Shown here in pieces: positions 1 through 64,000 of a stretch of DNA of 64,000 nt. Location of the stretch: the NCBI GenBank assembly GCA_003612585.1, contig RAZH01000004.1, forward strand, positions 186,001 to 250,000, read 5' to 3'. Within the stretch, counting starts at the first letter, position 1, and each line of letters opens with the position of its first letter. The stretch is from a bacterium 1XD42-54. GTDB taxonomy: Bacteria; Bacillota; Clostridia; Lachnospirales; Lachnospiraceae. The notes under the pieces were generated by a model. It worked only from the letters and a program-made list of their open reading frames with translations, did no database searches and was not told the origin of the DNA. Both the position numbers and the translations under genes were made by a program.

Positions 1-533
1 GCGCTCTCCACTACCTCCAGAATGAAATCCTTGATCCCCTGAAGTCCTGCCGATGGTTTGAACATACGGATCATACTCATATTTTCGCTGCCAAAGCCCT
101 TCGGACCAACCGTTACCTTTATCTCCTCGCCCGGAACAATTTCCGTATAAAGCATAGCCGGCGTATTGTCACCGGTATTCCCACGGCGCACTGGATCTTT
201 TACCACTGATTTACGAAGATATCCGTTTGCATATCCGCGGCGCACTCCTTCATCTACCGCTTCCGCCAGATTTCCTCCCACAATGTGCACGTCCTGACCG
301 ATCTCAAGGAAAACACATGCCATTCCGGTATCCTGACAGATCGGAACGCTCTCATTTTCTGCTATTTCAAAATTCGTAATAATCTTGTCCAGCACTCCCT
401 GAGCAATTTCCCAGTCCTCACATGCACGGCATTTGCGAATCGCGCCCTGTACATCGGCAGGAAGATACTGATTTGCCTCAATGCATAATTTTTCCACAAC
501 ATCTGTAATCTGCTGTGCCTGAATCTCACGCAT
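1..533 (-). CDS. fumarate hydratase class I, alpha subunit (partial, runs off window start)
   Basis: Translating the minus strand from the ATG at 531-533 gives MREIQAQQITDVVEKL and then about 177 residues with no stop to the window edge. The stretch SVPICQDTGMACVFLEIG, followed by GYLRKSVVKDP and NTGDNTPA, is typical of the N-terminal part of the iron-sulfur (class I) fumarase alpha subunit (TtdA/FumA type), which interconverts malate and fumarate and carries an oxygen-sensitive 4Fe-4S cluster. An AGGAGG ribosome binding site lies just before the ATG. It is the last visible gene of the Hdr-Flx-Frd operon. The beta subunit is expected just outside the window. L-tartrate dehydratase alpha is the main alternative, but the neighbouring fumarate-reductase-like genes favour fumarase. 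Confidence 0.85.
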   Translation of the reverse strand, partial: MREIQAQQITDVVEKLCIEANQYLPADVQGAIRKCRACEDWEIAQGVLDKIITNFEIAENESVPICQDTGMACVFLEIGQDVHIVGGNLAEAVDEGVRRGYANGYLRKSVVKDPVRRGNTGDNTPAMLYTEIVPGEEIKVTVGPKGFGSENMSMIRMFKPSAGLQGIKDFILEVVES

Positions 534-614
534 GGTATATTACCTCCTGAATCCCTTTTCCTTACTATAACACAATGATCTTCGGATAGCAACCGCACGA
601 TCTCCTTCTATAAA

Positions 615-1778
615 CTACAGAAATATCCCGATAAACTGACACCCCAGCACTACCATAACCAAAGCAACCGGATACGTAGCCGCATAAGCGGAGGCCACGT
701 CATCCGTCTCCGTCACACGAATCAGCGTGCCGAGCGCAGGAGTACTTGTCATGCCGCCGCAGATCGAGCCAAGTGCATTAAAGAGACTCAGCTTCAGAAC
801 TTTTACGGCAAAGACATAACCAAGCAGCATAGGAATCAGTGTCATAAGTGCGCCATAGACAAACAGCAGCGCTCCATGCTCCTTCAGGATGTCAAGGAAC
901 CCTGCACCTGCCTGTGCACCCGCGCCAAGCAGAAACAGCGCAAGCCCGAATTCCCGCAGACATTCCAGGATATGCTTTTCCACCTTCACACTCAGCTTTC
1001 CGATATGCCCGAAGTGTCCCAGAATCAATCCTGCAATCAGCGGACCGCCTGATGTTCCAAGGGCAAACACACCGCCGCCCGGAAGCTGAATCTCGATCTT
1101 TGCCAGCACTATGCCAAGCGCAATCGCAAGAGAAAACGGGAAAAATCCCATACTGTCCGCATAAAACAGCTCTTCCTTTTTCGTCTTGTGATAGTCCTCT
1201 ACCTGCACATTGGCTGCCGCCTCAAAGCTTGCCCGCTCCGCAGCCATATCTGTGTTCAGAAGCTTCGGAATCAGCTGTACAAAAAGTACGACACCCACAA
1301 CGCCAAACGGATAGGCGATGCCGTAACCAACAGAAGCGGCATCCGAGCCGGTCGCCTCCAGTGCTGCTGCGAGTCCCGGCGTACTCGTCAGCGCTCCTGC
1401 CATCATTCCTGTACTGATGTCGGTCGGAATTCCAAACACCTTAATGATCATTGCACACGTTAACGCACCGGACGCAATAATGATAATACCTAATAAAATA
1501 TAAGATTTCGCATTTACTTTAAAATTCCGGAAAAACTTTGGTCCCGCAATAAAACCGACGGAAGTCACAAAACAGATCAGGCCAAGCTCACGCACCAGGG
1601 ATGGAATTTCCACCCCAAAATGCCCGAATACCAGAGCTACCAACAGAATACCTGCAGTTCCAAGCTCCAGTCCCTTAATCCGGATACTTCCCACCAGATA
1701 CCCGATCACGGCAATCAAAAACACCATCATTAGTGTATTGCTCATTATATTTTCCCGGAACCACTCCACAATTACCAT
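615..1778 (-). CDS. AspT/YidE/YbjL-like membrane transporter
   Basis: A 387-residue protein made of about ten hydrophobic segments. It contains two internally similar halves with glycine-rich motifs (MAGALTSTPGLAAALE near residue 127 and ICGGMTSTPALGTLI near 339). Such repeated GxxTSTPA motifs are typical of the aspartate:alanine exchanger family (AspT/YidE/YbjL). The usual central TrkA-C regulatory domains of that family are absent; a hydrophilic linker of about 30 residues sits there instead. It lies between the fumarate-reductase-like flavoprotein and fumarase genes, so a C4-dicarboxylate or aspartate substrate is a reasonable inference, not shown. The start has a good AAGGAGG site; a second Met (residue 12) is less well placed. 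Confidence 0.75.
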   Translation of the reverse strand: MVIVEWFRENIMSNTLMMVFLIAVIGYLVGSIRIKGLELGTAGILLVALVFGHFGVEIPSLVRELGLICFVTSVGFIAGPKFFRNFKVNAKSYILLGIIIIASGALTCAMIIKVFGIPTDISTGMMAGALTSTPGLAAALEATGSDAASVGYGIAYPFGVVGVVLFVQLIPKLLNTDMAAERASFEAAANVQVEDYHKTKKEELFYADSMGFFPFSLAIALGIVLAKIEIQLPGGGVFALGTSGGPLIAGLILGHFGHIGKLSVKVEKHILECLREFGLALFLLGAGAQAGAGFLDILKEHGALLFVYGALMTLIPMLLGYVFAVKVLKLSLFNALGSICGGMTSTPALGTLIRVTETDDVASAYAATYPVALVMVVLGCQFIGIFL

Positions 1779-1859
1779 TTCTCCCTCCTTGAAAAAAGCC
1801 TGCTTTATACGGCTCCGCTTACCTCAGACAAGCTTTGCCTGTCCTGGTAAGACAGCTGA

Positions 1860-3467
1860 TCAGCGTTCGTGCCGAGCATATTTCGGAAGCAGAAGCGGTG
1901 AAATATCATCGGATGCAATACCTGCCTCTTCCAGCTCTTTTGAATATGCCTCAAGATGGTCAAGGTTCATTTTGCCAAGTTCTGTGTCCTTCGCTTTTGC
2001 CGCTGCCGCTTTTCCGGCATTTCTTCCGAATACAATAATATCCAGCAGAGAATTGCCCATCAGACGGTTTCTGCCGTGGATTCCGCCCACTGCCTCACCG
2101 GCAACAAGAAGGTTGTCAATCGCTTTTGTGAAGCCTTCGCCGCCAATTTCCAGACCGCCGTTCTGGTAATGAAGCGTCGGATAAATGAGAATCGGAAGCT
2201 TTCTCATGTCGATTCCATAATTCATGTACATACGAAGCATTGCCGGAATTCTTTTCTCAATCGTTCCCTCTCCGCCGATTCGCTCAATCATCGGAGTATC
2301 CAGCCATACGCCGCTTCCAAGCGGTGTCGTCACACCTTTGCCATGATCCGAGCACTCCCGAATAATGGAAGCCGCCGCAACATCACGTGTCTCCAACGGA
2401 TGCATGAATGCCTCTCCGTCTACATTTACCAGCATAGCGCCCAGGGAACGCACCTTTTCAGTCACCAGCGCGCCGTAAATCTGAGACGGATATGCCACTC
2501 CAGTCGGGTGGTACTGAATCGTATCCTGGTACAGAAGCGGAGCCCCTGCACGGTAGCCCAGAATCAGTCCGTCTGCCGTTGCACCGTAGTGATTGGAGGT
2601 CGGGAAATTCTGATAATGCAGACGTCCGGCTCCTCCTGTTGCGATAATCACGGTCTTTGCCCGCGCAACCATATAGTCTCCGGTCTCCATGTTCAGCAAA
2701 ACAGCGCCTGCTACCTGGCCCTTGTCGTCCTTGATCAGTTCTACGGCTGAAGTAAATTCCACAACCGGAATCTGACGGTTCAGCACTTCATCACGCAGCG
2801 TACGCATAATCTCCGCACCGGAATAGTCCTTGCACGCATGCATTCTCTTTCGGGAGGTTCCGCCGCCGTGCGTCGTCACCATATTTCCCTCTTCGTCCTT
2901 GTCAAACATGACCCCCAGCTTGTTCAGCCACTGAATGGCATCCGGCGCTTCCATAACGAGTCTGCGCAGAAGCTCCGGTCTTGCGGCAAAATGACCGCCG
3001 CCAAAGGCATCCAGGTAATGCTGCACCGGCGAGTCATTTTCCTTGTCAGCAGCCTGAATACCGCCCTCCGCCATCATCGTGTTCGCATCGCCGATACGCA
3101 GCTTCGTCACGATCATAACGTTTGCCCCTGCCTCATGGGCCTCGATTGCAGCAGAAGAACCTGCGCCTCCGCCTCCGATGACAAGCACGTCCACATCATA
3201 GTCTACCTTATCCAAGTCAATTTTTTCATGGAGAATCCGGCTATTGGAATGAAGCAGATGACCAAGCTCTGCCGGTACCTTCTGTCCCTTATTCGGCCCG
3301 ATCTTGATCTCCGTAAAGCCTTCCTGGCGATAATCCGGATGATATTTTTTCAGGAGGGTGTCCTTCTCCTCGGCGGTCATACGTCTTGGCTCCATGCCCA
3401 TACGCGCGTCACGCGTCGCCTCCACCTTTTTTACGGATTCGAGCATTTCCGGTGTAAACATGTTCAT
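1860..3467 (-). CDS. fumarate reductase/succinate dehydrogenase-type flavoprotein
   Basis: A 535-residue FAD protein. An N-terminal extension of about 90 residues precedes the dinucleotide fold (VLVIGGGGAG, residues 95-103). Active-site signatures of the fumarate reductase/succinate dehydrogenase family are present: YHPTG at 319-323, RDVAAASI from R361, HYQNGG at 433-438 and GRNRLMGNSLLD around R466. At the position of the His that binds FAD covalently in membrane SDH/FRD there is Asn129 (ANTMMAEGGI), so the FAD is probably non-covalent, as in NadB and the methanogen thiol:fumarate reductase. It ends the electron-transfer part of the operon and lies 6 bp after its iron-sulfur partner. No membrane anchor gene is present, so it is inferred to act in the cytoplasm. 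The physiological substrate (fumarate or another enoate) is inferred from neighbouring MDH-like and fumarase genes. Confidence 0.82.
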   Translation of the reverse strand: MNMFTPEMLESVKKVEATRDARMGMEPRRMTAEEKDTLLKKYHPDYRQEGFTEIKIGPNKGQKVPAELGHLLHSNSRILHEKIDLDKVDYDVDVLVIGGGGAGSSAAIEAHEAGANVMIVTKLRIGDANTMMAEGGIQAADKENDSPVQHYLDAFGGGHFAARPELLRRLVMEAPDAIQWLNKLGVMFDKDEEGNMVTTHGGGTSRKRMHACKDYSGAEIMRTLRDEVLNRQIPVVEFTSAVELIKDDKGQVAGAVLLNMETGDYMVARAKTVIIATGGAGRLHYQNFPTSNHYGATADGLILGYRAGAPLLYQDTIQYHPTGVAYPSQIYGALVTEKVRSLGAMLVNVDGEAFMHPLETRDVAAASIIRECSDHGKGVTTPLGSGVWLDTPMIERIGGEGTIEKRIPAMLRMYMNYGIDMRKLPILIYPTLHYQNGGLEIGGEGFTKAIDNLLVAGEAVGGIHGRNRLMGNSLLDIIVFGRNAGKAAAAKAKDTELGKMNLDHLEAYSKELEEAGIASDDISPLLLPKYARHER

Positions 3468-3473
3468 CCCTCC

Positions 3474-4148
3474 TTATTTCTCAATCTCTCTTGTATTATA
3501 AAGTTCCTGCATTTCTTCGATCGGTTTCTGCATAATCTGCTCAATCAGTCCATCGTAAGCGCCCTCATGGATTTCTTCCACACGATGACTCAAATGCTTT
3601 GATTCCGGAGCAAGATATTTTCCGGTCAGACGTCTTGCCAGAAGGCCAACCATCGGATGAGAAATCTCAGCAGGGCAGCGCACGGAACAGCAGCCACAGC
3701 TCACGCAGTCAAAGGATTCCTCCGCACATTTCTCGAATTCTCCGCGCTGTGCGTATGCAATATACTGCATAACATTTAAGTCCTGCGTACACGCTTTGGT
3801 ACAGGCATTGCAGCCGATACAGCTGTAAATCTCCGGGTACAGCTCCATCATAATACGCTGATCCGGACGGATTTCCTCGATCTCATACGTTCTCTTATCG
3901 GTTGGGAAAAACGGAATGCTTGCCACATACATCCCCTCTTCCACCTGCGTCTGACAGGCAAGGCAGGTTTTTAGCTCATTCTTCCCTTTAATTCTGTAAA
4001 TCGTAGCACATGCCCCACAAAATCCATGACGGCAGCCGCAGCCTCTTTTCAAGGTATAACCGGCATACTCCATCGCTGTCATGATCGTCAAATCTGCGGG
4101 CACGCTGTACTTCTTACCGAAAAAAAATACATTTACCATTTTTTCCAT
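3474..4148 (-). CDS. fumarate reductase-type iron-sulfur subunit (2Fe-2S plus two 4Fe-4S)
   Basis: A 224-residue protein. The N-terminal part is a plant-ferredoxin-like domain with CGCRHGFCGAC (C37, C39, C44, C47) and C62, fitting a 2Fe-2S cluster. Two 4Fe-4S motifs follow (C110/113/116/120 and C148/151/154/158), each ending in a ferredoxin-like Cys-Pro or equivalent. It resembles the front part of SdhB/FrdB and TfrB but has no HdrB-like C-terminal domain; HdrB is instead a separate gene upstream in the same operon. It would pass electrons from the Hdr-Flx proteins to the flavoprotein encoded next. The start codon is not certain because the ribosome binding site is weak (AAAGGA 14 bases before). 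Confidence 0.8.
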   Translation of the reverse strand: MEKMVNVFFFGKKYSVPADLTIMTAMEYAGYTLKRGCGCRHGFCGACATIYRIKGKNELKTCLACQTQVEEGMYVASIPFFPTDKRTYEIEEIRPDQRIMMELYPEIYSCIGCNACTKACTQDLNVMQYIAYAQRGEFEKCAEESFDCVSCGCCSVRCPAEISHPMVGLLARRLTGKYLAPESKHLSHRVEEIHEGAYDGLIEQIMQKPIEEMQELYNTREIEK

Positions 4149-4322
4149 TTTTCAGGTACCAGTCCTTTCTATAACTATCCACTTTACTCCGCAGTGCCAA
4201 GCTCTATTCCGCTTCGCTCCATTTCGCTTGAGGGCTTCGCCCTATAGCGGACGATACAAACTTTCATCCGTATGCAAGCATCCGTCTGAAGTTTCTATCG
4301 TCCGCTGCACTGCTCATGCATA
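4149..4322. repeat. palindromic intergenic element inside the operon
   Basis: This 174-base gap is the only large one in an operon whose other early genes overlap or nearly touch. It holds a long imperfect hairpin: AGCGGACGATA plus AAACTT near 4244-4264 pairs with AAGTTT plus TATCGTCCGCT near 4294-4314. A small GGGCTTCGCCC hairpin lies at its left. GCAGTGC (about 4191) and GCACTGC (about 4313) form short terminal inverted repeats. No open reading frame of note lies in it. It looks like an inserted intergenic repeat or an mRNA-processing hairpin between flxA and the fumarate-reductase-like genes. Confidence 0.6.
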
Positions 4323-5177
4323 TCAATACTCATTCGGCAACTCGTCAATCTCATCGCATCGGAATACAGGTCCGTCCTTACATACGTACTTGGAGCCGAT
4401 ATTGCAGCGGCCACATTTTCCGATTCCGCATTTCATGCGAAGCTCCAGCGTTGTATAGACCTGCTCTTTGGAAAATCCCATTTCTTCCAGAGCAGCCAAC
4501 ACAAATTTGATCATGATCGGCGGTCCGCATACCAGAGCGGTTTTGTCTGTATCAAAGCCTACTTCCTTCAGATAGTTCGGAACAAAGCCCACATGGCCGT
4601 CCCATCCTTCCTGCTCGCGGTCGATTGTAAGATAAACGTTTACCCCTTCCGTCTTCATCCATACTTCCTGGATTTCCTTTAACTGAACCAGATCATCTGC
4701 CGATCTGGAGCCGTACAGAATATCCACGGTGCCATAATCCGCCCGGTTATCAAGCACATAATTGATGACGGAACGAAGCGGCGCAAGACCGATACCTCCT
4801 GCGATAAACAGCAGGTTCTTTCCTTTTAATTCCGTATCTACCGGAAAATTGTTGCCATACGGCCCTCTGACGGTAATCTCATCCCCCACCTGAAGGCTGT
4901 GCAGATAATCCGTCAGCACACCGCATTTCTTGATACTAAATTCCTGGTACTCTTTATTGGTCGGAGATGAGGTAATCGAAAACATACCTTCGCTGACGCC
5001 CGGAGCGCATACCATCGCGCACTGCCCGGGCATATGTTCAAAAAGCTTGCCGCCTTCCGGCGCATTGACACGGAAAGTCTTTACGTCCGGCGTCTCCTGG
5101 CGGATATCGGTAATCACGCCTACCTGCGGAATCAAGGTATCTAAGGTATAATTTTTATGACAGGTACATTCACTCAT
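4323..5177 (-). CDS. flxA: FlxA-like FAD/NAD(P)-binding oxidoreductase subunit
   Basis: A 284-residue ferredoxin-NADP reductase-fold protein. The FAD-binding beta barrel (about residues 15-115) includes MFSITSSPT, followed by an NAD-binding domain with IAGGIGLAPLRS (125-136) and CGPP (218-221). The C-terminal cysteine set CGIGKCGRC...C (C250, C255, C258, C266) is that of PyrK and sulfhydrogenase-gamma-type proteins and binds 2Fe-2S. In Desulfovibrio the homologous FlxA oxidises NADH for the Flx-Hdr complex. The start overlaps the end of flxB by 4 bases, showing translational coupling. PyrK itself is ruled out by context (no pyrD). Confidence 0.85.
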   Translation of the reverse strand: MSECTCHKNYTLDTLIPQVGVITDIRQETPDVKTFRVNAPEGGKLFEHMPGQCAMVCAPGVSEGMFSITSSPTNKEYQEFSIKKCGVLTDYLHSLQVGDEITVRGPYGNNFPVDTELKGKNLLFIAGGIGLAPLRSVINYVLDNRADYGTVDILYGSRSADDLVQLKEIQEVWMKTEGVNVYLTIDREQEGWDGHVGFVPNYLKEVGFDTDKTALVCGPPIMIKFVLAALEEMGFSKEQVYTTLELRMKCGIGKCGRCNIGSKYVCKDGPVFRCDEIDELPNEY

Positions 5178-6217
5178 GCCTTTTCACCTCCCTGTTTCTC
5201 AAAGGCTTTGATCACCTTTACAATATTTAAGGCTGCCGGGCATTTCTCCACGCAGCGGCCGCAGCCGACGCAGGAATACATGCCGTCATTGTTGGCCGGG
5301 AAATACACAAGCTTATGCATAAATCTCTGGCGGAACCGCTGCATCTGACTCGTACGGTTATTGCCGTGCGCCATCATCGTGAAATCAGAATACATGCAGG
5401 AATCCCAGCAACGGTAGCGCTGCACACCGTGTCCCGTATCGTAATCCTTGATGTCATAACACTGACACGTCGGACAGACAAACGTACACGTTCCGCACGC
5501 CAGACATGGCTTATAAAGCTCTTCCCAGAGAGCGGAATCAAATTTTTCTGTCAGAACATCCCCGTTCCATCCTTCCAAAGAGAGATTCGAATACGGCAGT
5601 TTTTCCACAATACCGCGAATCGCAGATTGTTCCTCTTCCACTTTTTTTTCATCTGCGTCATCCGCAGCTTCCAGAACACTCTCTACTGTCTTTGTCAGCG
5701 CTTCTCCCTTTTCCGTCAAAGGCTTCCAGTACAGCTGATCCGACACCATCCACGTTGCCACATCCGCTGCCGGCTCTGCACAGTCAATCCCGAACACCTT
5801 ACAAAAGCAGCTTTCTTCCGGCTCATGACACGCCATTGCGACGATCGTGCCATGATCACGTCTTGCGGCATAAAACGTGTCAATCGGATCTGCCAGAAAT
5901 ACTTTATCCAACACCTCAACGCCTCTGACGTCACACGCTTTCATACCGAAAATGACAAAATTCTGTTCTTTTAATGCTTCCGGCTCTATCGAAATCTTTT
6001 TTCCGTCCTTCCGGCAGGTATACAGATTTTCACTCTGCGGGAAAAACGCATCCTTCGGGGATTTAACACTCTTCAAGGTATCCAGATCCACCTCAGCATC
6101 CTCACTCCACACGCCGAAATTCACCTGTTCAGCCGTCTTTACCGGCAGATACAGTTCCTGCGCCCCGGCAATCAACCGGAATAATGCCGTCAGATTTTCT
6201 TTTGCTATCTTATACAT
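5174..6217 (-). CDS. flxB: FlxB-like 4Fe-4S dicluster electron-transfer subunit
   Basis: A 347-residue protein. The N-terminal 230 residues resemble the beta subunit of sulfhydrogenases and AsrA of anaerobic sulfite reductase. Two 4Fe-4S motifs follow: KPCLACGTCTFVCP (C238/241/244/248) and SCVGCGRCVEKCP (C316/319/322/326). It probably carries electrons between FlxA and the Hdr module. It lies 3 bases after flxC and overlaps flxA. An AAGGGG site precedes the ATG. An AsrA role is less likely since no AsrB/AsrC genes are nearby. Confidence 0.82.
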   Translation of the reverse strand: MYKIAKENLTALFRLIAGAQELYLPVKTAEQVNFGVWSEDAEVDLDTLKSVKSPKDAFFPQSENLYTCRKDGKKISIEPEALKEQNFVIFGMKACDVRGVEVLDKVFLADPIDTFYAARRDHGTIVAMACHEPEESCFCKVFGIDCAEPAADVATWMVSDQLYWKPLTEKGEALTKTVESVLEAADDADEKKVEEEQSAIRGIVEKLPYSNLSLEGWNGDVLTEKFDSALWEELYKPCLACGTCTFVCPTCQCYDIKDYDTGHGVQRYRCWDSCMYSDFTMMAHGNNRTSQMQRFRQRFMHKLVYFPANNDGMYSCVGCGRCVEKCPAALNIVKVIKAFEKQGGEKA

Positions 6218-6220
6218 CCA

Positions 6221-7195
6221 TTATCCCCTTTCTCCCACGATACCGGGTTCTACATCGTCAAACGTAAAATCCGTCAGCGGCGACTGCGCATTGATATCCA
6301 TACCGGCCTGATATTCCCCGTAAAACTCGTCGATATCCTTGATGAATTTCCGGTTGAACAGATGAAGCGGAATGCCCTGAGGGCATACTCTGCTGCATTC
6401 GCCGCAGTCCGTGCACCTTCCCGCCACATGGAACGCACGGATGATATGGAACATTTTCTCCTCAAAAGAATCTACATTTGCTTTCTGCGCGCTGTCGAAC
6501 TTGTTGCTGTCAAACACACATTTGCGGCAGCTGCACGCCGGACAGACGTTGCGGCACGCATTGCAGCGAATACATTTGCTCAATTCTTTCTGGAAAAATG
6601 CAAACTTTTCTTCCGGAGTCATTGTCTCAATACGCGCAACCTCTGCAAAACGGTCCGCATCCTTTGTTTCCTTTGACTCTCCGATCAACTCATCATACAC
6701 CTGATGCTCTTTTCCTTTGCATACATGACAGCGCTCCAGCATCGCGTCCGCATACTTGCAGCTCTTTTCCCCGTAAATGGTGGAAACGGTCAGAGTATCG
6801 GCCTCATCCTCCATCTCTGCTCCGGAAATCTGCTCGATTCCCTTGATTCCCATCTTTCTGATTCGCTCAATATCCAGCTTTCCTTTGCAGCCCACGCCGA
6901 TCACATAAGCTTTGTCGCGGTCAATGCGGTGTTCTTTTAAAAGCTGGTTAAAGCTGTATGTATCACATGGCTTCAGACAGACAAGAGTTTTACCCTCCAG
7001 TTTGGAAGCCTCAATCATATATTTGCTTAAATTCGCTCCGCAGAATCCGTTGTAAACGAAATCTGCAAGGCTCTCAGTACTATCAAAGTACGCCGGTTCG
7101 GGATTGTACGGCAGATCTCCGGCCTTCCAGCCGAGCACACGTGCGACGGTCCCGTTTTCCAGCAGTTCTTTTGCACGTTTGATTAGTTCCTGCAT
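6221..7195 (-). CDS. flxC: FlxC-like iron-sulfur subunit
   Basis: A 324-residue protein with an N-terminal region similar to the beta subunits of F420-reducing hydrogenases (CLKPCDTY at 73-80, GVGCKGK at 100-106). Two 4Fe-4S motifs follow (KCIRCNACRNVCP, C208/211/214/218, and RCTDCGECSRVCP, C261/264/267/271). An additional CPACSCRKC segment at 218-226 adds cysteines just after the first cluster motif. In the known flxABCD-hdrABC arrangement this gene lies between flxB and flxD, as here. It overlaps flxD by 13 bases, so the two are translationally coupled. Confidence 0.8.
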   Translation of the reverse strand: MQELIKRAKELLENGTVARVLGWKAGDLPYNPEPAYFDSTESLADFVYNGFCGANLSKYMIEASKLEGKTLVCLKPCDTYSFNQLLKEHRIDRDKAYVIGVGCKGKLDIERIRKMGIKGIEQISGAEMEDEADTLTVSTIYGEKSCKYADAMLERCHVCKGKEHQVYDELIGESKETKDADRFAEVARIETMTPEEKFAFFQKELSKCIRCNACRNVCPACSCRKCVFDSNKFDSAQKANVDSFEEKMFHIIRAFHVAGRCTDCGECSRVCPQGIPLHLFNRKFIKDIDEFYGEYQAGMDINAQSPLTDFTFDDVEPGIVGERG

Positions 7196-7626
7196 CTCAA
7201 ATCCCCCAATCTCACATTTTTGCCAAGGGAATGGATTTTCTCAACAAACTCATTCATCGTTGTGGAGAATTTCACACCCTCTGCCGCAGATACCCATTCC
7301 ACACGCGTACGTCCATTTTCCACGCCGATATAATCCAGCATGGAGAACAGCAACGTCATACGTCTTCTCGCATAATAATTTCCCGTACTGTAATGGCAGT
7401 CGCCCGGATGGCAACCACACATGATTACCCCGTCCGCGCCCTTTTCAAATGCGCGCAGGATGAACATCGGATTGACACGACAGGAACACGGAACACGGAT
7501 AATCTTCACATCCGCCGGATAACCGAGACGGCTGCTTCCCGCCAGGTCTGCGCCAGCGTAGCTGCACCAGTTACAGCAGAATGCCACGATCTTTGGTCTG
7601 AATTCTTCTTTTGCTTCTATCGACAT
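7183..7626 (-). CDS. flxD: FlxD/MvhD-like hydrogenase iron-sulfur (delta) subunit
   Basis: A 147-residue protein of the MvhD family, which links an electron input module to HdrA through a 2Fe-2S cluster. Cysteines are C17/C18/C21 (AFCCNWCSYAGAD), C47/C49 (PCSCRV) and C70/C72/C77 (MCGCHPGDCHY), the family pattern. The chosen start (MSIEAKEEF, 7624-7626) has GGAGG ten bases before it; a longer frame reaching 7725 lies inside hdrA and lacks family similarity. It overlaps the end of hdrA by 10 bases. Confidence 0.87.
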   Translation of the reverse strand: MSIEAKEEFRPKIVAFCCNWCSYAGADLAGSSRLGYPADVKIIRVPCSCRVNPMFILRAFEKGADGVIMCGCHPGDCHYSTGNYYARRRMTLLFSMLDYIGVENGRTRVEWVSAAEGVKFSTTMNEFVEKIHSLGKNVRLGDLRCRN

Positions 7627-9605
7627 ATTGCATCTACCTCCGCCAGAATCTGTCTGTTCGAGAATCCCTGCAGGTCCATAGCACCGGACGGGCAGGTCAC
7701 GGTACATGCACCGCATCCCTGACACAGTGCGCTGTTCACTACCGCTATGCGGCGCGTCTCACGGATTCCATGGTCGTTTATCTCTTTTTCTTCATAGCTG
7801 ATCGCACCGTACGGACATACATTCGCACAGGTCGAGCAGCCGTTACACAGCAGCTCATCGGACTGTGCCGTACACGGGTTGGTCAACAGCTTATCCTTTG
7901 CCAGAAGCCCAATCGCCTTGACCGCCGCCGCACCTGCCTGCGCTACCGTCTCCGGAATGTCCTTCGGCCCCTGGCAGACGCCTGACAGGAAAATTCCCGC
8001 TGTCGGAGACTCGACCGGACGCAGTTTTGCATGCGCCTCTGTCAGGAAATTGTTCGTATCAATACTTGCCGTCAGCATGGTTGCGATCTTCCGCACGCCT
8101 TCGTTCGGCTCAATCGCTGTGGCGAGAACCACCATATCCGCTTCCTTCAAAATCTGGCGGTTGTCCAGAAGATCAGAGCCCTGGACAAGCAGCTTGCCAT
8201 TTGGCTGCGGAATCACCTTGCCGACCTGGCCTTTGATGTAGTTCACGCCGTACTGCTCAACTGCCCTGCGGTAAAACTCGTCGAAGTTCTTGCCCGGCGT
8301 ACGCACATCAATATAAAATACCGTCACATTGACATCCGGATATTTATCGCGGATCAGCATTGCATGCTTTGCCGTATACATGCAGCAGATTTTGGAACAG
8401 TATGGCTTCCCTCTGTCATCTGCGCACCGGCTGCCCACGCACTGAATAAATACCATTTCCTTCGGCGCTTTTCCGTCCGAAAGACGCTCCAGATGCCCCT
8501 TTGTCGGACCGGCTGCATTCATAATACGCTCCAGCTCCAGCGACGTAATCACATCCTTGCTCTGGCTGTACGCGTACTCGTCATAATTGTCCAGCTTAAT
8601 CGTATCAAAGCCCGTAGCCACAACAATCGCGCCGTATTTCTGCGATACAATCTCGTCCTTTTGCGTATAATCAATCGCGCCTGCCTGGCACACTTTGGAA
8701 CATACGCCGCATTTTCCGGTCTTAAATTTGATGCAGCTGTTCGTATCAATCACCGGCACGTTTGGAATTGCCTGTGCAAACGGTGTATAAATCGCGCTCC
8801 TTGTATTCAGGCCGCGGTTAAACTCACTCGGCGCTTTCTTGGACGGACATTTTTCCTGACAGACACCACAGCCTGTACATTTGTCCATATCCACGTACCG
8901 CGCCTTTTTGCGGATATCCACGGTGAAATCACCCACGAAACCGCTTACCTTTTCGACTTCACTATATGTATAAATATTAATTTTTTCATGCGCAGAAGCT
9001 TCCACCATCTTCGGCGTCAGAATACAGGCCGAACAGTCCAGCGTCGGGAATGTCTTGTCAAGCTGCGACATTCTGCCACCGATACTCGGCTCCCGCTCCA
9101 CAATATCCACCTCATACCCTGCATCCGCAATATCCAGCGCTGTCTGAATCCCGGCAATTCCGCCTCCGATCACCAGCGCACGCTTCGTCACACGGCTCTC
9201 GCCCGGCTTCAACGGTGTGTTCAAATTCACTTTTGCGATCGCTGCCCGCGTAAGGATAACGGCCTTTTTCGTTGCCTCCTCCATATCCTTGTGAATCCAG
9301 GAACAATGCTCGCGGATATTTGCGATCTCTACCATATATGGATTCAGACCGGCCTTTTCCGCTGCCTTGCGAAATGTCGTCTCATGCATACGCGGTGAGC
9401 AGGAACACACGACAACACCCGTCAAATTCTTTTCACGGATTGCCTCTATAATTTTCTCCTGGCCTGCTTCTGAGCACATATACTGGTAATCTTCTGCATG
9501 AACCACCCCTGGCTCCAGGAGCGCCATCTCGGCTACCTTTTTTACGTCTACCGTTGCTGCGATATTACTCCCGCAATGACAGACAAATACTCCTATTCTC
9601 TGCAT
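7617..9605 (-). CDS. hdrA: HdrA: FAD/iron-sulfur core subunit of heterodisulfide reductase-type complex
   Basis: A 662-residue HdrA. Features in order: an N-terminal CHCG and VVCSCSPRMHE region (9-74), a Rossmann FAD motif ALVIGGGIAG (143-152), CSAC at 191-194, a ferredoxin insert CTGCGVCQEKC (243-253) with further cysteines (CGVCSKVC, 299-306), and a C-terminal pair of 4Fe-4S clusters (CNGCSTCANVCP and CQGCGACTVTCP). In characterised Hdr complexes the HdrA FAD is the site of flavin-based electron bifurcation; whether this protein bifurcates is inference. It lies 3 bases after hdrC and overlaps flxD. Confidence 0.93.
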   Translation of the reverse strand: MQRIGVFVCHCGSNIAATVDVKKVAEMALLEPGVVHAEDYQYMCSEAGQEKIIEAIREKNLTGVVVCSCSPRMHETTFRKAAEKAGLNPYMVEIANIREHCSWIHKDMEEATKKAVILTRAAIAKVNLNTPLKPGESRVTKRALVIGGGIAGIQTALDIADAGYEVDIVEREPSIGGRMSQLDKTFPTLDCSACILTPKMVEASAHEKINIYTYSEVEKVSGFVGDFTVDIRKKARYVDMDKCTGCGVCQEKCPSKKAPSEFNRGLNTRSAIYTPFAQAIPNVPVIDTNSCIKFKTGKCGVCSKVCQAGAIDYTQKDEIVSQKYGAIVVATGFDTIKLDNYDEYAYSQSKDVITSLELERIMNAAGPTKGHLERLSDGKAPKEMVFIQCVGSRCADDRGKPYCSKICCMYTAKHAMLIRDKYPDVNVTVFYIDVRTPGKNFDEFYRRAVEQYGVNYIKGQVGKVIPQPNGKLLVQGSDLLDNRQILKEADMVVLATAIEPNEGVRKIATMLTASIDTNNFLTEAHAKLRPVESPTAGIFLSGVCQGPKDIPETVAQAGAAAVKAIGLLAKDKLLTNPCTAQSDELLCNGCSTCANVCPYGAISYEEKEINDHGIRETRRIAVVNSALCQGCGACTVTCPSGAMDLQGFSNRQILAEVDAICR

Positions 9606-9608
9606 CGC

Positions 9609-9998
9609 TTACCTCCTGTATCTTCTGAATGCACTGACTAAAAGCTGCTGCGGAAGCTCTGGGTCCAAAAGCTCCGGAATTTCATCAGCTTTCAGGTAAT
9701 TTTCTCCCCGCTGGCGTACAACCACCTGTCTGGCCGCATCAATCAGCTTTCCGGGCTGTACGTCTCTCGGACAACGCTCCACACAGGCAAAACAGGAGAG
9801 ACATTTCCACAGGGATTTGGACTGTACCAGTGCTTCTATATCTTCATTCGCCACATAGGATACGAACTGGTGAGGCTTAATATCCATCTCAGCATAAGCC
9901 GGACACGTTGCAGAACATTTCCCGCATTTCATGCATTTCAAAGGATTTGCGCCGCTGATTTCCCGAATCAGCTCTGCCTGCTTTTTTTCCTTACTCAT
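9609..9998 (-). CDS. hdrC: HdrC: iron-sulfur subunit of heterodisulfide reductase-type complex
   Basis: A 129-residue HdrC with two 4Fe-4S motifs (CMKCGKCSATCP, C22/25/28/32, and CLSCFACVERCP, C66/69/72/76) and the usual short helical C-terminus. It would carry electrons from HdrA to HdrB. It starts 4 bases inside the end of hdrB (ATGA overlap), so HdrB and HdrC are translationally coupled. Confidence 0.92.
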   Translation of the reverse strand: MSKEKKQAELIREISGANPLKCMKCGKCSATCPAYAEMDIKPHQFVSYVANEDIEALVQSKSLWKCLSCFACVERCPRDVQPGKLIDAARQVVVRQRGENYLKADEIPELLDPELPQQLLVSAFRRYRR

Positions 9999-10792
9999 GC
10001 CTCTTCCACCTCCTCTTTTACTCCCAGTGCTTCAGCCAGAAGTTCTGTAAAATAGTAAACCGGAAGACCTTCCTGCGTGCTGGCATTCAGATTGTACAGA
10101 CAGAGCGGACAGGCGGTAATCAACAGATCTGCACCAAAGCCCTCCGCGCTCTCCATGATCTTATTGCACATATTGCCGGACATCTCTTTTTCTTTTAAGG
10201 AAATATAGCCGCCGCAGCACTCGTTGCGATACGGATAGATTACCGGCTCTGCGCCAAGCGCACGAATAAAATCTTCCATAATCTTCGGATTTTCGGGATT
10301 GTCAAACTCAAGAATCTTCCCCGGCCGAAGAAGAAGACACCCATAATATGCGCCGATCTTCTTTCCGGTCAGCGGATTTTTCACCTTTTCTTTTACTTTG
10401 TCAAACCCTACACGGTCTCTGAGCACTTCCAGGAAATGAAGTACTGTCGTCTCCCCCGCATACGGCTCGTCAAGCTTCATATAATTATTCGCTCTGGTGC
10501 GGATATCTTCTACATGCTTCATATCGTCGTTTACGCGTTTGATCACGTGATGACAGGCTGAACACAGAGTAACCAGATCCTGCTGTTTTTCTTTTGCATC
10601 GTTCAAAGCACGCACGGAAGAAAGCTTCGTGGCAATTTCATCACTGCCAAGCGGATAAACTCCACCACAGCACTGCCAGTCTTTGATTTCTTCCAGTTCA
10701 AACCCAAGTGCTTTTGCCGACGCCCTGGCATACACGTCCAGAGCCTTCGCCTTGTTTTTCAGGGTGCACCCCGGATAATAGCTGTACTTCAT
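9995..10792 (-). CDS. hdrB: HdrB: heterodisulfide reductase-type catalytic subunit with two CCG domains
   Basis: A 265-residue HdrB. Both cysteine-rich CCG motifs are complete: C9, C41-C42, C77, C80 and C152, C192-C193, C228, C231. In methanogens these bind non-cubane 4Fe-4S clusters that reduce CoM-S-S-CoB. Bacteria of this type lack coenzyme M and B, so another disulfide, or the fumarate-reductase-like partner encoded downstream, must be the electron sink (inference). It is 24 bases downstream of the dehydrogenase gene and begins the hdr part of the operon. Confidence 0.92.
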   Translation of the reverse strand: MKYSYYPGCTLKNKAKALDVYARASAKALGFELEEIKDWQCCGGVYPLGSDEIATKLSSVRALNDAKEKQQDLVTLCSACHHVIKRVNDDMKHVEDIRTRANNYMKLDEPYAGETTVLHFLEVLRDRVGFDKVKEKVKNPLTGKKIGAYYGCLLLRPGKILEFDNPENPKIMEDFIRALGAEPVIYPYRNECCGGYISLKEKEMSGNMCNKIMESAEGFGADLLITACPLCLYNLNASTQEGLPVYYFTELLAEALGVKEEVEEA

Positions 10793-10816
10793 CGTATCTT
10801 CATCCTTTCCTGCGTC

Positions 10817-11764
10817 CTACAGTTCAATCTGTGCAATGACTGCCTTCAGCGCATCCGCACTCGCCTGAAGCCGCTCAATCTCTGTTTTATTCATGCGCAT
10901 CGGCACCTTGCCCTGGATGCCCTTCGGTCCCACAATCGTCAGCGTACTCAGGCAGACATCTTCGATTCCATACTCTCCATGCATCATAGTGGAAACCGTC
11001 TTGATCGAATCCGAAGCTGCGAGAAGCGTCTCACACAGGTTGCATACAGCGGTAGATACCGCGTAGAACGTAGCTCCCTTGTTTGCAATTACCTTTCCGC
11101 CTGACTTGCGCACGTACTCCTCCATGCCCGTTTTGTCAAGCTCTGCGATATCTCTTCCCTGCTTCTGCATCAGCTGATAGTATTCATCCACACTGACACC
11201 GGAAATGTAAGCGCCGCTCCACGGTACAAAGGACGTATCACCGTGCTCACCAAATACGTATGCGTGAATGTTCTTCTGTGCGATCTGGAAATGCTCGGAA
11301 AGTCCGCATTTCAGACGCGCTGTATCCAGAATGGTACCGGAACCGATAATCTGCTGCTCCGGAAGTCCTGAAATCTTTGTGAACACATACGTCAGGATAT
11401 CTACCGGATTGCTTACAATGATGTAAAGCGCGTCAGGAGCAGCTTTTACAATCTGCGGTGTGATTTCCTTCAAAATATTTACATTTGTCTGCGTCAGTTC
11501 AATTCTCGTCTGGCCTGGCTTTCTAGCAATGCCTGATGTGATAATTACGATATCAGATCCCGCTGCGTCTGCATACTCTCCGGCCTTAATGGAAATCGGG
11601 TCGCGGAAGCAAGTTCCCTGCTCGATATCCATAACCTCGCCTTCTGCCTTGCCCTTGTTGATATCAATCAAAACGATCTCAGAAGCGATGTCCTTGCTTG
11701 AAAGTGTATATGCGATCGTTGCTCCTACGCTACCTGCACCGATAATAGTAATTTTACTGCTCAT
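10817..11764 (-). CDS. L-lactate/malate dehydrogenase family; residue 81 suggests malate dehydrogenase
   Basis: A 315-residue NAD-dependent 2-hydroxyacid dehydrogenase with the GAGSVG nucleotide fold (9-14), catalytic Asp147/Arg150 (DTAR) and His174 (GEHGD). Overall it resembles L-lactate dehydrogenase (GSGTILDTAR). The substrate-specificity loop, however, reads IARKPGQTR: the residue equal to Gln102 of LDH is Arg81, as in malate dehydrogenases. Replacing that Gln by Arg is known to convert Bacillus LDH to malate dehydrogenase specificity. Thr in KGATFY is LDH-like, so the evidence is mixed. Leading an operon with fumarase and fumarate-reductase-like genes favours oxaloacetate to malate. AGGAAAGGAG precedes the ATG. 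Confidence 0.85.
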   Translation of the reverse strand: MSSKITIIGAGSVGATIAYTLSSKDIASEIVLIDINKGKAEGEVMDIEQGTCFRDPISIKAGEYADAAGSDIVIITSGIARKPGQTRIELTQTNVNILKEITPQIVKAAPDALYIIVSNPVDILTYVFTKISGLPEQQIIGSGTILDTARLKCGLSEHFQIAQKNIHAYVFGEHGDTSFVPWSGAYISGVSVDEYYQLMQKQGRDIAELDKTGMEEYVRKSGGKVIANKGATFYAVSTAVCNLCETLLAASDSIKTVSTMMHGEYGIEDVCLSTLTIVGPKGIQGKVPMRMNKTEIERLQASADALKAVIAQIEL

Positions 11765-11797
11765 AAAATTCTCCTTTCCTGTGTGCGTTACTCTTTA

Positions 11798-11816
11798 TTA
11801 GTTATACTTTTAACAA
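11798..11816 (-). promoter_or_regulatory. Rex-like operator candidate in the Mdh-Hdr-Flx-Frd leader
   Basis: On the minus strand this reads TTGTTAAAAGTATAACTAA, close to the clostridial Rex consensus TTGTTAANNNNTTAACAA (left half exact, right half 5 of 7). It lies 15 bases after the -10 element, where a repressor would block transcription. Rex senses the NADH/NAD ratio and controls fermentation genes, so the site would suit an operon that oxidises NADH. Based on pattern only. Confidence 0.4.
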
Positions 11817-11831
11817 TGTTTCATTAGGAAT

Positions 11832-11860
11832 ATTTTATTCCTGCCCCTTCTTAAAGTCAA
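11832..11860 (-). promoter_or_regulatory. sigma-A-type promoter of the Mdh-Hdr-Flx-Frd operon
   Basis: On the minus strand, TTGACT (11855-11860), a 17-base spacer and TAAAAT (11832-11837). Transcription would begin near 11825, leaving a leader of about 60 bases before the dehydrogenase start. No other clear promoter was seen within the operon. Confidence 0.75.
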
Positions 11861-11977
11861 TTGTTTTTGTTATTTTTTTGACGAATCGTGATTTTGTATC
11901 GAATCAACGCGGGTGGTCTGCCTTTTTTAGGAAAATAGCTGGCATTCCATAACAAACAACCATTCTAACAATAATAT

Positions 11978-12033
11978 AAAAAAGACTTATGCAGTTTTTA
12001 TGCGTTAATACATAAAAATTCATAAGCCTTTTT
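11978..12033 (-). terminator. intrinsic terminator (near-perfect long palindrome)
   Basis: AAAAAG.CTTATG..TTTTTATG pairs with CATAAAAA..CATAAG.CTTTTT around a short loop. Read on the minus strand it ends in a T run, so it would stop transcripts of the broken SHOCT gene; it could also work on the plus strand. It separates that gene from the operon promoter. Confidence 0.7.
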
Positions 12034-12044
12034 AATCAACCGTG

Positions 12045-12303
12045 CTATGGACTTAAAATTTTTTCTTTTGCTATTTCATATTCTTCATCCGTTAATGCTC
12101 CTTTTTCATATTAAAGAAACTATACGTTCAAGCTCATCTGTAAGTGAATAATAGCTCTCTGTTTCTTTTTCGTTAGGCAAGTTCATGTCTAGTGCTATTT
12201 CAGTCGTACACTCTTTATTATTTCGCCAATAATGTACGCTAACACTTTCACCCTCATATTCTAAAACCTGCAAGATCAAATGTACTTTCTTCCCGTATAT
12301 CAC
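12045..12303 (-). pseudogene. small SHOCT-domain protein, frameshifted
   Basis: From a GTG at 12301-12303 (GGAG ten bases upstream) a frame encodes 65 residues and stops at 12106. The adjacent frame then continues YEKGALTDEEYEIAKEKILSP and stops at 12045. That tail is a clear SHOCT (short C-terminal) domain, expected right after the helical LTDELERIVSL end of the first frame. Removing one A from the TTTAATATGA stretch would join both into an 86-residue protein. It is either a real inactivating frameshift or a sequencing error. Function of the N-terminal part is unknown. Confidence 0.65.
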
Positions 12304-12378
12304 TAATCCATACTCCGGAATGATATAAATATAAGGAACTCAACCAACCAGTTATTTCTCCTGTACTACATCCAAATT

Positions 12379-12624
12379 TTACAGTATTTGCATAAAAATA
12401 TTCTTCTTCAGTCGTGAATAAGAAGAAAACATTCCCTCTAATTCCTCAAGGTTATCCAGCTTCCTGTGAATCATCTCCAACATCCTGCGCTGTTTTTCCT
12501 CCGGCTTATAATATTTTCTCACCAGTTTTTCTACCAACTCCATTGTGACACGTTGCTTTTTTATCGCGTAAGCGCCAAAATCTCCTGTGAACTGGCCCGG
12601 CTTTCCCAGATACTGCATCCCCAT
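12379..12624 (-). CDS. small hypothetical protein, possibly a fragment
   Basis: An 81-residue frame rich in Lys, Arg and Glu, predicted mostly helical after residue 25. The frame stays open for 15 further codons upstream of its ATG (reading RILNLTNTEIKIPHLM), with no clear ribosome binding site at the ATG. It may therefore be the C-terminal end of a larger lost gene. The IPHLMGMQYLG motif is faintly like phage-associated nuclease-fold proteins, but I do not recognise the family. It lies in a decayed stretch next to the broken SHOCT gene. Confidence 0.35.
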   Translation of the reverse strand: MGMQYLGKPGQFTGDFGAYAIKKQRVTMELVEKLVRKYYKPEEKQRRMLEMIHRKLDNLEELEGMFSSYSRLKKNIFMQIL

Positions 12625-12974
12625 TAAATGCGGTATCTTGATTTCTGTATTTGTAAGATTGAGGATACGTTTCTATGTATAGATATAATAATCATATCTG
12701 CACAGTACCTCTTTTGTTTCTTGAAAAATTTGCAAAAGCGTCCTCATTGTCTCTTCCTTCCGTGAAAAGAAACTGCCTGAGCGGTTAGGCTCAGGCATTA
12801 CATTTCTTTTTGAATTGCAATTCATCCTTATTGAACTGCTAATGTTCAATAAGATTGGGAGCAGTCCTATGATAATTCCACAGGCAGAGACGACCTTTGT
12901 ATTTTTATTGCCCGTAAAGTCGGGACGGGTATCTTTTCTCCAAATCCGTGCCCTCTTCCATTTATAAAGGTTTT
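12625..12974. other. degenerate intergenic stretch
   Basis: About 350 bases without a convincing gene. A 115-codon minus-strand frame crosses it, but it overlaps the GrpB 3' end, runs through a terminator hairpin and resembles no family I know. The only clear signal is that terminator. Confidence 0.5.
12775..12796 (-). terminator. intrinsic terminator after the GrpB-like gene
   Basis: GCCTGAGC and GCTCAGGC form an 8-bp stem with a short loop. On the minus strand it is followed by AGTTTCTTTT. It lies about 180 bases beyond the GrpB stop. Confidence 0.6.
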
Positions 12975-13544
12975 CTATCTGTACCTCCCGGCGTAAACTC
13001 TTTTTGCTTCTTCTGTCCATTTTCTGATAAACTCTGTCTTTGCACCGGTATATGCGTCCCTGTTGTGTTCAAACAGCTTCCACAATCGCAGTTTTAACGC
13101 TTCATATTCCCTGGCTACCTGCGCATGTTCATTCAGATAATCCCTGAAATACAGTTCGTCATGATCCCCGGCATAGCGAAGGTGTACATGAAAAACCTTT
13201 TCCGCAAATCCTTCCTTTTTGTATCCACGGTTAAACGACATTCTGCCTGTTTCTGTCGACATCCGGATAAAGCCGTTCTTCTCCATTATCTTTGCAGCGC
13301 TTTCCATATCGAAATTTTCCGATACTTCTATCAGTATATCAACAATGTCCTTGGCCCATATACCGGCTATGGCCGTACTTCCAATATGGCTGATTCTTTC
13401 AACCGGGCAGCCCGACAATATCCTTTTCAGAAAAACTTCCATTTCATTATAGTATGCCTTCCATTTATCACTGTGTGCAACAAGAACTATGGGAAATAAC
13501 TCCCACAATTCTTCTAAAGACATTTCCGATAATTCCTTTTCCAT
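12975..13544 (-). CDS. GrpB family protein (UPF0157, nucleotidyltransferase fold)
   Basis: A 189-residue protein of the GrpB/UPF0157 family. The recognisable core is ISHIGSTAIAGIWAKDIVDILIE (about residues 50-72), including the GS motif and the Asp pattern of nucleotidyltransferase-fold proteins. The start MEKELSEMS (13542-13544) has AAGGAA at the right distance; an upstream ATG lies within the terminator of ackA and is not used here. Biochemical role unknown. A terminator hairpin on each side indicates a single-gene unit. Confidence 0.75.
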   Translation of the reverse strand: MEKELSEMSLEELWELFPIVLVAHSDKWKAYYNEMEVFLKRILSGCPVERISHIGSTAIAGIWAKDIVDILIEVSENFDMESAAKIMEKNGFIRMSTETGRMSFNRGYKKEGFAEKVFHVHLRYAGDHDELYFRDYLNEHAQVAREYEALKLRLWKLFEHNRDAYTGAKTEFIRKWTEEAKRVYAGRYR

Positions 13545-13568
13545 ATTTTTATTCCTTATAAACATCAA

Positions 13569-13601
13569 GGAGGCTGTGACTTCATACAAATCACAGCCTC
13601 C
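13569..13601. terminator. hairpin terminator between ackA and the GrpB-like gene
   Basis: GGAGGCTGTGA and TCACAGCCTCC form an 11-bp perfect stem. The T tract is better on the plus strand (CCTTTT) than on the minus (TTGATGTTT), but its place just after ackA suggests it ends the pta-ackA transcript. Confidence 0.65.
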
Positions 13602-13670
13602 CCTTTTCAGAACCGCCTGTTTCCAGGCAATCCTGTCTTGTCTGCCTGTTCAGTTGGTTTTATATCTGAT

Positions 13671-14858
13671 CTATACAAGCGCTACTGTCTCACGGCAAAT
13701 CGCCAGTTCTTCGTTTGTCGGAATCACAGCGACCTTCACCTTGGAATCTGCTGTGGAGATCACACAGTCATCTCCGCGCTTTTTGTTTGCCTCTGCATCG
13801 AGTGCAATTCCGAGATATCCAAGATATCCGAGCACCAGCTCGCGAACCAGCGGGCCGTTCTCTCCGATACCTGCTGTAAATGCAATTGCATCCACGCCGT
13901 TCATAGCTGCTACGTAAGAACCGATGTATTTTGCAACACGGTAACAGAATACTTCCATTGCTGCCTGGCAGAGCTTGTTGCCTTCTTCTATTCCGTTCTC
14001 AAGGTCACGGAAGTCACTGGACAGTTTGGAGATTCCCTGTACACCGGATTTCTTGTTCAGAACGTTCATCACGCCTGCGATATCCAGGTTTTCTTTCTTT
14101 GCAATGAACTCCATGATAGCCGGGTCGATATCTCCGGAACGTGTTCCCATCACAAGACCCTCAAGCGGGGTAAGACCCATGGAGGTATCTACACATTTGC
14201 CGTTTAATACTGCGGAAATGGAAGCACCGTTTCCGAGATGTGCAACGATAATCTTGCTGTTTTCCGGATCAAGGCCAAGGAATTCTGCCGCATGCTTGGA
14301 AACAAAGCTGTGGCTGGTTCCGTGGAAACCGTAACGTCTTACTTTATATTTCTCATAGTACTCGTACGGAAGTCCGTACAGATATGCCTTCTCCGGCATG
14401 GTCTGATGGAACGCCGTATCAAACACTGCTACCATCGGTACGCCCGGCATCAGCTCCATGCAGGCATTGATACCGATCAGGTTGGCCGGATTGTGAAGCG
14501 GTGCAAGGTCATTGCACTCTTCGATTGCCTTCAACACTTCGTCGTTAATCACAACAGAGCTTGCAAACTTCTCGCCGCCGTGTACGACTCTGTGACCAAC
14601 TGCACTTACTTCTGCCAGATCTTTGATCGCGCCAGTCTTGTCATTTACAAGAGCATCCAGAACCATCTGGATTGCTTCTTTATGGGTCGGCATTGCTGCT
14701 TCTGTAACTTCTTTGTCGCAGCCTGCTTTCTGATAGGTCAGTCTTCCGTCAATACCGATACGCTCGCAGAGCCCCTTTGCCAGTACTGCCTCGGAATCAG
14801 AGTTGATCAGCTGATATTTCAGGGAAGAACTTCCGCAGTTAATAACTAAAACATTCAT
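13671..14858 (-). CDS. ackA: acetate kinase
   Basis: A 395-residue acetate kinase from the start [16 protein letters not shown], which has GGAGG nine bases before it; a longer frame to 14927 overlaps pta and is not used. Family motifs include [30 protein letters not shown] and AHLGNGAS. It converts acetyl phosphate and ADP to acetate and ATP, the substrate-level phosphorylation step of acetate fermentation. It lies 47 bases after pta. Confidence 0.97.
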
Positions 14859-14905
14859 TCTTTCTATCCTCCAAACTATATCACCGCAGCCTGTGCGGGA
14901 GTGTT

Positions 14906-15907
14906 CTATTTGTCCTCTGCCTGGCACTGAACAGCTGTGATCGCTACAACGCCTACGATATCGTCAGCAGAACATCCTCTGGAGAGGTCGTTAACCGGCT
15001 TTGCGATACCCTGAGTAACCGGGCCGTAAGCTTCTGCCTTGCCAAGTCTCTGAACAAGCTTGTAACCAATGTTTCCTGCATCCAGGTTCGGGAATACCAG
15101 AACGTTTGCCTTGCCTGCAACGTCGCTCTTCGGAGCCTTGGAAGCGCCTACGCTCGGAACGATCGCCGCGTCAAGCTGCAGTTCGCCGTCAAGCTTAAGC
15201 TCCGGATACTGCTCTTTTGCGATTCTCGTTGCTTCTACCATCTTGTCTACCAGTGCATGCTTTGCACTTCCCATTGTGGAATGGGACAGCATGGCAACCT
15301 TTGCCTCCTCGCCAACAAGCAGCTCAAAGGACTCTGCGGAGGATGCTGCGATCGCTGCCAGCTCTTCCGGATTCGGATCCTGTACAAGACCGGAATCAGC
15401 AAAAACAAATGCGCCGTTTGCGCCATACTCGCAGTCCGGAACTACCATCAGGAAGAATGCTGATACAAGCTTTGTGCCCGGCTTTGTCTTCAGAATCTGC
15501 AAACACGGACGAAGTGTATCTGCTGTGGAATGGCATGCGCCGGATACCATACCGTCTGCATCGCCCATTTTTACCATCATAACGCCATAATACAGATACT
15601 GATTCAGAAGAATTTCTTTTGCCTGTTCCGGAGTCATACCCTTTTTGGAACGAAGCTCAACAAGTTTGTCAATGTACGCCGGTGTCTTTTCATAAGTAGC
15701 CGGATCAACGATGATTGCTCCGGAAATATCCAGGCCCTCGCTGCCTTTCTTTACAGCCTCCTCGCTGCCGACCAGAACGATATTTGCAATACCTTCCGCA
15801 AGAATCTTTGCAGCTGCCTCGTATGTTCTTCTGTCTTCTGTCTCCGGCAGAACGATGGTCTTCTTGTTTGCTTTTGCTTTCTCTTTCAGAATGTCAATAA
15901 ATGCCAT
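14906..15907 (-). CDS. pta: phosphate acetyltransferase
   Basis: A 333-residue Pta of the short type (no N-terminal DRTGG part). Motifs: [13 protein letters not shown] near the start, [20 protein letters not shown] (about 115-134), and [22 protein letters not shown] region near 252-274. It makes acetyl phosphate from acetyl-CoA, feeding acetate kinase encoded next. A strong promoter lies upstream. Confidence 0.96.
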
Positions 15908-15990
15908 GATTCATGGACTCCTTTCACTTGTATTTACGTCAGCGTGATCCTGCAAGATGTTGTGCCATCCCGAACCGCACTTTGAACATA

Positions 15991-16019
15991 ATTATACTCC
16001 AAAATCTTACATCGGACAA
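15991..16019 (-). promoter_or_regulatory. sigma-A-type promoter of pta-ackA
   Basis: On the minus strand TTGTCC (16014-16019), a 17-base spacer and TATAAT (15991-15996). The leader before pta is about 80 bases. Confidence 0.75.
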
Positions 16020-16032
16020 GTCCAATTTTGCG

Positions 16033-16061
16033 TTGCGAAGGCCTGTTTTGTCTGGTAAAAT
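16033..16061 (+). promoter_or_regulatory. promoter of tmcAL, back-to-back with the pta promoter
   Basis: TTGCGA (16033-16038), a 17-base spacer and TAAAAT (16056-16061). It faces away from the pta promoter; the two -35 elements are only 13 bases apart. Confidence 0.6.
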
Positions 16062-16111
16062 AGGGTTTATTCTTATTGTATTGAAAATAAAACAAAAAAT
16101 CAGGAGGAACT

Positions 16112-17371
16112 ATGCGCACTGTCGGAATTATTGCAGAATACAATCCATTTCATACCGGCCACGCCCATCATCTGGAACTGGCAAAAAAAAGAACCGGGGC
16201 TGATTTTACCCTGGTTGTTATGAGTCCGGATTTTGTGCAGCGCGGAGAACCTGCTGTATTTAACAAATATACGCGTACAAAAATGGCCCTGCTCGGCGGC
16301 GCTGACGTCGTACTGGAACTACCGCTTCGCTATGCTGCCGGAAGTGCCGAGTATTTTGCAGAAGGTGCTGTTTCCCTGCTCGACGGGCTCGGTGTCATAG
16401 ACACACTCTGTTTTGGAGGAGAATCGGATGATCTTGAGTGCTTTTTGCAGACAGCGCGCACACTGCTCGAAGAACCGCCTCAGTACGCGCAGACATTGCA
16501 GGAGCTTTTAAAAAAGGGCGCAACCTTCCCGAAGGCCCGTTCAGAGGCTCTATGTACTTATCTGAGCAAAAATTACCATTTGTTTCTTGCCTCCCCGAAT
16601 AACATTTTGGGAATCGAATACTGCCGCGCGCTCCTTCGCCGCCGCAGTGTAATCACTCCTGTACCCGTGAAACGGGAGGGAAATTGTTATCACAGTTCAG
16701 AACTGGATGGACTCTACTGCTCTGCAACAGCGCTTCGCCGTCAGATTGCAGACGAAAAAAAACACATCGATATGCGTGGTTCTTCCAACAGCAACGCGCT
16801 TGCCAATATGCTGCATTACATTCCGGAAAGCTGCCATTTTCTTTTTATCCGGGCATGTAAGGCAGCCTGTTTTCCGGAAGCCTTCCTGCCGTACCTTGAC
16901 CTGAAGCTTCTTGCGCAGGATACGTTTGCGCATATCCTCGACATCACCCCGGATCTGTCTGACCGCATCTTGAACAGGCGCACGGAATGCATCGGAAAAT
17001 CCTGGGAAGAGATCCTTTCCCTGCTCAAAACAAAGCAGATCACGCAGGCCCGCATCCGCCGTGCGCTTCTCCACCTGATTCTCGATATCCGCCAGGATAC
17101 AGTGGAACGACCTGCCGACCAGCCAATGATTTCATATGCAAAGCTACTTGGTTTTCGTACAACTGCAGCCCCTCTTTTGCATGAGATCAAACAAAACAGC
17201 AGCTTCCCGCTCATTTCCAAAAATGCAAATGCCGGAAAACTGCTGTCAGAGACCTCACTCCAAATGTGGAACCAGGATATTACTGCGTCACATTTTTATC
17301 GCAGTGTGATATCCAGAACGTATCACACAGAATTTCAGACCGAATACGAAATGAGTCCGGTTGTTCTCTAA
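16112..17371 (+). CDS. tmcAL: tRNA(Met) cytidine acetate ligase
   Basis: A 419-residue member of the TmcAL/YlbM family, which uses ATP and acetate to make N4-acetylcytidine at the wobble base of elongator tRNA-Met. The N-terminal nucleotidyltransferase signature is clear: IAEYNPFHTGHAHHL (residues 7-21, HxGH type), followed by VVMSPDFVQRGEP and LGIEYCRAL. CAGGAGG lies before the ATG. It is divergent from pta-ackA, so an acetate-using enzyme shares a regulatory region with the acetate-forming pathway. Confidence 0.92.
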   Translation: MRTVGIIAEYNPFHTGHAHHLELAKKRTGADFTLVVMSPDFVQRGEPAVFNKYTRTKMALLGGADVVLELPLRYAAGSAEYFAEGAVSLLDGLGVIDTLCFGGESDDLECFLQTARTLLEEPPQYAQTLQELLKKGATFPKARSEALCTYLSKNYHLFLASPNNILGIEYCRALLRRRSVITPVPVKREGNCYHSSELDGLYCSATALRRQIADEKKHIDMRGSSNSNALANMLHYIPESCHFLFIRACKAACFPEAFLPYLDLKLLAQDTFAHILDITPDLSDRILNRRTECIGKSWEEILSLLKTKQITQARIRRALLHLILDIRQDTVERPADQPMISYAKLLGFRTTAAPLLHEIKQNSSFPLISKNANAGKLLSETSLQMWNQDITASHFYRSVISRTYHTEFQTEYEMSPVVL

Positions 17372-17407
17372 ATGTAGTACTACAATCCTCTCATGCATTT
17401 TTATTTC

Positions 17408-19249
17408 CTACTCTGTAAAAGGAATCACTGCCATACCAGCAAAGGCCTGGCCGTCTTCCGTCTTTCCTCCAAGGATAAATTCAAATTCGCCCGGGTATGC
17501 AGCGCTGTCCATCATGATAAACGGATCAAAGTCCACACTGTACAGCCCGTTTCCGAAGTCTTTCAAAGTGTCCGCCAATGCAGGCGCATATTTCAGCCGA
17601 ACATTCGTAAAGCCCATACCGAACAGAAGCTCCGATTCCACCGGCTTCGCGTCACACGCGAAGGTAACTGTATAAGGAATCGGCGGCATTGACAGGCTAA
17701 ATGGCAGTACTTCGCTGATTTCGACCAGTCGGAATTCCTCATCCGCATGCTTTTCGAGAGCTGCCAGAGTGGAAGATACGGTTTCCCGGTCTGCCTGCGC
17801 AATTGCATCCAACGCTTCCTGCTCTTTACCGTCATCCATCAGCGCTTCCGCCTGTGAAATCAATTCCGCATTGTCCGTTGTATAAGTCTCGTGCAGCGTA
17901 TTCTTCAACTCGGTCAATTTCTCAATTTCTTCTGAATACAACATCTCATGCAGGTTTTCGAAATCCCGCATCGTCTGCCAGCCATTCTGACTGTAAACCG
18001 TTGCCTGATCGCGGTAGGTCAGATGTTCCTCCATCTCTTTTGCGGGATTCTCCATCTGGTCAATCTCGTCTACCGTTCCGGCAAGCGGATGAAGCGGCAA
18101 AAACGGCAGCTGACAGGGACGGCCAAACGCAGTCCAGGCAGTCGTCAGCACCGGTGTCTCTGCCAGATCAAAAATCGTCGCCTCAATCGTGGAGCCTGTA
18201 CAGATTTTTCGTGTGGACGTGTCATGCGGCGACGCGCCAGGTCCGAAAGAATCCTCATGCTCCGTGCCTTCATAATGCGTGGAAAGCACCTCGATCATAT
18301 CCTCCAGAGAAATGGTGGATTCCGGTTTGAATGCATACGGAAGCCCCATTGTATCCACATCCCAGGACTGATCCAGCAGAATTTCCATTGCATATTTCTG
18401 GCGCAGTACATTGTACGGCGTTCCATACGAATCAGAATCCTGATAAGCCAGGGCAAAATCAAAATCACTGTAATCGCCCTCCACAGCCGGTTTATACCAG
18501 TTCATTTCAATTGCATGGGAGATCAAATCCTCTGAATAGTACATCTCTTCTACGTCGTTGATCCCGTGGAACGTGTAATGATTCGGAATCGCTACGACCA
18601 TATCGTCCGGAATACGCGCTGCAATGTATCTGCGGCCACTGGCAATCTGAATCATAAAAGCCTCTTCGCTGTCCGCCACAGTATACGCGCGTCCCGACGG
18701 CGCATAGCCCCATTCCTCCACCAGTTCTATGATAATATTCAGCGCATCGCGCGCGCTCGTCGCCCGCTCTGCAACAATACGGCGCACATTGTATTCAATC
18801 CCTCCGTCAGTCAGACGGCTTTCATCCAGAATGTTTTCCTTTGATTCTGCATTGTTGTTGCTGACAATGCAGACACCATTTTCATTCAAAAAAATATCGG
18901 CACCGGAAAAACCGCGGTTGGCGTCACGCACCTGAGACCAGTAATAACCAAAGGTACTTTCCACCTGCGGTATGGCCGCCCTGCCTGTTTCCGCCGGAAG
19001 CACCGTTCCCTCCGGCCACTCTGCCGCCTCCACATACCCGTGGCGGACCACGCACCGTCCAATATCATCTTCATTGTGGCCGACCATAACACGGCCCGTA
19101 GCCGAAACATCCTTTCCGACGACAATTGTCATACAATTCAGCGGCAGCTCATCGGCCAACACCTGCGCGGCGGACACCGCGTCCGGAACCACGCACGTCC
19201 CGGTAATCATTACTAACAAAGCAAGCAGACAGGAAAGTCTTTTTCTCAT
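17408..19249 (-). CDS. secreted C69-family dipeptidase
   Basis: A 613-residue protein with a signal peptide (MRKRLSCLLALLVM...VSA, about 27 residues). A C69 (PepD-type) N-terminal nucleophile hydrolase domain follows. The predicted nucleophile is Cys39 in LNCMTIVVG, and VGHNEDD follows as in the family. The catalytic domain extends to about residue 470, then a helical region and a C-terminal beta-rich domain of unknown role. It is probably exported and cleaves short peptides outside the membrane. No LPXTG anchor was seen. It converges on tmcAL with only 36 bases between. Confidence 0.88.
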   Translation of the reverse strand: MRKRLSCLLALLVMITGTCVVPDAVSAAQVLADELPLNCMTIVVGKDVSATGRVMVGHNEDDIGRCVVRHGYVEAAEWPEGTVLPAETGRAAIPQVESTFGYYWSQVRDANRGFSGADIFLNENGVCIVSNNNAESKENILDESRLTDGGIEYNVRRIVAERATSARDALNIIIELVEEWGYAPSGRAYTVADSEEAFMIQIASGRRYIAARIPDDMVVAIPNHYTFHGINDVEEMYYSEDLISHAIEMNWYKPAVEGDYSDFDFALAYQDSDSYGTPYNVLRQKYAMEILLDQSWDVDTMGLPYAFKPESTISLEDMIEVLSTHYEGTEHEDSFGPGASPHDTSTRKICTGSTIEATIFDLAETPVLTTAWTAFGRPCQLPFLPLHPLAGTVDEIDQMENPAKEMEEHLTYRDQATVYSQNGWQTMRDFENLHEMLYSEEIEKLTELKNTLHETYTTDNAELISQAEALMDDGKEQEALDAIAQADRETVSSTLAALEKHADEEFRLVEISEVLPFSLSMPPIPYTVTFACDAKPVESELLFGMGFTNVRLKYAPALADTLKDFGNGLYSVDFDPFIMMDSAAYPGEFEFILGGKTEDGQAFAGMAVIPFTE

Positions 19250-19283
19250 TCGAATCCTCCTTCAAACACCCTTGTTCTTTTTG

Positions 19284-19352
19284 TACAACAGCGAGTATGC
19301 TTTGTTTGCACACTCGCTGTTGTAGTCTAACATAAAATGACAACTTGTTCAA
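19284..19352 (-). promoter_or_regulatory. promoter of the C69 dipeptidase gene with overlapping inverted repeat
   Basis: On the minus strand TTGAAC (19347-19352), a 17-base spacer and TAGACT (19324-19329). A perfect 13-bp inverted repeat, TACAACAGCGAGT and ACTCGCTGTTGTA (19284-19296 and 19312-19324), begins at the -10 edge and covers the predicted start point. It looks like an operator rather than a terminator because no T run follows. Confidence 0.5.
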
Positions 19353-19422
19353 TTATTATTCTCCATTTTAGCAGAATTTTAAACAAACAGACGCTCTGTT
19401 ACTAAGTATTTTCTGTTATTTC

Positions 19423-19595
19423 TTACGATATTTCTATCCATCGGCAACTAAGCCGGCTTCCATTTTGCACAGAAAGTCCGCTCACACCTTGCAAGTATGG
19501 ATTCTCGTCATCCTGAAACTTAGACTTCAGTTCGCCATTGACTGAAACGCTGATCTGATTCGCCTTTGCCGCAACGCAAAGCCGATATTCCTCCG
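19423..19595 (-). pseudogene. C-terminal remnant, beta-sandwich domain like that of ADP-ribosylglycohydrolase-family proteins
   Basis: The minus frame reads ...EEYRLCVAAKANQISV, then VNGELKSKFQDDENPYLQG and VSGLSVQNGSRLSCRW before a stop. The pattern of a strand with VNG, a D...PYLQGVSGL turn and a final strand is typical of concanavalin-like C-terminal domains, such as those at the end of some clostridial ADP-ribosylglycohydrolase-family proteins. The upstream part of any such gene is missing and replaced by the terminator of the NlpC/P60 gene. I treat it as a gene relic; the exact parent family is uncertain. Confidence 0.45.
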
Positions 19596-19611
19596 TACAT
19601 CTCCAGACACA

Positions 19612-19660
19612 CAGGAAAAAGACTGCGGCACACAGAGTCTCTGCCGCAGTCTTTTTCCTG
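19612..19660. terminator. strong intrinsic terminator after the NlpC/P60 gene
   Basis: A perfect 18-bp stem (AGGAAAAAGACTGCGGCA with TGCCGCAGTCTTTTTCCT) and an 11-base loop. It carries T runs in both directions, so it can stop either strand. It lies 10 bases after the hydrolase stop codon. Confidence 0.88.
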
Positions 19661-19669
19661 TTTTCGTTT

Positions 19670-21100
19670 TTACCAGTATCGTCTCGCACATACTGGCGTC
19701 GAATAGTTGTAAGATGAAATTATGATTCCACTGCTGGCATTTGCAGCATGCACAATCGAACCTCCTCCGATGTAGATCGCTACATGATCGATCGAGCCGC
19801 CACTGCTGTAAAACAGCAAGTCTCCCGGCAAAATACTGTCCATGCTCACATCTGTACCGCCATATGCCTGGTCAGCTGCCACACGGGCAAGGCCGATACC
19901 AAACTGTGCAAATACACTCTGCGCAAAACCAGAACAGTCAGCTCCCTGTGTCAGGCTTGTCCCACCCCACACATACGGATATCCGACATACTGCACTGCA
20001 AAATCTGCAATCTGCTGTCCTGTTCCGGATGTCGGAGCCTCTGTCTCTGGTTCTGTCCAGGTCGTTTCTGGCTCTGTCCACGTCGTCTCCGGTTCCGTCC
20101 ACGTTGTTTCTGGCTCCGTCCACGTCGTTTCTGGCTCCGTCCACGTCGTCTCCGGTTCTGTCCAGGTCGTTTCTGGCTCCGTCCACGTCGTCTCCGGTTC
20201 CGTCCACGTTGTCTCTGGCTCTGTCCACGTTGTCTCCGGTTCTGTCCAGGTCGTCTCTGGCTCCGTCCACGTTGTCTCTGGTTCCGTCCACGTTGTCTCC
20301 GGCTCTGTCCACGTCGTCTCCGGTTCTGTCCAGATTTCCTCCGGCAGCACCTCTGTCTCACTGCCAGTTTCCGTAGACTGTGTCTCATTCGAAGCTTCCC
20401 AAGTCTCTTCTGCTGCGGTGTTATGTTCCTGCCATTGCTGCTCTGCCGCCAGACGGGCCTGTTCTTCCTCCAGTGTCTCGGCCTGCGGGTAATACGTTTT
20501 ATAATCAACATAGTATGCGTTTACATAACCGTAAACGTCGTTTCCAAGCGCAACCTTCATCCAGTCGCCATCGTACGCCACAACCTCCAGCTCCTCCTGA
20601 TGGTGCGCCACATCAATAACTTCCGTATCCTCGGAAGGATTCATACGGATATTCAACTCATCCGGATGCACAACAGCCACATTGTAGGCCACCTTCCGGG
20701 CAATTTCCTCAGCCTCCTGTCCGATTGCAAAATACTCGGCCTTTACATATCCTACCGCATTTCCCGACTGAATTTTATACCAGTCTCCGGTCTGCTCGAG
20801 AACCGTCACAGAACCATTATTATAAATCTTCGCCACAATTTCTTTGTCCGTATCAGCTCCGCTTCGGATATTAATATAGTCCTCGCATTTGGCGAAGGCC
20901 ATCTGTCCGGTCAGATCCTGCTCGGTCTGTGCTTCCGTATTTTCAGGCGCCGCAGTATCTGTCAAAGCCGCAGTATCTGTTGATACGGCACTCCCCTGCT
21001 CCTGCCCGACCTCAGCTGCTGCGGAACAAATACCTGCCCCGATACACAGCATTCCTGATGCCAGGCAACATAAGGACAGCTTCAAAACCCTTTTCTTCAT
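19670..21100 (-). CDS. secreted NlpC/P60 cell-wall hydrolase with two SH3b domains and a WTEPETT repeat linker
   Basis: A 476-residue protein. In order: signal peptide (MKKRVLKLSLCCLASG...SAAA), a spacer, two bacterial SH3 domains (about residues 60-120 and 135-200), a linker with 14 copies of a 7-residue WTEPETT unit, and a C-terminal NlpC/P60 domain. The catalytic Cys is in GADCSGFAQSVF and the His in DHVAIYIGGGSIVHA. It is probably an exported endopeptidase cutting D-Glu-diamino-acid bonds in peptidoglycan. The start at MKKRV has GGAGG 11 bases before it; an upstream ATG at 21118 has no site. Confidence 0.92.
   Translation of the reverse strand: MKKRVLKLSLCCLASGMLCIGAGICSAAAEVGQEQGSAVSTDTAALTDTAAPENTEAQTEQDLTGQMAFAKCEDYINIRSGADTDKEIVAKIYNNGSVTVLEQTGDWYKIQSGNAVGYVKAEYFAIGQEAEEIARKVAYNVAVVHPDELNIRMNPSEDTEVIDVAHHQEELEVVAYDGDWMKVALGNDVYGYVNAYYVDYKTYYPQAETLEEEQARLAAEQQWQEHNTAAEETWEASNETQSTETGSETEVLPEEIWTEPETTWTEPETTWTEPETTWTEPETTWTEPETTWTEPETTWTEPETTWTEPETTWTEPETTWTEPETTWTEPETTWTEPETTWTEPETTWTEPETEAPTSGTGQQIADFAVQYVGYPYVWGGTSLTQGADCSGFAQSVFAQFGIGLARVAADQAYGGTDVSMDSILPGDLLFYSSGGSIDHVAIYIGGGSIVHAANASSGIIISSYNYSTPVCARRYW
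20041..20334 (-). repeat. 14 tandem 21-bp repeats encoding WTEPETT
   Basis: The unit on the plus strand is of the form GGYTCYGTCCASGTYGTYTC. Fourteen units follow each other with third-position changes but an unchanged protein repeat, except the edges (IWTEPE first, PETEAP last). Acidic, Thr/Pro-rich repeats of this type form extended wall-spanning linkers. Confidence 0.93.
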
Positions 21101-21146
21101 TGCAATACTCGCCTCCATATCTGTTGCTTTTTTATTACACAGTTGT

Positions 21147-21194
21147 TAACACGTGTTACAAAATGATTTTAACAACGAAGGCAATTTCTGTCAA
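21147..21194 (-). promoter_or_regulatory. promoter of the NlpC/P60 gene with a 12-bp palindrome at the start point
   Basis: On the minus strand TTGACA (21189-21194), 17 bases, TAAAAT (21166-21171). The perfect palindrome TAACACGTGTTA (21147-21158) lies at the predicted transcription start, and GTTGTTAA/TTAACAAC arms flank it (21143-21178). This arrangement suggests repressor binding. Confidence 0.6.
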
Positions 21195-21315
21195 TGAACG
21201 TAGCATTTTCTTCATTTTCTTTTAAGACCTGTGAGGGAAATGTGAATTTTCTTTTGCTTTTATTAAAAAAATGTAACTATTTTCCAAAATCTGACTACGA
21301 ATTGCAAGATCCCGC

Positions 21316-23139
21316 TTAAGAACAGAGCTCCGTCTGTGTCCGGTACATCTGTGCATAGCGTCCTCCAAGCTCCATCAGTTCCTCATGGGTTCCCTGCTCG
21401 GCAATTTCTCCGTTTTCAAGCAGAAGAATCAAATCCGAGTCACGGATTGTAGAAAGCCGGTGCGCAATTATGACAGAGGTACGGTCTGCACAAAGTTTTA
21501 GCATGGCACGCCGTATTTTCTGTTCAGTCACAGTGTCAACCGAACTGGTAGCTTCATCCAGAATCAGAATCGGAGCATTGGCAAACACTGCCCGTGCAAT
21601 GGTCAGAAGCTGCCGTTCCCCTTGGGACAGCTCCATTCCCCCCTGTTCCAAAACCGTATCATATCCATTTGAAAGTCGCCCGATAAAACTGTCTGCCCCT
21701 GCAATTCGCGCAGCCTCGCGTATCTCTTCTATAGAAGCTTCTGGATGACCATAACAGATATTTTCTCGAACAGTGGTTGCAAACAAAGCCGTATCCTGCA
21801 AAACCACGCCAAAAACCTTTCTCAAATCCTCCATCCGATAATCCCGCAGATCATGGCCATCCAGAAGAATGCTGCCTTCCGAGACATCATAAAATCTTGT
21901 CAGCAGATTGATAATCGTCGTTTTTCCCGAACCGGTAGCCCCTACAATGGCAGCCTTAGCACCAGAGGGTATTTTAACAGAAATATCTCTCAGTACCGGA
22001 TGTTCCGGCAAATATCCAAATGCCACATGACGAAATTCAATATCTCCCCGTGGGTGCTCCAGGCTAACCGTTTGATCCCTGTCAGCTGGCTCCGGCTGTT
22101 CGTCCAGAATCTCAAACATGCGCTCCACTCCGGCAACTGCAGTCTGAAAATTGTTATAAATGTTGGCAATCTCCACAAACGGCCGGGTAAACTGACGCAC
22201 ATAGAGAAGAAAACTTGTAACCAGGCCAAGCTCTGTAATGCTTCCGTTGATAAACAAAATTCCGCATAATACGGATATTGCCACATATAAAAGATTATTA
22301 ATCACATTCATTAGCGGCATCAGATATCCCGCGCAGATCAGTGCTTTTACAGATATTTGGCAAAGCTCGTCATTCCTTTCGCCAAATTCCCGCTCCATCT
22401 CCTCCTGGCGGCAAAATGCCATGACAACCGGCAGACCTGAAATACTTTCTTCTACCTGACCATTCAGCAAACCAAGACTTTTCTGCTGCCGCAAAAAGAG
22501 TTTCCTGGTATATTTTGTAACCGTTTTCGTAAGCAGAAAGATCATTCCAACGCCCACAACCGATACCAGTGTTAAAAACGGACTCAGATACAGCATCATT
22601 AAAAAAATGCCAGTCACCGTAAAACTATAGGTCATGAGAAGCGTCAGAGAGTTCGAGATCGTTGTACTGATATTGTCAACATCATTGGTCAGCCGACTCA
22701 TCAGTTCACCATGCCTGTTCCGATCAAAAAAAGACAATGGAAGCGTCCGAATCCAGTCAAACAGCGTGCGCCGTATGTGGTGGATCACACGCTGTCCAAT
22801 TGACGCCATAAAAAACGATTGCAAAAATTTCACCAGCCAGTCGACAAAATATAACCCCGTAAGAAAAACCAGAATCCACAAAACGGCATCTCCGCCGCTG
22901 ATTGCAGTTACCGCACGTCCTGTCACATATGGGGAAACGATGGATGCAGCCGATGCAAGTACAGATAAGAGAAGAATCCACTCAAGGCCTTTTCTCTGGC
23001 CTTCTGTGAGCGTCCATAACCTGCGCAGCGTCCCCTTCATATTTTTAGGTTTTACCACAACCCCTCCGCGTCCGGGCCGTGATATTCCGTTTAAGTTTAC
23101 CGGGGGTACCCCTCCGTTTTTTTCAGCCACAATACTCAC
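21316..23139 (-). CDS. ABC exporter half, ATP-binding/permease, catalytically complete site (TM288-like)
   Basis: A 607-residue half-transporter: six membrane helices (about 50-350) and a nucleotide-binding domain. Walker A is GATGSGKTT, the signature LSQGERQ and Walker B LILDEATSSVD with the catalytic Glu present, followed by the H-loop AHRLST. It overlaps the partner gene by 17 bases. With that partner it forms a heterodimeric multidrug-type exporter like TM287/288 or BmrCD; substrates cannot be told from sequence. Confidence 0.9.
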   Translation of the reverse strand: MSIVAEKNGGVPPVNLNGISRPGRGGVVVKPKNMKGTLRRLWTLTEGQRKGLEWILLLSVLASAASIVSPYVTGRAVTAISGGDAVLWILVFLTGLYFVDWLVKFLQSFFMASIGQRVIHHIRRTLFDWIRTLPLSFFDRNRHGELMSRLTNDVDNISTTISNSLTLLMTYSFTVTGIFLMMLYLSPFLTLVSVVGVGMIFLLTKTVTKYTRKLFLRQQKSLGLLNGQVEESISGLPVVMAFCRQEEMEREFGERNDELCQISVKALICAGYLMPLMNVINNLLYVAISVLCGILFINGSITELGLVTSFLLYVRQFTRPFVEIANIYNNFQTAVAGVERMFEILDEQPEPADRDQTVSLEHPRGDIEFRHVAFGYLPEHPVLRDISVKIPSGAKAAIVGATGSGKTTIINLLTRFYDVSEGSILLDGHDLRDYRMEDLRKVFGVVLQDTALFATTVRENICYGHPEASIEEIREAARIAGADSFIGRLSNGYDTVLEQGGMELSQGERQLLTIARAVFANAPILILDEATSSVDTVTEQKIRRAMLKLCADRTSVIIAHRLSTIRDSDLILLLENGEIAEQGTHEELMELGGRYAQMYRTQTELCS

Positions 23140-24838
23140 CTCCGATCTGGGAACGATAAATTTCCTGATAAATTGTGCAGGAAGCCATCAGCTCTTCATG
23201 CGTTCCAAATCCCGCCACACAGCCGTTATCCAGACACAAAATGCGGTCTGTACGCATGACTGTAGATATCCGCTGACTGACCAGCAATACGGTCATGCTG
23301 CCCGTCAACTTTCGCAGACCGCTCAGTACCTCTGCCTCTGTTCGGGCATCCAGCGCACTGGTACAGTCATCCAGAATTAGAATACGGGGTTTTCGAACCA
23401 GAGCCCGCGCAAGGCAAAGCCGCTGTTTCTGTCCACCGGAAAGATTGATCCCGCCCTGTCCAAGCTGCGTGTCATATCCCTGTGCGCTTTGTTCAATAAA
23501 CGTATCTGCACACGCAGTTTGCGCAGCCGCAAACAGCTCATCCTCCTCTGCATCGGCACGCCCCCAACACAGATTCTCGCGAATTGTCCCTGAAAAAAGT
23601 AACGCCTTCTGCGGTACAACCGCAACAGCAGAGCGCAAACACATCGGGGATATCTGTGTGATATCACACCCGTCTACCCATATTTTTCCTTCGGTAGCAT
23701 CATAGAACCTTGGTACCAGATTGACAAAAGTGGATTTTCCAGAACCCGTGGAACCGATAATTCCAACCGTTTCCCCCGCATAAATGTTCACATCAATAGC
23801 ATGAAGCGATTCCTTTCCCGCCCCCGCATAAGTAAACGATACGTGTTCAAACTGAATATTCCCCTTAATGTCCGGCCTGAGCGGATTTTCCGGCATGTTT
23901 TGTGCCGGCTTTTCATCCAGAACCTCTCTGATTCTGGCAGAAGACGCTGCTGCTCTGACCGCAGTATTTAACGTATTGGAAATCATCGTAACGGCAAACA
24001 GCACCTGCGTCATATAATTAACCGAGGCCATCAGCCTGCCGATTTCCACACGTTGTCGACTCCCGGAAATCCAAAGCAGAAGCACAATGCCAAAATTAAC
24101 GGTCAAGTTGATAAACGGTGAAAACACCGCCATGGTGCGGAGCGCAGACGTATTCGCACGCGCCAGCTCGAGTGAAACCTCTTCAAACTTCTCCATTTCC
24201 TCCTCTTCTGCATGAAAGGCCTTTACGACCCGCACGGAAGAAAGAAATTCTCTGGTCACACCGTTCAGACGGTCCAGTTTTTTCTGCACGATTCCAAACC
24301 TTGGATACCCAATCCGCATATTCCCCCAGACCAGAAGCGCTACTACAAACAGAATTGCCACCATAACCGGAGCCTGACCGGGCGTTTGAATCATAATCAG
24401 CAAAACGGCCCCGATACACGTAACGGGAGCCTTCACCATAATCCGCATAATGCCATTGATAAAGTCCTGTATCTGCGCCACATCGTTTGTAATGCGGGTA
24501 ATAATAGAAGCTGGGCGCAGACGATCAATATTTTCCATGGAAAGCTGCTGTACATTGTGGTACATATCGCGGCGCAGTTCTCTGCCAATTGACTGAGATA
24601 CACGGCTGGCAAAACGATTGCGCATCACAGCGCACACAGCTCCGGTCAACGCAATTCCCAGCATACAGATGCCAAACAGAAGAATTTGGGACACATCGGC
24701 ATTTTTGATTCCTTTGTCTACAATGAAAGACATAAACGCAGGCTGAAATAGATCTGCCATTGCTTCCACCACCAGAAAAAAAGTGGAGAGCAAGAAAATA
24801 CCAAGATGTTTTCTGATATATTCCAGAATCAGTTTCAT
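23123..24838 (-). CDS. ABC exporter half, ATP-binding/permease, degenerate site (TM287-like)
   Basis: A 571-residue half-transporter with N-terminal membrane helices and a nucleotide-binding domain (GSTGSGKST, LSGGQKQR). Walker B reads LILDDCTSALD: Asp replaces the catalytic Glu, the usual mark of the degenerate ATP site in heterodimeric exporters. The H-loop region reads VSQRIST, so the switch His is also replaced by Gln. This gene is first, and the catalytically complete partner follows with an overlap. Confidence 0.9.
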   Translation of the reverse strand: MKLILEYIRKHLGIFLLSTFFLVVEAMADLFQPAFMSFIVDKGIKNADVSQILLFGICMLGIALTGAVCAVMRNRFASRVSQSIGRELRRDMYHNVQQLSMENIDRLRPASIITRITNDVAQIQDFINGIMRIMVKAPVTCIGAVLLIMIQTPGQAPVMVAILFVVALLVWGNMRIGYPRFGIVQKKLDRLNGVTREFLSSVRVVKAFHAEEEEMEKFEEVSLELARANTSALRTMAVFSPFINLTVNFGIVLLLWISGSRQRVEIGRLMASVNYMTQVLFAVTMISNTLNTAVRAAASSARIREVLDEKPAQNMPENPLRPDIKGNIQFEHVSFTYAGAGKESLHAIDVNIYAGETVGIIGSTGSGKSTFVNLVPRFYDATEGKIWVDGCDITQISPMCLRSAVAVVPQKALLFSGTIRENLCWGRADAEEDELFAAAQTACADTFIEQSAQGYDTQLGQGGINLSGGQKQRLCLARALVRKPRILILDDCTSALDARTEAEVLSGLRKLTGSMTVLLVSQRISTVMRTDRILCLDNGCVAGFGTHEELMASCTIYQEIYRSQIGGEYCG

Positions 24839-24917
24839 GCGTTTTCCCCCTCTCTTTTGCCTTACGGCATTTTATGACCTGACGGCCTGTCATTATTCAC
24901 GTCCGCAAACACAAAAA

Positions 24918-24965
24918 CAGCGTGCAGCATCTGACCGCCAAATTTACGTCAAAAACTGCACACTG
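24918..24965 (-). terminator. terminator between the PFL-family gene and the ABC exporter genes
   Basis: CAGCGTGCAG and CTGCACACTG form a 10-bp stem with one mismatch around a 28-base loop. The minus-strand product ends in TTTTTGTG. It lies just after the PFL gene stop and separates it from the exporter pair. Confidence 0.55.
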
Positions 24966-24976
24966 TATGTTCAAAC

Positions 24977-26341
24977 TTAATTCTTAAAACTGTGAATCGG
25001 CGCAGGAATCCTTCCCCGGCGGTTCACAAATGCTTCGCAGGAATAGGAATTTACCGGCATAATCGGTGCATAACCGAGCAGACCGCCAAACTCTACCATC
25101 TCTCCAACACCCTTTCCAATCACCGGAATCACACGGACCGCCGTCGTTTTCTGGTTCACCATACCAATCGCCATTTCGTCTGCAATGATTCCCGAAATCG
25201 TGGAAGCCTTCGTATCACCCGGAATCGCGATCATATCCAGTCCAACGGAGCAGACACACGTCATGGCTTCCAGCTTTTCAAGCGAAAGCGCGCCTGCCTG
25301 CACTGCGTCAATCATCCCCTGGTCCTCGCTGACCGGAATAAACGCACCGCTTAAGCCTCCCACATACGAGGACGCCATCACGCCGCCTTTTTTCACCTGA
25401 TCATTCAAAAGAGCTAGCGCTGCCGTCGTACCCGGCGCTCCGGCATACTCAAGACCAATCTCACAGAGAATATCCGCCACACTGTCTCCGATTGCCGGGG
25501 TAGGCGCCAGAGAAAGATCAATAATGCCAAACGGAATGCCAAGCCTTCTGGACGCTTCCTGTGCCACAAGCTGCCCGACACGCGTTACCTTGAAAGCCGT
25601 CTTCTTGATTGTCTCGCAGAGCGTCTCAAAATCTGCGCCCCGCACATGCGACAGCGCGTGCTTTACCACGCCCGGCCCGCTGACGCCTACATTGATAATC
25701 GTGTCTGCCTCTGTCACCCCGTGAAACGCGCCTGCCATAAATGGATTATCATCCGGCGCATTGCAAAATACAACAAACTTCGCACAGCCCAGAGAATCCT
25801 GCTCCTTTGTAAGCTGCGCTGTTTCCAGAATCATCTCGCCAAGAAGCCGCACAGCATCCATGTCAATTCCACATTTTGTAGAGCCGACGTTGACGGAACT
25901 GCACACGCGCTCTGTCTGTGACAAAGCGGCCGGGATCGAACGAATCAGATACTCATCTGCCTTTGTCATCCCTTTGGATACAAGGGCAGAATACCCGCCG
26001 AGGAAATTCACGCCCACCTCTTTTGCCGCACGGTCCAGCGTTTTGGCAATTGTCACAAAATCTTCCGAGGACTTGCATGCGCTGCCGCCAACCAGAGCGA
26101 TCGGCGTTACGGAAATCCTTTTGTTCACAATCGGAATCCCGTACTCTTTCTCAATTTCCTCACCTGTTGCAACCAGATCTTTTGCTGTTGTTGTGATTTT
26201 CCGGTAAATGTTTTCGTTCAGTGTTTCCAGATTATCATCAATACAGTCCAGAAGGCTGATGCCAAGCGTAATCGTACGCACATCCAGGTTCTCCTGCGTG
26301 ATCATCTTATTCGTCTCGTTTACTTCAAATATATTAATCAT
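24977..26341 (-). CDS. PFL family protein (UPF0210/DUF711)
   Basis: A 454-residue protein of the UPF0210 (DUF711) family, structurally related to pyruvate formate-lyase-type folds but without known activity. Conserved-looking stretches include [37 protein letters not shown] and [10 protein letters not shown]. No glycyl-radical motif (RVSGY type) is present, so radical chemistry is unlikely. It follows the ACT-domain gene by 24 bases, a pairing frequent in Firmicutes, which suggests that the ACT protein senses a ligand for it. Confidence 0.85.
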
Positions 26342-26365
26342 TGCTTCTCCTCGCTTTATACCTGG

Positions 26366-26638
26366 TTAAATACGATGCATCATGTTAAAAATATCCTCAT
26401 GCTGACAGCGGATAACCACGCCGATTTCCTTTCCGACTGCCTCCAGCTCCTCCGCAATCTGAACACTGCTTTTCTCAGACGCCGATGCGTCCGTCACCAT
26501 CATCATATTAAAAAATCCCTGCACAATGGTCTGTGAAATATCCAGAATATTTACATTATTTTCCGCCAGATACGTACATACTTTTGCGATTATGCCCACC
26601 GTGTCTTTTCCTACTACCGTGATAATTGTCTTTTTCAT
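26366..26638 (-). CDS. ACT domain protein (UPF0237)
   Basis: A 90-residue single ACT domain: KKTIITVVGKDTVGIIAKV and NNVNILDISQTIVQG are the two characteristic strands and helix. It is a probable amino-acid-binding regulator, similar in size to the GcvR-like UPF0237 proteins. It is paired with the PFL-family gene downstream. Confidence 0.9.
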   Translation of the reverse strand: MKKTIITVVGKDTVGIIAKVCTYLAENNVNILDISQTIVQGFFNMMMVTDASASEKSSVQIAEELEAVGKEIGVVIRCQHEDIFNMMHRI

Positions 26639-26686
26639 AATTTTTCATTCCTCCGCGCATTCTTCTATTAACAACTGCCCCTACAC

Positions 26687-27484
26687 TTAAACCGCGATAA
26701 GCTGTGTCGGCTCATCTCTTTTTGCAATCTGAATCGGAAAATCATCTGCCCGAAATGGATTGTCCCCCATGGTAATCTCTGAGCAGACCGTAGCCAGCGC
26801 AAGCGCTTCGTAATTGTTCTCTTTGCTCAAATGCCCCAGCATTACGGCTTTCATGTTCTCATGCAGAATCTCTCCGAGCAGACGTCCTGCATTATCGTTT
26901 GACAGATGCCCCTTAAATCCAAGAATCCTCTGTTTTAAATAATAAGGATAAGTCCCCACCTGAAGCATATTGACATCATGATTCGATTCGATCAGAACTG
27001 CGTCTAGCGCTTTCAGATATCCCACAATATAATCATCATAATAGCCCAGATCTGTCGCTACCGCCACAGATTTTCCGCCCCCGGACAAACGGTAAGCCAG
27101 CGGCTCTGCCGCGTCATGAGATACGCGAAACGGACAGATCTCCAGCTCCTTCAGACAAAAATTTGCTTCTGGCACAATTTCGTGAAACAAAGCCGCATCT
27201 ACTTTTCCAAGCATATTTTGGTCCAGCATAGCCTTTTTGGTCCCTGCGGAACAATACACTGGAATACCGTACTTTCTTGCAAGAACACCCAACCCTTTGA
27301 TATGGTCCGAATGTTCATGGGTAATCAAAATTCCATCCAGCTCTTCCGGCTTCCTGCCAATGGAATGCAGCCCTGCAGTTACCCTTTTTCCGCTGATTCC
27401 TGCATCAATCAGCACACTTGTATGATCTGTGCCAACAAAAATGCAGTTTCCGCTGCTCCCGCTGGCTATACTACAAAAATCCAT
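26687..27484 (-). CDS. metallo-beta-lactamase fold hydrolase, YycJ/WalJ type
   Basis: A 265-residue MBL protein. Metal ligands appear in THEHSDH (residues 55-61). The start MDFCSIASGSSGNCIFVG is diagnostic for the YycJ/WalJ group, thought to be a 5' DNA exonuclease involved in mismatch repair or cell-wall homeostasis. It overlaps the 3' end of coaE by 14 bases, within a polA-coaE-yycJ gene string, so a link to DNA metabolism is plausible. Confidence 0.85.
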   Translation of the reverse strand: MDFCSIASGSSGNCIFVGTDHTSVLIDAGISGKRVTAGLHSIGRKPEELDGILITHEHSDHIKGLGVLARKYGIPVYCSAGTKKAMLDQNMLGKVDAALFHEIVPEANFCLKELEICPFRVSHDAAEPLAYRLSGGGKSVAVATDLGYYDDYIVGYLKALDAVLIESNHDVNMLQVGTYPYYLKQRILGFKGHLSNDNAGRLLGEILHENMKAVMLGHLSKENNYEALALATVCSEITMGDNPFRADDFPIQIAKRDEPTQLIAV

Positions 27485-28100
27485 GTCGTATCAATCCTTC
27501 ATCTATCTGTTCATACGTATTTTCCACAAATTCACTGCTGTTGTCAATCACCAAATTACATTTTTCGCGATATTGCTCCTCGGACATCTGATTTTCCATA
27601 ATCCGGCATGACTTTTGTTCTGTATAGCCGCGGCTTTTGGCAAGCCGCCGCATCCGCGTCTCTTTCTCCGTGTGAATATACCAGATCTCATCACAAATCT
27701 GATCATAATGATCCTCAAACAGAAGCGCCGCCTCAATGACAACAAAGGGAACGATTTGCTGTTGCTTTTCTTTTTCGATCTCTTCTATTATATATGCTTT
27801 TACCGCCGGATGTACAATCGCATTCAGGCGGGAAAGCTGATCAATATCTGCAAAAACAATCGCAGATAGTTTCTGCCGGTCGATCTCGCCCGTTCGAACC
27901 CCGGTTTCTGCAGCATCCTCCTGCAAAATCCCCGATCCGAACGCCCGCACGATCTGCGCATAACATGCCTGTCCCGGCTGCTGCAAAACTCTTCCGACTT
28001 CATCCGCTAAAATAACACGTACTTGATACCGTTCTCTCAGATATTCCAGCACCGTACTTTTTCCCGCTCCGACGCCACCTGTAATTCCAAGAACCTTCAC
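27471..28100 (-). CDS. coaE: dephospho-CoA kinase
   Basis: A 209-residue P-loop kinase: LGITGGVGAGKSTV (residues 4-17), ILADEVGR, and VVIEAALLFE. It phosphorylates dephospho-CoA in the last step of CoA synthesis. The start is a GTG (28098-28100) with AGAGGAA before it. The 29 bases spanning the start are duplicated just upstream with three changes. It follows polA by 48 bases, a common order in Firmicutes. Confidence 0.93.
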   Translation of the reverse strand: MKVLGITGGVGAGKSTVLEYLRERYQVRVILADEVGRVLQQPGQACYAQIVRAFGSGILQEDAAETGVRTGEIDRQKLSAIVFADIDQLSRLNAIVHPAVKAYIIEEIEKEKQQQIVPFVVIEAALLFEDHYDQICDEIWYIHTEKETRMRRLAKSRGYTEQKSCRIMENQMSEEQYREKCNLVIDNSSEFVENTYEQIDEGLIRHGFL

Positions 28101-28149
28101 TTTATTTTATTCCTCTCTACCGCCGCCTGTAATTTCAGGAACCTTCACT
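28073..28149. repeat. partial tandem duplication of the coaE start region
   Basis: Bases 28073-28101 and 28121-28149 match at 26 of 29 positions. The second copy lies between the polA stop and coaE and, on the minus strand, encodes VKVPEITGGGREE before a stop, just upstream of the true GTG. It is thus a fossil copy of the first codons of coaE, or a 13-codon leader cistron. Confidence 0.8.
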
Positions 28150-30791
28150 CATTTTGCCTCATACCAGTTCTTTCCGTCATGGATGTCCACCTCAAGGCGC
28201 ACCTTCATATCCGCTGCATGCTGCATCTCGCGCGCCAACATTTCACGCACTTCATCCAGCTCCTCGACCGCAGTTTCAACGAGAAGCTCATCATGCACCT
28301 GCAAAATCAGCCTGGAACGCATCTGGTGTGAGCGCAGCCAGCCATCCACGCGGTTCATTGCTATTTTAATGATATCGGCAGCCGTGCCCTGAATCGGCGC
28401 ATTCATTGCCACCCGTTCTCCGAAAGAACGCTGCATAAAATTCGAGGAATGCAGTTCCGGCACCGGTCTGCGTCTCCCGAACATGGTTGTCACATACCCT
28501 TTTTCCTTCGCTTCCTCCACCGCACGATCCAGAAAACGTTTGATCCCCGGATATGTCTTAAAATATTGCTCAATATATTCCTGCGCTTCTTTGCGTGAAA
28601 TACTCAAATCCTGACTCAGCCCAAAAGAGCTGATTCCGTAAACAATTCCAAAATTGACGGCTTTTGCATTGCGGCGAAGCAGCGGCGTCACCTCCTCCGG
28701 CGCCACATGAAATACCTGAGATGCCGTTATGGTATGAATATCCTGCGCATCCTGATACGCCTGAATCAGCATATCGTCATCAGAAAGATGCGCCAATACA
28801 CGCAGCTCAATCTGCGAATAGTCTGCATCGAGAAATACGAAACCGTCCTCCGGCACAAATACTTTCCGAATCAGCCTGCCAAGCTCCATCCGTATCGGAA
28901 TATTTTGCAGATTCGGGTCCGTGCTGCTGATTCTCCCTGTCGCGGTAATCGTTTGATGAAACTTTCCGTGAATCCGTCCATCTGGAGCAATAAAATTTGC
29001 CAGCCCGTCCGCATACGTCGATTTCAGCTTTGTCATCTGACGATATTCCAGAATGTCCGATACAATCGGATATTCCACTGCCAGTTTGTCCAGTACGTCT
29101 GCGGCCGTAGAGTAACCTGTCTTGGTCTTTTTCCCATGCGGGAGCTGTAGCTTTTCAAACAAAATCACACCAAGCTGCTTTGGTGAATTAATATTAAAGC
29201 TCTCGCCTGCCGCATCGTAAATTTTCTGTTCCAGTTCTTCTATCCGACCGACCAGCTGCTGTCCGTATTCCTTCAGTTCTTCTGCCTGAATACGGATACC
29301 TTCCTCCTGCATGTGGTAAAGCGTATACACAAGGGGCATCTCCACTTCCTCAAAAAGTTTCTGCATTCCCTCCTCTGCCAACCGCTTTTCCATAAACGGA
29401 CGCGCCTTCAGAAGGACCGACGAAATCCGGCACACCCATGTAAGAAAGGACTCTTTCTTTTCCTGAAATGCCTCCGACAGTAAACTCTTGCCAAAAAGCT
29501 CGGTTCTTGACGGCTGCATCTGTTCCAGATATTCCCTCGCAATGTCCTCCGGCTCATAACTGTCCTTTAACGGATTCAGCAGATATGCCGCAATCGCTGT
29601 GTCAAACAGCTTTTTTCTGTCCGGCTCGTTTATCTTCAGAAAAGCAAGCTGCTCTTTGAGATGAATAGACGATGCCCGAGGTACCTGTCCGATCAGGTCA
29701 GCCAGCTTTCCGCACAGATATTCGCCCGTCAGAAACCCTCCAGCTTCCAGATAATAGGCAGTTTCCTCTTCAAAACAAATAGCCAGACCCAGCAGTCTCT
29801 GCCCCTCCTGTACCAGAAAAAACGCAGTTTCCTTTCCCTCTGCCTTTGCAAACAATTCCTCTGCCTCTCCAAAATCACAGATCAGATGACAGGCAAGCAA
29901 ATCCGTTTTCTCTTCCTCCACCGCAAAACGATTCAGGAAATTTTTAAACTCAAGCCGTCTGCAAAGCTCAAGCGCCTCCTTTGTATACAGATTTTTCAGC
30001 CGCGCCGCATCCTGATCCAGCGTAATCGGAGCAGCAAGATCAATCGTCGCAAGCGTCTTGCTCATCTGCGCCAGATCATAGTGTGCGCGCAGCGCTTCCC
30101 GCGCCTTCGCCTGTCCGATTTCATCCACATGCGCATAGGCTTCCTCAATACACCCGTACTGCACGATCAGCTTCGTCGCCGTCTTTTCTCCAATCCCCGG
30201 TACCCCCGGGATATTGTCGGAAGTATCTCCCATCAGGGCTTTTACATCAATAAACTGAACCGGCGTTACCTGATACCGTTCCAGCACATCTTTTGCATAA
30301 TACTCTTCAATCTCTGTTCCGGAGGCCTTTGTCTTCGGAATCAAAATTCGCACCTCATCCCTGGCAAGCTGCAGCAAATCGCGGTCTCCGGACACAATAC
30401 AAACCTCCAGCCCCGCTCTTTCCATCTGACTGGAAACCGTACCGAGAATATCATCCGCCTCAAAGCCTTCCAGCTCCATCACCGGGATCTGCATTGCCCG
30501 CAGCATTTCCTTCATCAAAGGCACCTGCTCATGAAGCTCCTGCGGCATCGGCTTCCTCGTGCCCTTATAACCGTCAAACATCTTATGCCGGAACGTCGGC
30601 GCTTTCAAATCAAACGCCACCGCCGCATAAGATGCTTTCTCTTTTTCTAGAACCTTAAAAAGAATATTCATAAAGCCATACACTGCATTCGTATGAAGAC
30701 CTTCACTGTTGGTCAGAATCGGCAGGCCATAAAACGCCCGGTTCAAAATACTGTGTCCGTCAATTAAAACAATCTTTTCTTTTTCTGCCAT
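28149..30791 (-). CDS. polA: DNA polymerase I
   Basis: An 880-residue PolA. The N-terminal 5' nuclease domain (about 1-290) has VLIDGHSILNRAFYGL and ALMGDTSDNIPGVPGIG. The middle domain lacks the DTE-type exonuclease motif, so proofreading is probably lost, as in Bacillus and Thermus enzymes. The polymerase domain has motif A DADYSQIELRVLAH, motif B RRNAKAVNFGIVYG and motif C QVHDELLVE. It works in Okazaki fragment processing and repair. Of two adjacent ATGs the second has the better spacing from AGAGG. Confidence 0.96.
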   Translation of the reverse strand: MAEKEKIVLIDGHSILNRAFYGLPILTNSEGLHTNAVYGFMNILFKVLEKEKASYAAVAFDLKAPTFRHKMFDGYKGTRKPMPQELHEQVPLMKEMLRAMQIPVMELEGFEADDILGTVSSQMERAGLEVCIVSGDRDLLQLARDEVRILIPKTKASGTEIEEYYAKDVLERYQVTPVQFIDVKALMGDTSDNIPGVPGIGEKTATKLIVQYGCIEEAYAHVDEIGQAKAREALRAHYDLAQMSKTLATIDLAAPITLDQDAARLKNLYTKEALELCRRLEFKNFLNRFAVEEEKTDLLACHLICDFGEAEELFAKAEGKETAFFLVQEGQRLLGLAICFEEETAYYLEAGGFLTGEYLCGKLADLIGQVPRASSIHLKEQLAFLKINEPDRKKLFDTAIAAYLLNPLKDSYEPEDIAREYLEQMQPSRTELFGKSLLSEAFQEKKESFLTWVCRISSVLLKARPFMEKRLAEEGMQKLFEEVEMPLVYTLYHMQEEGIRIQAEELKEYGQQLVGRIEELEQKIYDAAGESFNINSPKQLGVILFEKLQLPHGKKTKTGYSTAADVLDKLAVEYPIVSDILEYRQMTKLKSTYADGLANFIAPDGRIHGKFHQTITATGRISSTDPNLQNIPIRMELGRLIRKVFVPEDGFVFLDADYSQIELRVLAHLSDDDMLIQAYQDAQDIHTITASQVFHVAPEEVTPLLRRNAKAVNFGIVYGISSFGLSQDLSISRKEAQEYIEQYFKTYPGIKRFLDRAVEEAKEKGYVTTMFGRRRPVPELHSSNFMQRSFGERVAMNAPIQGTAADIIKIAMNRVDGWLRSHQMRSRLILQVHDELLVETAVEELDEVREMLAREMQHAADMKVRLEVDIHDGKNWYEAK

Positions 30792-30867
30792 CATGCACCT
30801 CTTCGTTTTATATTTACTGCACTGCTTCTGCTGCCTTTTCCTCTGTATTCTTCCGCTGCAAGCTGTT

Positions 30868-31365
30868 TCATTTTGTGCTCTCGTCCTGTACGCTGTTCAC
30901 TTCTGTACTTTCATCCTGCGCCTTGTTCGTGTCTGTGCTTTCGTCCTGTACACGGTTTAATTCTGTACTTTCCTCTTTGGCGAGCTCCGATTCTGTTCTT
31001 TCTTTTTGTACGCGGTTCTGTTCTGATTCACTTTTTCTGACCCGATAACCAGCGTATACACTCAGGAGAAGAAGAAGCTCCACCGCAATAAGCGTCACAC
31101 TCCGCATTGCCTTCACTGCTTTTCTTCTTTGTATGCCGCGCTTTACAAAACGTATGTCTGCCTCCAGCATTTTCTGAAAATCCAGCTCATTATGCACTCC
31201 GGATTCCAGGGTATCCAATGCCTTATATACCGTAAAATACATATCAAGCTCGTCCATACAGTCACTGCAATGCTCAATATGCCGCAAAAACTGCTCTGCT
31301 TCTCTGTCTGACAGTTCCCTTTTTATAAATGGTGTAACCATTCTCCGCGCTTCCATGCAGTTCAT
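30868..31365 (-). CDS. putative anti-sigma factor-like membrane protein with zinc-finger (zf-HC2) and C-terminal 10-residue repeats
   Basis: A 165-residue protein. The N-terminal part (MNCMEARRMVTPF and HIEHCSDCMDEL) matches the putative zinc-finger found in anti-sigma factors. A single membrane segment (about 88-108) follows, then an outside tail with an imperfect 10-residue repeat of the type VQDESTDTNK. No ECF sigma gene lies beside it in the window, so the partner is unknown. A strong promoter precedes it. It lies upstream of polA on the same strand with a 76-base gap, so the two may be cotranscribed. Confidence 0.6.
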   Translation of the reverse strand: MNCMEARRMVTPFIKRELSDREAEQFLRHIEHCSDCMDELDMYFTVYKALDTLESGVHNELDFQKMLEADIRFVKRGIQRRKAVKAMRSVTLIAVELLLLLSVYAGYRVRKSESEQNRVQKERTESELAKEESTELNRVQDESTDTNKAQDESTEVNSVQDESTK

Positions 31366-31415
31366 AATTGGCCCCCTGATTTTCTTTTACTTTGTTCATT
31401 ACTGCCATGATTTCC

Positions 31416-31444
31416 ATCTTAGCATCAGTAATCAGTTATTGCAA
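31416..31444 (-). promoter_or_regulatory. sigma-A-type promoter of the zinc-finger membrane protein gene (and perhaps polA)
   Basis: On the minus strand TTGCAA (31439-31444), a 17-base spacer and TAAGAT (31416-31421). Confidence 0.6.
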
Positions 31445-31528
31445 GGTGTGTTCCTGAATTTCCCCGTATTAGCTGATTATGTAATTGGAAGAACGCTGTT
31501 TCAGCAGAAAAGTAACCCAGATTATTTT

Positions 31529-31573
31529 GGGGACAGGTCCTATGACTCAAACCAGAGTCATAGGACCTGCCCC
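31529..31573. repeat. near-perfect inverted repeat after the aldolase gene
   Basis: GGGGACAGGTCCTATGACTC and GAGTCATAGGACCTGCCCC pair with one bulged A around a six-base loop. It lies 14 bases beyond the aldolase stop. No long T run follows, so it is either a weak terminator or a dispersed palindromic repeat of the GGGACAGGTC type. Confidence 0.65.
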
Positions 31574-31586
31574 CTCATACTGTCTG

Positions 31587-32579
31587 TTATTTTAACTGTA
31601 ATGCTATTTTACGAAGCAGCTCTTCCGCCGGATTTTTTCTATCCACTGCAGATACTTCAGCGATTAGTCTCAATAAAGATACATTTTCTTCTTCTGCTAC
31701 TTTCCGGAACATGCCCAGGAAGTTGGAATGGCATCCCGCAAGGCCCAACATCAATTCCACCGGTTCTACCGCCACATGATAATTGTACGCTTTCATCGCC
31801 GGTATCAATTCATCATTCAGATAATTAAGCAGCTTATAAAGATCAACCTCTTCCAGATAACCCTGCTTTTTCAGCGTTGCTGCTGCCAGTTCTGTTGCGC
31901 AGTTTCCTGCGCTTCTTGCCATACCAAGTAATCCGCAGTCGATCTCATCCGCACCTGCTGCTGCTGCGCAGATCGCATTTGCCTGTGAAAGTCCAAGATT
32001 GCTGTGGCCATGGAAACCTACCGGTATTGTAACCTTTTCTTTCAGTGCCTTTACATAATCTGCTGCTTCCTGCGGATACATCGTTCCTGCGGAATCCATA
32101 ATGGTAATTTTATCTACGCCGGCATCCTGAAGCATTTTTGCTTCAGCTGCAAGCTCTTCCGGTGTGGATACATATGCTTTCATCATAGAATAACGACATA
32201 GGAAACCTGCTTCTTTTACCATTTCTACTGCTTTAACTGCTCCTGCGCCATCACTTGCATTTGCACCTACACGAAGAAACGCGAGCCCTGCCTCCTTTGC
32301 TGCACGAATCTTATCCTTATTTGCACATTTTGCAAGCATAAACATCCCAATGCGTCCATCCAAAAGGTACGGCTGAACTGCTTCCAGATACGCTTCATCA
32401 GACGGACAGTTGGCCGCATTCAGCAGATCATAGGCCCCCAGACCTTTACAGTTACCCATCTCGATATCTTTAATACCAGCATTTAAGAGACCTGAAATAA
32501 TACTTTTGGTCAATTCAACAGAAAAACCATGTCCTACAACATTTCCTCCGTCACGGAGGGTATTATCAAATAAATTCAT
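31587..32579 (-). CDS. DRE-TIM aldolase, 4-hydroxy-2-oxovalerate aldolase (DmpG)-like
   Basis: A 330-residue HMGL-like TIM barrel. LFDNTLRDGGNVVGH at the start gives the conserved Arg-Asp pair; GFHGHSNLGLSQANA (about 193-207) gives the HxH metal ligands; DEIDCGLLGMARSAGNC follows. Among family members the DmpG/BphI aldolases fit best; they split 4-hydroxy-2-oxoacids into pyruvate and an aldehyde. The usual acylating aldehyde dehydrogenase partner (DmpF) is absent. It is the last gene of the TRAP cluster, 21 bases after the DUF6282 gene. Confidence 0.78.
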   Translation of the reverse strand: MNLFDNTLRDGGNVVGHGFSVELTKSIISGLLNAGIKDIEMGNCKGLGAYDLLNAANCPSDEAYLEAVQPYLLDGRIGMFMLAKCANKDKIRAAKEAGLAFLRVGANASDGAGAVKAVEMVKEAGFLCRYSMMKAYVSTPEELAAEAKMLQDAGVDKITIMDSAGTMYPQEAADYVKALKEKVTIPVGFHGHSNLGLSQANAICAAAAGADEIDCGLLGMARSAGNCATELAAATLKKQGYLEEVDLYKLLNYLNDELIPAMKAYNYHVAVEPVELMLGLAGCHSNFLGMFRKVAEEENVSLLRLIAEVSAVDRKNPAEELLRKIALQLK

Positions 32580-32600
32580 TGTAAACCTCCAGTTATAATT

Positions 32601-33473
32601 TTATCCCTCTATCAGATAAGCAGGAACTTCTCTCATCATAATGCCAATTTCCTCATCAGAGAAACCACCGTGTGCAAGTCTCTTCGCATAATCAACCAAA
32701 CCAATTTCCGGATAATCTCCAGCCATTTTCCCAAGATCCGTGGTAATAAAACAGTGCTCCACACCAATTTCCCGTATTTCCCGGAATACCTGCTCCCATG
32801 GTACTGCTCCCTCTGCAGGTGACGTATAGGAATGTTCAATATAAGCGCCCATTCCTGCCAGGGCTTTCTGTTCTTCTACACTGTAATGTGTAAATTCCCA
32901 GTCAGCATGAGTAATGATTAATTTTTGAAATCCGATTCTCCTGGCTTCTTTTGCCAGAGCAAAGGTTTCTTCATGAGAAATGTGACCTGTACCAACTGCC
33001 ATTTTGTACTCTTTTGCAAGTGTCAAAATAATCTTCATTGCTTCCAGAAGTTCGCCATTCGCATCCACCAGAGCAACTGCCGGTATGTCAATCTGATTGT
33101 CCAGAAACTTTTTCTGCATTCCGATGTACTGCGGCAGGTTTTTCAGATAATATGCTCTCTGTCCGGGTGAATCAAAGGTCGGACACCAGATGATCTTTGC
33201 CCCCATACGTGCAGCGGTCTCCACTGCCATTGGATTAGTTCCTCCCACTGCGGAGTTTAATACCAGCGTTCCGACCGCATTGCAATCCGGATAAATATCA
33301 CGAACGGCAGCTGCCTGCAGACAGGTCTGTGCATAATGGGATTTGATTGCAAATCCTTTCATGCCGCAGTCCACTGCTCTTTTTGCCATTTCAAGCGCAG
33401 TGACTTTCCGTGGCAACACATCCGGACCACAGTGGATATGAAGGTCATATGCCCCCTGTAAATAATCTTTCAT
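32601..33473 (-). CDS. DUF6282 family metal-dependent hydrolase-like protein
   Basis: A 290-residue TIM-barrel-like protein. AYDLHIHCGPD (H12, H14) is the metal site of amidohydrolase and PHP-type enzymes; GFAIKSHY (Lys/His), GTGHISHEE, ITHADWEF and TTDLGK provide further likely ligands. I recognise it as the DUF6282 group; no reaction is established. Placed between a TRAP transporter and an aldolase, a lactonase or hydrolase step on an imported acid is possible (inference). Confidence 0.7.
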   Translation of the reverse strand: MKDYLQGAYDLHIHCGPDVLPRKVTALEMAKRAVDCGMKGFAIKSHYAQTCLQAAAVRDIYPDCNAVGTLVLNSAVGGTNPMAVETAARMGAKIIWCPTFDSPGQRAYYLKNLPQYIGMQKKFLDNQIDIPAVALVDANGELLEAMKIILTLAKEYKMAVGTGHISHEETFALAKEARRIGFQKLIITHADWEFTHYSVEEQKALAGMGAYIEHSYTSPAEGAVPWEQVFREIREIGVEHCFITTDLGKMAGDYPEIGLVDYAKRLAHGGFSDEEIGIMMREVPAYLIEG

Positions 33474-33508
33474 GTATTTGCCTCCTGAGAAGAAGTATCA
33501 TTCCCCAA

Positions 33509-34786
33509 CTAAGCAACCAGTCCCGGAAGGAATGTAACAATCGGCGGGAAAATAATACAAAGAATCAATGCAATAAAGGTAGCAATCAGGAACGGAAGTA
33601 CTCCGACTACGACATCGCCAAATGGTTGTTTTGTCAAACCTACTACCGTAAACAGGTTCGCACCAAACGGCGGAGTAACAAATCCTACGATCAGCGTGAT
33701 ACAGAAAACCACACCAAGCTGGATCTCATTAATACCCATAGCAAGACCGATCGGGGCAAGTACCGGAGCAAGCATAACAACACTTGCAAGACCTTCCATC
33801 AGGCAGCCAATGAACATCAGAATGCCTACCAGAAGAATCCAATAGAGAACAACATTTCCATCCAGAAGCGGTACTACATAGTTTGCGATCTTGGCCGGAA
33901 TCTGCGTCGTAGAAAGTATCCAGCAAAATACTGCTGCACTGCCGATCAGGAAACAGATCATTGCTGATGTTATAATCGTTTTCTTTAAGGACTCTACAAA
34001 AGTCTTTACACTCAGCTTCTTATAAATAAGTGCAAGAATCAGGCTGTATACAACCCCGGCGGTAGCAGATTCTGTAGGAGTGAAGATACCGCCATAAATT
34101 CCTCCAAGAATCAAAATCGGCAGAAAAAGTGTCGGCAATGCTTTCCATGTAACTCTCAGTATTTCTTTAATAGATGTCTTTTCCGTATTCACGATAAGCG
34201 GCATCTTTTTGGTAACAAATACGTTTGCAACACAGAGACATAGTGCGATCAAAAGTCCCGGCAGAACACCGCCCATAAACATTTTTGTAATCGAAACGTT
34301 CATTGTTGTTGCATAAACGATCATGATGATACTCGGAGGGATAATCGGTCCCAGTGCACCAGCCATAGCAGTCAATCCTGCTGCTGTTTTCTTTTCATAA
34401 CCATTCTCAATCATTGCAGGAATCAGAATCGAGCCAATTGCAGCTACGGTAGCTGGGCCAGAACCTGACAGCGCCGCAAAAATGGTACAGCATATAATCG
34501 TTACAATCCCCATTGCCCCACGAAATCTTCCGAACATCGCATATACCCAGTCGACCAATCGTTTGGAAAGACCGCACTGTTCCATGATATATCCCATCAG
34601 AGTAAAGAGCGGTATTGCAAGCAATGATGCAGAATCAAGACCAAGAGCAAGTTTCTGTGCTACAACGATCAATGGCTTTAAGCTGGTAATCTGTAGAAAC
34701 ATGGTGCTGGATAAAAGAATAGAAAAGCCTATCGGCAGACCGACAAAAATGAATCCTAAAAGAAGAACAAATAACAAAGCTCCCAT
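33509..34786 (-). CDS. dctM: TRAP transporter large permease (DctM)
   Basis: A 425-residue membrane protein with about twelve hydrophobic segments, and the family motifs GLPIGFSILLSS near the start and LGPIIPPSIIMIVYA (about 150-164). It is the ion-coupled permease of a tripartite organic-acid importer. It overlaps dctQ by one base. Confidence 0.93.
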   Translation of the reverse strand: MGALLFVLLLGFIFVGLPIGFSILLSSTMFLQITSLKPLIVVAQKLALGLDSASLLAIPLFTLMGYIMEQCGLSKRLVDWVYAMFGRFRGAMGIVTIICCTIFAALSGSGPATVAAIGSILIPAMIENGYEKKTAAGLTAMAGALGPIIPPSIIMIVYATTMNVSITKMFMGGVLPGLLIALCLCVANVFVTKKMPLIVNTEKTSIKEILRVTWKALPTLFLPILILGGIYGGIFTPTESATAGVVYSLILALIYKKLSVKTFVESLKKTIITSAMICFLIGSAAVFCWILSTTQIPAKIANYVVPLLDGNVVLYWILLVGILMFIGCLMEGLASVVMLAPVLAPIGLAMGINEIQLGVVFCITLIVGFVTPPFGANLFTVVGLTKQPFGDVVVGVLPFLIATFIALILCIIFPPIVTFLPGLVA

Positions 34787-35286
34787 TATTTGCCTCCTTT
34801 CTCTGCATCTTTATCCAAAAATATATGTGCCAAAATAGAAATCTCAAAAATAATAATCAGTACTCCGCAAACCGGAACCACGCTGTAGATCAATCCCATC
34901 GGAATTTTCATAGCCGTACTTTTCTGTTTCATAGTAGCCTGACAGAGAGCAAAACCATAACGGAGCAACACCAGGCCAATATAAGCAATACCTGCATTAA
35001 TTAAAAATGTATAGACCTTCTTCACGTTTCCTTTTAATTTCTTAGAGAAAAGATCTACGATCGCGTGTCCCCCACTGTACACCAGACAGCCTGCGCCAAT
35101 CAAATTTAACCAGATAAAACAATAACGTGCACACTCATCTGTCCAGGAAAGTGTATTGTTCAGAATATATCTGGTAATAACCTGCATAGCGCTGGCAGTT
35201 GTCATCAGCACCAGTAAGACCATGCAGAAAACAAAAGCTGCCTTGCTGAGCAAAGCACAAAATTTATCCCAATACTTTAGTATCAT
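34786..35286 (-). CDS. dctQ: TRAP transporter small permease (DctQ)
   Basis: A 166-residue protein with four membrane segments, WTDECARYCFIWLNLIGAG in the second, as in DctQ proteins. It partners DctM, whose gene follows directly. Confidence 0.9.
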   Translation of the reverse strand: MILKYWDKFCALLSKAAFVFCMVLLVLMTTASAMQVITRYILNNTLSWTDECARYCFIWLNLIGAGCLVYSGGHAIVDLFSKKLKGNVKKVYTFLINAGIAYIGLVLLRYGFALCQATMKQKSTAMKIPMGLIYSVVPVCGVLIIIFEISILAHIFLDKDAEKGGK

Positions 35287-35324
35287 AAGAATCTCCTAAT
35301 TCGCCCTTTCGGATTTACTGCCCT

Positions 35325-35358
35325 GGGGGAGTTTATACCTTGCTGCATAAACTCCCCC
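35325..35358 (-). promoter_or_regulatory. mRNA hairpin between dctP and dctQ
   Basis: GGGGGAGTTTAT and ATAAACTCCCCC form a perfect 12-bp stem with a 10-base loop in the 121-base gap after dctP. No T run follows on the minus strand. Such hairpins often protect the 3' end of binding-protein transcripts so that the binding protein outnumbers the permease. Confidence 0.6.
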
Positions 35359-35407
35359 GTTAATTATCTGGTTATAATAAAACTTTCATCAGAACTTTTT
35401 GTCTAAA

Positions 35408-36397
35408 TTATCGGATCAGAGCCATTACGCTGTCATAGAAATCAGCACCGATGATGTCTCTGTATTTCTCGTAAATACCGGCCTCTGCGCATGCATCAGA
35501 CATGGCATTTACATCAACCTCTTCATCAATTGTCATTCCTTTGTCTGCCAGCTGTGCAAGACAATCTGCTTCTTTTTCTTCTACCCATGCACGCTGTTCG
35601 GCTGCCGCTTTGTCTGCTGCCTCCTGAAGAATTGTCTGCTGCTCTTCTGTCAGGCTCCGGAACACAGTTTCGGAGATCATGAACGGGTTCGGACTGTACA
35701 GATGACGAGTCATAGAAACATTTGAACATACCTCATAATATCCATTTGCAAGAACTACCAGTGGAACGATTTCAAAACCATCGATCGTTCCCTGCTGAAG
35801 TGCTGTAAATACTTCTGTGAATGCCAGCGGAGTCGGATTTGCACCTAATGCTGCAAATGTGCTCAGATAGATATCACTTTCCGGAACACGGATTTTAATA
35901 CCTTTAAAGCTTGCAAGATCTACACAGGATTTTCGGCTGATTACATCACGAAAACCGCCCTGGCCATATGCAAGGATACGAACACCGGATTCCTCTGCGA
36001 ATTTATTGATCAATCCCTGCATTTCTTCAGAATCAAGTACTTTGTAAGCGGTCTCATAATCAGTATAAACATACGGAAGATCCAGAATAGAGAAAGTTGT
36101 ATCGAAGTTTGATAATACCATGTTTGCAGTAGAAGCCATCTCAACGGTTCCAATCTGAATGCCTTCAATCATATCACGCTCGCCGCCAAGCGCGCCGCTG
36201 GGAACGATTTCAATTGCGATATCACCATTAGACATCTCATCTACATACTGTGCAAACAGAGTAGACATTTTGTGATGAACGCTGTCCTCAGAAGCTGCTT
36301 CTGCATGACCAAGCTGAATTGTAACAGATGCTGCATTTGCAGACATTGCACACATCATAGTAGCTGCAAGTACGGATACTACATATTTTTTCATCAT
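35408..36397 (-). CDS. dctP: TRAP transporter substrate-binding protein (DctP)
   Basis: A 329-residue periplasmic-binding-type protein with a signal peptide (MMKKYVVSVLAATMMCAMSANA). GHAEAASEDSVHHKM, VPSGALGGERDMIEGIQIG and IKIRVPESDIYL segments are DctP features; the Arg in IRVPES usually binds the carboxylate of the ligand. A carboxylic acid substrate is therefore expected. AAAGGA precedes the ATG. Confidence 0.92.
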   Translation of the reverse strand: MMKKYVVSVLAATMMCAMSANAASVTIQLGHAEAASEDSVHHKMSTLFAQYVDEMSNGDIAIEIVPSGALGGERDMIEGIQIGTVEMASTANMVLSNFDTTFSILDLPYVYTDYETAYKVLDSEEMQGLINKFAEESGVRILAYGQGGFRDVISRKSCVDLASFKGIKIRVPESDIYLSTFAALGANPTPLAFTEVFTALQQGTIDGFEIVPLVVLANGYYEVCSNVSMTRHLYSPNPFMISETVFRSLTEEQQTILQEAADKAAAEQRAWVEEKEADCLAQLADKGMTIDEEVDVNAMSDACAEAGIYEKYRDIIGADFYDSVMALIR

Positions 36398-36486
36398 AGT
36401 TTTTTTCCTTTCTTTTACGAATCATATTTTTTGTTTTTCTTCATTTTGTTTGGATACCTTAATTTTTTATACTTTGGGTAACTTCA

Positions 36487-37413
36487 TTAAACAACTCTGT
36501 GTACCGGTTCTGCACCATCCAGAATACTCGTAACTTCTTGTACCACTTCCATTCCCATGCGGTAAAGAGATTCCTCTGTCCCTGCTCCGATGTGCGGAGT
36601 ACCGATAAAGTTATCAAGTTCATACAGATTTGTGTTTGCTCCTGTAGGCGGTTCTTCTACAAATGCGTCACAGGCCGCTGCACGTATCTTTCCTTCTTTC
36701 AGCGCCTGATATAATCCGGCCTCATTCACAATTCCGCCTCTTGCTGCGTTAATCAACAACGCATCTTTTTTGAAACAGTTAAAGCTGTCACCGGAAATCA
36801 AATTTACCGTTTCCGGTGTAAAAGGTACACTTACATTGATAATATCTGCGTTGCGGATCAGTTCATTTACTTCATCATATTTTTCATAGCCCATCTGTTC
36901 CATCGCCTCTTTCGTTACATACGGATCATAGCCAATTACTCTCATACCAAAACCTTTGCTTAAAATCTCGGCTGCCCGTCTGGCAATATTTCCTGTCCCC
37001 ACAAGACCGAGTACCTTTCCGGAAAGCTCTACTCCGGTCATTTCCCTGGGCGCAATTGTTTTAAAATCACCTTTTTGACTCATGTTATGCGCCAGGGTAA
37101 TATTTCTTCCGGCATTCAAAGTCAGACCTACGATTAGCTCCGCAACAGCATTTGTATTTGCTCTGGGTGTATTGATCACTGGAATACAACGCTTTTTTGC
37201 CTCGTCCAGATCGATCGTATTACAGCCAACACCATGTTTTCCAATTACTTTCAGATTTGGACACTGATCCATCACCTTAGCATCCACAGGCAGTACCCGA
37301 AGTATAATTGCATCAACTTTTTCTCCTTCATCAAAAGTTGATACAACCTCTGCTCTTTCTTCCAGCAATTTTCTTGCATCCGGGTGAATATACTCACTCA
37401 GATAAACTGTCAT
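36487..37413 (-). CDS. D-2-hydroxyacid dehydrogenase (phosphoglycerate dehydrogenase-like)
   Basis: A 308-residue NAD-binding dehydrogenase. LGLVGTGNIARRAAEIL is the nucleotide motif. The catalytic set is Arg in NAARGGIVNE, a following Glu, and His in GTPHIGAGTEES. There is no ACT or other regulatory domain, so it is not a full-length SerA. It heads the TRAP operon, so it probably oxidises the imported 2-hydroxyacid or reduces the matching 2-oxoacid. Confidence 0.82.
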   Translation of the reverse strand: MTVYLSEYIHPDARKLLEERAEVVSTFDEGEKVDAIILRVLPVDAKVMDQCPNLKVIGKHGVGCNTIDLDEAKKRCIPVINTPRANTNAVAELIVGLTLNAGRNITLAHNMSQKGDFKTIAPREMTGVELSGKVLGLVGTGNIARRAAEILSKGFGMRVIGYDPYVTKEAMEQMGYEKYDEVNELIRNADIINVSVPFTPETVNLISGDSFNCFKKDALLINAARGGIVNEAGLYQALKEGKIRAAACDAFVEEPPTGANTNLYELDNFIGTPHIGAGTEESLYRMGMEVVQEVTSILDGAEPVHRVV

Positions 37414-37487
37414 TTTCCCAATCCCTCCTTCCTTTTGTTGCCATTACTTCATATTAATATCTAATGTTGTGTTCACTTCACTTTTAG

Positions 37488-37516
37488 AGTCTATCATAAA
37501 TAACTCCATCTATCAA
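37488..37516 (-). promoter_or_regulatory. promoter of the TRAP/dehydrogenase operon
   Basis: On the minus strand TTGATA (37511-37516), a 17-base spacer and TAGACT (37488-37493), moderate match. A GTAGTAATTAC stretch lies just upstream, sharing a GTAGTA half-site with the inverted repeat near the rpiR-type gene promoter. Confidence 0.45.
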
Positions 37517-37563
37517 TTTGCATAATTGACGTAATTACTACAGTTTTTTTGTTAATAATAAAC

Positions 37564-37597
37564 AAAAAGTTGTGAACATTTCAATTCACAACTTTTT
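37564..37597. terminator. terminator of the RpiR-type regulator gene
   Basis: AAAAAGTTGTGAA and TTCACAACTTTTT form a 13-bp perfect stem with an 8-base loop, giving a T run on both strands. It lies 47 bases after the regulator stop and separates it from the dehydrogenase operon. Confidence 0.8.
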
Positions 37598-37643
37598 TAT
37601 ATAAAACCCATAAATTGTTCTATTATTTCATTCTCTATCCAAA

Positions 37644-38486
37644 TCACATGCGCTGGATTCTGGTCAGGTAATCTCTCTCATCGCTTCGCTCATTAAAATC
37701 TAACAGATGGCTGATCAGAGTTAGTAAATATTCTACTATAAAATTTGTACCTACCATGGAATTAAAGAAACTCATATGTTTTGTTTCCGTCAGCAAAATA
37801 TAATCTGCATCATCACAGAAAGAAGCAGCCACATTATCAATAATCAGAATGATCTTTGCTCCTTTTTCTTTTGCAAGTCTCAAATAGATCTCGTCCATTT
37901 TATAATATCTGGCATAAACCATCATCACAAATACGTCCCCGGGTTCGATATCCTGCACCTGACTCAAAGACATGCATTCCGTATCCACAATGGTATGAAC
38001 ACTCTTTCTCATAAAATTCAGCAACCGGCCAAAAGCATATGCCGGTCCTCTGCAGCCGCGAAATCCTGCCACATAACATTCTCTTGCGTTTACGATTGCA
38101 TCTGCCACTATCCGGAATGTTTCCTGCTTATTCTGTTCAAACGTATTCTGGATATTGGTCTGCATTAACTCCAGAAAGCGATAGGAAATATCCTGGCCGG
38201 CGTATTCTTCTGTACTCTGCTTCATACGTTCTGACAGGGAAAGGGACTGATATCCATCCGAAACCAGCGAATGATAAATAAAATTCTTTAAATCAGAATA
38301 TCCTTCAAAACCAATTGCCCGGGCAAAACGAATCACAGAAGCATCACTAACCCCAATCTCATTTGCCGCTTCAGCCGAAGACAGTACTCCTATTTTCTGC
38401 GGATTTCGTATAACATAATCAGCAATTCTGGTCTGAGTCTTAGTCAGAGAAGCTTTTTTTACTCTCTCCATTAATTGATCATTCAC
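37644..38486 (-). CDS. MurR/RpiR family transcription regulator
   Basis: A 280-residue protein with an N-terminal RpiR-type helix-turn-helix (about 1-75; SSAEAANEIGVSDASVIRFARAIGFEGYSDLK) and a C-terminal SIS sugar/acid-binding domain (about 115-250; CYVAGFRGCRGPAYAFG). It lies directly upstream of the TRAP operon on the same strand and is the likely local regulator, sensing a (phospho)sugar or acid. It has its own promoter and terminator. Confidence 0.9.
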   Translation of the reverse strand: MNDQLMERVKKASLTKTQTRIADYVIRNPQKIGVLSSAEAANEIGVSDASVIRFARAIGFEGYSDLKNFIYHSLVSDGYQSLSLSERMKQSTEEYAGQDISYRFLELMQTNIQNTFEQNKQETFRIVADAIVNARECYVAGFRGCRGPAYAFGRLLNFMRKSVHTIVDTECMSLSQVQDIEPGDVFVMMVYARYYKMDEIYLRLAKEKGAKIILIIDNVAASFCDDADYILLTETKHMSFFNSMVGTNFIVEYLLTLISHLLDFNERSDERDYLTRIQRM

Positions 38487-38532
38487 CTAAAATCTCCCCC
38501 TATCCTATGTTTGACATTTTTTTAACACTATC

Positions 38533-38575
38533 ATAGTAACATAATGATTTACGCCTGTCTACTACTTTTGTAGTA
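38533..38575 (-). promoter_or_regulatory. promoter and operator-like inverted repeat of the RpiR-type gene
   Basis: On the minus strand TAGACA (38556-38561), 17 bases, TACTAT (38533-38538). A perfect inverted repeat TACTAC-TTTT-GTAGTA (38560-38575) touches the -35 element, a good place for autoregulation. Confidence 0.45.
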
Positions 38576-38650
38576 CTTGCTACATTCTGCGGAACAAAGG
38601 GTGCAGAAAATATTATTCCGCCGCTCTTTCTCTCTGTCTAAAGCCAAAAG

Positions 38651-38690
38651 AAAAAACCTCTCTTGTCACAGTAGACAAAAGAGGTCTTTT
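38651..38690 (-). terminator. terminator of the tRNA-Leu gene
   Basis: On the minus strand ACCTCTTTTGTC and GACAAGAGAGGT form a stem with one mismatch, followed by TTTTTTC. It begins a few bases after the tRNA 3' end. Confidence 0.75.
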
Positions 38691-38696
38691 TCATAA

Positions 38697-38778
38697 TGCC
38701 GCTGGCCGGACTCGAACCGGCACGGTGTTACCCGCTTGATTTTGAGTCAAGTGCGTCTGCCAATTCCGCCACAGCGGC
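38697..38778 (-). tRNA. tRNA-Leu (anticodon CAA)
   Basis: On the minus strand the acceptor stem GCCGCTG pairs with CAGCGGC. The D arm TGGCGGAATTGGCAGACGCA, the anticodon loop CTCAAAA (anticodon CAA) between CTTGA and TCAAG, a long variable arm and GGTTCGAGTCC in the T arm are all typical of a class II leucine tRNA. The CCA end is not encoded. The 188 bases from 38779 to lysA hold no gene; they include a CTGCTGA/TCAGCAG inverted repeat near 38898-38943. Confidence 0.95.
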
Positions 38779-38966
38779 AAAGCGCGGCTGATTAACGCGT
38801 TTTTTATATTAGCACACTTCTTCTAGAAATGCAAGGAAAATTTTCACAGTCTCATTTTGCTGCCTTACAAAGAACTTCATTCAGCCACGCCTTAAATCTG
38901 CTGACAAGCAGAGCGATTTCTAAAGAAACGCATGAATCAGCAGTTCTCTAATGTATAACTCTTATA

Positions 38967-40232
38967 TTACAGAACTCTATTCAGAATATCGCAAAAATCA
39001 AAGGTTGCAAAATAGTCTTTCGGCGTCTCTGCGCGGCGTATCAGCTGCGCGCTTCCGTCCTCTTTTAACAACACCTCAGCAGAGCGAAGCTTGCCATTAT
39101 AATTATAGCCCATCGAAAAACCATGTGCTCCGGTATCATGAATCACCATCAGGTCGCCCATTTCAATTTTCGGGAGCTGGCGGTCAATCGCAAATTTGTC
39201 ATTATTTTCGCACAGGGAGCCTGTCACATCATACAGATGGTCGCACGGTTCATTTTCCTTGCCCATAACCGTAATATGATGATAAGCGCCATACATTGCA
39301 GGACGCATCAGGTTAACTGCGCACGCATCAACTCCAATATATTCTTTATGCGTATGCTTTTCATTAATTGCACGTGTAACGAGGCAGCCGTACGGGCCGA
39401 GCATATAACGTCCAAGCTCTGTATAAATCGCAACATCGCCCATGCCGGCCGGAAGCAGAACCTCTTCATATACTTTTTTTACACCCTGACCGATCTTTCG
39501 AATATCGTTCTTCTCTTGATCCGGGCGATATGGAATTCCAATCCCACCGGACAGATTGATGAACTTAATTTTCACGCCTGTTTTTTCCTGAAGGCTGACC
39601 GCCAGCTCAAAAAGCACCTTTGCAAGCATCGGATAATAGTCGTTTGTCACTGTATTGCTGGCTAGAAACGCATGGATGCCAAACTCCTCTACCCCTTTGG
39701 ACTTCATAATCCGGAATGCCTCTTCGATCTGCTCCGGTGTCATACCATACTTGGAATCCCCAGGATTGTCCATGATGTCATTGCTGATCTTGAACAGTCC
39801 GCCCGGATTGTAACGGCAGGACATTGTTTTCGGAAGAAAACCGACTGCCTCCTCCACTTTCTCAATATGCGTGATATCATCCAGATTGATGATAGCGCCC
39901 AGATCCGCAGCCTTCTTAAACTCCTCCACCGGCGTATCGTTCGAAGAAAACATGATATCGTGACCTTTAATGCAGATCGCCTCAGAAAGCATCAGCTCTG
40001 TCATAGAAGAACAGTCCGTTCCGCACCCGTACTCATGCAGAATTTTGATCAAAAATGGATTCGGCGTAGCCTTCACTGCAAAAAACTCTTTGTATCCTTT
40101 GTTCCAGGAAAAAGCATCGTACAATTCCTGCACATTCTCACGGATTCCTTTTTCATCATACAGATGGAACGGAGTCGGAAACTGCTGTGTGATCTCCTCC
40201 AGCTTTTCTTTTGTTACAAACGTTTTTTTCAT
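38967..40232 (-). CDS. lysA: diaminopimelate decarboxylase-type PLP enzyme
   Basis: A 421-residue fold-type III PLP enzyme. FFAVKATPNP (about 49-58) holds the PLP lysine, and GCGTDCSSMTEL, CRYNPGG, NLSGGIGIPY and ELGRYMLGPYG are family features. LysA makes lysine from meso-diaminopimelate. The final DTGAHGFSMGYNYNG block agrees. Diaminopimelate-type decarboxylases of other specificity cannot be excluded. AGGAGAAG precedes the ATG. A structured leader lies immediately upstream. Confidence 0.85.
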   Translation of the reverse strand: MKKTFVTKEKLEEITQQFPTPFHLYDEKGIRENVQELYDAFSWNKGYKEFFAVKATPNPFLIKILHEYGCGTDCSSMTELMLSEAICIKGHDIMFSSNDTPVEEFKKAADLGAIINLDDITHIEKVEEAVGFLPKTMSCRYNPGGLFKISNDIMDNPGDSKYGMTPEQIEEAFRIMKSKGVEEFGIHAFLASNTVTNDYYPMLAKVLFELAVSLQEKTGVKIKFINLSGGIGIPYRPDQEKNDIRKIGQGVKKVYEEVLLPAGMGDVAIYTELGRYMLGPYGCLVTRAINEKHTHKEYIGVDACAVNLMRPAMYGAYHHITVMGKENEPCDHLYDVTGSLCENNDKFAIDRQLPKIEMGDLMVIHDTGAHGFSMGYNYNGKLRSAEVLLKEDGSAQLIRRAETPKDYFATFDFCDILNRVL

Positions 40233-40252
40233 TATGACTTCTCCTCACAAAA

Positions 40253-40307
40253 ATACCCCCAAACTGCAGCGCCCACAAATGGGCATACTCCATGCTTTTG
40301 GGGGTAT
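40253..40307 (-). promoter_or_regulatory. structured leader of lysA (terminator-like three-way junction)
   Basis: On the minus strand ATACCCCCAAA and TTTGGGGGTAT form an 11-bp closing stem. Inside it, GCAT..ATGC and GCCCA..TGGGC make two further hairpins. The closing stem is followed by TTTTTG and then the ribosome binding site of lysA. An upstream GTATAC..GTATAC hairpin overlaps the first bases of the closing stem. It may act as an attenuator; it does not match a riboswitch class I know. Confidence 0.5.
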
Positions 40308-40332
40308 ACATCTTCGTATACTTAGCTTTATT

Positions 40333-40362
40333 ACTATACCCTGTTCCTGAAGAGCTTGTCAA
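40333..40362 (-). promoter_or_regulatory. sigma-A-type promoter of lysA
   Basis: On the minus strand TTGACA (40357-40362), an 18-base spacer and TATAGT (40333-40338). The leader would be about 95 bases, almost all of it the structured element. Confidence 0.75.
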
Positions 40363-40489
40363 TACCTAAATATATGTCTGTTTAAAAATTGTTCTTTTAA
40401 GAACATTATAAAATGACGGACAATATTTTACCATTGCCCGTCATGCGAATATTGGTATTGTATTTTTTAACCTGTCTTTTTGCAATGCC

Positions 40490-42469
40490 TTATAGACCGA
40501 AGAAAGAACCAGACCGGTTTTTCTTGTCCACCAGATGATTATACTGCAAAATTTTATAATCGTTCAACAGCTCTGCTTGCGCCGCATCCCCATAGCTGTG
40601 GAACACGCCTTTGCTTTGGTAGACATTTCCATTTATAATAGGCAGCACTTCCCGTAGATTCTGCAAAAACTTCTGATACCCAGTCAGCGGCAATCCTGCA
40701 TTCTCCAGTAAAATTCCGCTTAGATAATTGACGCTCAGCCCATCGTAATACTGGTGCTCCAGTCCGTAATTACTCCATACCAAAAACGGCACACGATAGC
40801 CCTGCTGCACATAATCCAGCGTCTCCTCACTCTCTACCATGCAGATTCGCTGAATGACATTCGTAATGTAATCCGAAGGCTGGTGATCGCCGAACATCAT
40901 CACAATCACCGGCTCGTCCAGCTCCTCAAAATATAACAGCAAGTCCTGCAACGCCCGATCTGTTTCATTCATCAGCGTCAGGTACTTTTCAGTTGCCAGG
41001 ATACTGGTCGTCTTATTTGCGATCTCCGTCAGTTTTATATACGACTCAAAATCCGGTGATTCCTTGCTGTAGCCCCCGTGATTCTGCATTGTTACCTCAA
41101 AGATAAACGCCGGTTTTCCGGGTTCTTTTTGTTCAAACAATTCCTGGATTTTATCGAATGCCGCCCGGTCACTGACATAGCCACGCATCTTATGTAGATT
41201 CACAAAATCCTTCAGACTCAGAAATTCATCAAAGCCGAAATATTGGTACACCTCATCCCGGTCCCAGCCGGAAGCATTATAAGGATGAATCGCCGTCGTA
41301 TCATAGCCCAGAGATTTCAGATACCAGGCAAGCGACGGTGTCTGTTCATGAATGTACTGCTGATACGGAACGCTACCCACAGGAAGGAATCCCATCGTAT
41401 CTCCGGTCAGAAACTCAAACTCCGTGTTGGCTGTATTTCCGCCTTTTACGGAAACATATACTTCTCCTCCGACCGCTTCCTGCTGCATCATTTTAAAATA
41501 TGGCATTACCTCCTCGCTTGTCTCAAAATCTCCCCAGACAGAGAGATCAGAAAAAGCCTCATCCATAATCACAACAATATTCGGTTGCTGACTTGTTTTT
41601 AGGGTACTGTTTTTCTCTTTCGAATCGTTCGAGTTCGCAGTTTCCACAGACGCCATCAGCTCCTCCACCTTTGATTTGGAATATCCATCCGGCTCTTCAA
41701 TTTTCAGGAACCTCAGATTCCCCAGAAATGCAGCAGCAATTCCGTTGTTCCGGTATAATACGTTTAGCGTAAAAAGAGTGGTATCCATGCCGAAATAACT
41801 CTGCATGCTGCTTTTTTGTATACCTGAAACATACATACACAACAGCAGCGCATAAATGGCCGCTGCCGGAAAACGCACTTTCTTTTTCCGGAACCGTACT
41901 GAGGACTTCGATGCAATCAATATAATCCATACAAAAGCAATCAATACAAACGCCGTCTTCCAGGTAATTGTAAACGTATAATTGTCCGCCACGGACAGCG
42001 CTGTCCCAATTGACAGCAGATCCCACGGAACAATCGGTGAGGACCGGAAGCTGACTACAAAATAATTGACAAGGCCAAAGATCATCGGTACCAGCGTTGC
42101 AACCGAAAATCCAACACTCACCCGACCGGTCAAGAACGCTCCGAGACCATACAGCAGGTAGAAAAATAACATATTTAAAACAATAATCGGCACATCCAGA
42201 TCACTCAGGACATGCGTATAATTCTCAAGCGCCGTAAATGCTGCAAAGGGAAGCACAAGATAAGCAATACCACTTAGAATCCATCCGTATGAGATCGGCA
42301 GCAGAACAAAAATGCCGGCCAACACGGACAGAAGCACCGCTGTCCCCAAAAACGGCACATCCATCCCTTCTCCAAATACTGCAAGCGCTGTGACAACAAA
42401 CAGAACTGCGGTCACAAAAATTGCCACCGCAGTCTTTCTTTTATTTATTTTCTGTATAAACTCTTTCAT
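40490..42469 (-). CDS. LTA synthase family sulfatase-fold membrane protein
   Basis: A 659-residue protein: several N-terminal membrane helices (about 1-230), a linker, then an extracellular alkaline-phosphatase-like domain. IVVIMDEAFSDLSVWG gives the metal-binding Glu, GGNTANTEFEFLTG the nucleophilic Thr, HPYNASGWDRDEVY and FGDHQPSDY the remaining metal and substrate ligands. LtaS enzymes polymerise glycerol phosphate from phosphatidylglycerol. The family also contains other phosphoglycerol transferases, so the exact polymer is uncertain. Confidence 0.87.
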   Translation of the reverse strand: MKEFIQKINKRKTAVAIFVTAVLFVVTALAVFGEGMDVPFLGTAVLLSVLAGIFVLLPISYGWILSGIAYLVLPFAAFTALENYTHVLSDLDVPIIVLNMLFFYLLYGLGAFLTGRVSVGFSVATLVPMIFGLVNYFVVSFRSSPIVPWDLLSIGTALSVADNYTFTITWKTAFVLIAFVWIILIASKSSVRFRKKKVRFPAAAIYALLLCMYVSGIQKSSMQSYFGMDTTLFTLNVLYRNNGIAAAFLGNLRFLKIEEPDGYSKSKVEELMASVETANSNDSKEKNSTLKTSQQPNIVVIMDEAFSDLSVWGDFETSEEVMPYFKMMQQEAVGGEVYVSVKGGNTANTEFEFLTGDTMGFLPVGSVPYQQYIHEQTPSLAWYLKSLGYDTTAIHPYNASGWDRDEVYQYFGFDEFLSLKDFVNLHKMRGYVSDRAAFDKIQELFEQKEPGKPAFIFEVTMQNHGGYSKESPDFESYIKLTEIANKTTSILATEKYLTLMNETDRALQDLLLYFEELDEPVIVMMFGDHQPSDYITNVIQRICMVESEETLDYVQQGYRVPFLVWSNYGLEHQYYDGLSVNYLSGILLENAGLPLTGYQKFLQNLREVLPIINGNVYQSKGVFHSYGDAAQAELLNDYKILQYNHLVDKKNRSGSFFGL

Positions 42470-42530
42470 TTTCTGTACCTTAATTTTTTATATAGTTTAT
42501 TTTTATCTGTTTTTCCTGATCTTTTCTGTC

Positions 42531-43349
42531 TTATTTTAACTTGATATGCTGATGGGTAAAAAGATGATCCTGGCAATACTCATAATTTCCATCACACTTG
42601 GAACAAAAACGGAACTCCAGGTTTTCCCCGTCAAGCTCTGTCCGTCCGCAAACTGCACACTTATGCCGCGTGTTGCCGCCCTTTGGCATGACCTTTTTGA
42701 CCTCACGCTTGAACTCGTTTCTCCGGTGAATCTCCTTTGGCGAAAATCTTCTGACATTGCGCGACAGCAAAAAGAAAACAAAAAAGTTCAACAACGACAT
42801 AAGGATGGAAATACGATCCGCCCATCCTCCCTGAAAGAAGGAAAGCGCTACGAAAAATCCGTACACCAGCCCCATCCACTTCATCTTAATCGGAATCAGA
42901 AAATAAAGCATAACCTCTGCATTCGGATAAGTGGCCGCAAAAGCAAGCAAGATCGACATGTTGATATAGTACGTGCTGAAATAGCCGGCCCCTCCCATAA
43001 AATACAGAATAAATGCGCCCAGCACCGTAAAGAGGATACCGGAAATAATATATACATTGAACCGGAAAGCTCCCCACGTGTACTCCAACGACCGGCCAAT
43101 CGAAAAATAGAAATACAGCATAATAATCGTAAACAGATCCAGCTGGCTTGGCGGCACCAGAATCCAGGAAATCACGCGCCATACCTGCCCATGCAAAATC
43201 TGGTACGGGTTCAGTGTAAGATACCGCATCATTTCCGGCATCAGCGCATAAATCAGATATCCGGCCGCGTACAGGGCAACCATGACTGCCGGCAGATTTT
43301 TGATTGCATATTTTCCGTATTTGCGTTCCATTTTATCCAGAAAATTCAT
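42531..43349 (-). CDS. rhomboid-like membrane protein with C-terminal zinc-ribbon, apparently lacking the protease site
   Basis: A 272-residue protein with about six membrane segments (20-200) in a rhomboid/Derlin-like pattern (LHGQVWRVISWILVPP at the start). The Gly-x-Ser nucleophile motif of active rhomboids is not seen; the corresponding region reads YYINMSILLAFAATYP. A soluble tail carries CAVCGRTE and CSKCDGNYEYC, a zinc-ribbon-like cysteine set. It may be an inactive rhomboid adaptor. Function unknown. Confidence 0.65.
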   Translation of the reverse strand: MNFLDKMERKYGKYAIKNLPAVMVALYAAGYLIYALMPEMMRYLTLNPYQILHGQVWRVISWILVPPSQLDLFTIIMLYFYFSIGRSLEYTWGAFRFNVYIISGILFTVLGAFILYFMGGAGYFSTYYINMSILLAFAATYPNAEVMLYFLIPIKMKWMGLVYGFFVALSFFQGGWADRISILMSLLNFFVFFLLSRNVRRFSPKEIHRRNEFKREVKKVMPKGGNTRHKCAVCGRTELDGENLEFRFCSKCDGNYEYCQDHLFTHQHIKLK

Positions 43350-43504
43350 AATTCATCCTCTTTCTTTTCCAGGGTTTCTTCCAGCCCTGCCACTGCTTCT
43401 GGCCTGACTGCCCTATCTTGCTTTGCTTATTATAATTTTACGTGCTTCTTTTGTCAATTACACGAATCCCGTAATTCCGGTTCTTTAGATTTTTTTAAGA
43501 AACC

Positions 43505-43690
43505 TTATGAAAGCGGACGCAGCTTCGGAATGCAAATCTGATCACCGATCTGAAGATTATACACATCCACGTACGGATTCGCAAAGATCAGTGCAGAAAC
43601 ACGTACATTATATTTTTTCCCAAGCAGATAAAGTGTATCCCCTTTTTCTATTGTATGAGTAAAACCGATGCATTTGCAAAAGTATGCCAT
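43505..43690 (-). CDS. small LysM domain protein
   Basis: A 61-residue protein that is almost only one LysM domain: HTIEKGDTLYLLGKKYNV and the end NLQIGDQICIP are diagnostic. LysM domains bind N-acetylglucosamine polymers, or in spore formers help spore-coat proteins such as SafA. No signal peptide is visible. A plausible ribosome binding site (GGGAGTGATC) precedes the ATG. Confidence 0.8.
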   Translation of the reverse strand: MAYFCKCIGFTHTIEKGDTLYLLGKKYNVRVSALIFANPYVDVYNLQIGDQICIPKLRPLS

Positions 43691-43802
43691 AAGATCACTC
43701 CCGTTTTTATTCTATCCTATACATATATCGTATGCATCCGGAAGAAAATTGCTTGCATCCAAGTCCTTTGCTGTACTATACTGGGAAACAGATTTATCGG
43801 AC

Positions 43803-43880
43803 GCCACCGGATGTGCAGCACAAAAACGGGGTTCCGACGCAAACAAGTCACCCCTTATTTTGTGCTGCACATCTGGTGGC
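43803..43880. repeat. structured intergenic hairpin element, copy A
   Basis: Outer arms GCCACCGGATGTGCAGCACA and TGTGCTGCACATCTGGTGGC pair with a single mismatch, extended by AAA/TTT. Inside, GGGGT and ACCCC pair around the loop TCCGACGCAAACAAGTC. The element at 61690-61765 has a different outer stem but the same internal core. It lies between a LysM gene and the aroC promoter. Only this pair was found by eye. Confidence 0.7.
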
Positions 43881-43917
43881 TGGCTACAATTAAAGTGTGG
43901 ATTGCACACATCGGGAA

Positions 43918-43946
43918 TTGACTAATTTCAGATTACAGAATATAAA
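43918..43946 (+). promoter_or_regulatory. sigma-A-type promoter of aroC
   Basis: TTGACT (43918-43923), a 17-base spacer and TATAAA (43941-43946). Confidence 0.72.
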
Positions 43947-43971
43947 AATAACAGAAATGAGAGGGAAAAAT

Positions 43972-45108
43972 ATGGCTGGTTCAATATTCGGAACGATTTT
44001 TAAGATAAGTACCTGGGGGGAATCCCATGGAAAGGGGATTGGCGTCGTGATAGATGGCTGTCCGGCAGGCCTTGCACTGGATGAAGCGGATATTCAGATG
44101 TATCTGGACCGGAGACGGCCGGGACAGAACAAATATACGACGGCGCGCGCGGAATCTGACAGCGTGGAAATTCTGTCCGGAATTTTTGAAGGAAAAACGA
44201 CGGGTACGCCGATTTCTCTTCTGGTCAGAAACCAGGATCAGCGTTCCCGCGACTACGGTTCTATTTCGGAGCTGTACCGTCCGGGACACGCCGATTATAC
44301 GTTTGATCAGAAGTATGGATTTCGTGACTATCGAGGAGGAGGCCGTTCTTCCGGCCGGGAAACAATCGGGCGCGTAGCTGCGGGTGCTGTCGCTATGAAG
44401 CTTCTTGCAGAGCTTGGTATTACAGTTACCGCATATGTCAGCGCAATCGGCCCTGTTACGATTGACCGCTCTCATGTTGATTTTTCCTACATTGAGAAAA
44501 GTAAAGTACGCATGCCGGATTCAGAAGCTACTGAAAAAGCGCTTGCCTATCTCGATGCTTGCATCCAATCCCAGGATTCCAGCGGAGGGACAATCGAATG
44601 CATTGCGCAGAACGTCCCTGCCGGACTCGGTACCCCGGTGTTTGAGAAACTCGACGCCGTTCTCGCTCAGGCGCTTATGTCCATCGGTGCGGTCAAAGCC
44701 GTAGAAATCGGTGACGGAACCACCGTCTCCGCTCTCCATGGCTCTGAAAACAACGACGCTTATACCTTGAATGAACAGAACCGCCCCGTAAAAGCCTCAA
44801 ATCACAGCGGCGGAATCCTCGGTGGAATCAGCGACGGCTCTCCTTTGTTGCTGCGCGCCTCCTTCAAACCCACGCCTTCGATCGCACAGCCGCAGTCCAT
44901 GCTCGGCCGCGACGGAACTATCCACAGAGAATGCATCCACGGCAGGCACGACCCGATTATTGTTTCCCGCGCCGTCGTCGTGGTAGAAGCTATGACCGCT
45001 CTCGTGCTCGCCGACCACCTGCTGCTCAATATGGCTTCCAGAATCGAAAACATCAAAAAAATATACCGTCCATCTCCGTGTAACAGCCAAACTGTAATAT
45101 CTGAATAA
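43972..45108 (+). CDS. aroC: chorismate synthase
   Basis: A 378-residue AroC. The start MAGSIFGTIFKISTWGESHG has GAGAGGG before it; an upstream in-frame ATG at 43897 is ahead of the promoter and is not used. Family signatures are WGESHGKGIGVVIDGCPAG, PGHADYTFDQKYGFRDYRGG region (about 122-141) and RGGGRSSGRET. It removes phosphate from EPSP to make chorismate with reduced FMN. No other shikimate gene is nearby. Confidence 0.97.
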   Translation: MAGSIFGTIFKISTWGESHGKGIGVVIDGCPAGLALDEADIQMYLDRRRPGQNKYTTARAESDSVEILSGIFEGKTTGTPISLLVRNQDQRSRDYGSISELYRPGHADYTFDQKYGFRDYRGGGRSSGRETIGRVAAGAVAMKLLAELGITVTAYVSAIGPVTIDRSHVDFSYIEKSKVRMPDSEATEKALAYLDACIQSQDSSGGTIECIAQNVPAGLGTPVFEKLDAVLAQALMSIGAVKAVEIGDGTTVSALHGSENNDAYTLNEQNRPVKASNHSGGILGGISDGSPLLLRASFKPTPSIAQPQSMLGRDGTIHRECIHGRHDPIIVSRAVVVVEAMTALVLADHLLLNMASRIENIKKIYRPSPCNSQTVISE

Positions 45109-45150
45109 TAATATTTGAAAAAATAGTATCTGAAATAAGAACGTTCAACA

Positions 45151-45762
45151 TCAGAAAGAACACGGCTCATTTTTGCTTTTCAGATGGTCGATCAGAATTT
45201 GGAAAGGTTTTGTAATGTACTTGTCCTTTTGGAATAATGCAAGCATTTGATTTTCCATTTTCATGTTGTCTAAGTGAATGATACGCAGTTTCTTTAAAAG
45301 CAAAGAATCTGACAATAATTTTTCCGGCAAAACAGTGATGCCCAGTCCTGCTTCTGCTGCTTTGATAAGCGCGAATGAATTAACGCTTTCCCATACAGGT
45401 TCTGCTTTCAGGTTGGAAAGTGCAAGCATATGATCCAGCGTGTCACGGATTGCACTCCCCTGCTCACGGAGCAACAGCGGATAAGCACATAATTGTTCCA
45501 GCGTAACGTTTTGCCCGGATACCGGAAAATCCGGTGAACAGGCCGTCAAAATATTGCGGGCCTCTTCCAAAAGAGAAACTCCGCAATGCGTCAGGGTAAC
45601 ACCTTTGGGGAACCGCTCAAATAGAGGGGTTCCTGTCTGTTTTTCAAGTTCAGCAATTGCATGAGAAACTGCGGATTGCGTAATATACAGTTTTTTTGCA
45701 GCCCCTGTAAAGGTCCCGGTCTCTGCAATTGCTTCTAAAATTTCCAGATATCGTATTACCAT
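45151..45762 (-). CDS. LysR family regulator with an internal deletion
   Basis: A 203-residue protein, about 90 shorter than usual. The helix-turn-helix (1-60; FTGAAKKLYITQSAVSHAI) and the linker helix are intact. It then jumps at about residue 74 from EEARNILTA into SPDFPVSGQNVTLEQL, which normally belongs about 80 residues later, and continues with the second half of the effector domain to the usual end. The frame is kept. It is divergent from the chromate-type transporter genes. It could bind DNA but probably cannot sense its effector normally. Confidence 0.72.
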   Translation of the reverse strand: MVIRYLEILEAIAETGTFTGAAKKLYITQSAVSHAIAELEKQTGTPLFERFPKGVTLTHCGVSLLEEARNILTACSPDFPVSGQNVTLEQLCAYPLLLREQGSAIRDTLDHMLALSNLKAEPVWESVNSFALIKAAEAGLGITVLPEKLLSDSLLLKKLRIIHLDNMKMENQMLALFQKDKYITKPFQILIDHLKSKNEPCSF

Positions 45763-45817
45763 TTTTCTTTCCTTTCAGACATGAGTAAAATAGATGGATT
45801 CTATAAAATTATAACAT

Positions 45818-45846
45818 TTTACAGATTTCAGAACAAGAGATACAAT
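45818..45846 (+). promoter_or_regulatory. promoter of the chromate-type transporter genes
   Basis: TTTACA (45818-45823), a 17-base spacer and TACAAT (45841-45846), in the 108-base gap shared with the divergent LysR gene. Confidence 0.55.
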
Positions 45847-45870
45847 AAGCCAGACAGGAGGGAAATGATT

Positions 45871-46434
45871 TTGAAACCACAGATCAAAACATATTCATGG
45901 CTTTTGGCTATTAATCTCTTTATCAGTGCTTTTACTTTTGGCGGCGGCTATATCGTTGTTCCAATGGTGCGCCGTTTTTTTGTTGTCAAAAAACAATATT
46001 TCACAGAAGAAGAACTGATCAATATGGCTGCCATAGCACAATCAACACCCGGAGCGATTGCTATCAATCTCTCTGCTCTGGCCGGTTATAAAGTAGCCGG
46101 TATTCCGGGGGCTTTGATCAGCTGCATTTCTGCCGTCATTCCTCCGCTTGTGATTCTCTCGTTTGTTTCCGTATTTTATAAGATATTTGTTTCCAATCCG
46201 ATGATTACAGCAGTTTTAAAAGGAATGGAAGCAGGGGTTGCCGCTATAATGGTTGATTTAATCATTGACATGTGCGCTTTGATTTTCAAACAGAAATCTT
46301 TGTTTTTATCTGCCATGATCCCATTGTCATTTATCGCCAATTTCGTATTTGGAATCAATGTGGCTCTCATCCTTCTGGTCTGCTGCATTTTGTGCATCCT
46401 GCAAATATTTTATAAAAAGAGGAAAGAAAAATGA
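45871..46434 (+). CDS. chromate transporter (CHR) family protein, first half
   Basis: A 187-residue membrane protein with one CHR domain: FTFGGGYIVVPMVRR and STPGAIAINLSALAGYKVAG. The start is taken as the TTG at 45871 because AGGAGGG lies eight bases before it; the ATG at 45865 is too close to that site, and the longer frame begins before the promoter. Paired short CHR proteins act as a heteromeric transporter for chromate or another oxyanion. It overlaps the next gene by four bases. Confidence 0.85.
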   Translation: MKPQIKTYSWLLAINLFISAFTFGGGYIVVPMVRRFFVVKKQYFTEEELINMAAIAQSTPGAIAINLSALAGYKVAGIPGALISCISAVIPPLVILSFVSVFYKIFVSNPMITAVLKGMEAGVAAIMVDLIIDMCALIFKQKSLFLSAMIPLSFIANFVFGINVALILLVCCILCILQIFYKKRKEK

Positions 46435-46991
46435 ATACTGTATTGAACTTATTCCTTGTATTTTTAAAAATTGGGGGATTGAGCATTGGCGGCGGTTATG
46501 CAATTATCCCTTTAATTCAAGAACAGGTCGTAGAAAAAACCGGCTGGATCAGCGAAAAAATGTTTACGGACATTATAACGATTTCGCAAATGACACCGGG
46601 ACCACTGGCCGTAAATACCTCAACCTTTGTCGGGCTCCAAATTGGAGGTGTTGCAGGCGCGCTGGCTGCAACAGCCGGATGCATCCTTTGCGGTATGATT
46701 CTTTCCCTGATTTTATATCGCTTTTTTCAGACTCATCAAAAATCGGCTTATGTGCTGGAAGTATTAAACGGACTGAAGTCTGCTTCCCTCGGTTTGATTC
46801 TTTCAGCCGCATTCACGATGATACTGTTAGCGTTATACGGCAGCAACAAACCTGAATTATCTTTTTCAGCACTGAATTGGACTGCGCTGTTTTTATTCTT
46901 AACCATGCTGTTTATCCTGCGTAAATGGAAAATCAATCCGATTCTGATTATGCTGATCAATGGTTTTGCCGGGCTTTTCTTTTACTTATAA
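46431..46991 (+). CDS. chromate transporter (CHR) family protein, second half
   Basis: A 186-residue membrane protein, the second CHR domain: LSIGGGYAIIPLIQEQVV, MTPGPLAVNTSTFVGLQIGG. It starts at the ATGA overlap with the first half. The pair matches the usual arrangement of split ChrA-like transporters in Firmicutes; the true substrate in an anaerobe is uncertain. Confidence 0.87.
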   Translation: MNTVLNLFLVFLKIGGLSIGGGYAIIPLIQEQVVEKTGWISEKMFTDIITISQMTPGPLAVNTSTFVGLQIGGVAGALAATAGCILCGMILSLILYRFFQTHQKSAYVLEVLNGLKSASLGLILSAAFTMILLALYGSNKPELSFSALNWTALFLFLTMLFILRKWKINPILIMLINGFAGLFFYL

Positions 46992-47033
46992 TATTTATAA
47001 AAATCTGCCATACTGCTCTTTTGCAAAAAGCAA

Positions 47034-47072
47034 AAAGGCGATGCGCGTTCTTTCCTGACGCATATCGCCTTT
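47034..47072. terminator. bidirectional terminator between convergent genes
   Basis: AAAGGCGATGCG and CGCATATCGCCTTT pair with a two-base bulge. A-rich and T-rich flanks allow use by the CHR transporter operon on the plus strand and the lactonase-like gene on the minus strand. Confidence 0.75.
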
Positions 47073-47083
47073 CTCAAAACTCC

Positions 47084-48142
47084 TTACTCGTATCTCGATA
47101 TCAGAATACAGTTCGGCGTATCGACCTGGATCGGCCGTCCTTTCATTACAAGTAGGCCTTTGTCATAGTCAATCGTAAAAAACCGTATTTCGTTCGTCTC
47201 ATGATTCAGCACCACCAGCGTTTTTTCACCCGGCAGCACATCAATGTCCTTCGGATAATCCCCACTGATCGGCAGACAGCAGAGTCTTGTCAGCATACCA
47301 GTCTCCTGGTCAATTTCGAAAACCGCCACTGTATTTTCCCCGGCTGTCGACGTATACAGATATCTTCCGCTCGGTGAAATCTTCATACCGCAACAGGCGC
47401 TCCCCTTCGATGCCGGGTCCCGGACTACGGAGATCTCCTGAATTTTCTCAAACTCAGGCGCTTTCCCGTCCCCGTCATACCGGTAAACACAGACCTCATT
47501 CGTCAGCTCTGCATTGATATAGGCAAATCTCCCATCCTTCCCGAATGTCAGAAGCCTCGGGCCGGAATCCAACTTGCAGCGAATGATATCATAGAGCTTC
47601 AGCTTTCCTGTTTTTTCGTTTACTTTATAAAGCTTCACCTGGTCAATCCCATTATCCACAGCGCACAGATATTTGTCATCCGGAGTAGGAATCACACAGC
47701 TTACATGGGGCCGGAAATTCCGGTCCGCCACACTGCCGAGCCCTTTGTGAAAAATCCCGTCCATCACAGAGCCAAGCCGTCCGTCATGATGCGTATGAAC
47801 TACCGTCACCTTCCCGTCATGATAACCGCCCACATACAGGAACTTTCCACTTTTATCCGTAGAAAGATAGCAGCCGCGCATCCCGTCTATCCCAATCTTG
47901 TTAATTGGTTCAAGTCCGCCATCTTCCAGAATTTTCAGTACTTCCACGCCCTCATCTGCAATTGAGTACAGATATTTGCTGTCGCAGGATTTCACCATAT
48001 GGGAAGCGTTGTTGACCGGAACCACCTCACGCTCTGTCATATGCCCTTCTTCCAGGTCAATATCGTAAACATGAATTCCGATACTGCTCCCATGCGTATA
48101 TGTGCCAACGTAGGCTACGTATTTTTCCTGTCTTTCCATCAT
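47084..48142 (-). CDS. lactonase family beta-propeller protein (6-phosphogluconolactonase-like)
   Basis: A 352-residue seven-bladed propeller of the YbhE/lactonase type, starting YVAYVGTYTHGSSIGIHVY. Repeats with SPSGRYLYTSTAGENTVAVF and HDGKVTVVHTHHDGRLGSV are typical. Members such as E. coli Pgl hydrolyse 6-phosphogluconolactone, but many have no proven activity. GGAGG precedes the first of two ATGs. No pentose phosphate gene is nearby. Confidence 0.8.
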   Translation of the reverse strand: MMERQEKYVAYVGTYTHGSSIGIHVYDIDLEEGHMTEREVVPVNNASHMVKSCDSKYLYSIADEGVEVLKILEDGGLEPINKIGIDGMRGCYLSTDKSGKFLYVGGYHDGKVTVVHTHHDGRLGSVMDGIFHKGLGSVADRNFRPHVSCVIPTPDDKYLCAVDNGIDQVKLYKVNEKTGKLKLYDIIRCKLDSGPRLLTFGKDGRFAYINAELTNEVCVYRYDGDGKAPEFEKIQEISVVRDPASKGSACCGMKISPSGRYLYTSTAGENTVAVFEIDQETGMLTRLCCLPISGDYPKDIDVLPGEKTLVVLNHETNEIRFFTIDYDKGLLVMKGRPIQVDTPNCILISRYE

Positions 48143-48276
48143 TCAAAACCTCCTGCAAAAGTATCGCCGGCCTGTTTTTATCCAGTACTTTTCGATCGCG
48201 CCGGGCTTTTTTCCAATCATAACACAGAAGCTTTTTTTTGTTAAGTAAATTAGAGAAAAAACTTTTGAAAAACATA

Positions 48277-48304
48277 TTGACATGATGAAAAGTAAGAGTA
48301 TAAT
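48277..48304 (+). promoter_or_regulatory. strong sigma-A promoter of the XRE-potABCD operon
   Basis: TTGACA (48277-48282), a 16-base spacer and TATAAT (48299-48304), both perfect matches to consensus. Confidence 0.85.
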
Positions 48305-48326
48305 CATCATTAATGCGCGTTTAGTG

Positions 48327-48355
48327 ACAGTAAACTTTTTGTTTATTTTTACTGT
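48327..48355 (+). promoter_or_regulatory. operator candidate of the XRE-potABCD operon
   Basis: ACAGTAAA (48327-48334) and TTTACTGT (48348-48355) form a perfect 8-bp inverted repeat in the leader, about 15-45 bases past the predicted transcription start. It is a likely binding site for the regulator encoded next. Confidence 0.55.
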
Positions 48356-48379
48356 GTTTACATAAGAATGGAGAACGCT

Positions 48380-48919
48380 ATGAAAATCGGATCAAAATTA
48401 AAAGAACTCCGTATTGCCAAAAATCTGACGCAGGAGGAGCTGGCCGACCGCGCGGAGCTGTCAAAAGGCTTTATTTCACAGCTCGAACGTGATCTCACCT
48501 CACCGTCCATCGCCACGCTGGTGGATATCCTGCAATGTCTCGGCACTGATTTACAGGAATTCTTCAGCACACCGGCCGATGAACAGATTGTATTCCACGA
48601 CCAGGATTATTTCGAAAAGATTGATACAGAACTGAAAAATAAAATCGAATGGATTATTCCAAATGCCCAGAAAAACATGATGGAACCGATTCGCCTGACT
48701 CTGGAACCAGGCGGCTCCACCTACCCGGACGTTCCGCACGAAGGAGAAGAATTCGGCTACGTTCTTCACGGCAGTATTACGATTCATCTTGGCAACCGCA
48801 GTTACCGGGCTAAAAAGGGCGAGGCCTTTTATTTCATACCAAATACTCAGCATTATATTAAAGCAAACGGAAAAACCGGCGCTGAACTGCTCTGGATCAG
48901 CACGCCGCCGAGTTTTTAA
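48380..48919 (+). CDS. XRE-family regulator with cupin domain
   Basis: A 179-residue protein: an N-terminal helix-turn-helix (NLTQEELADRAELSKGFISQLER, about 15-37) and a C-terminal cupin (about 105-175; PDVPHEGEEFGYVLHG, GEAFYFIPNTQHYI). Such regulators (PuuR type) control polyamine genes. It is the first gene of the potABCD operon and is probably autoregulated. The start at 48380 has GGAG six bases before; an ATG 12 bases upstream lacks one. Confidence 0.88.
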   Translation: MKIGSKLKELRIAKNLTQEELADRAELSKGFISQLERDLTSPSIATLVDILQCLGTDLQEFFSTPADEQIVFHDQDYFEKIDTELKNKIEWIIPNAQKNMMEPIRLTLEPGGSTYPDVPHEGEEFGYVLHGSITIHLGNRSYRAKKGEAFYFIPNTQHYIKANGKTGAELLWISTPPSF

Positions 48920-48931
48920 CAGGAGGTACGA

Positions 48932-50005
48932 ATGAGCAACAAATTAATTGACCTGGTTGGTATCACCAAATCCTTTGACGGAGAACTGGTTCTGGATGAC
49001 CTGAATCTCTATATTCGCGAAAATGAATTTCTCACCCTCCTCGGTCCCAGCGGCTGCGGAAAAACAACGACGCTCCGTATTCTGGGCGGATTTGAAAATC
49101 CGGATAAAGGCAGTGTCATTTTTAACGGAGAAAATATTACACAGCTTCCTCCAAACAAACGGCAGCTCAATACCGTTTTCCAGAAATACGCACTCTTCAC
49201 ACATATGACGATTGCGGAAAATATTGCTTTTGGCCTTAAAATAAAGAAAAAAAGTAAAGCCTACATTGATGATAAGATTAAATACGCGCTGAAACTTGTC
49301 AATCTTCAGGGATATGAAAACCGTATGCCGGATTCCTTAAGCGGCGGCCAGCAGCAGCGTATTGCCATTGCCCGCGCGATCGTAAATGAACCAAAGGTTC
49401 TTCTTCTCGACGAACCGCTCGGCGCACTTGATCTGAAGCTGCGGCAGGATATGCAATACGAACTGATCCGCCTCAAAAACGAACTCGGGATTACGTTCAT
49501 TTATGTCACACACGATCAGGAAGAAGCGCTGACCATGTCAGACACGATCGTCGTCATGAATCAGGGCTACATCCAGCAGATCGGAACGCCGGAGGACATC
49601 TACAACGAGCCGCAGAACGCTTTCGTCGCAGATTTTATCGGCGACAGCAACATCATTAATGGCACGATGCTGGAAGATCGCCTCGTTGAAATCCTTGGTG
49701 CAAAATTCCCGTGCGTAGACGAGGGCTTCGGCCGCAACAAGCCGGTAGACGTTGTGATTCGTCCGGAGGACATTGATCTTCTGAAGCCGGAGGAAGGCAC
49801 CATTCAGGGCGTCGTCACACATCTGATTTTCAAAGGCGTGCATTATGAGATGGAAGTCATGGCAAACGGTTATGAATGGCTTGTTCACAGTACAGACCTT
49901 TTCCCGGTTGGCACACAGGTCGGTCTTCATGTCGATCCCTTTGACATTCAGATTATGAACAAACCGGAATCAGAGGATGAGGAGGCGGTCACCATTGATG
50001 AGTAA
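48932..50005 (+). CDS. potA: spermidine/putrescine ABC importer ATPase
   Basis: A 357-residue ATPase. Walker [11 protein letters not shown]-loop [10 protein letters not shown], signature LSGGQQQR, Walker [12 protein letters not shown], and a C-terminal TOBE domain (about 270-345). It energises uptake of polyamines with PotB, PotC and PotD. It overlaps potB by eight bases. Confidence 0.93.
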
Positions 50006-50822
50006 AAGAAAAACAAAATGGCTGCTCTCCGGCCCATTTCTTCTTTGGACTGTAGCTTTCATCATGATTCCGCTCGCAATTATCGTCTATTACGGGCTTA
50101 CATCCACGGAAGGAAGCTTTACTCTGTCCAATATTGCAGAGATGGGAACGCCGGAAAACATCAAAGCGCTTGTCCTTGCTTTGCTACTCTCCCTTGTGAG
50201 CACGGTGATCTGCCTGATTATGGCTTATCCGCTTGCCATGATCCTGTGCAACCTCAAGTTCAACGCGAATGGACTCATTGTCATGATTTTTATTGTGCCG
50301 ATGTGGATGAATTTCCTGCTCCGCACGCTTGCATGGCAGACTCTGCTTGAAAAAACAGGTGTCATCAACATGATCCTGAAAGCGCTGCATCTGCCCACTT
50401 TAAATATCATCAATACGCCGTACGCCATTATTCTCGGCATGGTCTACAATTTCCTGCCGTTTATGCTGTTGCCTATTTACAACAGCCTGATCAAAATAGA
50501 CAAAAATGTCATCAACGCCGCACGTGACCTCGGTGCAAACGAATTCAAGACCTTCTGGCGCATCACGTTTCCCTTGAGTCTCCCCGGCGTCATCAGCGGC
50601 ATTACGATGGTATTTGTTCCGGCCATGACAACCTTCGTCATCAGTGATCTTCTCGGCGGAGCAAAAATTCTTCTCATCGGAAATGTCATTGAACAGAAAT
50701 TCAAACAGGGAAACAACTGGAACGTCGGAAGCGGTCTGTCCCTTGTACTGATGGTATTTATTCTGATCAGTATGGCAATTATGCATAAATACGATAAAGA
50801 TGGAGAGGGGGTTGCATTTTGA
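49998..50822 (+). CDS. potB: spermidine/putrescine ABC importer permease
   Basis: A 274-residue permease with six membrane segments and the inner-membrane EAA-like loop [20 protein letters not shown]. The start MSKRKTKW is taken at 49998 with GGAGGCGG upstream; it overlaps the potA stop. Confidence 0.92.
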
Positions 50823-51628
50823 TCCGGAATTTTTTCAAAAAATTTTATCTCTTTTTTATTTTTGTCCTGCTGTATGCGCCGATCCTCACCCTTATCGTTT
50901 ACTCGTTCAATGCATCAAAAACGAGGGCAAAATGGGGAGGCTTTTCTTTAAAATGGTATTCCTCTCTTTTTGAGAACAAAGCGATTTTGCAGGCGCTTTA
51001 TAATACGTTGCTGATCGCCCTGCTTTCCGCGCTGATCGCAACCGTAATCGGTACCATGGCGTCTGTGGCACTCAATTCCATGAAAAGCAAAACGCGTACT
51101 TTCTGGATGAGTATGACGAACATCCCAATGCTGAACGCTGAAATTGTGACAGGTATCTCGCTGATGATGCTTTTTATCGCTGTCGGTAATTTTTTGTCTC
51201 TATTCGGTGGAAGCATTCGGTTCGGTTTTATGACCATCCTGATCGGACATATTACGTTCAATCTGCCTTATGTCATTTTGAGCGTCATGCCAAAACTCAA
51301 GCAGGTCAATATGTCGACCTACGAAGCTGCGCTTGATATCGGTGCTTCACCTATCTATGCTTTTTTCAAAGTCATTCTTCCGGACATCATGCCAGGCGTA
51401 CTCTCCGGCTTCCTTCTGGCATTTACGTTATCGCTCGATGACTTCATTATCACGCACTTTGTAAAAGGCCCCGGTGTGGATACGCTCTCAACCAAAATCT
51501 ACTCGGAAGTCCGCAAAGGCATCAAGCCGGAAATGTATGCGCTTTCTACGCTTGTTTTCATTACAGTGCTGCTTCTGCTGCTTATCGTAAACTATAAACC
51601 GAAGCAGAAAAATACTGCAAAAGTGTAA
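50819..51628 (+). CDS. potC: spermidine/putrescine ABC importer permease
   Basis: A 269-residue permease that starts with TTG (GGAGAGGGGG upstream) and overlaps potB by four bases. The EAA-like loop YEAALDIGASPIYAFFKVILP is clear, as is the PotC-type DDFIITHFVKGPG near the end. Confidence 0.92.
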   Translation: MIRNFFKKFYLFFIFVLLYAPILTLIVYSFNASKTRAKWGGFSLKWYSSLFENKAILQALYNTLLIALLSALIATVIGTMASVALNSMKSKTRTFWMSMTNIPMLNAEIVTGISLMMLFIAVGNFLSLFGGSIRFGFMTILIGHITFNLPYVILSVMPKLKQVNMSTYEAALDIGASPIYAFFKVILPDIMPGVLSGFLLAFTLSLDDFIITHFVKGPGVDTLSTKIYSEVRKGIKPEMYALSTLVFITVLLLLLIVNYKPKQKNTAKV

Positions 51629-51671
51629 TTTTGCAGTTAATATTATTTATTATTCAGGGAGGAGAAAAATC

Positions 51672-52835
51672 ATGAAAAAAAGAAATCTGTTGATTCTTGC
51701 AGGAATTATTCCTGCCGTACTTCTGGCTGGCTGCGGAAAGAGCGGCGGCGATGAGAAGGAGAAAAAGGACACAAAAGTAGTTGCCGACTCTCAGGAAACG
51801 GAGAGCAAAACCTCATCCAAGGATGAAGAAAAGACCGAAGCAGCGGAAAATAAAAAGGGGGCCGGTGAGGTCATTGTTTACAACTGGGGCGAATACCTTG
51901 ATCCGGATACGTTGGAGCTATTTACAGAGGAAACTGGAATTAAAGTTATTTATGAAGAATTTGAGACAAACGAAATCATGTATCCAAAGATCGAAACAGG
52001 CGCGATCGCTTACGACGTTGTCTGTCCTTCTGATTATATGATTCAGAAAATGCTTGAGAATGATCTTCTCTCTGAGATTAATTTCGATCATGTTCCGAAC
52101 CTCAAAAACATCGGTGAAGAATACCTGAAATCCTCCCGTGAATTTGACCCGGAAAATAAGTATTCTGTGCCGTACTGCTGGGGAACCGTCGGCATTCTCT
52201 ACAATAAAACAATGGTTGACGAACCGATCACAAGCTGGGATGTGCTCTGGGATGAGAAATACAAAGACAACATTCTGATGCAGGACAGCGTGCGTGACGC
52301 GCTCGGTATTGCGCTGAAACGGCTGGGCTATTCTCTGAATACCACAAATGAAAAAGAAATTTCAGAAGCTGCCGATACCCTCATCGAGCAGAAACCACTT
52401 GTTCAGGCGTACGTAATTGACCAGGTACGCGATAAGATGATCGGCGACGAAGCTGCAATCGGTGTTATCTACTCAGGTGAAGCGATTTATACGCAACGTG
52501 AAAATGAAAATCTCGAATACGTGATACCGGAAGAAGGTTCTAATATCTGGATTGACAGCTGGGTTATCCCGAAAAACGCAAAAAATAAGGAGAACGCAGA
52601 GGCATTTATCAATTTCATGTGCAAACCTGAAATTGCGCTGATGAACTTTGAGTACATCACATATTCCACACCAAATACGGCTGCCCGTGAACTGATTGAG
52701 GATGAAGATATCAAAAACAGCAAAATCGCATTCCCGGATGCCGCAGATATGGATCGCTGTGAAACCTTCCACTATCTCGGCGACGAAGTTGACAATATCT
52801 ACAATGATTACTGGAACAAAGTAAAGTCCAGCTAA
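51672..52835 (+). CDS. potD: spermidine/putrescine-binding lipoprotein
   Basis: A 387-residue lipoprotein: signal peptide with lipobox LLAGC (Cys21), a low-complexity Lys/Glu/Ser linker to about residue 67, then the PotD fold (VIVYNWGEYLDPDTLELF, ETGIKVIYEEFETNE, VPYCWGTVGILYN). In PotD proteins aromatic and acidic residues of the cleft bind polyamine amines. It is the last gene of the operon, followed by a terminator. Confidence 0.93.
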   Translation: MKKRNLLILAGIIPAVLLAGCGKSGGDEKEKKDTKVVADSQETESKTSSKDEEKTEAAENKKGAGEVIVYNWGEYLDPDTLELFTEETGIKVIYEEFETNEIMYPKIETGAIAYDVVCPSDYMIQKMLENDLLSEINFDHVPNLKNIGEEYLKSSREFDPENKYSVPYCWGTVGILYNKTMVDEPITSWDVLWDEKYKDNILMQDSVRDALGIALKRLGYSLNTTNEKEISEAADTLIEQKPLVQAYVIDQVRDKMIGDEAAIGVIYSGEAIYTQRENENLEYVIPEEGSNIWIDSWVIPKNAKNKENAEAFINFMCKPEIALMNFEYITYSTPNTAARELIEDEDIKNSKIAFPDAADMDRCETFHYLGDEVDNIYNDYWNKVKSS

Positions 52836-52857
52836 CGATCGGACGCATATATAAAAC

Positions 52858-52895
52858 AGAGGCTGCCGCATGAAGGAATGCAGCAGCCTCTTTCA
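52858..52895 (+). terminator. intrinsic terminator of the pot operon
   Basis: AGAGGCTGC (52858-52866) and GCAGCCTCT (52883-52891) form a 9-bp stem, followed by TTTC. It lies 23 bases after potD. Confidence 0.78.
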
Positions 52896-52917
52896 TTATC
52901 ACATTTGAGGTGTTTCA

Positions 52918-52994
52918 GGATTGCAGGAGCACGAAGTGCGCAGTAATCCGTGGGTATGATGGGGCAAAATAACTTTTGACCCCAGCAGCATCAT
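52918..52994. repeat. double-hairpin intergenic element
   Basis: First hairpin: GGATT..GCAC-GAA-GTGC..AATCC (52918-52949). Second: ATGAT-GGGG-CAAAA pairs with TTTTG-CCCC..ATCAT (52956-52994). No coding content. It resembles dispersed palindromic repeats common between genes in Clostridia; the G/C-tipped stem recalls the one at 31529-31573. Confidence 0.5.
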
Positions 52995-53020
52995 AATATA
53001 TCTGCCAGAGGAATGAAAAT

Positions 53021-53971
53021 ATGAACCGGACATTATCATGGGAAATTACGGAAAATATGATAGATGAGCAGACTGCCGGTTCCGGCAGGTCAATTCGACA
53101 TGCCGGAGGAGGATTAACGGTCGAACAGTTCCTTCGCAGCCAGGGCTGTTCTCATCACGTGCTGACTCACCTGAAACGCACAGAATGCGGAATTCTGCAA
53201 AACGGTGAATGGGCTTACACGAATCAGTATCTCCGCTGCGGTGACCTCCTGCAAATCCGTCTGATCGAGGAAACCTCTTCGCCAAATATTGTTCCGGTTC
53301 CCATGGAACTCGATATTGTATACGAAGACGAAGATCTGATGGTGGTCAATAAAGCAAGCGATACCCCTATTCACCCTTCTGTCAATAATTATGAAAATAC
53401 GCTTGCAAACGGGATTATGTACCACTTCGCATCAAAGGATATCCCGTTCGTTTTCCGTTGCATTAACCGTCTTGACCGGGATACCAGCGGGCTTTTGATC
53501 ATTGCCAAGCATATGTTAAGCGGCGCCATCCTGTCTGAAATGTCCGCCTCCCGCCTCATTCACAGAGAGTATCTTGCCATCACAGAAGGATTTCTTCCTC
53601 CTACCGGCACGATCAACGCTCCGATCGCGCGGGCCGAGGATTCTGCCATCATGCGGTGTGTCGATCCCGAACGCGGCGAAACCGCTATCACGCATTACCG
53701 CTGTCTCAAACATATTGACAGTACCTCGCCGCTCTCTCTCGCTTCCGTGTGTCTGGAAACAGGAAGGACACACCAGATTCGCGTTCACATGAAACATATT
53801 GGACATCCCCTGATCGGCGATTTTTTATATCACCCAACTTCGATGCAGCTTATCACACGCCAGGCGCTCCACTCCCACAGCCTTTCCTTCTCACATCCAG
53901 TTACGGGAGAAGCGCTTGCGTTCACATGTGATATGCCGGAAGATATGCGTCGGGTTGTACAGATTGGATGA
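53021..53971 (+). CDS. RluA family pseudouridine synthase
   Basis: A 316-residue enzyme. CINRLDRDTSGLLIIAKH has the catalytic Asp (RLDRDTSG), and LETGRTHQIRVHMKHIGHPL is the second family block. A reduced N-terminal S4-like region (TVEQFLRSQGCSHHVLTHL) precedes. RluD-type enzymes modify 23S rRNA; the target here is not clear. Confidence 0.9.
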   Translation: MNRTLSWEITENMIDEQTAGSGRSIRHAGGGLTVEQFLRSQGCSHHVLTHLKRTECGILQNGEWAYTNQYLRCGDLLQIRLIEETSSPNIVPVPMELDIVYEDEDLMVVNKASDTPIHPSVNNYENTLANGIMYHFASKDIPFVFRCINRLDRDTSGLLIIAKHMLSGAILSEMSASRLIHREYLAITEGFLPPTGTINAPIARAEDSAIMRCVDPERGETAITHYRCLKHIDSTSPLSLASVCLETGRTHQIRVHMKHIGHPLIGDFLYHPTSMQLITRQALHSHSLSFSHPVTGEALAFTCDMPEDMRRVVQIG

Positions 53972-53978
53972 CCGATCT

Positions 53979-54257
53979 CTATTCTTCTTCAAATGCCAGT
54001 TTCAGCTTTTCCTGAATTTCTTTTACCGCTACCATATTGTTCAGTCCGATTGCTTTTCCTGCCTTTTGTGCATTTGGAAGAAGGTCTGCGCTGCAGACAA
54101 AGAGGTCTGCAGCACCTGGAAGCACGTCATCAATCGTCGAGTGATCTACCGTTACACCCTCGATTCCCAGGTTTTTCAGAGCTTTCTTTACATTCATCTC
54201 CATAACAAAAGACGTTCCCAGTCCAGAACCGCAAAAACACAAAATCTTTTTAATCAT
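53979..54257 (-). CDS. PTS system ascorbate-type IIB component
   Basis: A 92-residue IIB with the phosphocysteine loop CFCGSGLGTSFVMEM near its start, typical of the ascorbate/galactitol group. The start MIKKILCFCG has AGGAGG eight bases upstream. It passes phosphate from IIA to the substrate held by IIC. Confidence 0.88.
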   Translation of the reverse strand: MIKKILCFCGSGLGTSFVMEMNVKKALKNLGIEGVTVDHSTIDDVLPGAADLFVCSADLLPNAQKAGKAIGLNNMVAVKEIQEKLKLAFEEE

Positions 54258-54282
54258 TTCATTTTCCTCCTGTTTGATCATT

Positions 54283-55674
54283 TTAATTTATCTCATTTTC
54301 AACTTCCTTTTTCCCACCGATCCAATTGTAAATAATCGGAATCAGGAATAAGACAATAATAATCCCAAACAAAACATTTCCGCTCATAACCTTTGTCAGA
54401 TTGCCAAATATAATACCCACCAGCGTAAAGTCTGTGTCAGAAAATGCAGTGTTTGCAAATCCCATAGAGCTTAATACGGGATACATTCCTGCAATCAGGA
54501 AGGTAGCCACTACCCCGTGTACAAACGCCCCTGCAATGCAGCCCTTCAAGCCTCCGCGCGCATTGCCGCATACGCCCGCTGTCGCCCCACAGAAGAAATG
54601 GAGCACTGCTCCCGGAAGGATAATTGCAACTGCAATTCCCGCTCTTCCCATGAATGCAAGAATCGCCAGCGCTGCAATTCCACCAATAAAAGAGCTGAAA
54701 AACCCAAGCAGTACCGCATTCGGCGCATATGGAAATACGATCGGGCAGTCAAGCGCCGGTTTTGCATTTGGTACAAGCTTCTCCGAGATTCCCTTAAAAG
54801 CAGGCACAATTTCATTAATCAGCATACGAACCCCTGAAAGCACAACGTAAATACCTGCCGAAAACGTAATGGATTGAATGACAGAATAAATTACCCAGTT
54901 ATCTGCTCCGATGATTGTGGCAGCTTCCGCAGGAGAAGTAAATACCGCCACTCCCGCAACAATGATATAGCACAGGAACATTGCCAGAGCAATCGAAATT
55001 GTATTCTCTCTCAAAAATGACAGTGTTGTCGGGAAATTAATATCTTCTGTTGTTACCGTATCATCTTTTTTGCCAAACAGCTTCCCAATCTGAGCGCTCA
55101 GCCAATAGCAGCTGCTTCCAAAATGGCCAAGTGCAAGTGAATCGTCCCCTGTGACTGCTTCAATCGTGGGCTGCATGAGCGCCGGAAATATGGTCATCAC
55201 AAGTCCCAGCAGCAATGCGCCTGCAAGAATCAGTTTTATGCCTGTCAGACCGCTGATCGACATGAGAATGGAAATCAGGCAGGACATATATAATGCATGA
55301 TGCCCGGTTAAGAAAATGTATTTCAGCCTCGAAAACCGCGCAAGCAGAATATTCGCACACATGCCAAGCGCAAATATGGAGGCCGTCTGCACAGCGTAGC
55401 TGTTTAATGCCAGTGATGTAACCGCTTCGTTATTCGGCACAACTCCCTCTACATGGAAAGCTGCCTGAAACAGATCGCCAAATGGAATAATGGAATCCTG
55501 GACAACACCGGCCCCTGCATTCAGCACGATAAATCCGAGTATTGTTTTAATGGTTCCCTTCACACAGGTCTGTACATCCTGACGCTGAAGCAGCAGACCT
55601 AGCAGCGCAATCAGACCCACAAAAATTGCCGGTGTAGAAAGCACCTGCTGAATAAACTGTAAAATACCAAGCAT
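54283..55674 (-). CDS. PTS system ascorbate-type IIC permease (UlaA/SgcC family)
   Basis: A 463-residue membrane protein of the UlaA type: FVGLIALLGLLLQRQDVQTC at the start, GFIVLNAGAGVVQDSI, GHHALYMSCL, then a final GNVLFGIIIVLFLIPIIYNW helix. It transports ascorbate or a related acid or sugar. The genes for ascorbate-6-phosphate breakdown (UlaG, UlaD, UlaE, UlaF) are not in the window. Confidence 0.87.
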   Translation of the reverse strand: MLGILQFIQQVLSTPAIFVGLIALLGLLLQRQDVQTCVKGTIKTILGFIVLNAGAGVVQDSIIPFGDLFQAAFHVEGVVPNNEAVTSLALNSYAVQTASIFALGMCANILLARFSRLKYIFLTGHHALYMSCLISILMSISGLTGIKLILAGALLLGLVMTIFPALMQPTIEAVTGDDSLALGHFGSSCYWLSAQIGKLFGKKDDTVTTEDINFPTTLSFLRENTISIALAMFLCYIIVAGVAVFTSPAEAATIIGADNWVIYSVIQSITFSAGIYVVLSGVRMLINEIVPAFKGISEKLVPNAKPALDCPIVFPYAPNAVLLGFFSSFIGGIAALAILAFMGRAGIAVAIILPGAVLHFFCGATAGVCGNARGGLKGCIAGAFVHGVVATFLIAGMYPVLSSMGFANTAFSDTDFTLVGIIFGNLTKVMSGNVLFGIIIVLFLIPIIYNWIGGKKEVENEIN

Positions 55675-55694
55675 AATCTAACTCCTTTTCTCTC

Positions 55695-56129
55695 TTAGAT
55701 ACGTTCAAAATAATGGTATAAGGTCTGTACATCCGGAGCCTTTAAGATCCTCTCAACTTTATCCTCATCCGACAGTAGCTCCGATATCTGCACCAGCGCA
55801 TCCAAATGACTGTTATTATCCTTAGCAGCCAATGTCACGAATAATCTGGCCGTCGTTTCTTTGCCGTCAAATTCGATATCCTGCCGGAATAAAGTGATGC
55901 CAATCTGCGTTTTGACAGCCCCCTGTTCCGGCCTTGCATGCGGCAACGCAATATGGTCTGCGATAATAATGTAAGGACCTAATTTTTCTACATTTTCAAT
56001 AATCCCATCCTTATAACAGCTTTCTACATAGCCGCCCTGCTCCAGCGGACGCACAGAGATCCTGATTGCATCCCGCCAGTTGTCAGCCGACTCGCAAATC
56101 TGCACATTTTCCTTTTTCAGAAGACTCAT
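55695..56129 (-). CDS. PTS system IIA component (fructose/ascorbate type)
   Basis: A 144-residue IIA with the phosphohistidine in ADHIALPHARPEQGA and a C-terminal DKVERILKAPDV segment. The start MSLLKKENVQ has AGGAGG eight bases upstream. It is first in a IIA-IIC-IIB operon. The 270-base gap to the M20 gene holds its presumed promoter (not clearly resolved) and the M20 terminator. Confidence 0.87.
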   Translation of the reverse strand: MSLLKKENVQICESADNWRDAIRISVRPLEQGGYVESCYKDGIIENVEKLGPYIIIADHIALPHARPEQGAVKTQIGITLFRQDIEFDGKETTARLFVTLAAKDNNSHLDALVQISELLSDEDKVERILKAPDVQTLYHYFERI

Positions 56130-56333
56130 GCCAAAATTCCTCCTTCCCAAAGATTTCCTAAAACTTCACTTTGTCCATCCACTTTGTTCGTCTAAACTGT
56201 CGTTTCCCGCCACCAGACCATTTCTGTTACGAATCCTTATTTCTACACAGAGTCTTTGCATAGAAGTTCCTTTTTATGCAGAATGCAGGATTATTTTTTC
56301 CAAACATATCTGAAATGGAAAATACATACATTC

Positions 56334-56380
56334 AAAAAAACTCTGTAAATCTTGAATAACCAAGATCACAGAGTTTTTTC
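56334..56380 (-). terminator. intrinsic terminator of the ABC-importer/M20 operon
   Basis: AACTCTGTAAATCTTG and CAAGATCACAGAGTT pair with small mismatches around a six-base loop; on the minus strand a run of T follows. It lies 25 bases after the M20 stop. Confidence 0.85.
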
Positions 56381-56404
56381 ATATCAAATTTTTGCCTGTT
56401 TTAT

Positions 56405-57577
56405 TTATTGATGTTCTTCCAGCCAGCGGACCGCACAATGCGCCAGACAGGCGGAGCCAATCGGACAGACCTCCTCATTAAATTGAACTTTCGGATTGTG
56501 GACAGGGGCATCTCCCCGCTCATCCATGTACCCTGCTGAAAGATACATAAATACGCTGGGGACTTTCTCCGCAATAAACGCAAAATCCTCTGAAACACTG
56601 ATCGACATATCCGGAACAGAATTCAGACCTGGAATCGGCAATTCCTCCATATAGCCTACCAGCTCATCCGTCATTTCCGGATTGCAGATCAGAGGCGGCA
56701 CCTCAAAGAGCGTCTTGGTTTCTGCCGTTCCGCCAAAAGCTTCCGCTGTCTTCTGTACAACCTCTTTCAGACGGCGAACCATTTTTTCACGGCTGTCTTT
56801 ATCATTCGTACGCAGGGTTCCCTGAAGGACAGCGGTATCCGGAATTATATTTGGAGCTGAACCGGCCAAAAAGCTGCCAATCGTCAACACACAAGATTTA
56901 CCAGGATCTGCCTCCCGCGCAATCAGCGATTCCAGGGCAAGGTAAATGTGGGTTCCTATATTGATGGGGTCAATCGCATTGTGCGGATATGCCCCGTGGG
57001 CGCCTCTGCCATGGATCGTTATCTCGAAACCATCCACAGCATACATCATGATTCCGCCCCTGTTGTACATGAATTGCCCCATTGGAATTCTGCCAGAACC
57101 AACATGGTAGGCCAGGGCGGCATCCACATCCTCCAGTATTCCGTTTGCCAGCATATCCTTTGCGCCCTCAAAGGTTTCCTCCGCAGGCTGGAACATAAAA
57201 CGAACCCTCCCACCCAGCGTAGTTTCCTTTTCTTTTAACATCTTTGCTGCTGTCAACAGCATAGCCGTATGAAGGTCATGTCCGCAGGTGTGAGCCTCCG
57301 TGCCGGTAGGACAGGCAAAGCTTTCGCCGCTCTCATCCGGCATGGGCAGCGCATCCATATCCGCCCGGAGCAGAATTGTTCTACCGCCTTTCCTTCCTAA
57401 TTCTGCGGTCACACCATGGCCGCAGAGATACGCTTCCAGACCATAATTCCTCAACTGCTCCAAAACATAAGCCTGCCCTTTTGGCATATGCAGACCTACC
57501 TCCGCATTTCTATGCAGCCAGCGACGGTGAGCGACTGTTTCCTCACGTAATTCCAACGCTCTTTCATAAAAATTCAT
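56405..57577 (-). CDS. M20 family amidohydrolase
   Basis: A 390-residue metallo-amidohydrolase of the IAA-aminoacid/hippurate hydrolase type: RADMDALPMPDE, CGHDLHTAMLL, FMFQPAEETFEGA (catalytic and metal Glu), YHVGSGRIPMG and a late HNPKVQFNEE. It removes acyl or aminoacyl groups from small substrates. The start MNFYERALE has GGAGG seven bases upstream. It is the last gene of the peptide-type ABC operon, so its substrate is probably what that importer brings in. Confidence 0.88.
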   Translation of the reverse strand: MNFYERALELREETVAHRRWLHRNAEVGLHMPKGQAYVLEQLRNYGLEAYLCGHGVTAELGRKGGRTILLRADMDALPMPDESGESFACPTGTEAHTCGHDLHTAMLLTAAKMLKEKETTLGGRVRFMFQPAEETFEGAKDMLANGILEDVDAALAYHVGSGRIPMGQFMYNRGGIMMYAVDGFEITIHGRGAHGAYPHNAIDPINIGTHIYLALESLIAREADPGKSCVLTIGSFLAGSAPNIIPDTAVLQGTLRTNDKDSREKMVRRLKEVVQKTAEAFGGTAETKTLFEVPPLICNPEMTDELVGYMEELPIPGLNSVPDMSISVSEDFAFIAEKVPSVFMYLSAGYMDERGDAPVHNPKVQFNEEVCPIGSACLAHCAVRWLEEHQ

Positions 57578-57689
57578 AACCATACCTCCCAATTTTCCAT
57601 AACTAAATCCCAAACCTCTAAGGAAACCTTCGGTGAATCGCATGGATTTACATCGGAAAATGCCGTTTCCCGGCGCAAATCCGGCGATT

Positions 57690-58577
57690 TTACAGGTTGC
57701 TTTGCTTCTGATTCACACTCTTTCTCAGATAATTTCCGATATTCGTCATGCAAAGAAGCGTCACTACCAGAAAAACACCTGGAATCAGAATCATCCACCA
57801 GGACCCGCCAAGCAGCGCTTTTTCGGACAAAGACAACATACTTCCCCAGGATATCACCTCAAGCGGCAGTCCAATTCCCATAAAGCTCAATGTGGACTCT
57901 GACACAATTGCGCTGCGCACGTTCATAACAACCATAAACATGATGGAAGAAACAAAATTCGGGGTCAGATGCTTCCACAAAATATGAAAAAACCCGCCTC
58001 CCATGCAACGCGAGGCAATCACATACTCGCTGTTTCGAATCTGCCGCACCTCAGTCCGTACCACTTTCGCAATGCTTGTCCAGCCTGTCACACCGATTAC
58101 AAACGAAATTGTCAGCACATTTGCTTTCCCAAGAATAGCCTGAAGCAAAATAACGAGCAAAAGATTCGGTATGCTGAGCAGGATCTCTGTCACCCGCATC
58201 AGCAGCGTATCCAGCCACTGCGGCGCAATTCCGCTGACAGCCCCAAACAGAACCGCAATCACCGTTGAGATCGCAGCGGAAAGTAAACCAATCAAAAGCG
58301 AGATCCTCCCGCCATACCAGATCATGGAAAAAATGTCCCGCCCCATCGTATCTGTTCCGAACAGAAATTCCGCATCTGGTGCGAGGCTATAGTGCAGCAA
58401 ATCCATGTACGTGGGGTCCTTCGTCATAATAAAACGATTTCCAAGGCATCCTGCAACAATCAGGACCAATATTCCAATCGAAAAAATGGGCCTGCCCTGA
58501 TACCACTTTTTTTTCAATTTATCCGGCTGTTCTGCTATGTGCCGGATTCCAACCACCTGAAATTCATCCGGACTCAC
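57690..58577 (-). CDS. peptide/nickel-type ABC importer permease (DppC-like)
   Basis: A 295-residue permease of the DppC/OppC/NikC group. HYSLAPDAEFLFGTDTMGRDIFSMIWYGGR is the N-terminal signature and YVIASRCMGGGFFHILWKHL the cytoplasmic EAA loop. It overlaps its partner by four bases. Confidence 0.9.
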   Translation of the reverse strand: MSPDEFQVVGIRHIAEQPDKLKKKWYQGRPIFSIGILVLIVAGCLGNRFIMTKDPTYMDLLHYSLAPDAEFLFGTDTMGRDIFSMIWYGGRISLLIGLLSAAISTVIAVLFGAVSGIAPQWLDTLLMRVTEILLSIPNLLLVILLQAILGKANVLTISFVIGVTGWTSIAKVVRTEVRQIRNSEYVIASRCMGGGFFHILWKHLTPNFVSSIMFMVVMNVRSAIVSESTLSFMGIGLPLEVISWGSMLSLSEKALLGGSWWMILIPGVFLVVTLLCMTNIGNYLRKSVNQKQSNL

Positions 58578-59578
58578 AGTTGCGTTACCTCCGTTTCTTC
58601 CATAATCTCCGCTGCGCGGATTCGCGGGTCAATCTGTTCATTGACTGCCTGGGCAATCATATTGCACAAAATCACTACAACGCCGGACAGAATACACAGA
58701 ACCATCAGCAGATTATAATCTTTGTATCGTGCGCTCTCATACGAAAGTGTTCCGATTCCCGGGTAGGAAAACACGGTCTCAATAATATACGTTCCTCCAA
58801 GCACATGCGGCACGGAAATCGCCATAATACTCAGATACGACGGTATAATATTGCGAAGACAGTGCCGAAACAGAATTTGCTTTTTATCCATCCCCTTCGA
58901 CCTTGCAAGTAGTACGTAATCCGCCCTTACTTCCTCCAGAAGCTTATTGCGTATCATGTACGCATAATACCAGAGATGATTGAGCACCACAATACTCACC
59001 GGCAAAATCAGATGCCAGATCCGATCCAGAATATCATCACTTTTTCCGACCGTATAAGCGCCGCTTCCGGGCAGCCAACGCAGCTCGACTGCAAAAATAA
59101 GCAACAACAACAAAGACAGCCAAAACTCCGGAATGCAGCTCGTGACTGTGCCGACTTTGCAGATCATACGGTCTAAAAGGCTGTCCTCATACCATGCGCA
59201 CAATACTCCCAGCAAAAGTGCCAGAACAAAAATCAAAAGAAAACCAATTCCTCCGAGAACCAATGTATTCCCGATTCTTCCTCCAATGACCTCCAGCACA
59301 TCCTTCTTGTATTTATACGAAATCCCAAAGTCTCCGCGCACTGCCTGTTTTAGCCACTGCACATACTGAACCGAAACCGGCTTATGCAGCCCAAGCCGTT
59401 CTTCTGCACGTTCTCGCTCCTGCGGGCTCATCTTTTCCACCCGGTCTCCATAATAAGAAACCAGAGGATCGCCTGGTGCCATTCTGGAAATATAAAACGT
59501 AATCAGAGACAGCAAAAAAACACTGATCGCAAAAATCAGCACTTTCTTCCCAATGTACTGTACTTTATTCTTTTTCAT
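58574..59578 (-). CDS. peptide/nickel-type ABC importer permease (DppB-like)
   Basis: A 334-residue permease of the DppB type: FYISRMAPGDPLVSYYG, a glycine-rich periplasmic/membrane core and DYVLLARSKGMDKKQILFRH as the EAA loop. The start MKKNKVQYIG follows GGAGCAGGG; the longer frame overlaps the ATPase gene and is less likely. Confidence 0.9.
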   Translation of the reverse strand: MKKNKVQYIGKKVLIFAISVFLLSLITFYISRMAPGDPLVSYYGDRVEKMSPQERERAEERLGLHKPVSVQYVQWLKQAVRGDFGISYKYKKDVLEVIGGRIGNTLVLGGIGFLLIFVLALLLGVLCAWYEDSLLDRMICKVGTVTSCIPEFWLSLLLLLIFAVELRWLPGSGAYTVGKSDDILDRIWHLILPVSIVVLNHLWYYAYMIRNKLLEEVRADYVLLARSKGMDKKQILFRHCLRNIIPSYLSIMAISVPHVLGGTYIIETVFSYPGIGTLSYESARYKDYNLLMVLCILSGVVVILCNMIAQAVNEQIDPRIRAAEIMEETEVTQL

Positions 59579-59594
59579 CCCTGCTCCACCGCCT

Positions 59595-61646
59595 CTATTG
59601 ATCGATCTCCACATAATGTCCTGGAAGAACCTCTTCCATTCTCCCGCCTCTCACATACTTATCACTTCCAAATTCCGTTGTTTTGCGTGCTCTTTCTTTG
59701 AGCGGATCTGGTACGGGAATTGCAGACAGCAGCTCTTTTGTATATGGGTGCAACGGATTTGCATACAACTCGCCACACGGCGCCAGCTCGACCAGCCGCC
59801 CGTGATACATCACACCGACACGGTCGCACAAAAACTCCACCATGGCAAGGTCATGTGCAATAAATAAAAAAGAAAAACCATGTTCTTCCTGCAAATGACG
59901 AAATAAATTAACGATTTGCGCCTGAATTGACACATCCAGAGAAGCTATCGGTTCATCTGCCACAAGAAGCCCCGGCTCTGTAATCAGCGCCCGTGCGATC
60001 GCCACACGCTGCCGCTGGCCCCCGGACAGTTCAGAAGGATATCGGTTCAGGCACTGCTCTTCCAGCCCTACCGCCTTCATCTGAAAAAGCGCTTCCTCAT
60101 GATACGACCCATGCATCGGCTTCATATGACTTACTTTCAGGGGTTCCAGAATAATCTCTTTCACTTTCATCCTCTGATTCAGGCTGGACCCGGAATCCTG
60201 AAAAATCAACTGTCTGTCTGTCTGCAGCATTTTTTTGTTCTGCCTGAATTGCCCCCTGTCGCAGACATCTATGCCGCGATACACAATTTTCCCGGAATAT
60301 GGCCGGCAAATATTCATGATACAGCGCGCAACCGTCGACTTTCCGGACCCGGATTCACCAACCAGTCCCAGTATTTCCCCACGCCGAATCTGAAAGGAAA
60401 CATCGTCCACTGCACGGATTACATGCTTTTTAGACAGTGGAAATACGTGCGACAAATGCTGCACATCCAGAAGAATCTCTGCATTTTGTCCAGTCTCAGA
60501 ATTTTGTCCCTCTTCTGATTCCGCCTGTTCCAGAACCTCGAAATTCCCGCCACTTTCCAGTTTTTCTATACATCTTTTTCTGCATAACTGTTTTGTTTCC
60601 ATTTCTCCATTCTGTGCACCAACCGCATCAACATTTCCCATCGCTTCCGCAATCTGGTTCCTGACGTTTGCCGCCCGTTCATCCAGCAGCCATGTTGCCA
60701 CATAGTGACTGTCTGTCACGCGAAACATAGGCGGTTCTTTCTCATAATCAACCGCAAGCGCATATGTATTGCGGTATGCAAACGCATCCCCTTTGGGCGG
60801 ATGAATGAGAGACGGCGGCATTCCAGGCAGGGTATACAGCCTGTCTTTCCCTCTTGACAGAGCCGGCAGGGAACGAAGCAGTCCCCACGTATACGGATGC
60901 TTCGGGTCATAATAAACTTCCTGCGTTTCTCCCGTTTCAATGATTTTCCCGGCGTACATCACCGCAACGCGGTCCGCACAACGCGCCACAACACCGAGAT
61001 CATGTGATACGAGAATCGTAGCCGTCCCAAGCCTTTTCTGTATTTCACGCAACAGGTCAAGAATCTGCGCCTGAATCGTCACGTCGAGCGAGGTAGTCGG
61101 CTCATCTGCGATCAGAATATCCGGATCTGAGGCAAGTGCAATTGCAAGAACACTTCGCTGACGCATACCGCCCGAAAAATTCCACGGATACAGATTCGCC
61201 CGTTCTTCTGCCCGCTCAATGCCTACCAGCTCCATCAGTTCCAGCACGCGCTTTTTCACCTCCGCCTTTGACAGCTTTGGCTGATGAATCAGGACGGCTT
61301 CTGCAATCTGCGCCCCTATCGTCATAGTCGGATTCAGCGACGTCATGGGATCCTGAAATACCATGGAAAACAGATTTCCGCGAAGCTTCTGCATTTCCTT
61401 TTCCTTGTAGGAAGTGATATCCACGCCATTTATACAGATACTTCCTGATTTTATTTTCGCATTTCCAGGCAACAGCTTCATGATCGACTTGCACATTATG
61501 CTCTTTCCGCAGCCGGACTCTCCCACCACTGCCAGAATTTCTCCTGCGCGTAAGGAAAAGCTTACGTCTCTGACTGCCTCCACTTCTCCTTGCACAGTAT
61601 CAATACCGACTGATAAATGCTTTACTTCCAGTAATTCAGACATCAT
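59595..61646 (-). CDS. peptide-type ABC importer ATPase, DppD-DppF fusion
   Basis: A 683-residue protein with two ATPase units. First: GESGCGKSI, FSGGMRQR, LIADEPTTSLD (about 1-325, with the oligopeptide C-terminal extension GMPPSLIHPPKGDAF). Second: GESGSGKST, LSGGQRQR, LVADEPIASLD (about 395-683). DppD and DppF are usually separate proteins, so this is a natural fusion. A linker of about 60 residues rich in Glu joins them. Two ATGs follow GGAGGAA; either may be used. Confidence 0.92.
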   Translation of the reverse strand: MMSELLEVKHLSVGIDTVQGEVEAVRDVSFSLRAGEILAVVGESGCGKSIMCKSIMKLLPGNAKIKSGSICINGVDITSYKEKEMQKLRGNLFSMVFQDPMTSLNPTMTIGAQIAEAVLIHQPKLSKAEVKKRVLELMELVGIERAEERANLYPWNFSGGMRQRSVLAIALASDPDILIADEPTTSLDVTIQAQILDLLREIQKRLGTATILVSHDLGVVARCADRVAVMYAGKIIETGETQEVYYDPKHPYTWGLLRSLPALSRGKDRLYTLPGMPPSLIHPPKGDAFAYRNTYALAVDYEKEPPMFRVTDSHYVATWLLDERAANVRNQIAEAMGNVDAVGAQNGEMETKQLCRKRCIEKLESGGNFEVLEQAESEEGQNSETGQNAEILLDVQHLSHVFPLSKKHVIRAVDDVSFQIRRGEILGLVGESGSGKSTVARCIMNICRPYSGKIVYRGIDVCDRGQFRQNKKMLQTDRQLIFQDSGSSLNQRMKVKEIILEPLKVSHMKPMHGSYHEEALFQMKAVGLEEQCLNRYPSELSGGQRQRVAIARALITEPGLLVADEPIASLDVSIQAQIVNLFRHLQEEHGFSFLFIAHDLAMVEFLCDRVGVMYHGRLVELAPCGELYANPLHPYTKELLSAIPVPDPLKERARKTTEFGSDKYVRGGRMEEVLPGHYVEIDQ

Positions 61647-61689
61647 TTCCTCCGGATGTTACAATTTTGCTTCCAATTACAAACAGGAC

Positions 61690-61765
61690 GAACCCGGACA
61701 AACGGTACAAAACCGAGATTCCCGCAAAAAAGTCACCTCTTGTTCCGTACCGTTTACCCTGGTTC
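61690..61765. repeat. structured intergenic hairpin element, copy B
   Basis: Outer arms GAACC.GG..AAACGGTAC and GTACCGTTT..CC.GGTTC pair. Inside, GAGAT and ACCTC pair around TCCCGCAAAAAAGTC. The core matches copy A (43803-43880), with compensatory base changes in the inner stem and a wholly different outer stem. It lies between the substrate-binding protein and ATPase genes, within the operon. Confidence 0.7.
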
Positions 61766-61797
61766 TGATTGTGATAAAAGTCCCGTGAATTATCCGA

Positions 61798-63321
61798 TTA
61801 TTCTTCTATCGTCCACTCTGCCACGTTCCAGAATATTCCCACACCGTGATGTCCCATAACGGTATCCGGGGCGATTCCTGAGATGGATGATTTTGCTACG
61901 TAATTTGCATCAATGTAGCAGATAAAGGCGAAAGCCGGATCATTTGCAAGCTCCTCCTGGAATTTCGCATAAGCTTCACCCCGCACTGCCGGATCATTGG
62001 ACTGACGCGCCTCGGTCAGATACTGATCTACCATCTTGTTTGAATATCCGGAATAATTTGCTCCCTTGTCTGTCCCAAATACTTTATACGTATGGTCGTC
62101 TGCATCAAACGGGCTGCCCCATCCGATCAGATATGCCATCTGTCCGCCCCAGTCGACCTGAGCCGGTATGTCTACTGTCACGTCAAGACCAATCTCCCGC
62201 AGCTGCTGTGCGGCTGCCTGCGCCATATCCACGCGCACCTGGTCGCCTGATCCGACACTGATCACAAAGCCAAGCTTTTCCCCGTCTCTGTAATAGAAGC
62301 CGTCCTCCTCCATCGTACATCCGGCCGCTTCCAGTATCTCTTTTGCTTTTTCCGGATTGTAATCATAATGTTCCACATTCTCATTATTATAGATGTTTCG
62401 CTGTAGCGGTCCGTAAGCTGGCATTCCCTGTCCAAGAATTATGGCATTAATAATTGCCTCGCGGTCGATTCCATAGCAGATTGCCGGAATAATATCTTTG
62501 TTTTTCGTCCAGTATTCATTCCAGAAATTAAAGAGAATTCCACGGTAATCCGATGTCTGCATATCATAACACGTATAGCCTTCTCTTTCGGCAAACAGCT
62601 GCGCATCCTTCGGCGTCAGAAGCGCCAGATCCAGCTCACCGGCTTCCATTTGCATTGCTTTCGCATTGTCGTCTGTTACGATCTTGAAAATAATCTCGTC
62701 GATGTTCGGTTCCCCTTTGAAATATTCCTCATTTTTTTCGAGAATAATCGCCTGGCCCTCATCCCACTCGGCAAGCTTATACGGCCCTGTACCGACCGGA
62801 TTGCGGAAGAAATCAGATTCCTGCATATTTTCTTCTGCAAGCAGATGCTCGGGAAGAACCGCCATCGTCATATAATCAAGAAACGCCACGTTCGGAGAGG
62901 ACAGCCAAAATGCAATCGTATAGTCGTCAATTACTTCTATCTCTTCCACATCCTCATAATTCGGTGCATTCTCAGAGCCGTTCTCCGGATCCATAATAGA
63001 TTCAATCGTAAATTTCACATCGTCTGCTGTAAACGGCTCCCCGTCGTGCCACTTCACGCCTTCTTCCAGATGGAACGTATACTTAAAAGCTTCCTCGTCA
63101 AATTCCCAGCTCTTTGCAAGTCCCGGAACGACCTGATTCTCACCGTCGTGCGCGGTCAGACCATTAAAGAGCAGAATATTGATCTCTCCATGTTCATCCA
63201 TCGCAGGATTGATTCTCGTATAATCACCGCTTCCGTAAACAAGTGTGGATGCTTCTGCCGCGCAGACATTCATACACGCCAATGCAGCGGTTGCTGCAAG
63301 AAATAATATTGCTTTTTTCAT
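61798..63321 (-). CDS. peptide-type ABC importer substrate-binding protein (SBP family 5)
   Basis: A 507-residue binding protein with a signal peptide (MKKAILFLAATAALACMNVCAAEA). Family 5 features: LVYGSGDYTRINPAMDEHGE, LAKSWEFDEEAFKYTFHLEE, VKWHDGEPFTADDVKFTIES. No lipobox is evident: Cys16 and Cys20 of the signal do not sit in an LxxC context, so it may be released or otherwise anchored. It is the first gene of the ABC/M20 operon, with AGGAGG before the ATG. Ligand: peptides, N-acyl amino acids or nickel complexes cannot be told apart. Confidence 0.88.
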   Translation of the reverse strand: MKKAILFLAATAALACMNVCAAEASTLVYGSGDYTRINPAMDEHGEINILLFNGLTAHDGENQVVPGLAKSWEFDEEAFKYTFHLEEGVKWHDGEPFTADDVKFTIESIMDPENGSENAPNYEDVEEIEVIDDYTIAFWLSSPNVAFLDYMTMAVLPEHLLAEENMQESDFFRNPVGTGPYKLAEWDEGQAIILEKNEEYFKGEPNIDEIIFKIVTDDNAKAMQMEAGELDLALLTPKDAQLFAEREGYTCYDMQTSDYRGILFNFWNEYWTKNKDIIPAICYGIDREAIINAIILGQGMPAYGPLQRNIYNNENVEHYDYNPEKAKEILEAAGCTMEEDGFYYRDGEKLGFVISVGSGDQVRVDMAQAAAQQLREIGLDVTVDIPAQVDWGGQMAYLIGWGSPFDADDHTYKVFGTDKGANYSGYSNKMVDQYLTEARQSNDPAVRGEAYAKFQEELANDPAFAFICYIDANYVAKSSISGIAPDTVMGHHGVGIFWNVAEWTIEE

Positions 63322-63483
63322 TTGTTTCCTCCTGTTTTTATATACTGCTTTACCCGCAGCTTCCTGATTCATCAGCTTATAAAATTTGCCCCCAGGCAGT
63401 CAAATTTTCTATGTGCTATCTTATCGTGCAGAAGAAATTTTCGCAAGCCTCCCGGGGGGATATGAAACCATTCCTGTTTTTGC

Positions 63484-64000
63484 CTATCCATTCCGTTTCT
63501 GACATAGCTTTTCTCTCAAAAAAGAAATCAGCTCTTTTATTCCCCCACTCAGCTCCGCCCCTTTATATACGATACAACCAAAAAGGAAACGAGTTGCCGA
63601 TCCATCCACACTCAGTTTGCATGTGCCCGTTTCCGTCTGGTGCAGATAACTCCCGCTGATATTCACCAGGTCTGTCTCATCCAGCATCCTGCTCATGATA
63701 TAATCACTGTTCGTAATTACTGAGATTTCCAAATCCTCCCATATGGAAGAACCTTCCCAAATCTCAGAATAATTCTGTATCAGCCGATGGCCCTTCAATT
63801 CCTCTAAAGTAACGATTTGCCCTTCCTGTTTAGACAGCGTACTCTTTTTTCCTGGATATAGCTCCATCGTCTCCCCATACAGCTCAATAAAAGCCAGTTT
63901 ATTTCCCGCCAGTTCCTCGCAAAAAATTCTTTTCTGATCCTCTGGCACATACACGAACCCAATATCATCCAGATGCTTCGCCATCCGCTCCATGACAGTT
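63484..64000 (-). CDS. probable C-terminal effector domain of a LysR-like regulator (partial, runs off window end)
   Basis: The minus frame is open to the window edge (TVMERMAKHLDDIGFVYVPEDQK) and ends with ELISFLREKL. The order of elements (DIGFVYVP, then LTLEELKGHRLIQ-like VTLEELKGHRLIQN, then MSRMLDETDLVNISG) is that of LysR effector domains. Where the gene begins cannot be seen. It lies upstream of the ABC/M20 operon on the same strand and could regulate it. Confidence 0.5.
   Translation of the reverse strand, partial: TVMERMAKHLDDIGFVYVPEDQKRIFCEELAGNKLAFIELYGETMELYPGKKSTLSKQEGQIVTLEELKGHRLIQNYSEIWEGSSIWEDLEISVITNSDYIMSRMLDETDLVNISGSYLHQTETGTCKLSVDGSATRFLFGCIVYKGAELSGGIKELISFLREKLCQKRNG

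Follow-up and report, generated by a model that had tools for sequence, protein, structure and literature searches.

Two hairpins with long self-complementary arms lie on the plus strand of the window, that is, of the whole stretch of 64,000 nucleotides analysed here, which belongs to the genome designated G000. Copy A begins with a left foot GGACG (43799 to 43803), the last G of which is the first base of the left arm of 23 nt (43803 to 43825), as delimited by the fold and the covariation of the stem. It is followed by the conserved tip AC-GGGGT-TCCGACGCAAACAAGTC-ACCCC-TTA (43826 to 43857), whose inner stem is formed by GGGGT (43828 to 43832) and ACCCC (43850 to 43854), and the right arm of 23 nt (43858 to 43880) then leads into the right foot CTGGCTACA (43880 to 43888), for which the family consensus is CTGACTTTG. 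Copy B comprises a left foot GGACG (61686 to 61690), a left arm (61690 to 61712), the tip CC-GAGAT-TCCCGCAAAAAAGTC-ACCTC-TTG (61713 to 61742) with an inner stem of GAGAT (61715 to 61719) and ACCTC (61735 to 61739), a right arm (61743 to 61765) and the right foot CTGATTGTG (61765 to 61773); its orthologue in the sister species G062 is locus L209. Both hairpins had been predicted at these positions, and both fold as described and well above shuffled sequence, with z-scores on the plus and minus strands of -10.1 and -8.3 for copy A and of -3.5 and -5.1 for copy B. The original prediction covered the stem-loop alone. The conserved feet (GGACG..., ...CTGACTTTG) lie outside it, as do the outer inverted repeats that are present in better preserved copies of the family. 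In copies A and B these repeats are decayed and barely recognisable; the whole element of copy A probably extends from 43780 to 43914 on the plus strand, its ends having been placed by visual comparison with L056, the orthologue in G062.

The change of the inner stem between the two copies had been described as compensated, which is correct for one pair (G:C to A:T) and incorrect for the second difference of copy B, an A.C mismatch. The loop of copy B is 2 bases shorter than that of copy A, which explains why a core pattern of 21 nt, searched with as many as three mismatches, misses copy B and has a single match in the window, namely, copy A (mean in shuffled sequence 0.04). Comparison with Rfam left the hairpins without a match at the gathering score, and a relaxed search with three loci returned microRNA-hairpin families alone, far below their gathering scores. 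The sole Rfam match at the gathering score in the window is a tRNA gene on the minus strand (38697 to 38778).

Extent, layout and decay of the repeat family

The covariance model R1, which was made from G000 copies, yields 49 rows at E ≤ 1 in the window's own genome. Subtraction of 11 reverse-strand duplicates and of three rows with E > 0.01 leaves 35 distinct loci (E ≤ 0.01), so that the two hairpins are by no means singular. In G062, 128 rows at E ≤ 0.01, including 20 reverse-strand duplicates, correspond to at least 108 loci, a lower bound inasmuch as 150 of 887 candidates were scored. The completeness of the two genomes is 99.98% (G000) and 82% (G062). A genus-wide model search in 47 genomes found matches in these two alone and none in the 45 others, and among 397 genomes of the bacterial family six have matches at E ≤ 1e-5 (G000, G245, G218, G193, G401, and G406); the counts of both searches are lower bounds, because 91 candidates per genome were scored under stricter filters in the former and ten per genome in the latter. 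The match in G401 (L170, G401:C16:5513) is probably unrelated and matched by shape only. This locus is a very long GC-rich palindrome with a fold of -154.9 kcal/mol. None of six pattern matches in viral contigs was upheld by the model. Named genomes, scanned with the pattern, gave at least 80 stretches, and 47 of those listed stem from one uncultured Lachnospiraceae MAG (CAOJHI contigs); the other 33 listed stretches contain no full-length model match and four partial ones at E ≤ 1, the best at 0.04.

The layout of the family was deduced from 128 parsed copies, 29 from G000 and 99 from G062. A typical copy reads GGACG - arm - AC - GGGGT - TCCG..CAAACAAGTC - ACCCC - TTA - arm' - CTGACTTTG, with a main stem of about 23 bp (22 to 24) and a tip of about 30 nt. 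Each base of the GGACG foot is kept in 95 to 100% of the 119 copies that align on it with at most one mismatch. The arms vary most at positions 9 to 16 and least in their inner AAAA and at positions 4 and 7, and the 58 G062 copies of standard layout have 58 distinct arms and 29 tip types. Weaker pairing continues beyond the feet, where the pairing is better between own than between swapped flanks in 58 of 109 copies and worse in 32; the mean duplex values are -10.5 (own) and -8.5 (swapped) on the plus strand and -6.2 and -5.0 on the minus strand. The excess on the plus strand comes largely from a G/T-rich composition, because it is seen in own and swapped flanks alike. In the 119 aligned copies, C is rare 3 to 31 nt to the left of the GGACG foot (0 to 19%, mostly below 10%) and less so on the right. 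Where both neighbouring genes were called, 11 copies lie between convergent, 16 between divergent, and 73 between codirectional genes, and according to crude ORF calls the copies occur in both orientations relative to genes.

Several details of individual copies deserve mention. By eye, the minus-strand sequence of the tip (GGGGTGACTTGTTTGC..CGGAACCCC) resembles the joined feet (GGGGCTGACTTTG../..GGACGCCCC), a likeness that might reflect an extra transposase-binding site or an inverted dimer, and GTTTGC resembles the outer repeat GTTTCGC. Directly upstream of one G062 element lie 4.9 tandem copies of a 21-bp unit (L050, 1418 to 1521) similar to the left foot of this element and the beginning of its arm. 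Another G062 locus (L293, 4053 to 4288) harbors two opposite copies about 235 bp apart, beside a segment homologous to window positions 17406 to 19594; the window has no copy at the corresponding place, at about 17406.

The pairing of the stem is conspicuous. In seven aligned G000 copies (A, B, and five more) with 28 stem pairs, 90.8% of the cells pair and 18 pairs have changed two-sidedly; none of 500 shuffles reaches the observed values of pairing and two-sided change, and sliding the partner by 1 to 3 columns lowers the pairing to 43 to 56%. At 22 stem positions of all 128 copies, 2705 of 2816 pairs are Watson-Crick, and the mismatches include 28 of the type G.T or T.G and 34 of the type A.C or C.A. 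Selection on an RNA stem should let G.U outnumber A.C on the transcribed strand. Since G.T is as rare as A.C, wobble is not favoured on either strand and RNA selection is not supported, with the reservation that matching of the arms by templated correction would make this test a blunt one. The G062 orthologue was recognised by its flanks for 19 of the 29 G000 copies. Among 410 comparable stem pairs, 14 differ on both sides, 11 of them from Watson-Crick to Watson-Crick, and 29 differ one-sidedly. The mismatch resides in G000 in 20 of these 29, and G000 is therefore not maintaining the structure well.

Five sites with an element in G062 and without one in G000 were examined, among them window positions 51632 to 51640. 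At one of them, C42:7077 of G062, about 122 bp are cleanly absent from G000, where the repeat is at most 5 bp long. At C27:6539 and C42:13722, G000 appears on visual inspection to have kept a portion of the outer repeat, which suggests that it has lost its copies there, and the remaining two of the five sites are not clean. At window positions 51632 to 51640, G062 carries a copy (L069/L292) with 91 to 93% identity on both sides and about 100 bp of further sequence, and ATTTT[A/G]CAG adjoins the site in both species. Two proposals on the stem were rejected. The idea that the arms are copied from the target conflicts with the empty-site sequence at window position 51632, which by eye lacks the arm. 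A function of the stem as guide matching the insertion site finds no signal in the values of own and swapped flanks (6.52 vs 6.54 on the left, 66 copies; 6.48 vs 6.58 on the right, 67 copies).

Young relatives and the register of their insertion

The outer inverted repeats are of the type TAGGTAATTGCGAAA[C/G]. When up to one mismatch is allowed, the outer motif GTAATTGCGAAAC occurs 47 times in G406, 52 times in G193, and 53 times in G218, compared with 6, 7, and 2 occurrences of the reversed control; the corresponding counts are 12 vs 2 in G000, 9 vs 1 in G062, and 5 vs 2 in G245. In G406 a hairpin matched by R1 lies directly within the outer repeats (L171), hairpins of like layout are found inside them in G218 and G193, and the G000 copy C11:156580 (L298) has an exact repeat outside its hairpin.

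The copies of G218, a genome of another genus, are uniform, as 24 of the 26 parsed ones are exactly 143 bp long (TAGG...CCTA). Target duplications of 9 to 14 bp flank 19 of the 26 copies and are seen in one of 193 swapped flank pairs; their length is 11 bp in seven copies, 12 bp in five, 10 bp in three, 9 bp in two, and 13 and 14 bp in one each. A TA target duplication, which had also been considered, is displaced by these longer ones. The bases past the duplication read NNNRRAAAGGAG, and in 17 of the 19 copies a Shine-Dalgarno sequence follows whose AAGGA begins at an offset of exactly 6 nt from the duplication, to the right of the element in ten and to its left in seven, thus in either orientation. 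The same 38 flanks, followed for up to 100 nt, contain six other AAGGA. A wider scan of G218 retrieved 31 duplication-bounded units, some of them composites of neighbours, with AAGGA at offset 6 in 23 and at offset 7 in one; the remaining seven comprise five that directly adjoin another copy and two with GGGAG or CAGGAG close to that position. Offset 6 recurs in two of three copies of G193 (the third has AAGGT) and in the single one of G406. Shine-Dalgarno sequences are also enriched close to the copies of G000 and G062, where AAGGAG was counted for 124 copies 16 times on the right and 32 times on the left, compared with 7 and 10 for the control GAGGAA. A duplication search in these two genomes found none of 52 Shine-Dalgarno-bearing copies reaching 9 of 10 matches at offset 6, and 0 to 2 of 52 at eight other offsets.

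The hairpin is dispensable for insertion, since a 50-bp copy without it (L312) exhibits the same duplication and register; a second short copy without hairpin (L323, 84 bp) has also moved. Copies are clustered in L325 of G218 and also in L324, L328, and L329. In L325 successive copies are separated by an identical 11-bp duplication, as if each enters the same place adjacent to the Shine-Dalgarno sequence. The tips of L322, L325, L328, L329, L339, L344, and L349 (G218) contain a nested second hairpin (GACATGAGGAGGGACCC...GGGAGGAGTCCTGGTGTC), and another hairpin repeat (TTGTCCCCGATTTTATATCGGGGAATTA) is located within the arm of L347 and L349.

The young copies also document how the stem changes. 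In two G218 subfamilies of 15 and nine copies, 8 of 360 and 7 of 216 stem pairs have changed two-sidedly, and shared descent may stand behind some of these changes. Fourteen of the 15 fall at pairs 13 to 16 of 24, where four of the 15 one-sided changes (5 of 720 and 10 of 432 arm sites) are also located. Positions outside the arms have also changed often (67 of 1425 and 62 of 855), so that no raised mutation rate of the stem is needed. Compared with one L320 copy, L335 and L345 are each identical over 143 bp except for a single two-sided transversion.

An IS1182-like element with the same ends

The 15-base end has at least ten matches in 14 of the 397 genomes of the bacterial family, compared with never more than five for the reversed control. 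In the single contig of G380 there are six exact matches on one strand, one of them adjoined by a transposase gene. This transposase contains the domain DUF772 (PF05598, E 1.5e-14, score 54.2 vs a cut-off of 23.1). Its best NCBIfam match, obtained with a fragment of 453 of the 498 codons of the frame, is NF033551, IS1182 (E 2.1e-22), at 79.7 bits and thus below the curated cut-off of 270, which is why we name it IS1182-like. Twenty regions were fetched, several of them ending at contig ends, and seven contain a unit of 1.74 to 1.76 kb with a duplication of 10 to 12 bp (five in G380, including a tandem pair, one in G243, and one in G090). AAGGA is present at offset 6 in all seven. Ends of the type TAGGTAATTGCGAAA / TAGGC(A/G)TTTGCGAAA are common to the hairpin elements of G218 and G406 and to these insertion sequences (IS) of 1745 to 1764 bp, and the IS duplications of 10 to 12 bp at seven loci compare with 9 to 14 bp in 19 of 26 hairpin elements of G218.

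A protein search with the transposase in 28 genomes gave matches in 13, some of them weak. It found no relative in G000, none at E ≤ 0.001 in G218, G406, G245, G078, G249, G453, and G161, and weak ones only in G193, G386, and G232; the mobiliser of the youngest copies, those of G218, is therefore not found in their own genome. G062 harbors one broken IS copy in two pieces (76% and 64% identical) with one stop and matching ends; by eye, AAGGA lies 18 nt from its end, and a duplication is absent. G053 has pieces of such an IS and no hairpin copies. An intact transposase of this kind is present in G380.

Other candidate mobilisers were tried and rejected. Transposases of the Y1/RAYT type (PF01797) are absent from G000 and G062. 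An IS630/Tc1-type MITE would be expected with TA duplications and a DDE_3 transposase; the duplications are 9 to 14 bp long instead, and PF13358 was not found in G062, G218, G193, G406, and G245, with one broken fragment in G000. PF01609 transposases are likewise absent from G000 and G062. Among the PF01609 loci fetched, a repeat pair lies near the gene at L365 alone, and it belongs to a hairpin copy that adjoins the gene instead of enclosing it.

Origin of the hairpins and comparison with known systems

In our view the hairpins are MITEs belonging to an IS1182-like element, with a target set exactly by the Shine-Dalgarno sequence, a reading to which we assign a probability of about 85%. It builds on the family with its copy numbers and ends, on the duplications and the register of the young G218 copies (with a few in G193 and G406), and on an IS that shares ends and target. 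The "folded end of a mobile element", one of three options named in the original prediction, proves right in view of the many copies in two of 47 genus genomes, the duplications in a related genus, and this IS. The element would consist of outer inverted repeats that enclose a hairpin of 22 to 24 bp with conserved feet and tip. Judging from the shared ends and target, it would be, or have been, moved in trans by the IS1182-like DDE transposase, whose own same-ended element of 1.75 kb is probably autonomous. The first target cut would fall at a constant distance of 6 nt upstream of the Shine-Dalgarno sequence (RRAAAGGAG) and the second one 9 to 14 nt further upstream. This would give the duplication of 9 to 14 bp and let the gene downstream keep its ribosome-binding site, which makes the place a safe harbour. 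The old copies A and B of the window presumably arose by the same homing, given their membership in the family.

Within this scheme, the complementarity of the stem is maintained at the DNA level, most likely by templated correction on a quasi-palindrome or a folded intermediate, which would turn a change of one arm into the matched change of the other. A competing view, to which we give distinctly less credit, is that selection acts at each transposition and that well-folded copies alone move. The persistence of the hairpin layout across genera agrees with it, and the frequent changes outside the arms remove the need for a raised mutation rate of the stem; however, L312 and L323 moved without a hairpin. 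Independent mutations followed by selection should moreover leave more intermediates than the single two-sided swaps by which L335 and L345 depart from L320, otherwise identical over 143 bp, and templated correction, which would not leave them, is preferred. More speculative still, and in our opinion unlikely, is the combined notion that the Shine-Dalgarno sequence is recognised as DNA by a family of transposases, which direct their elements to a fixed position upstream of it, and that a folded single-stranded or self-templated state, through which the hairpin passes while it moves, rewrites the mid-stem pairs, thereby giving each new copy a stem "barcode" of its own.

A structured RNA, be it a 5'-UTR element, an sRNA, or a processing hairpin, that is selected for its folding and dispersed by any means could account for the very strong pairing and covariation, for the many intergenic copies near ribosome-binding sites, for a tip common to other genera, and for the better pairing of the outer flanks on the plus strand, the latter being largely compositional. 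This option, which the original prediction had derived from selection on structure, is nevertheless very improbable. The main stem has no G.U preference on either strand (a weaker argument under templated correction), one-sided mismatches pile up in G000, 45 of 47 genus genomes lack the family, Rfam offers no family for the hairpins of the window at the gathering score, and the copies occur in both orientations relative to genes, as far as crude ORF calls tell, and to the Shine-Dalgarno sequence (ten and seven). Spread of a REP-type palindrome on a folded single strand by a Y1 transposase (RAYT/IS200-like) is largely refuted, because G000 and G062, at the completeness given above, lack such an enzyme, target duplications exist, and a different partner with the same ends was found; what recalls such repeats is the high-copy intergenic palindrome with a short foot tag (CGTC on the reverse strand), as in the CGTC REPs outlined in PMC3733652. 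Intrinsic terminators or chance hairpins, which GC-rich stems between genes might bring to mind, are refuted as origin by the conserved feet, tip, and outer repeats, by the duplications, by the species restriction, and by the lack of enrichment at convergent gene ends; the behaviour of the family copies is not that of ordinary terminators.

Transposons with a preference for harmless insertion sites attract wide interest. Here a ribosome-binding signal is apparently used as an address while the gene behind it is spared, and such sparing would explain how about 100 copies can be borne. The compensated stem swaps provide natural material on how palindromes keep their arms matched without RNA selection, and they caution against taking covariation among the copies of a multicopy hairpin as proof of a functional RNA. 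A single experiment would suffice to test so exact a register. Among the open-access literature matches listed, with subscription papers outside the scope, none describes Shine-Dalgarno-targeted transposition or this repeat.

Bacterial MITEs are short and non-autonomous, share their ends with an IS, are flanked by duplications, and are mostly intergenic, and the hairpin elements are alike in all these respects. Unlike MITEs in general, they have an internal stem that varies in matched pairs around a constant tip and feet, and their target is a functional gene signal at a fixed distance. Integron attC sites are a further parallel, as they also present unique stems around fixed sequence signals. 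Set against what is generally known of attC sites, the elements differ in being dispersed, in their target duplications, in a DDE-type partner, and in the tip as their conserved part.

The likeness to the IS1182 family lies in the partner, with its DUF772 and DDE transposase, its length of about 1.75 kb, and its short inverted repeats. IS1272 of staphylococci, which has 16-bp inverted repeats and is counted to the IS1182 family, makes new insertions without duplications that replace a stem-loop or inverted repeats, according to the relevant passages of PMC5678879; the IS1182-family elements ISPse1 (PMC3281130) and ISCaa15 (PMC3196728) appear in the lists of these sources with 4-bp repeats. The elements studied here differ from these three, as far as the cited passages describe them, by duplications of 9 to 14 bp located 6 nt upstream of AAGGAG. 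CGTC REPs have stems of 8 to 9 bp and loops of 4 to 5 nt in the description by Di Nocera et al. (2013, PMC3733652). In the features covered there, the hairpin elements resemble them as high-copy intergenic palindromes with a CGTC-like foot tag and without a Y1 partner, and they are set apart by a stem of 22 to 24 bp, a tip of about 30 nt, and the presence of outer repeats and duplications.
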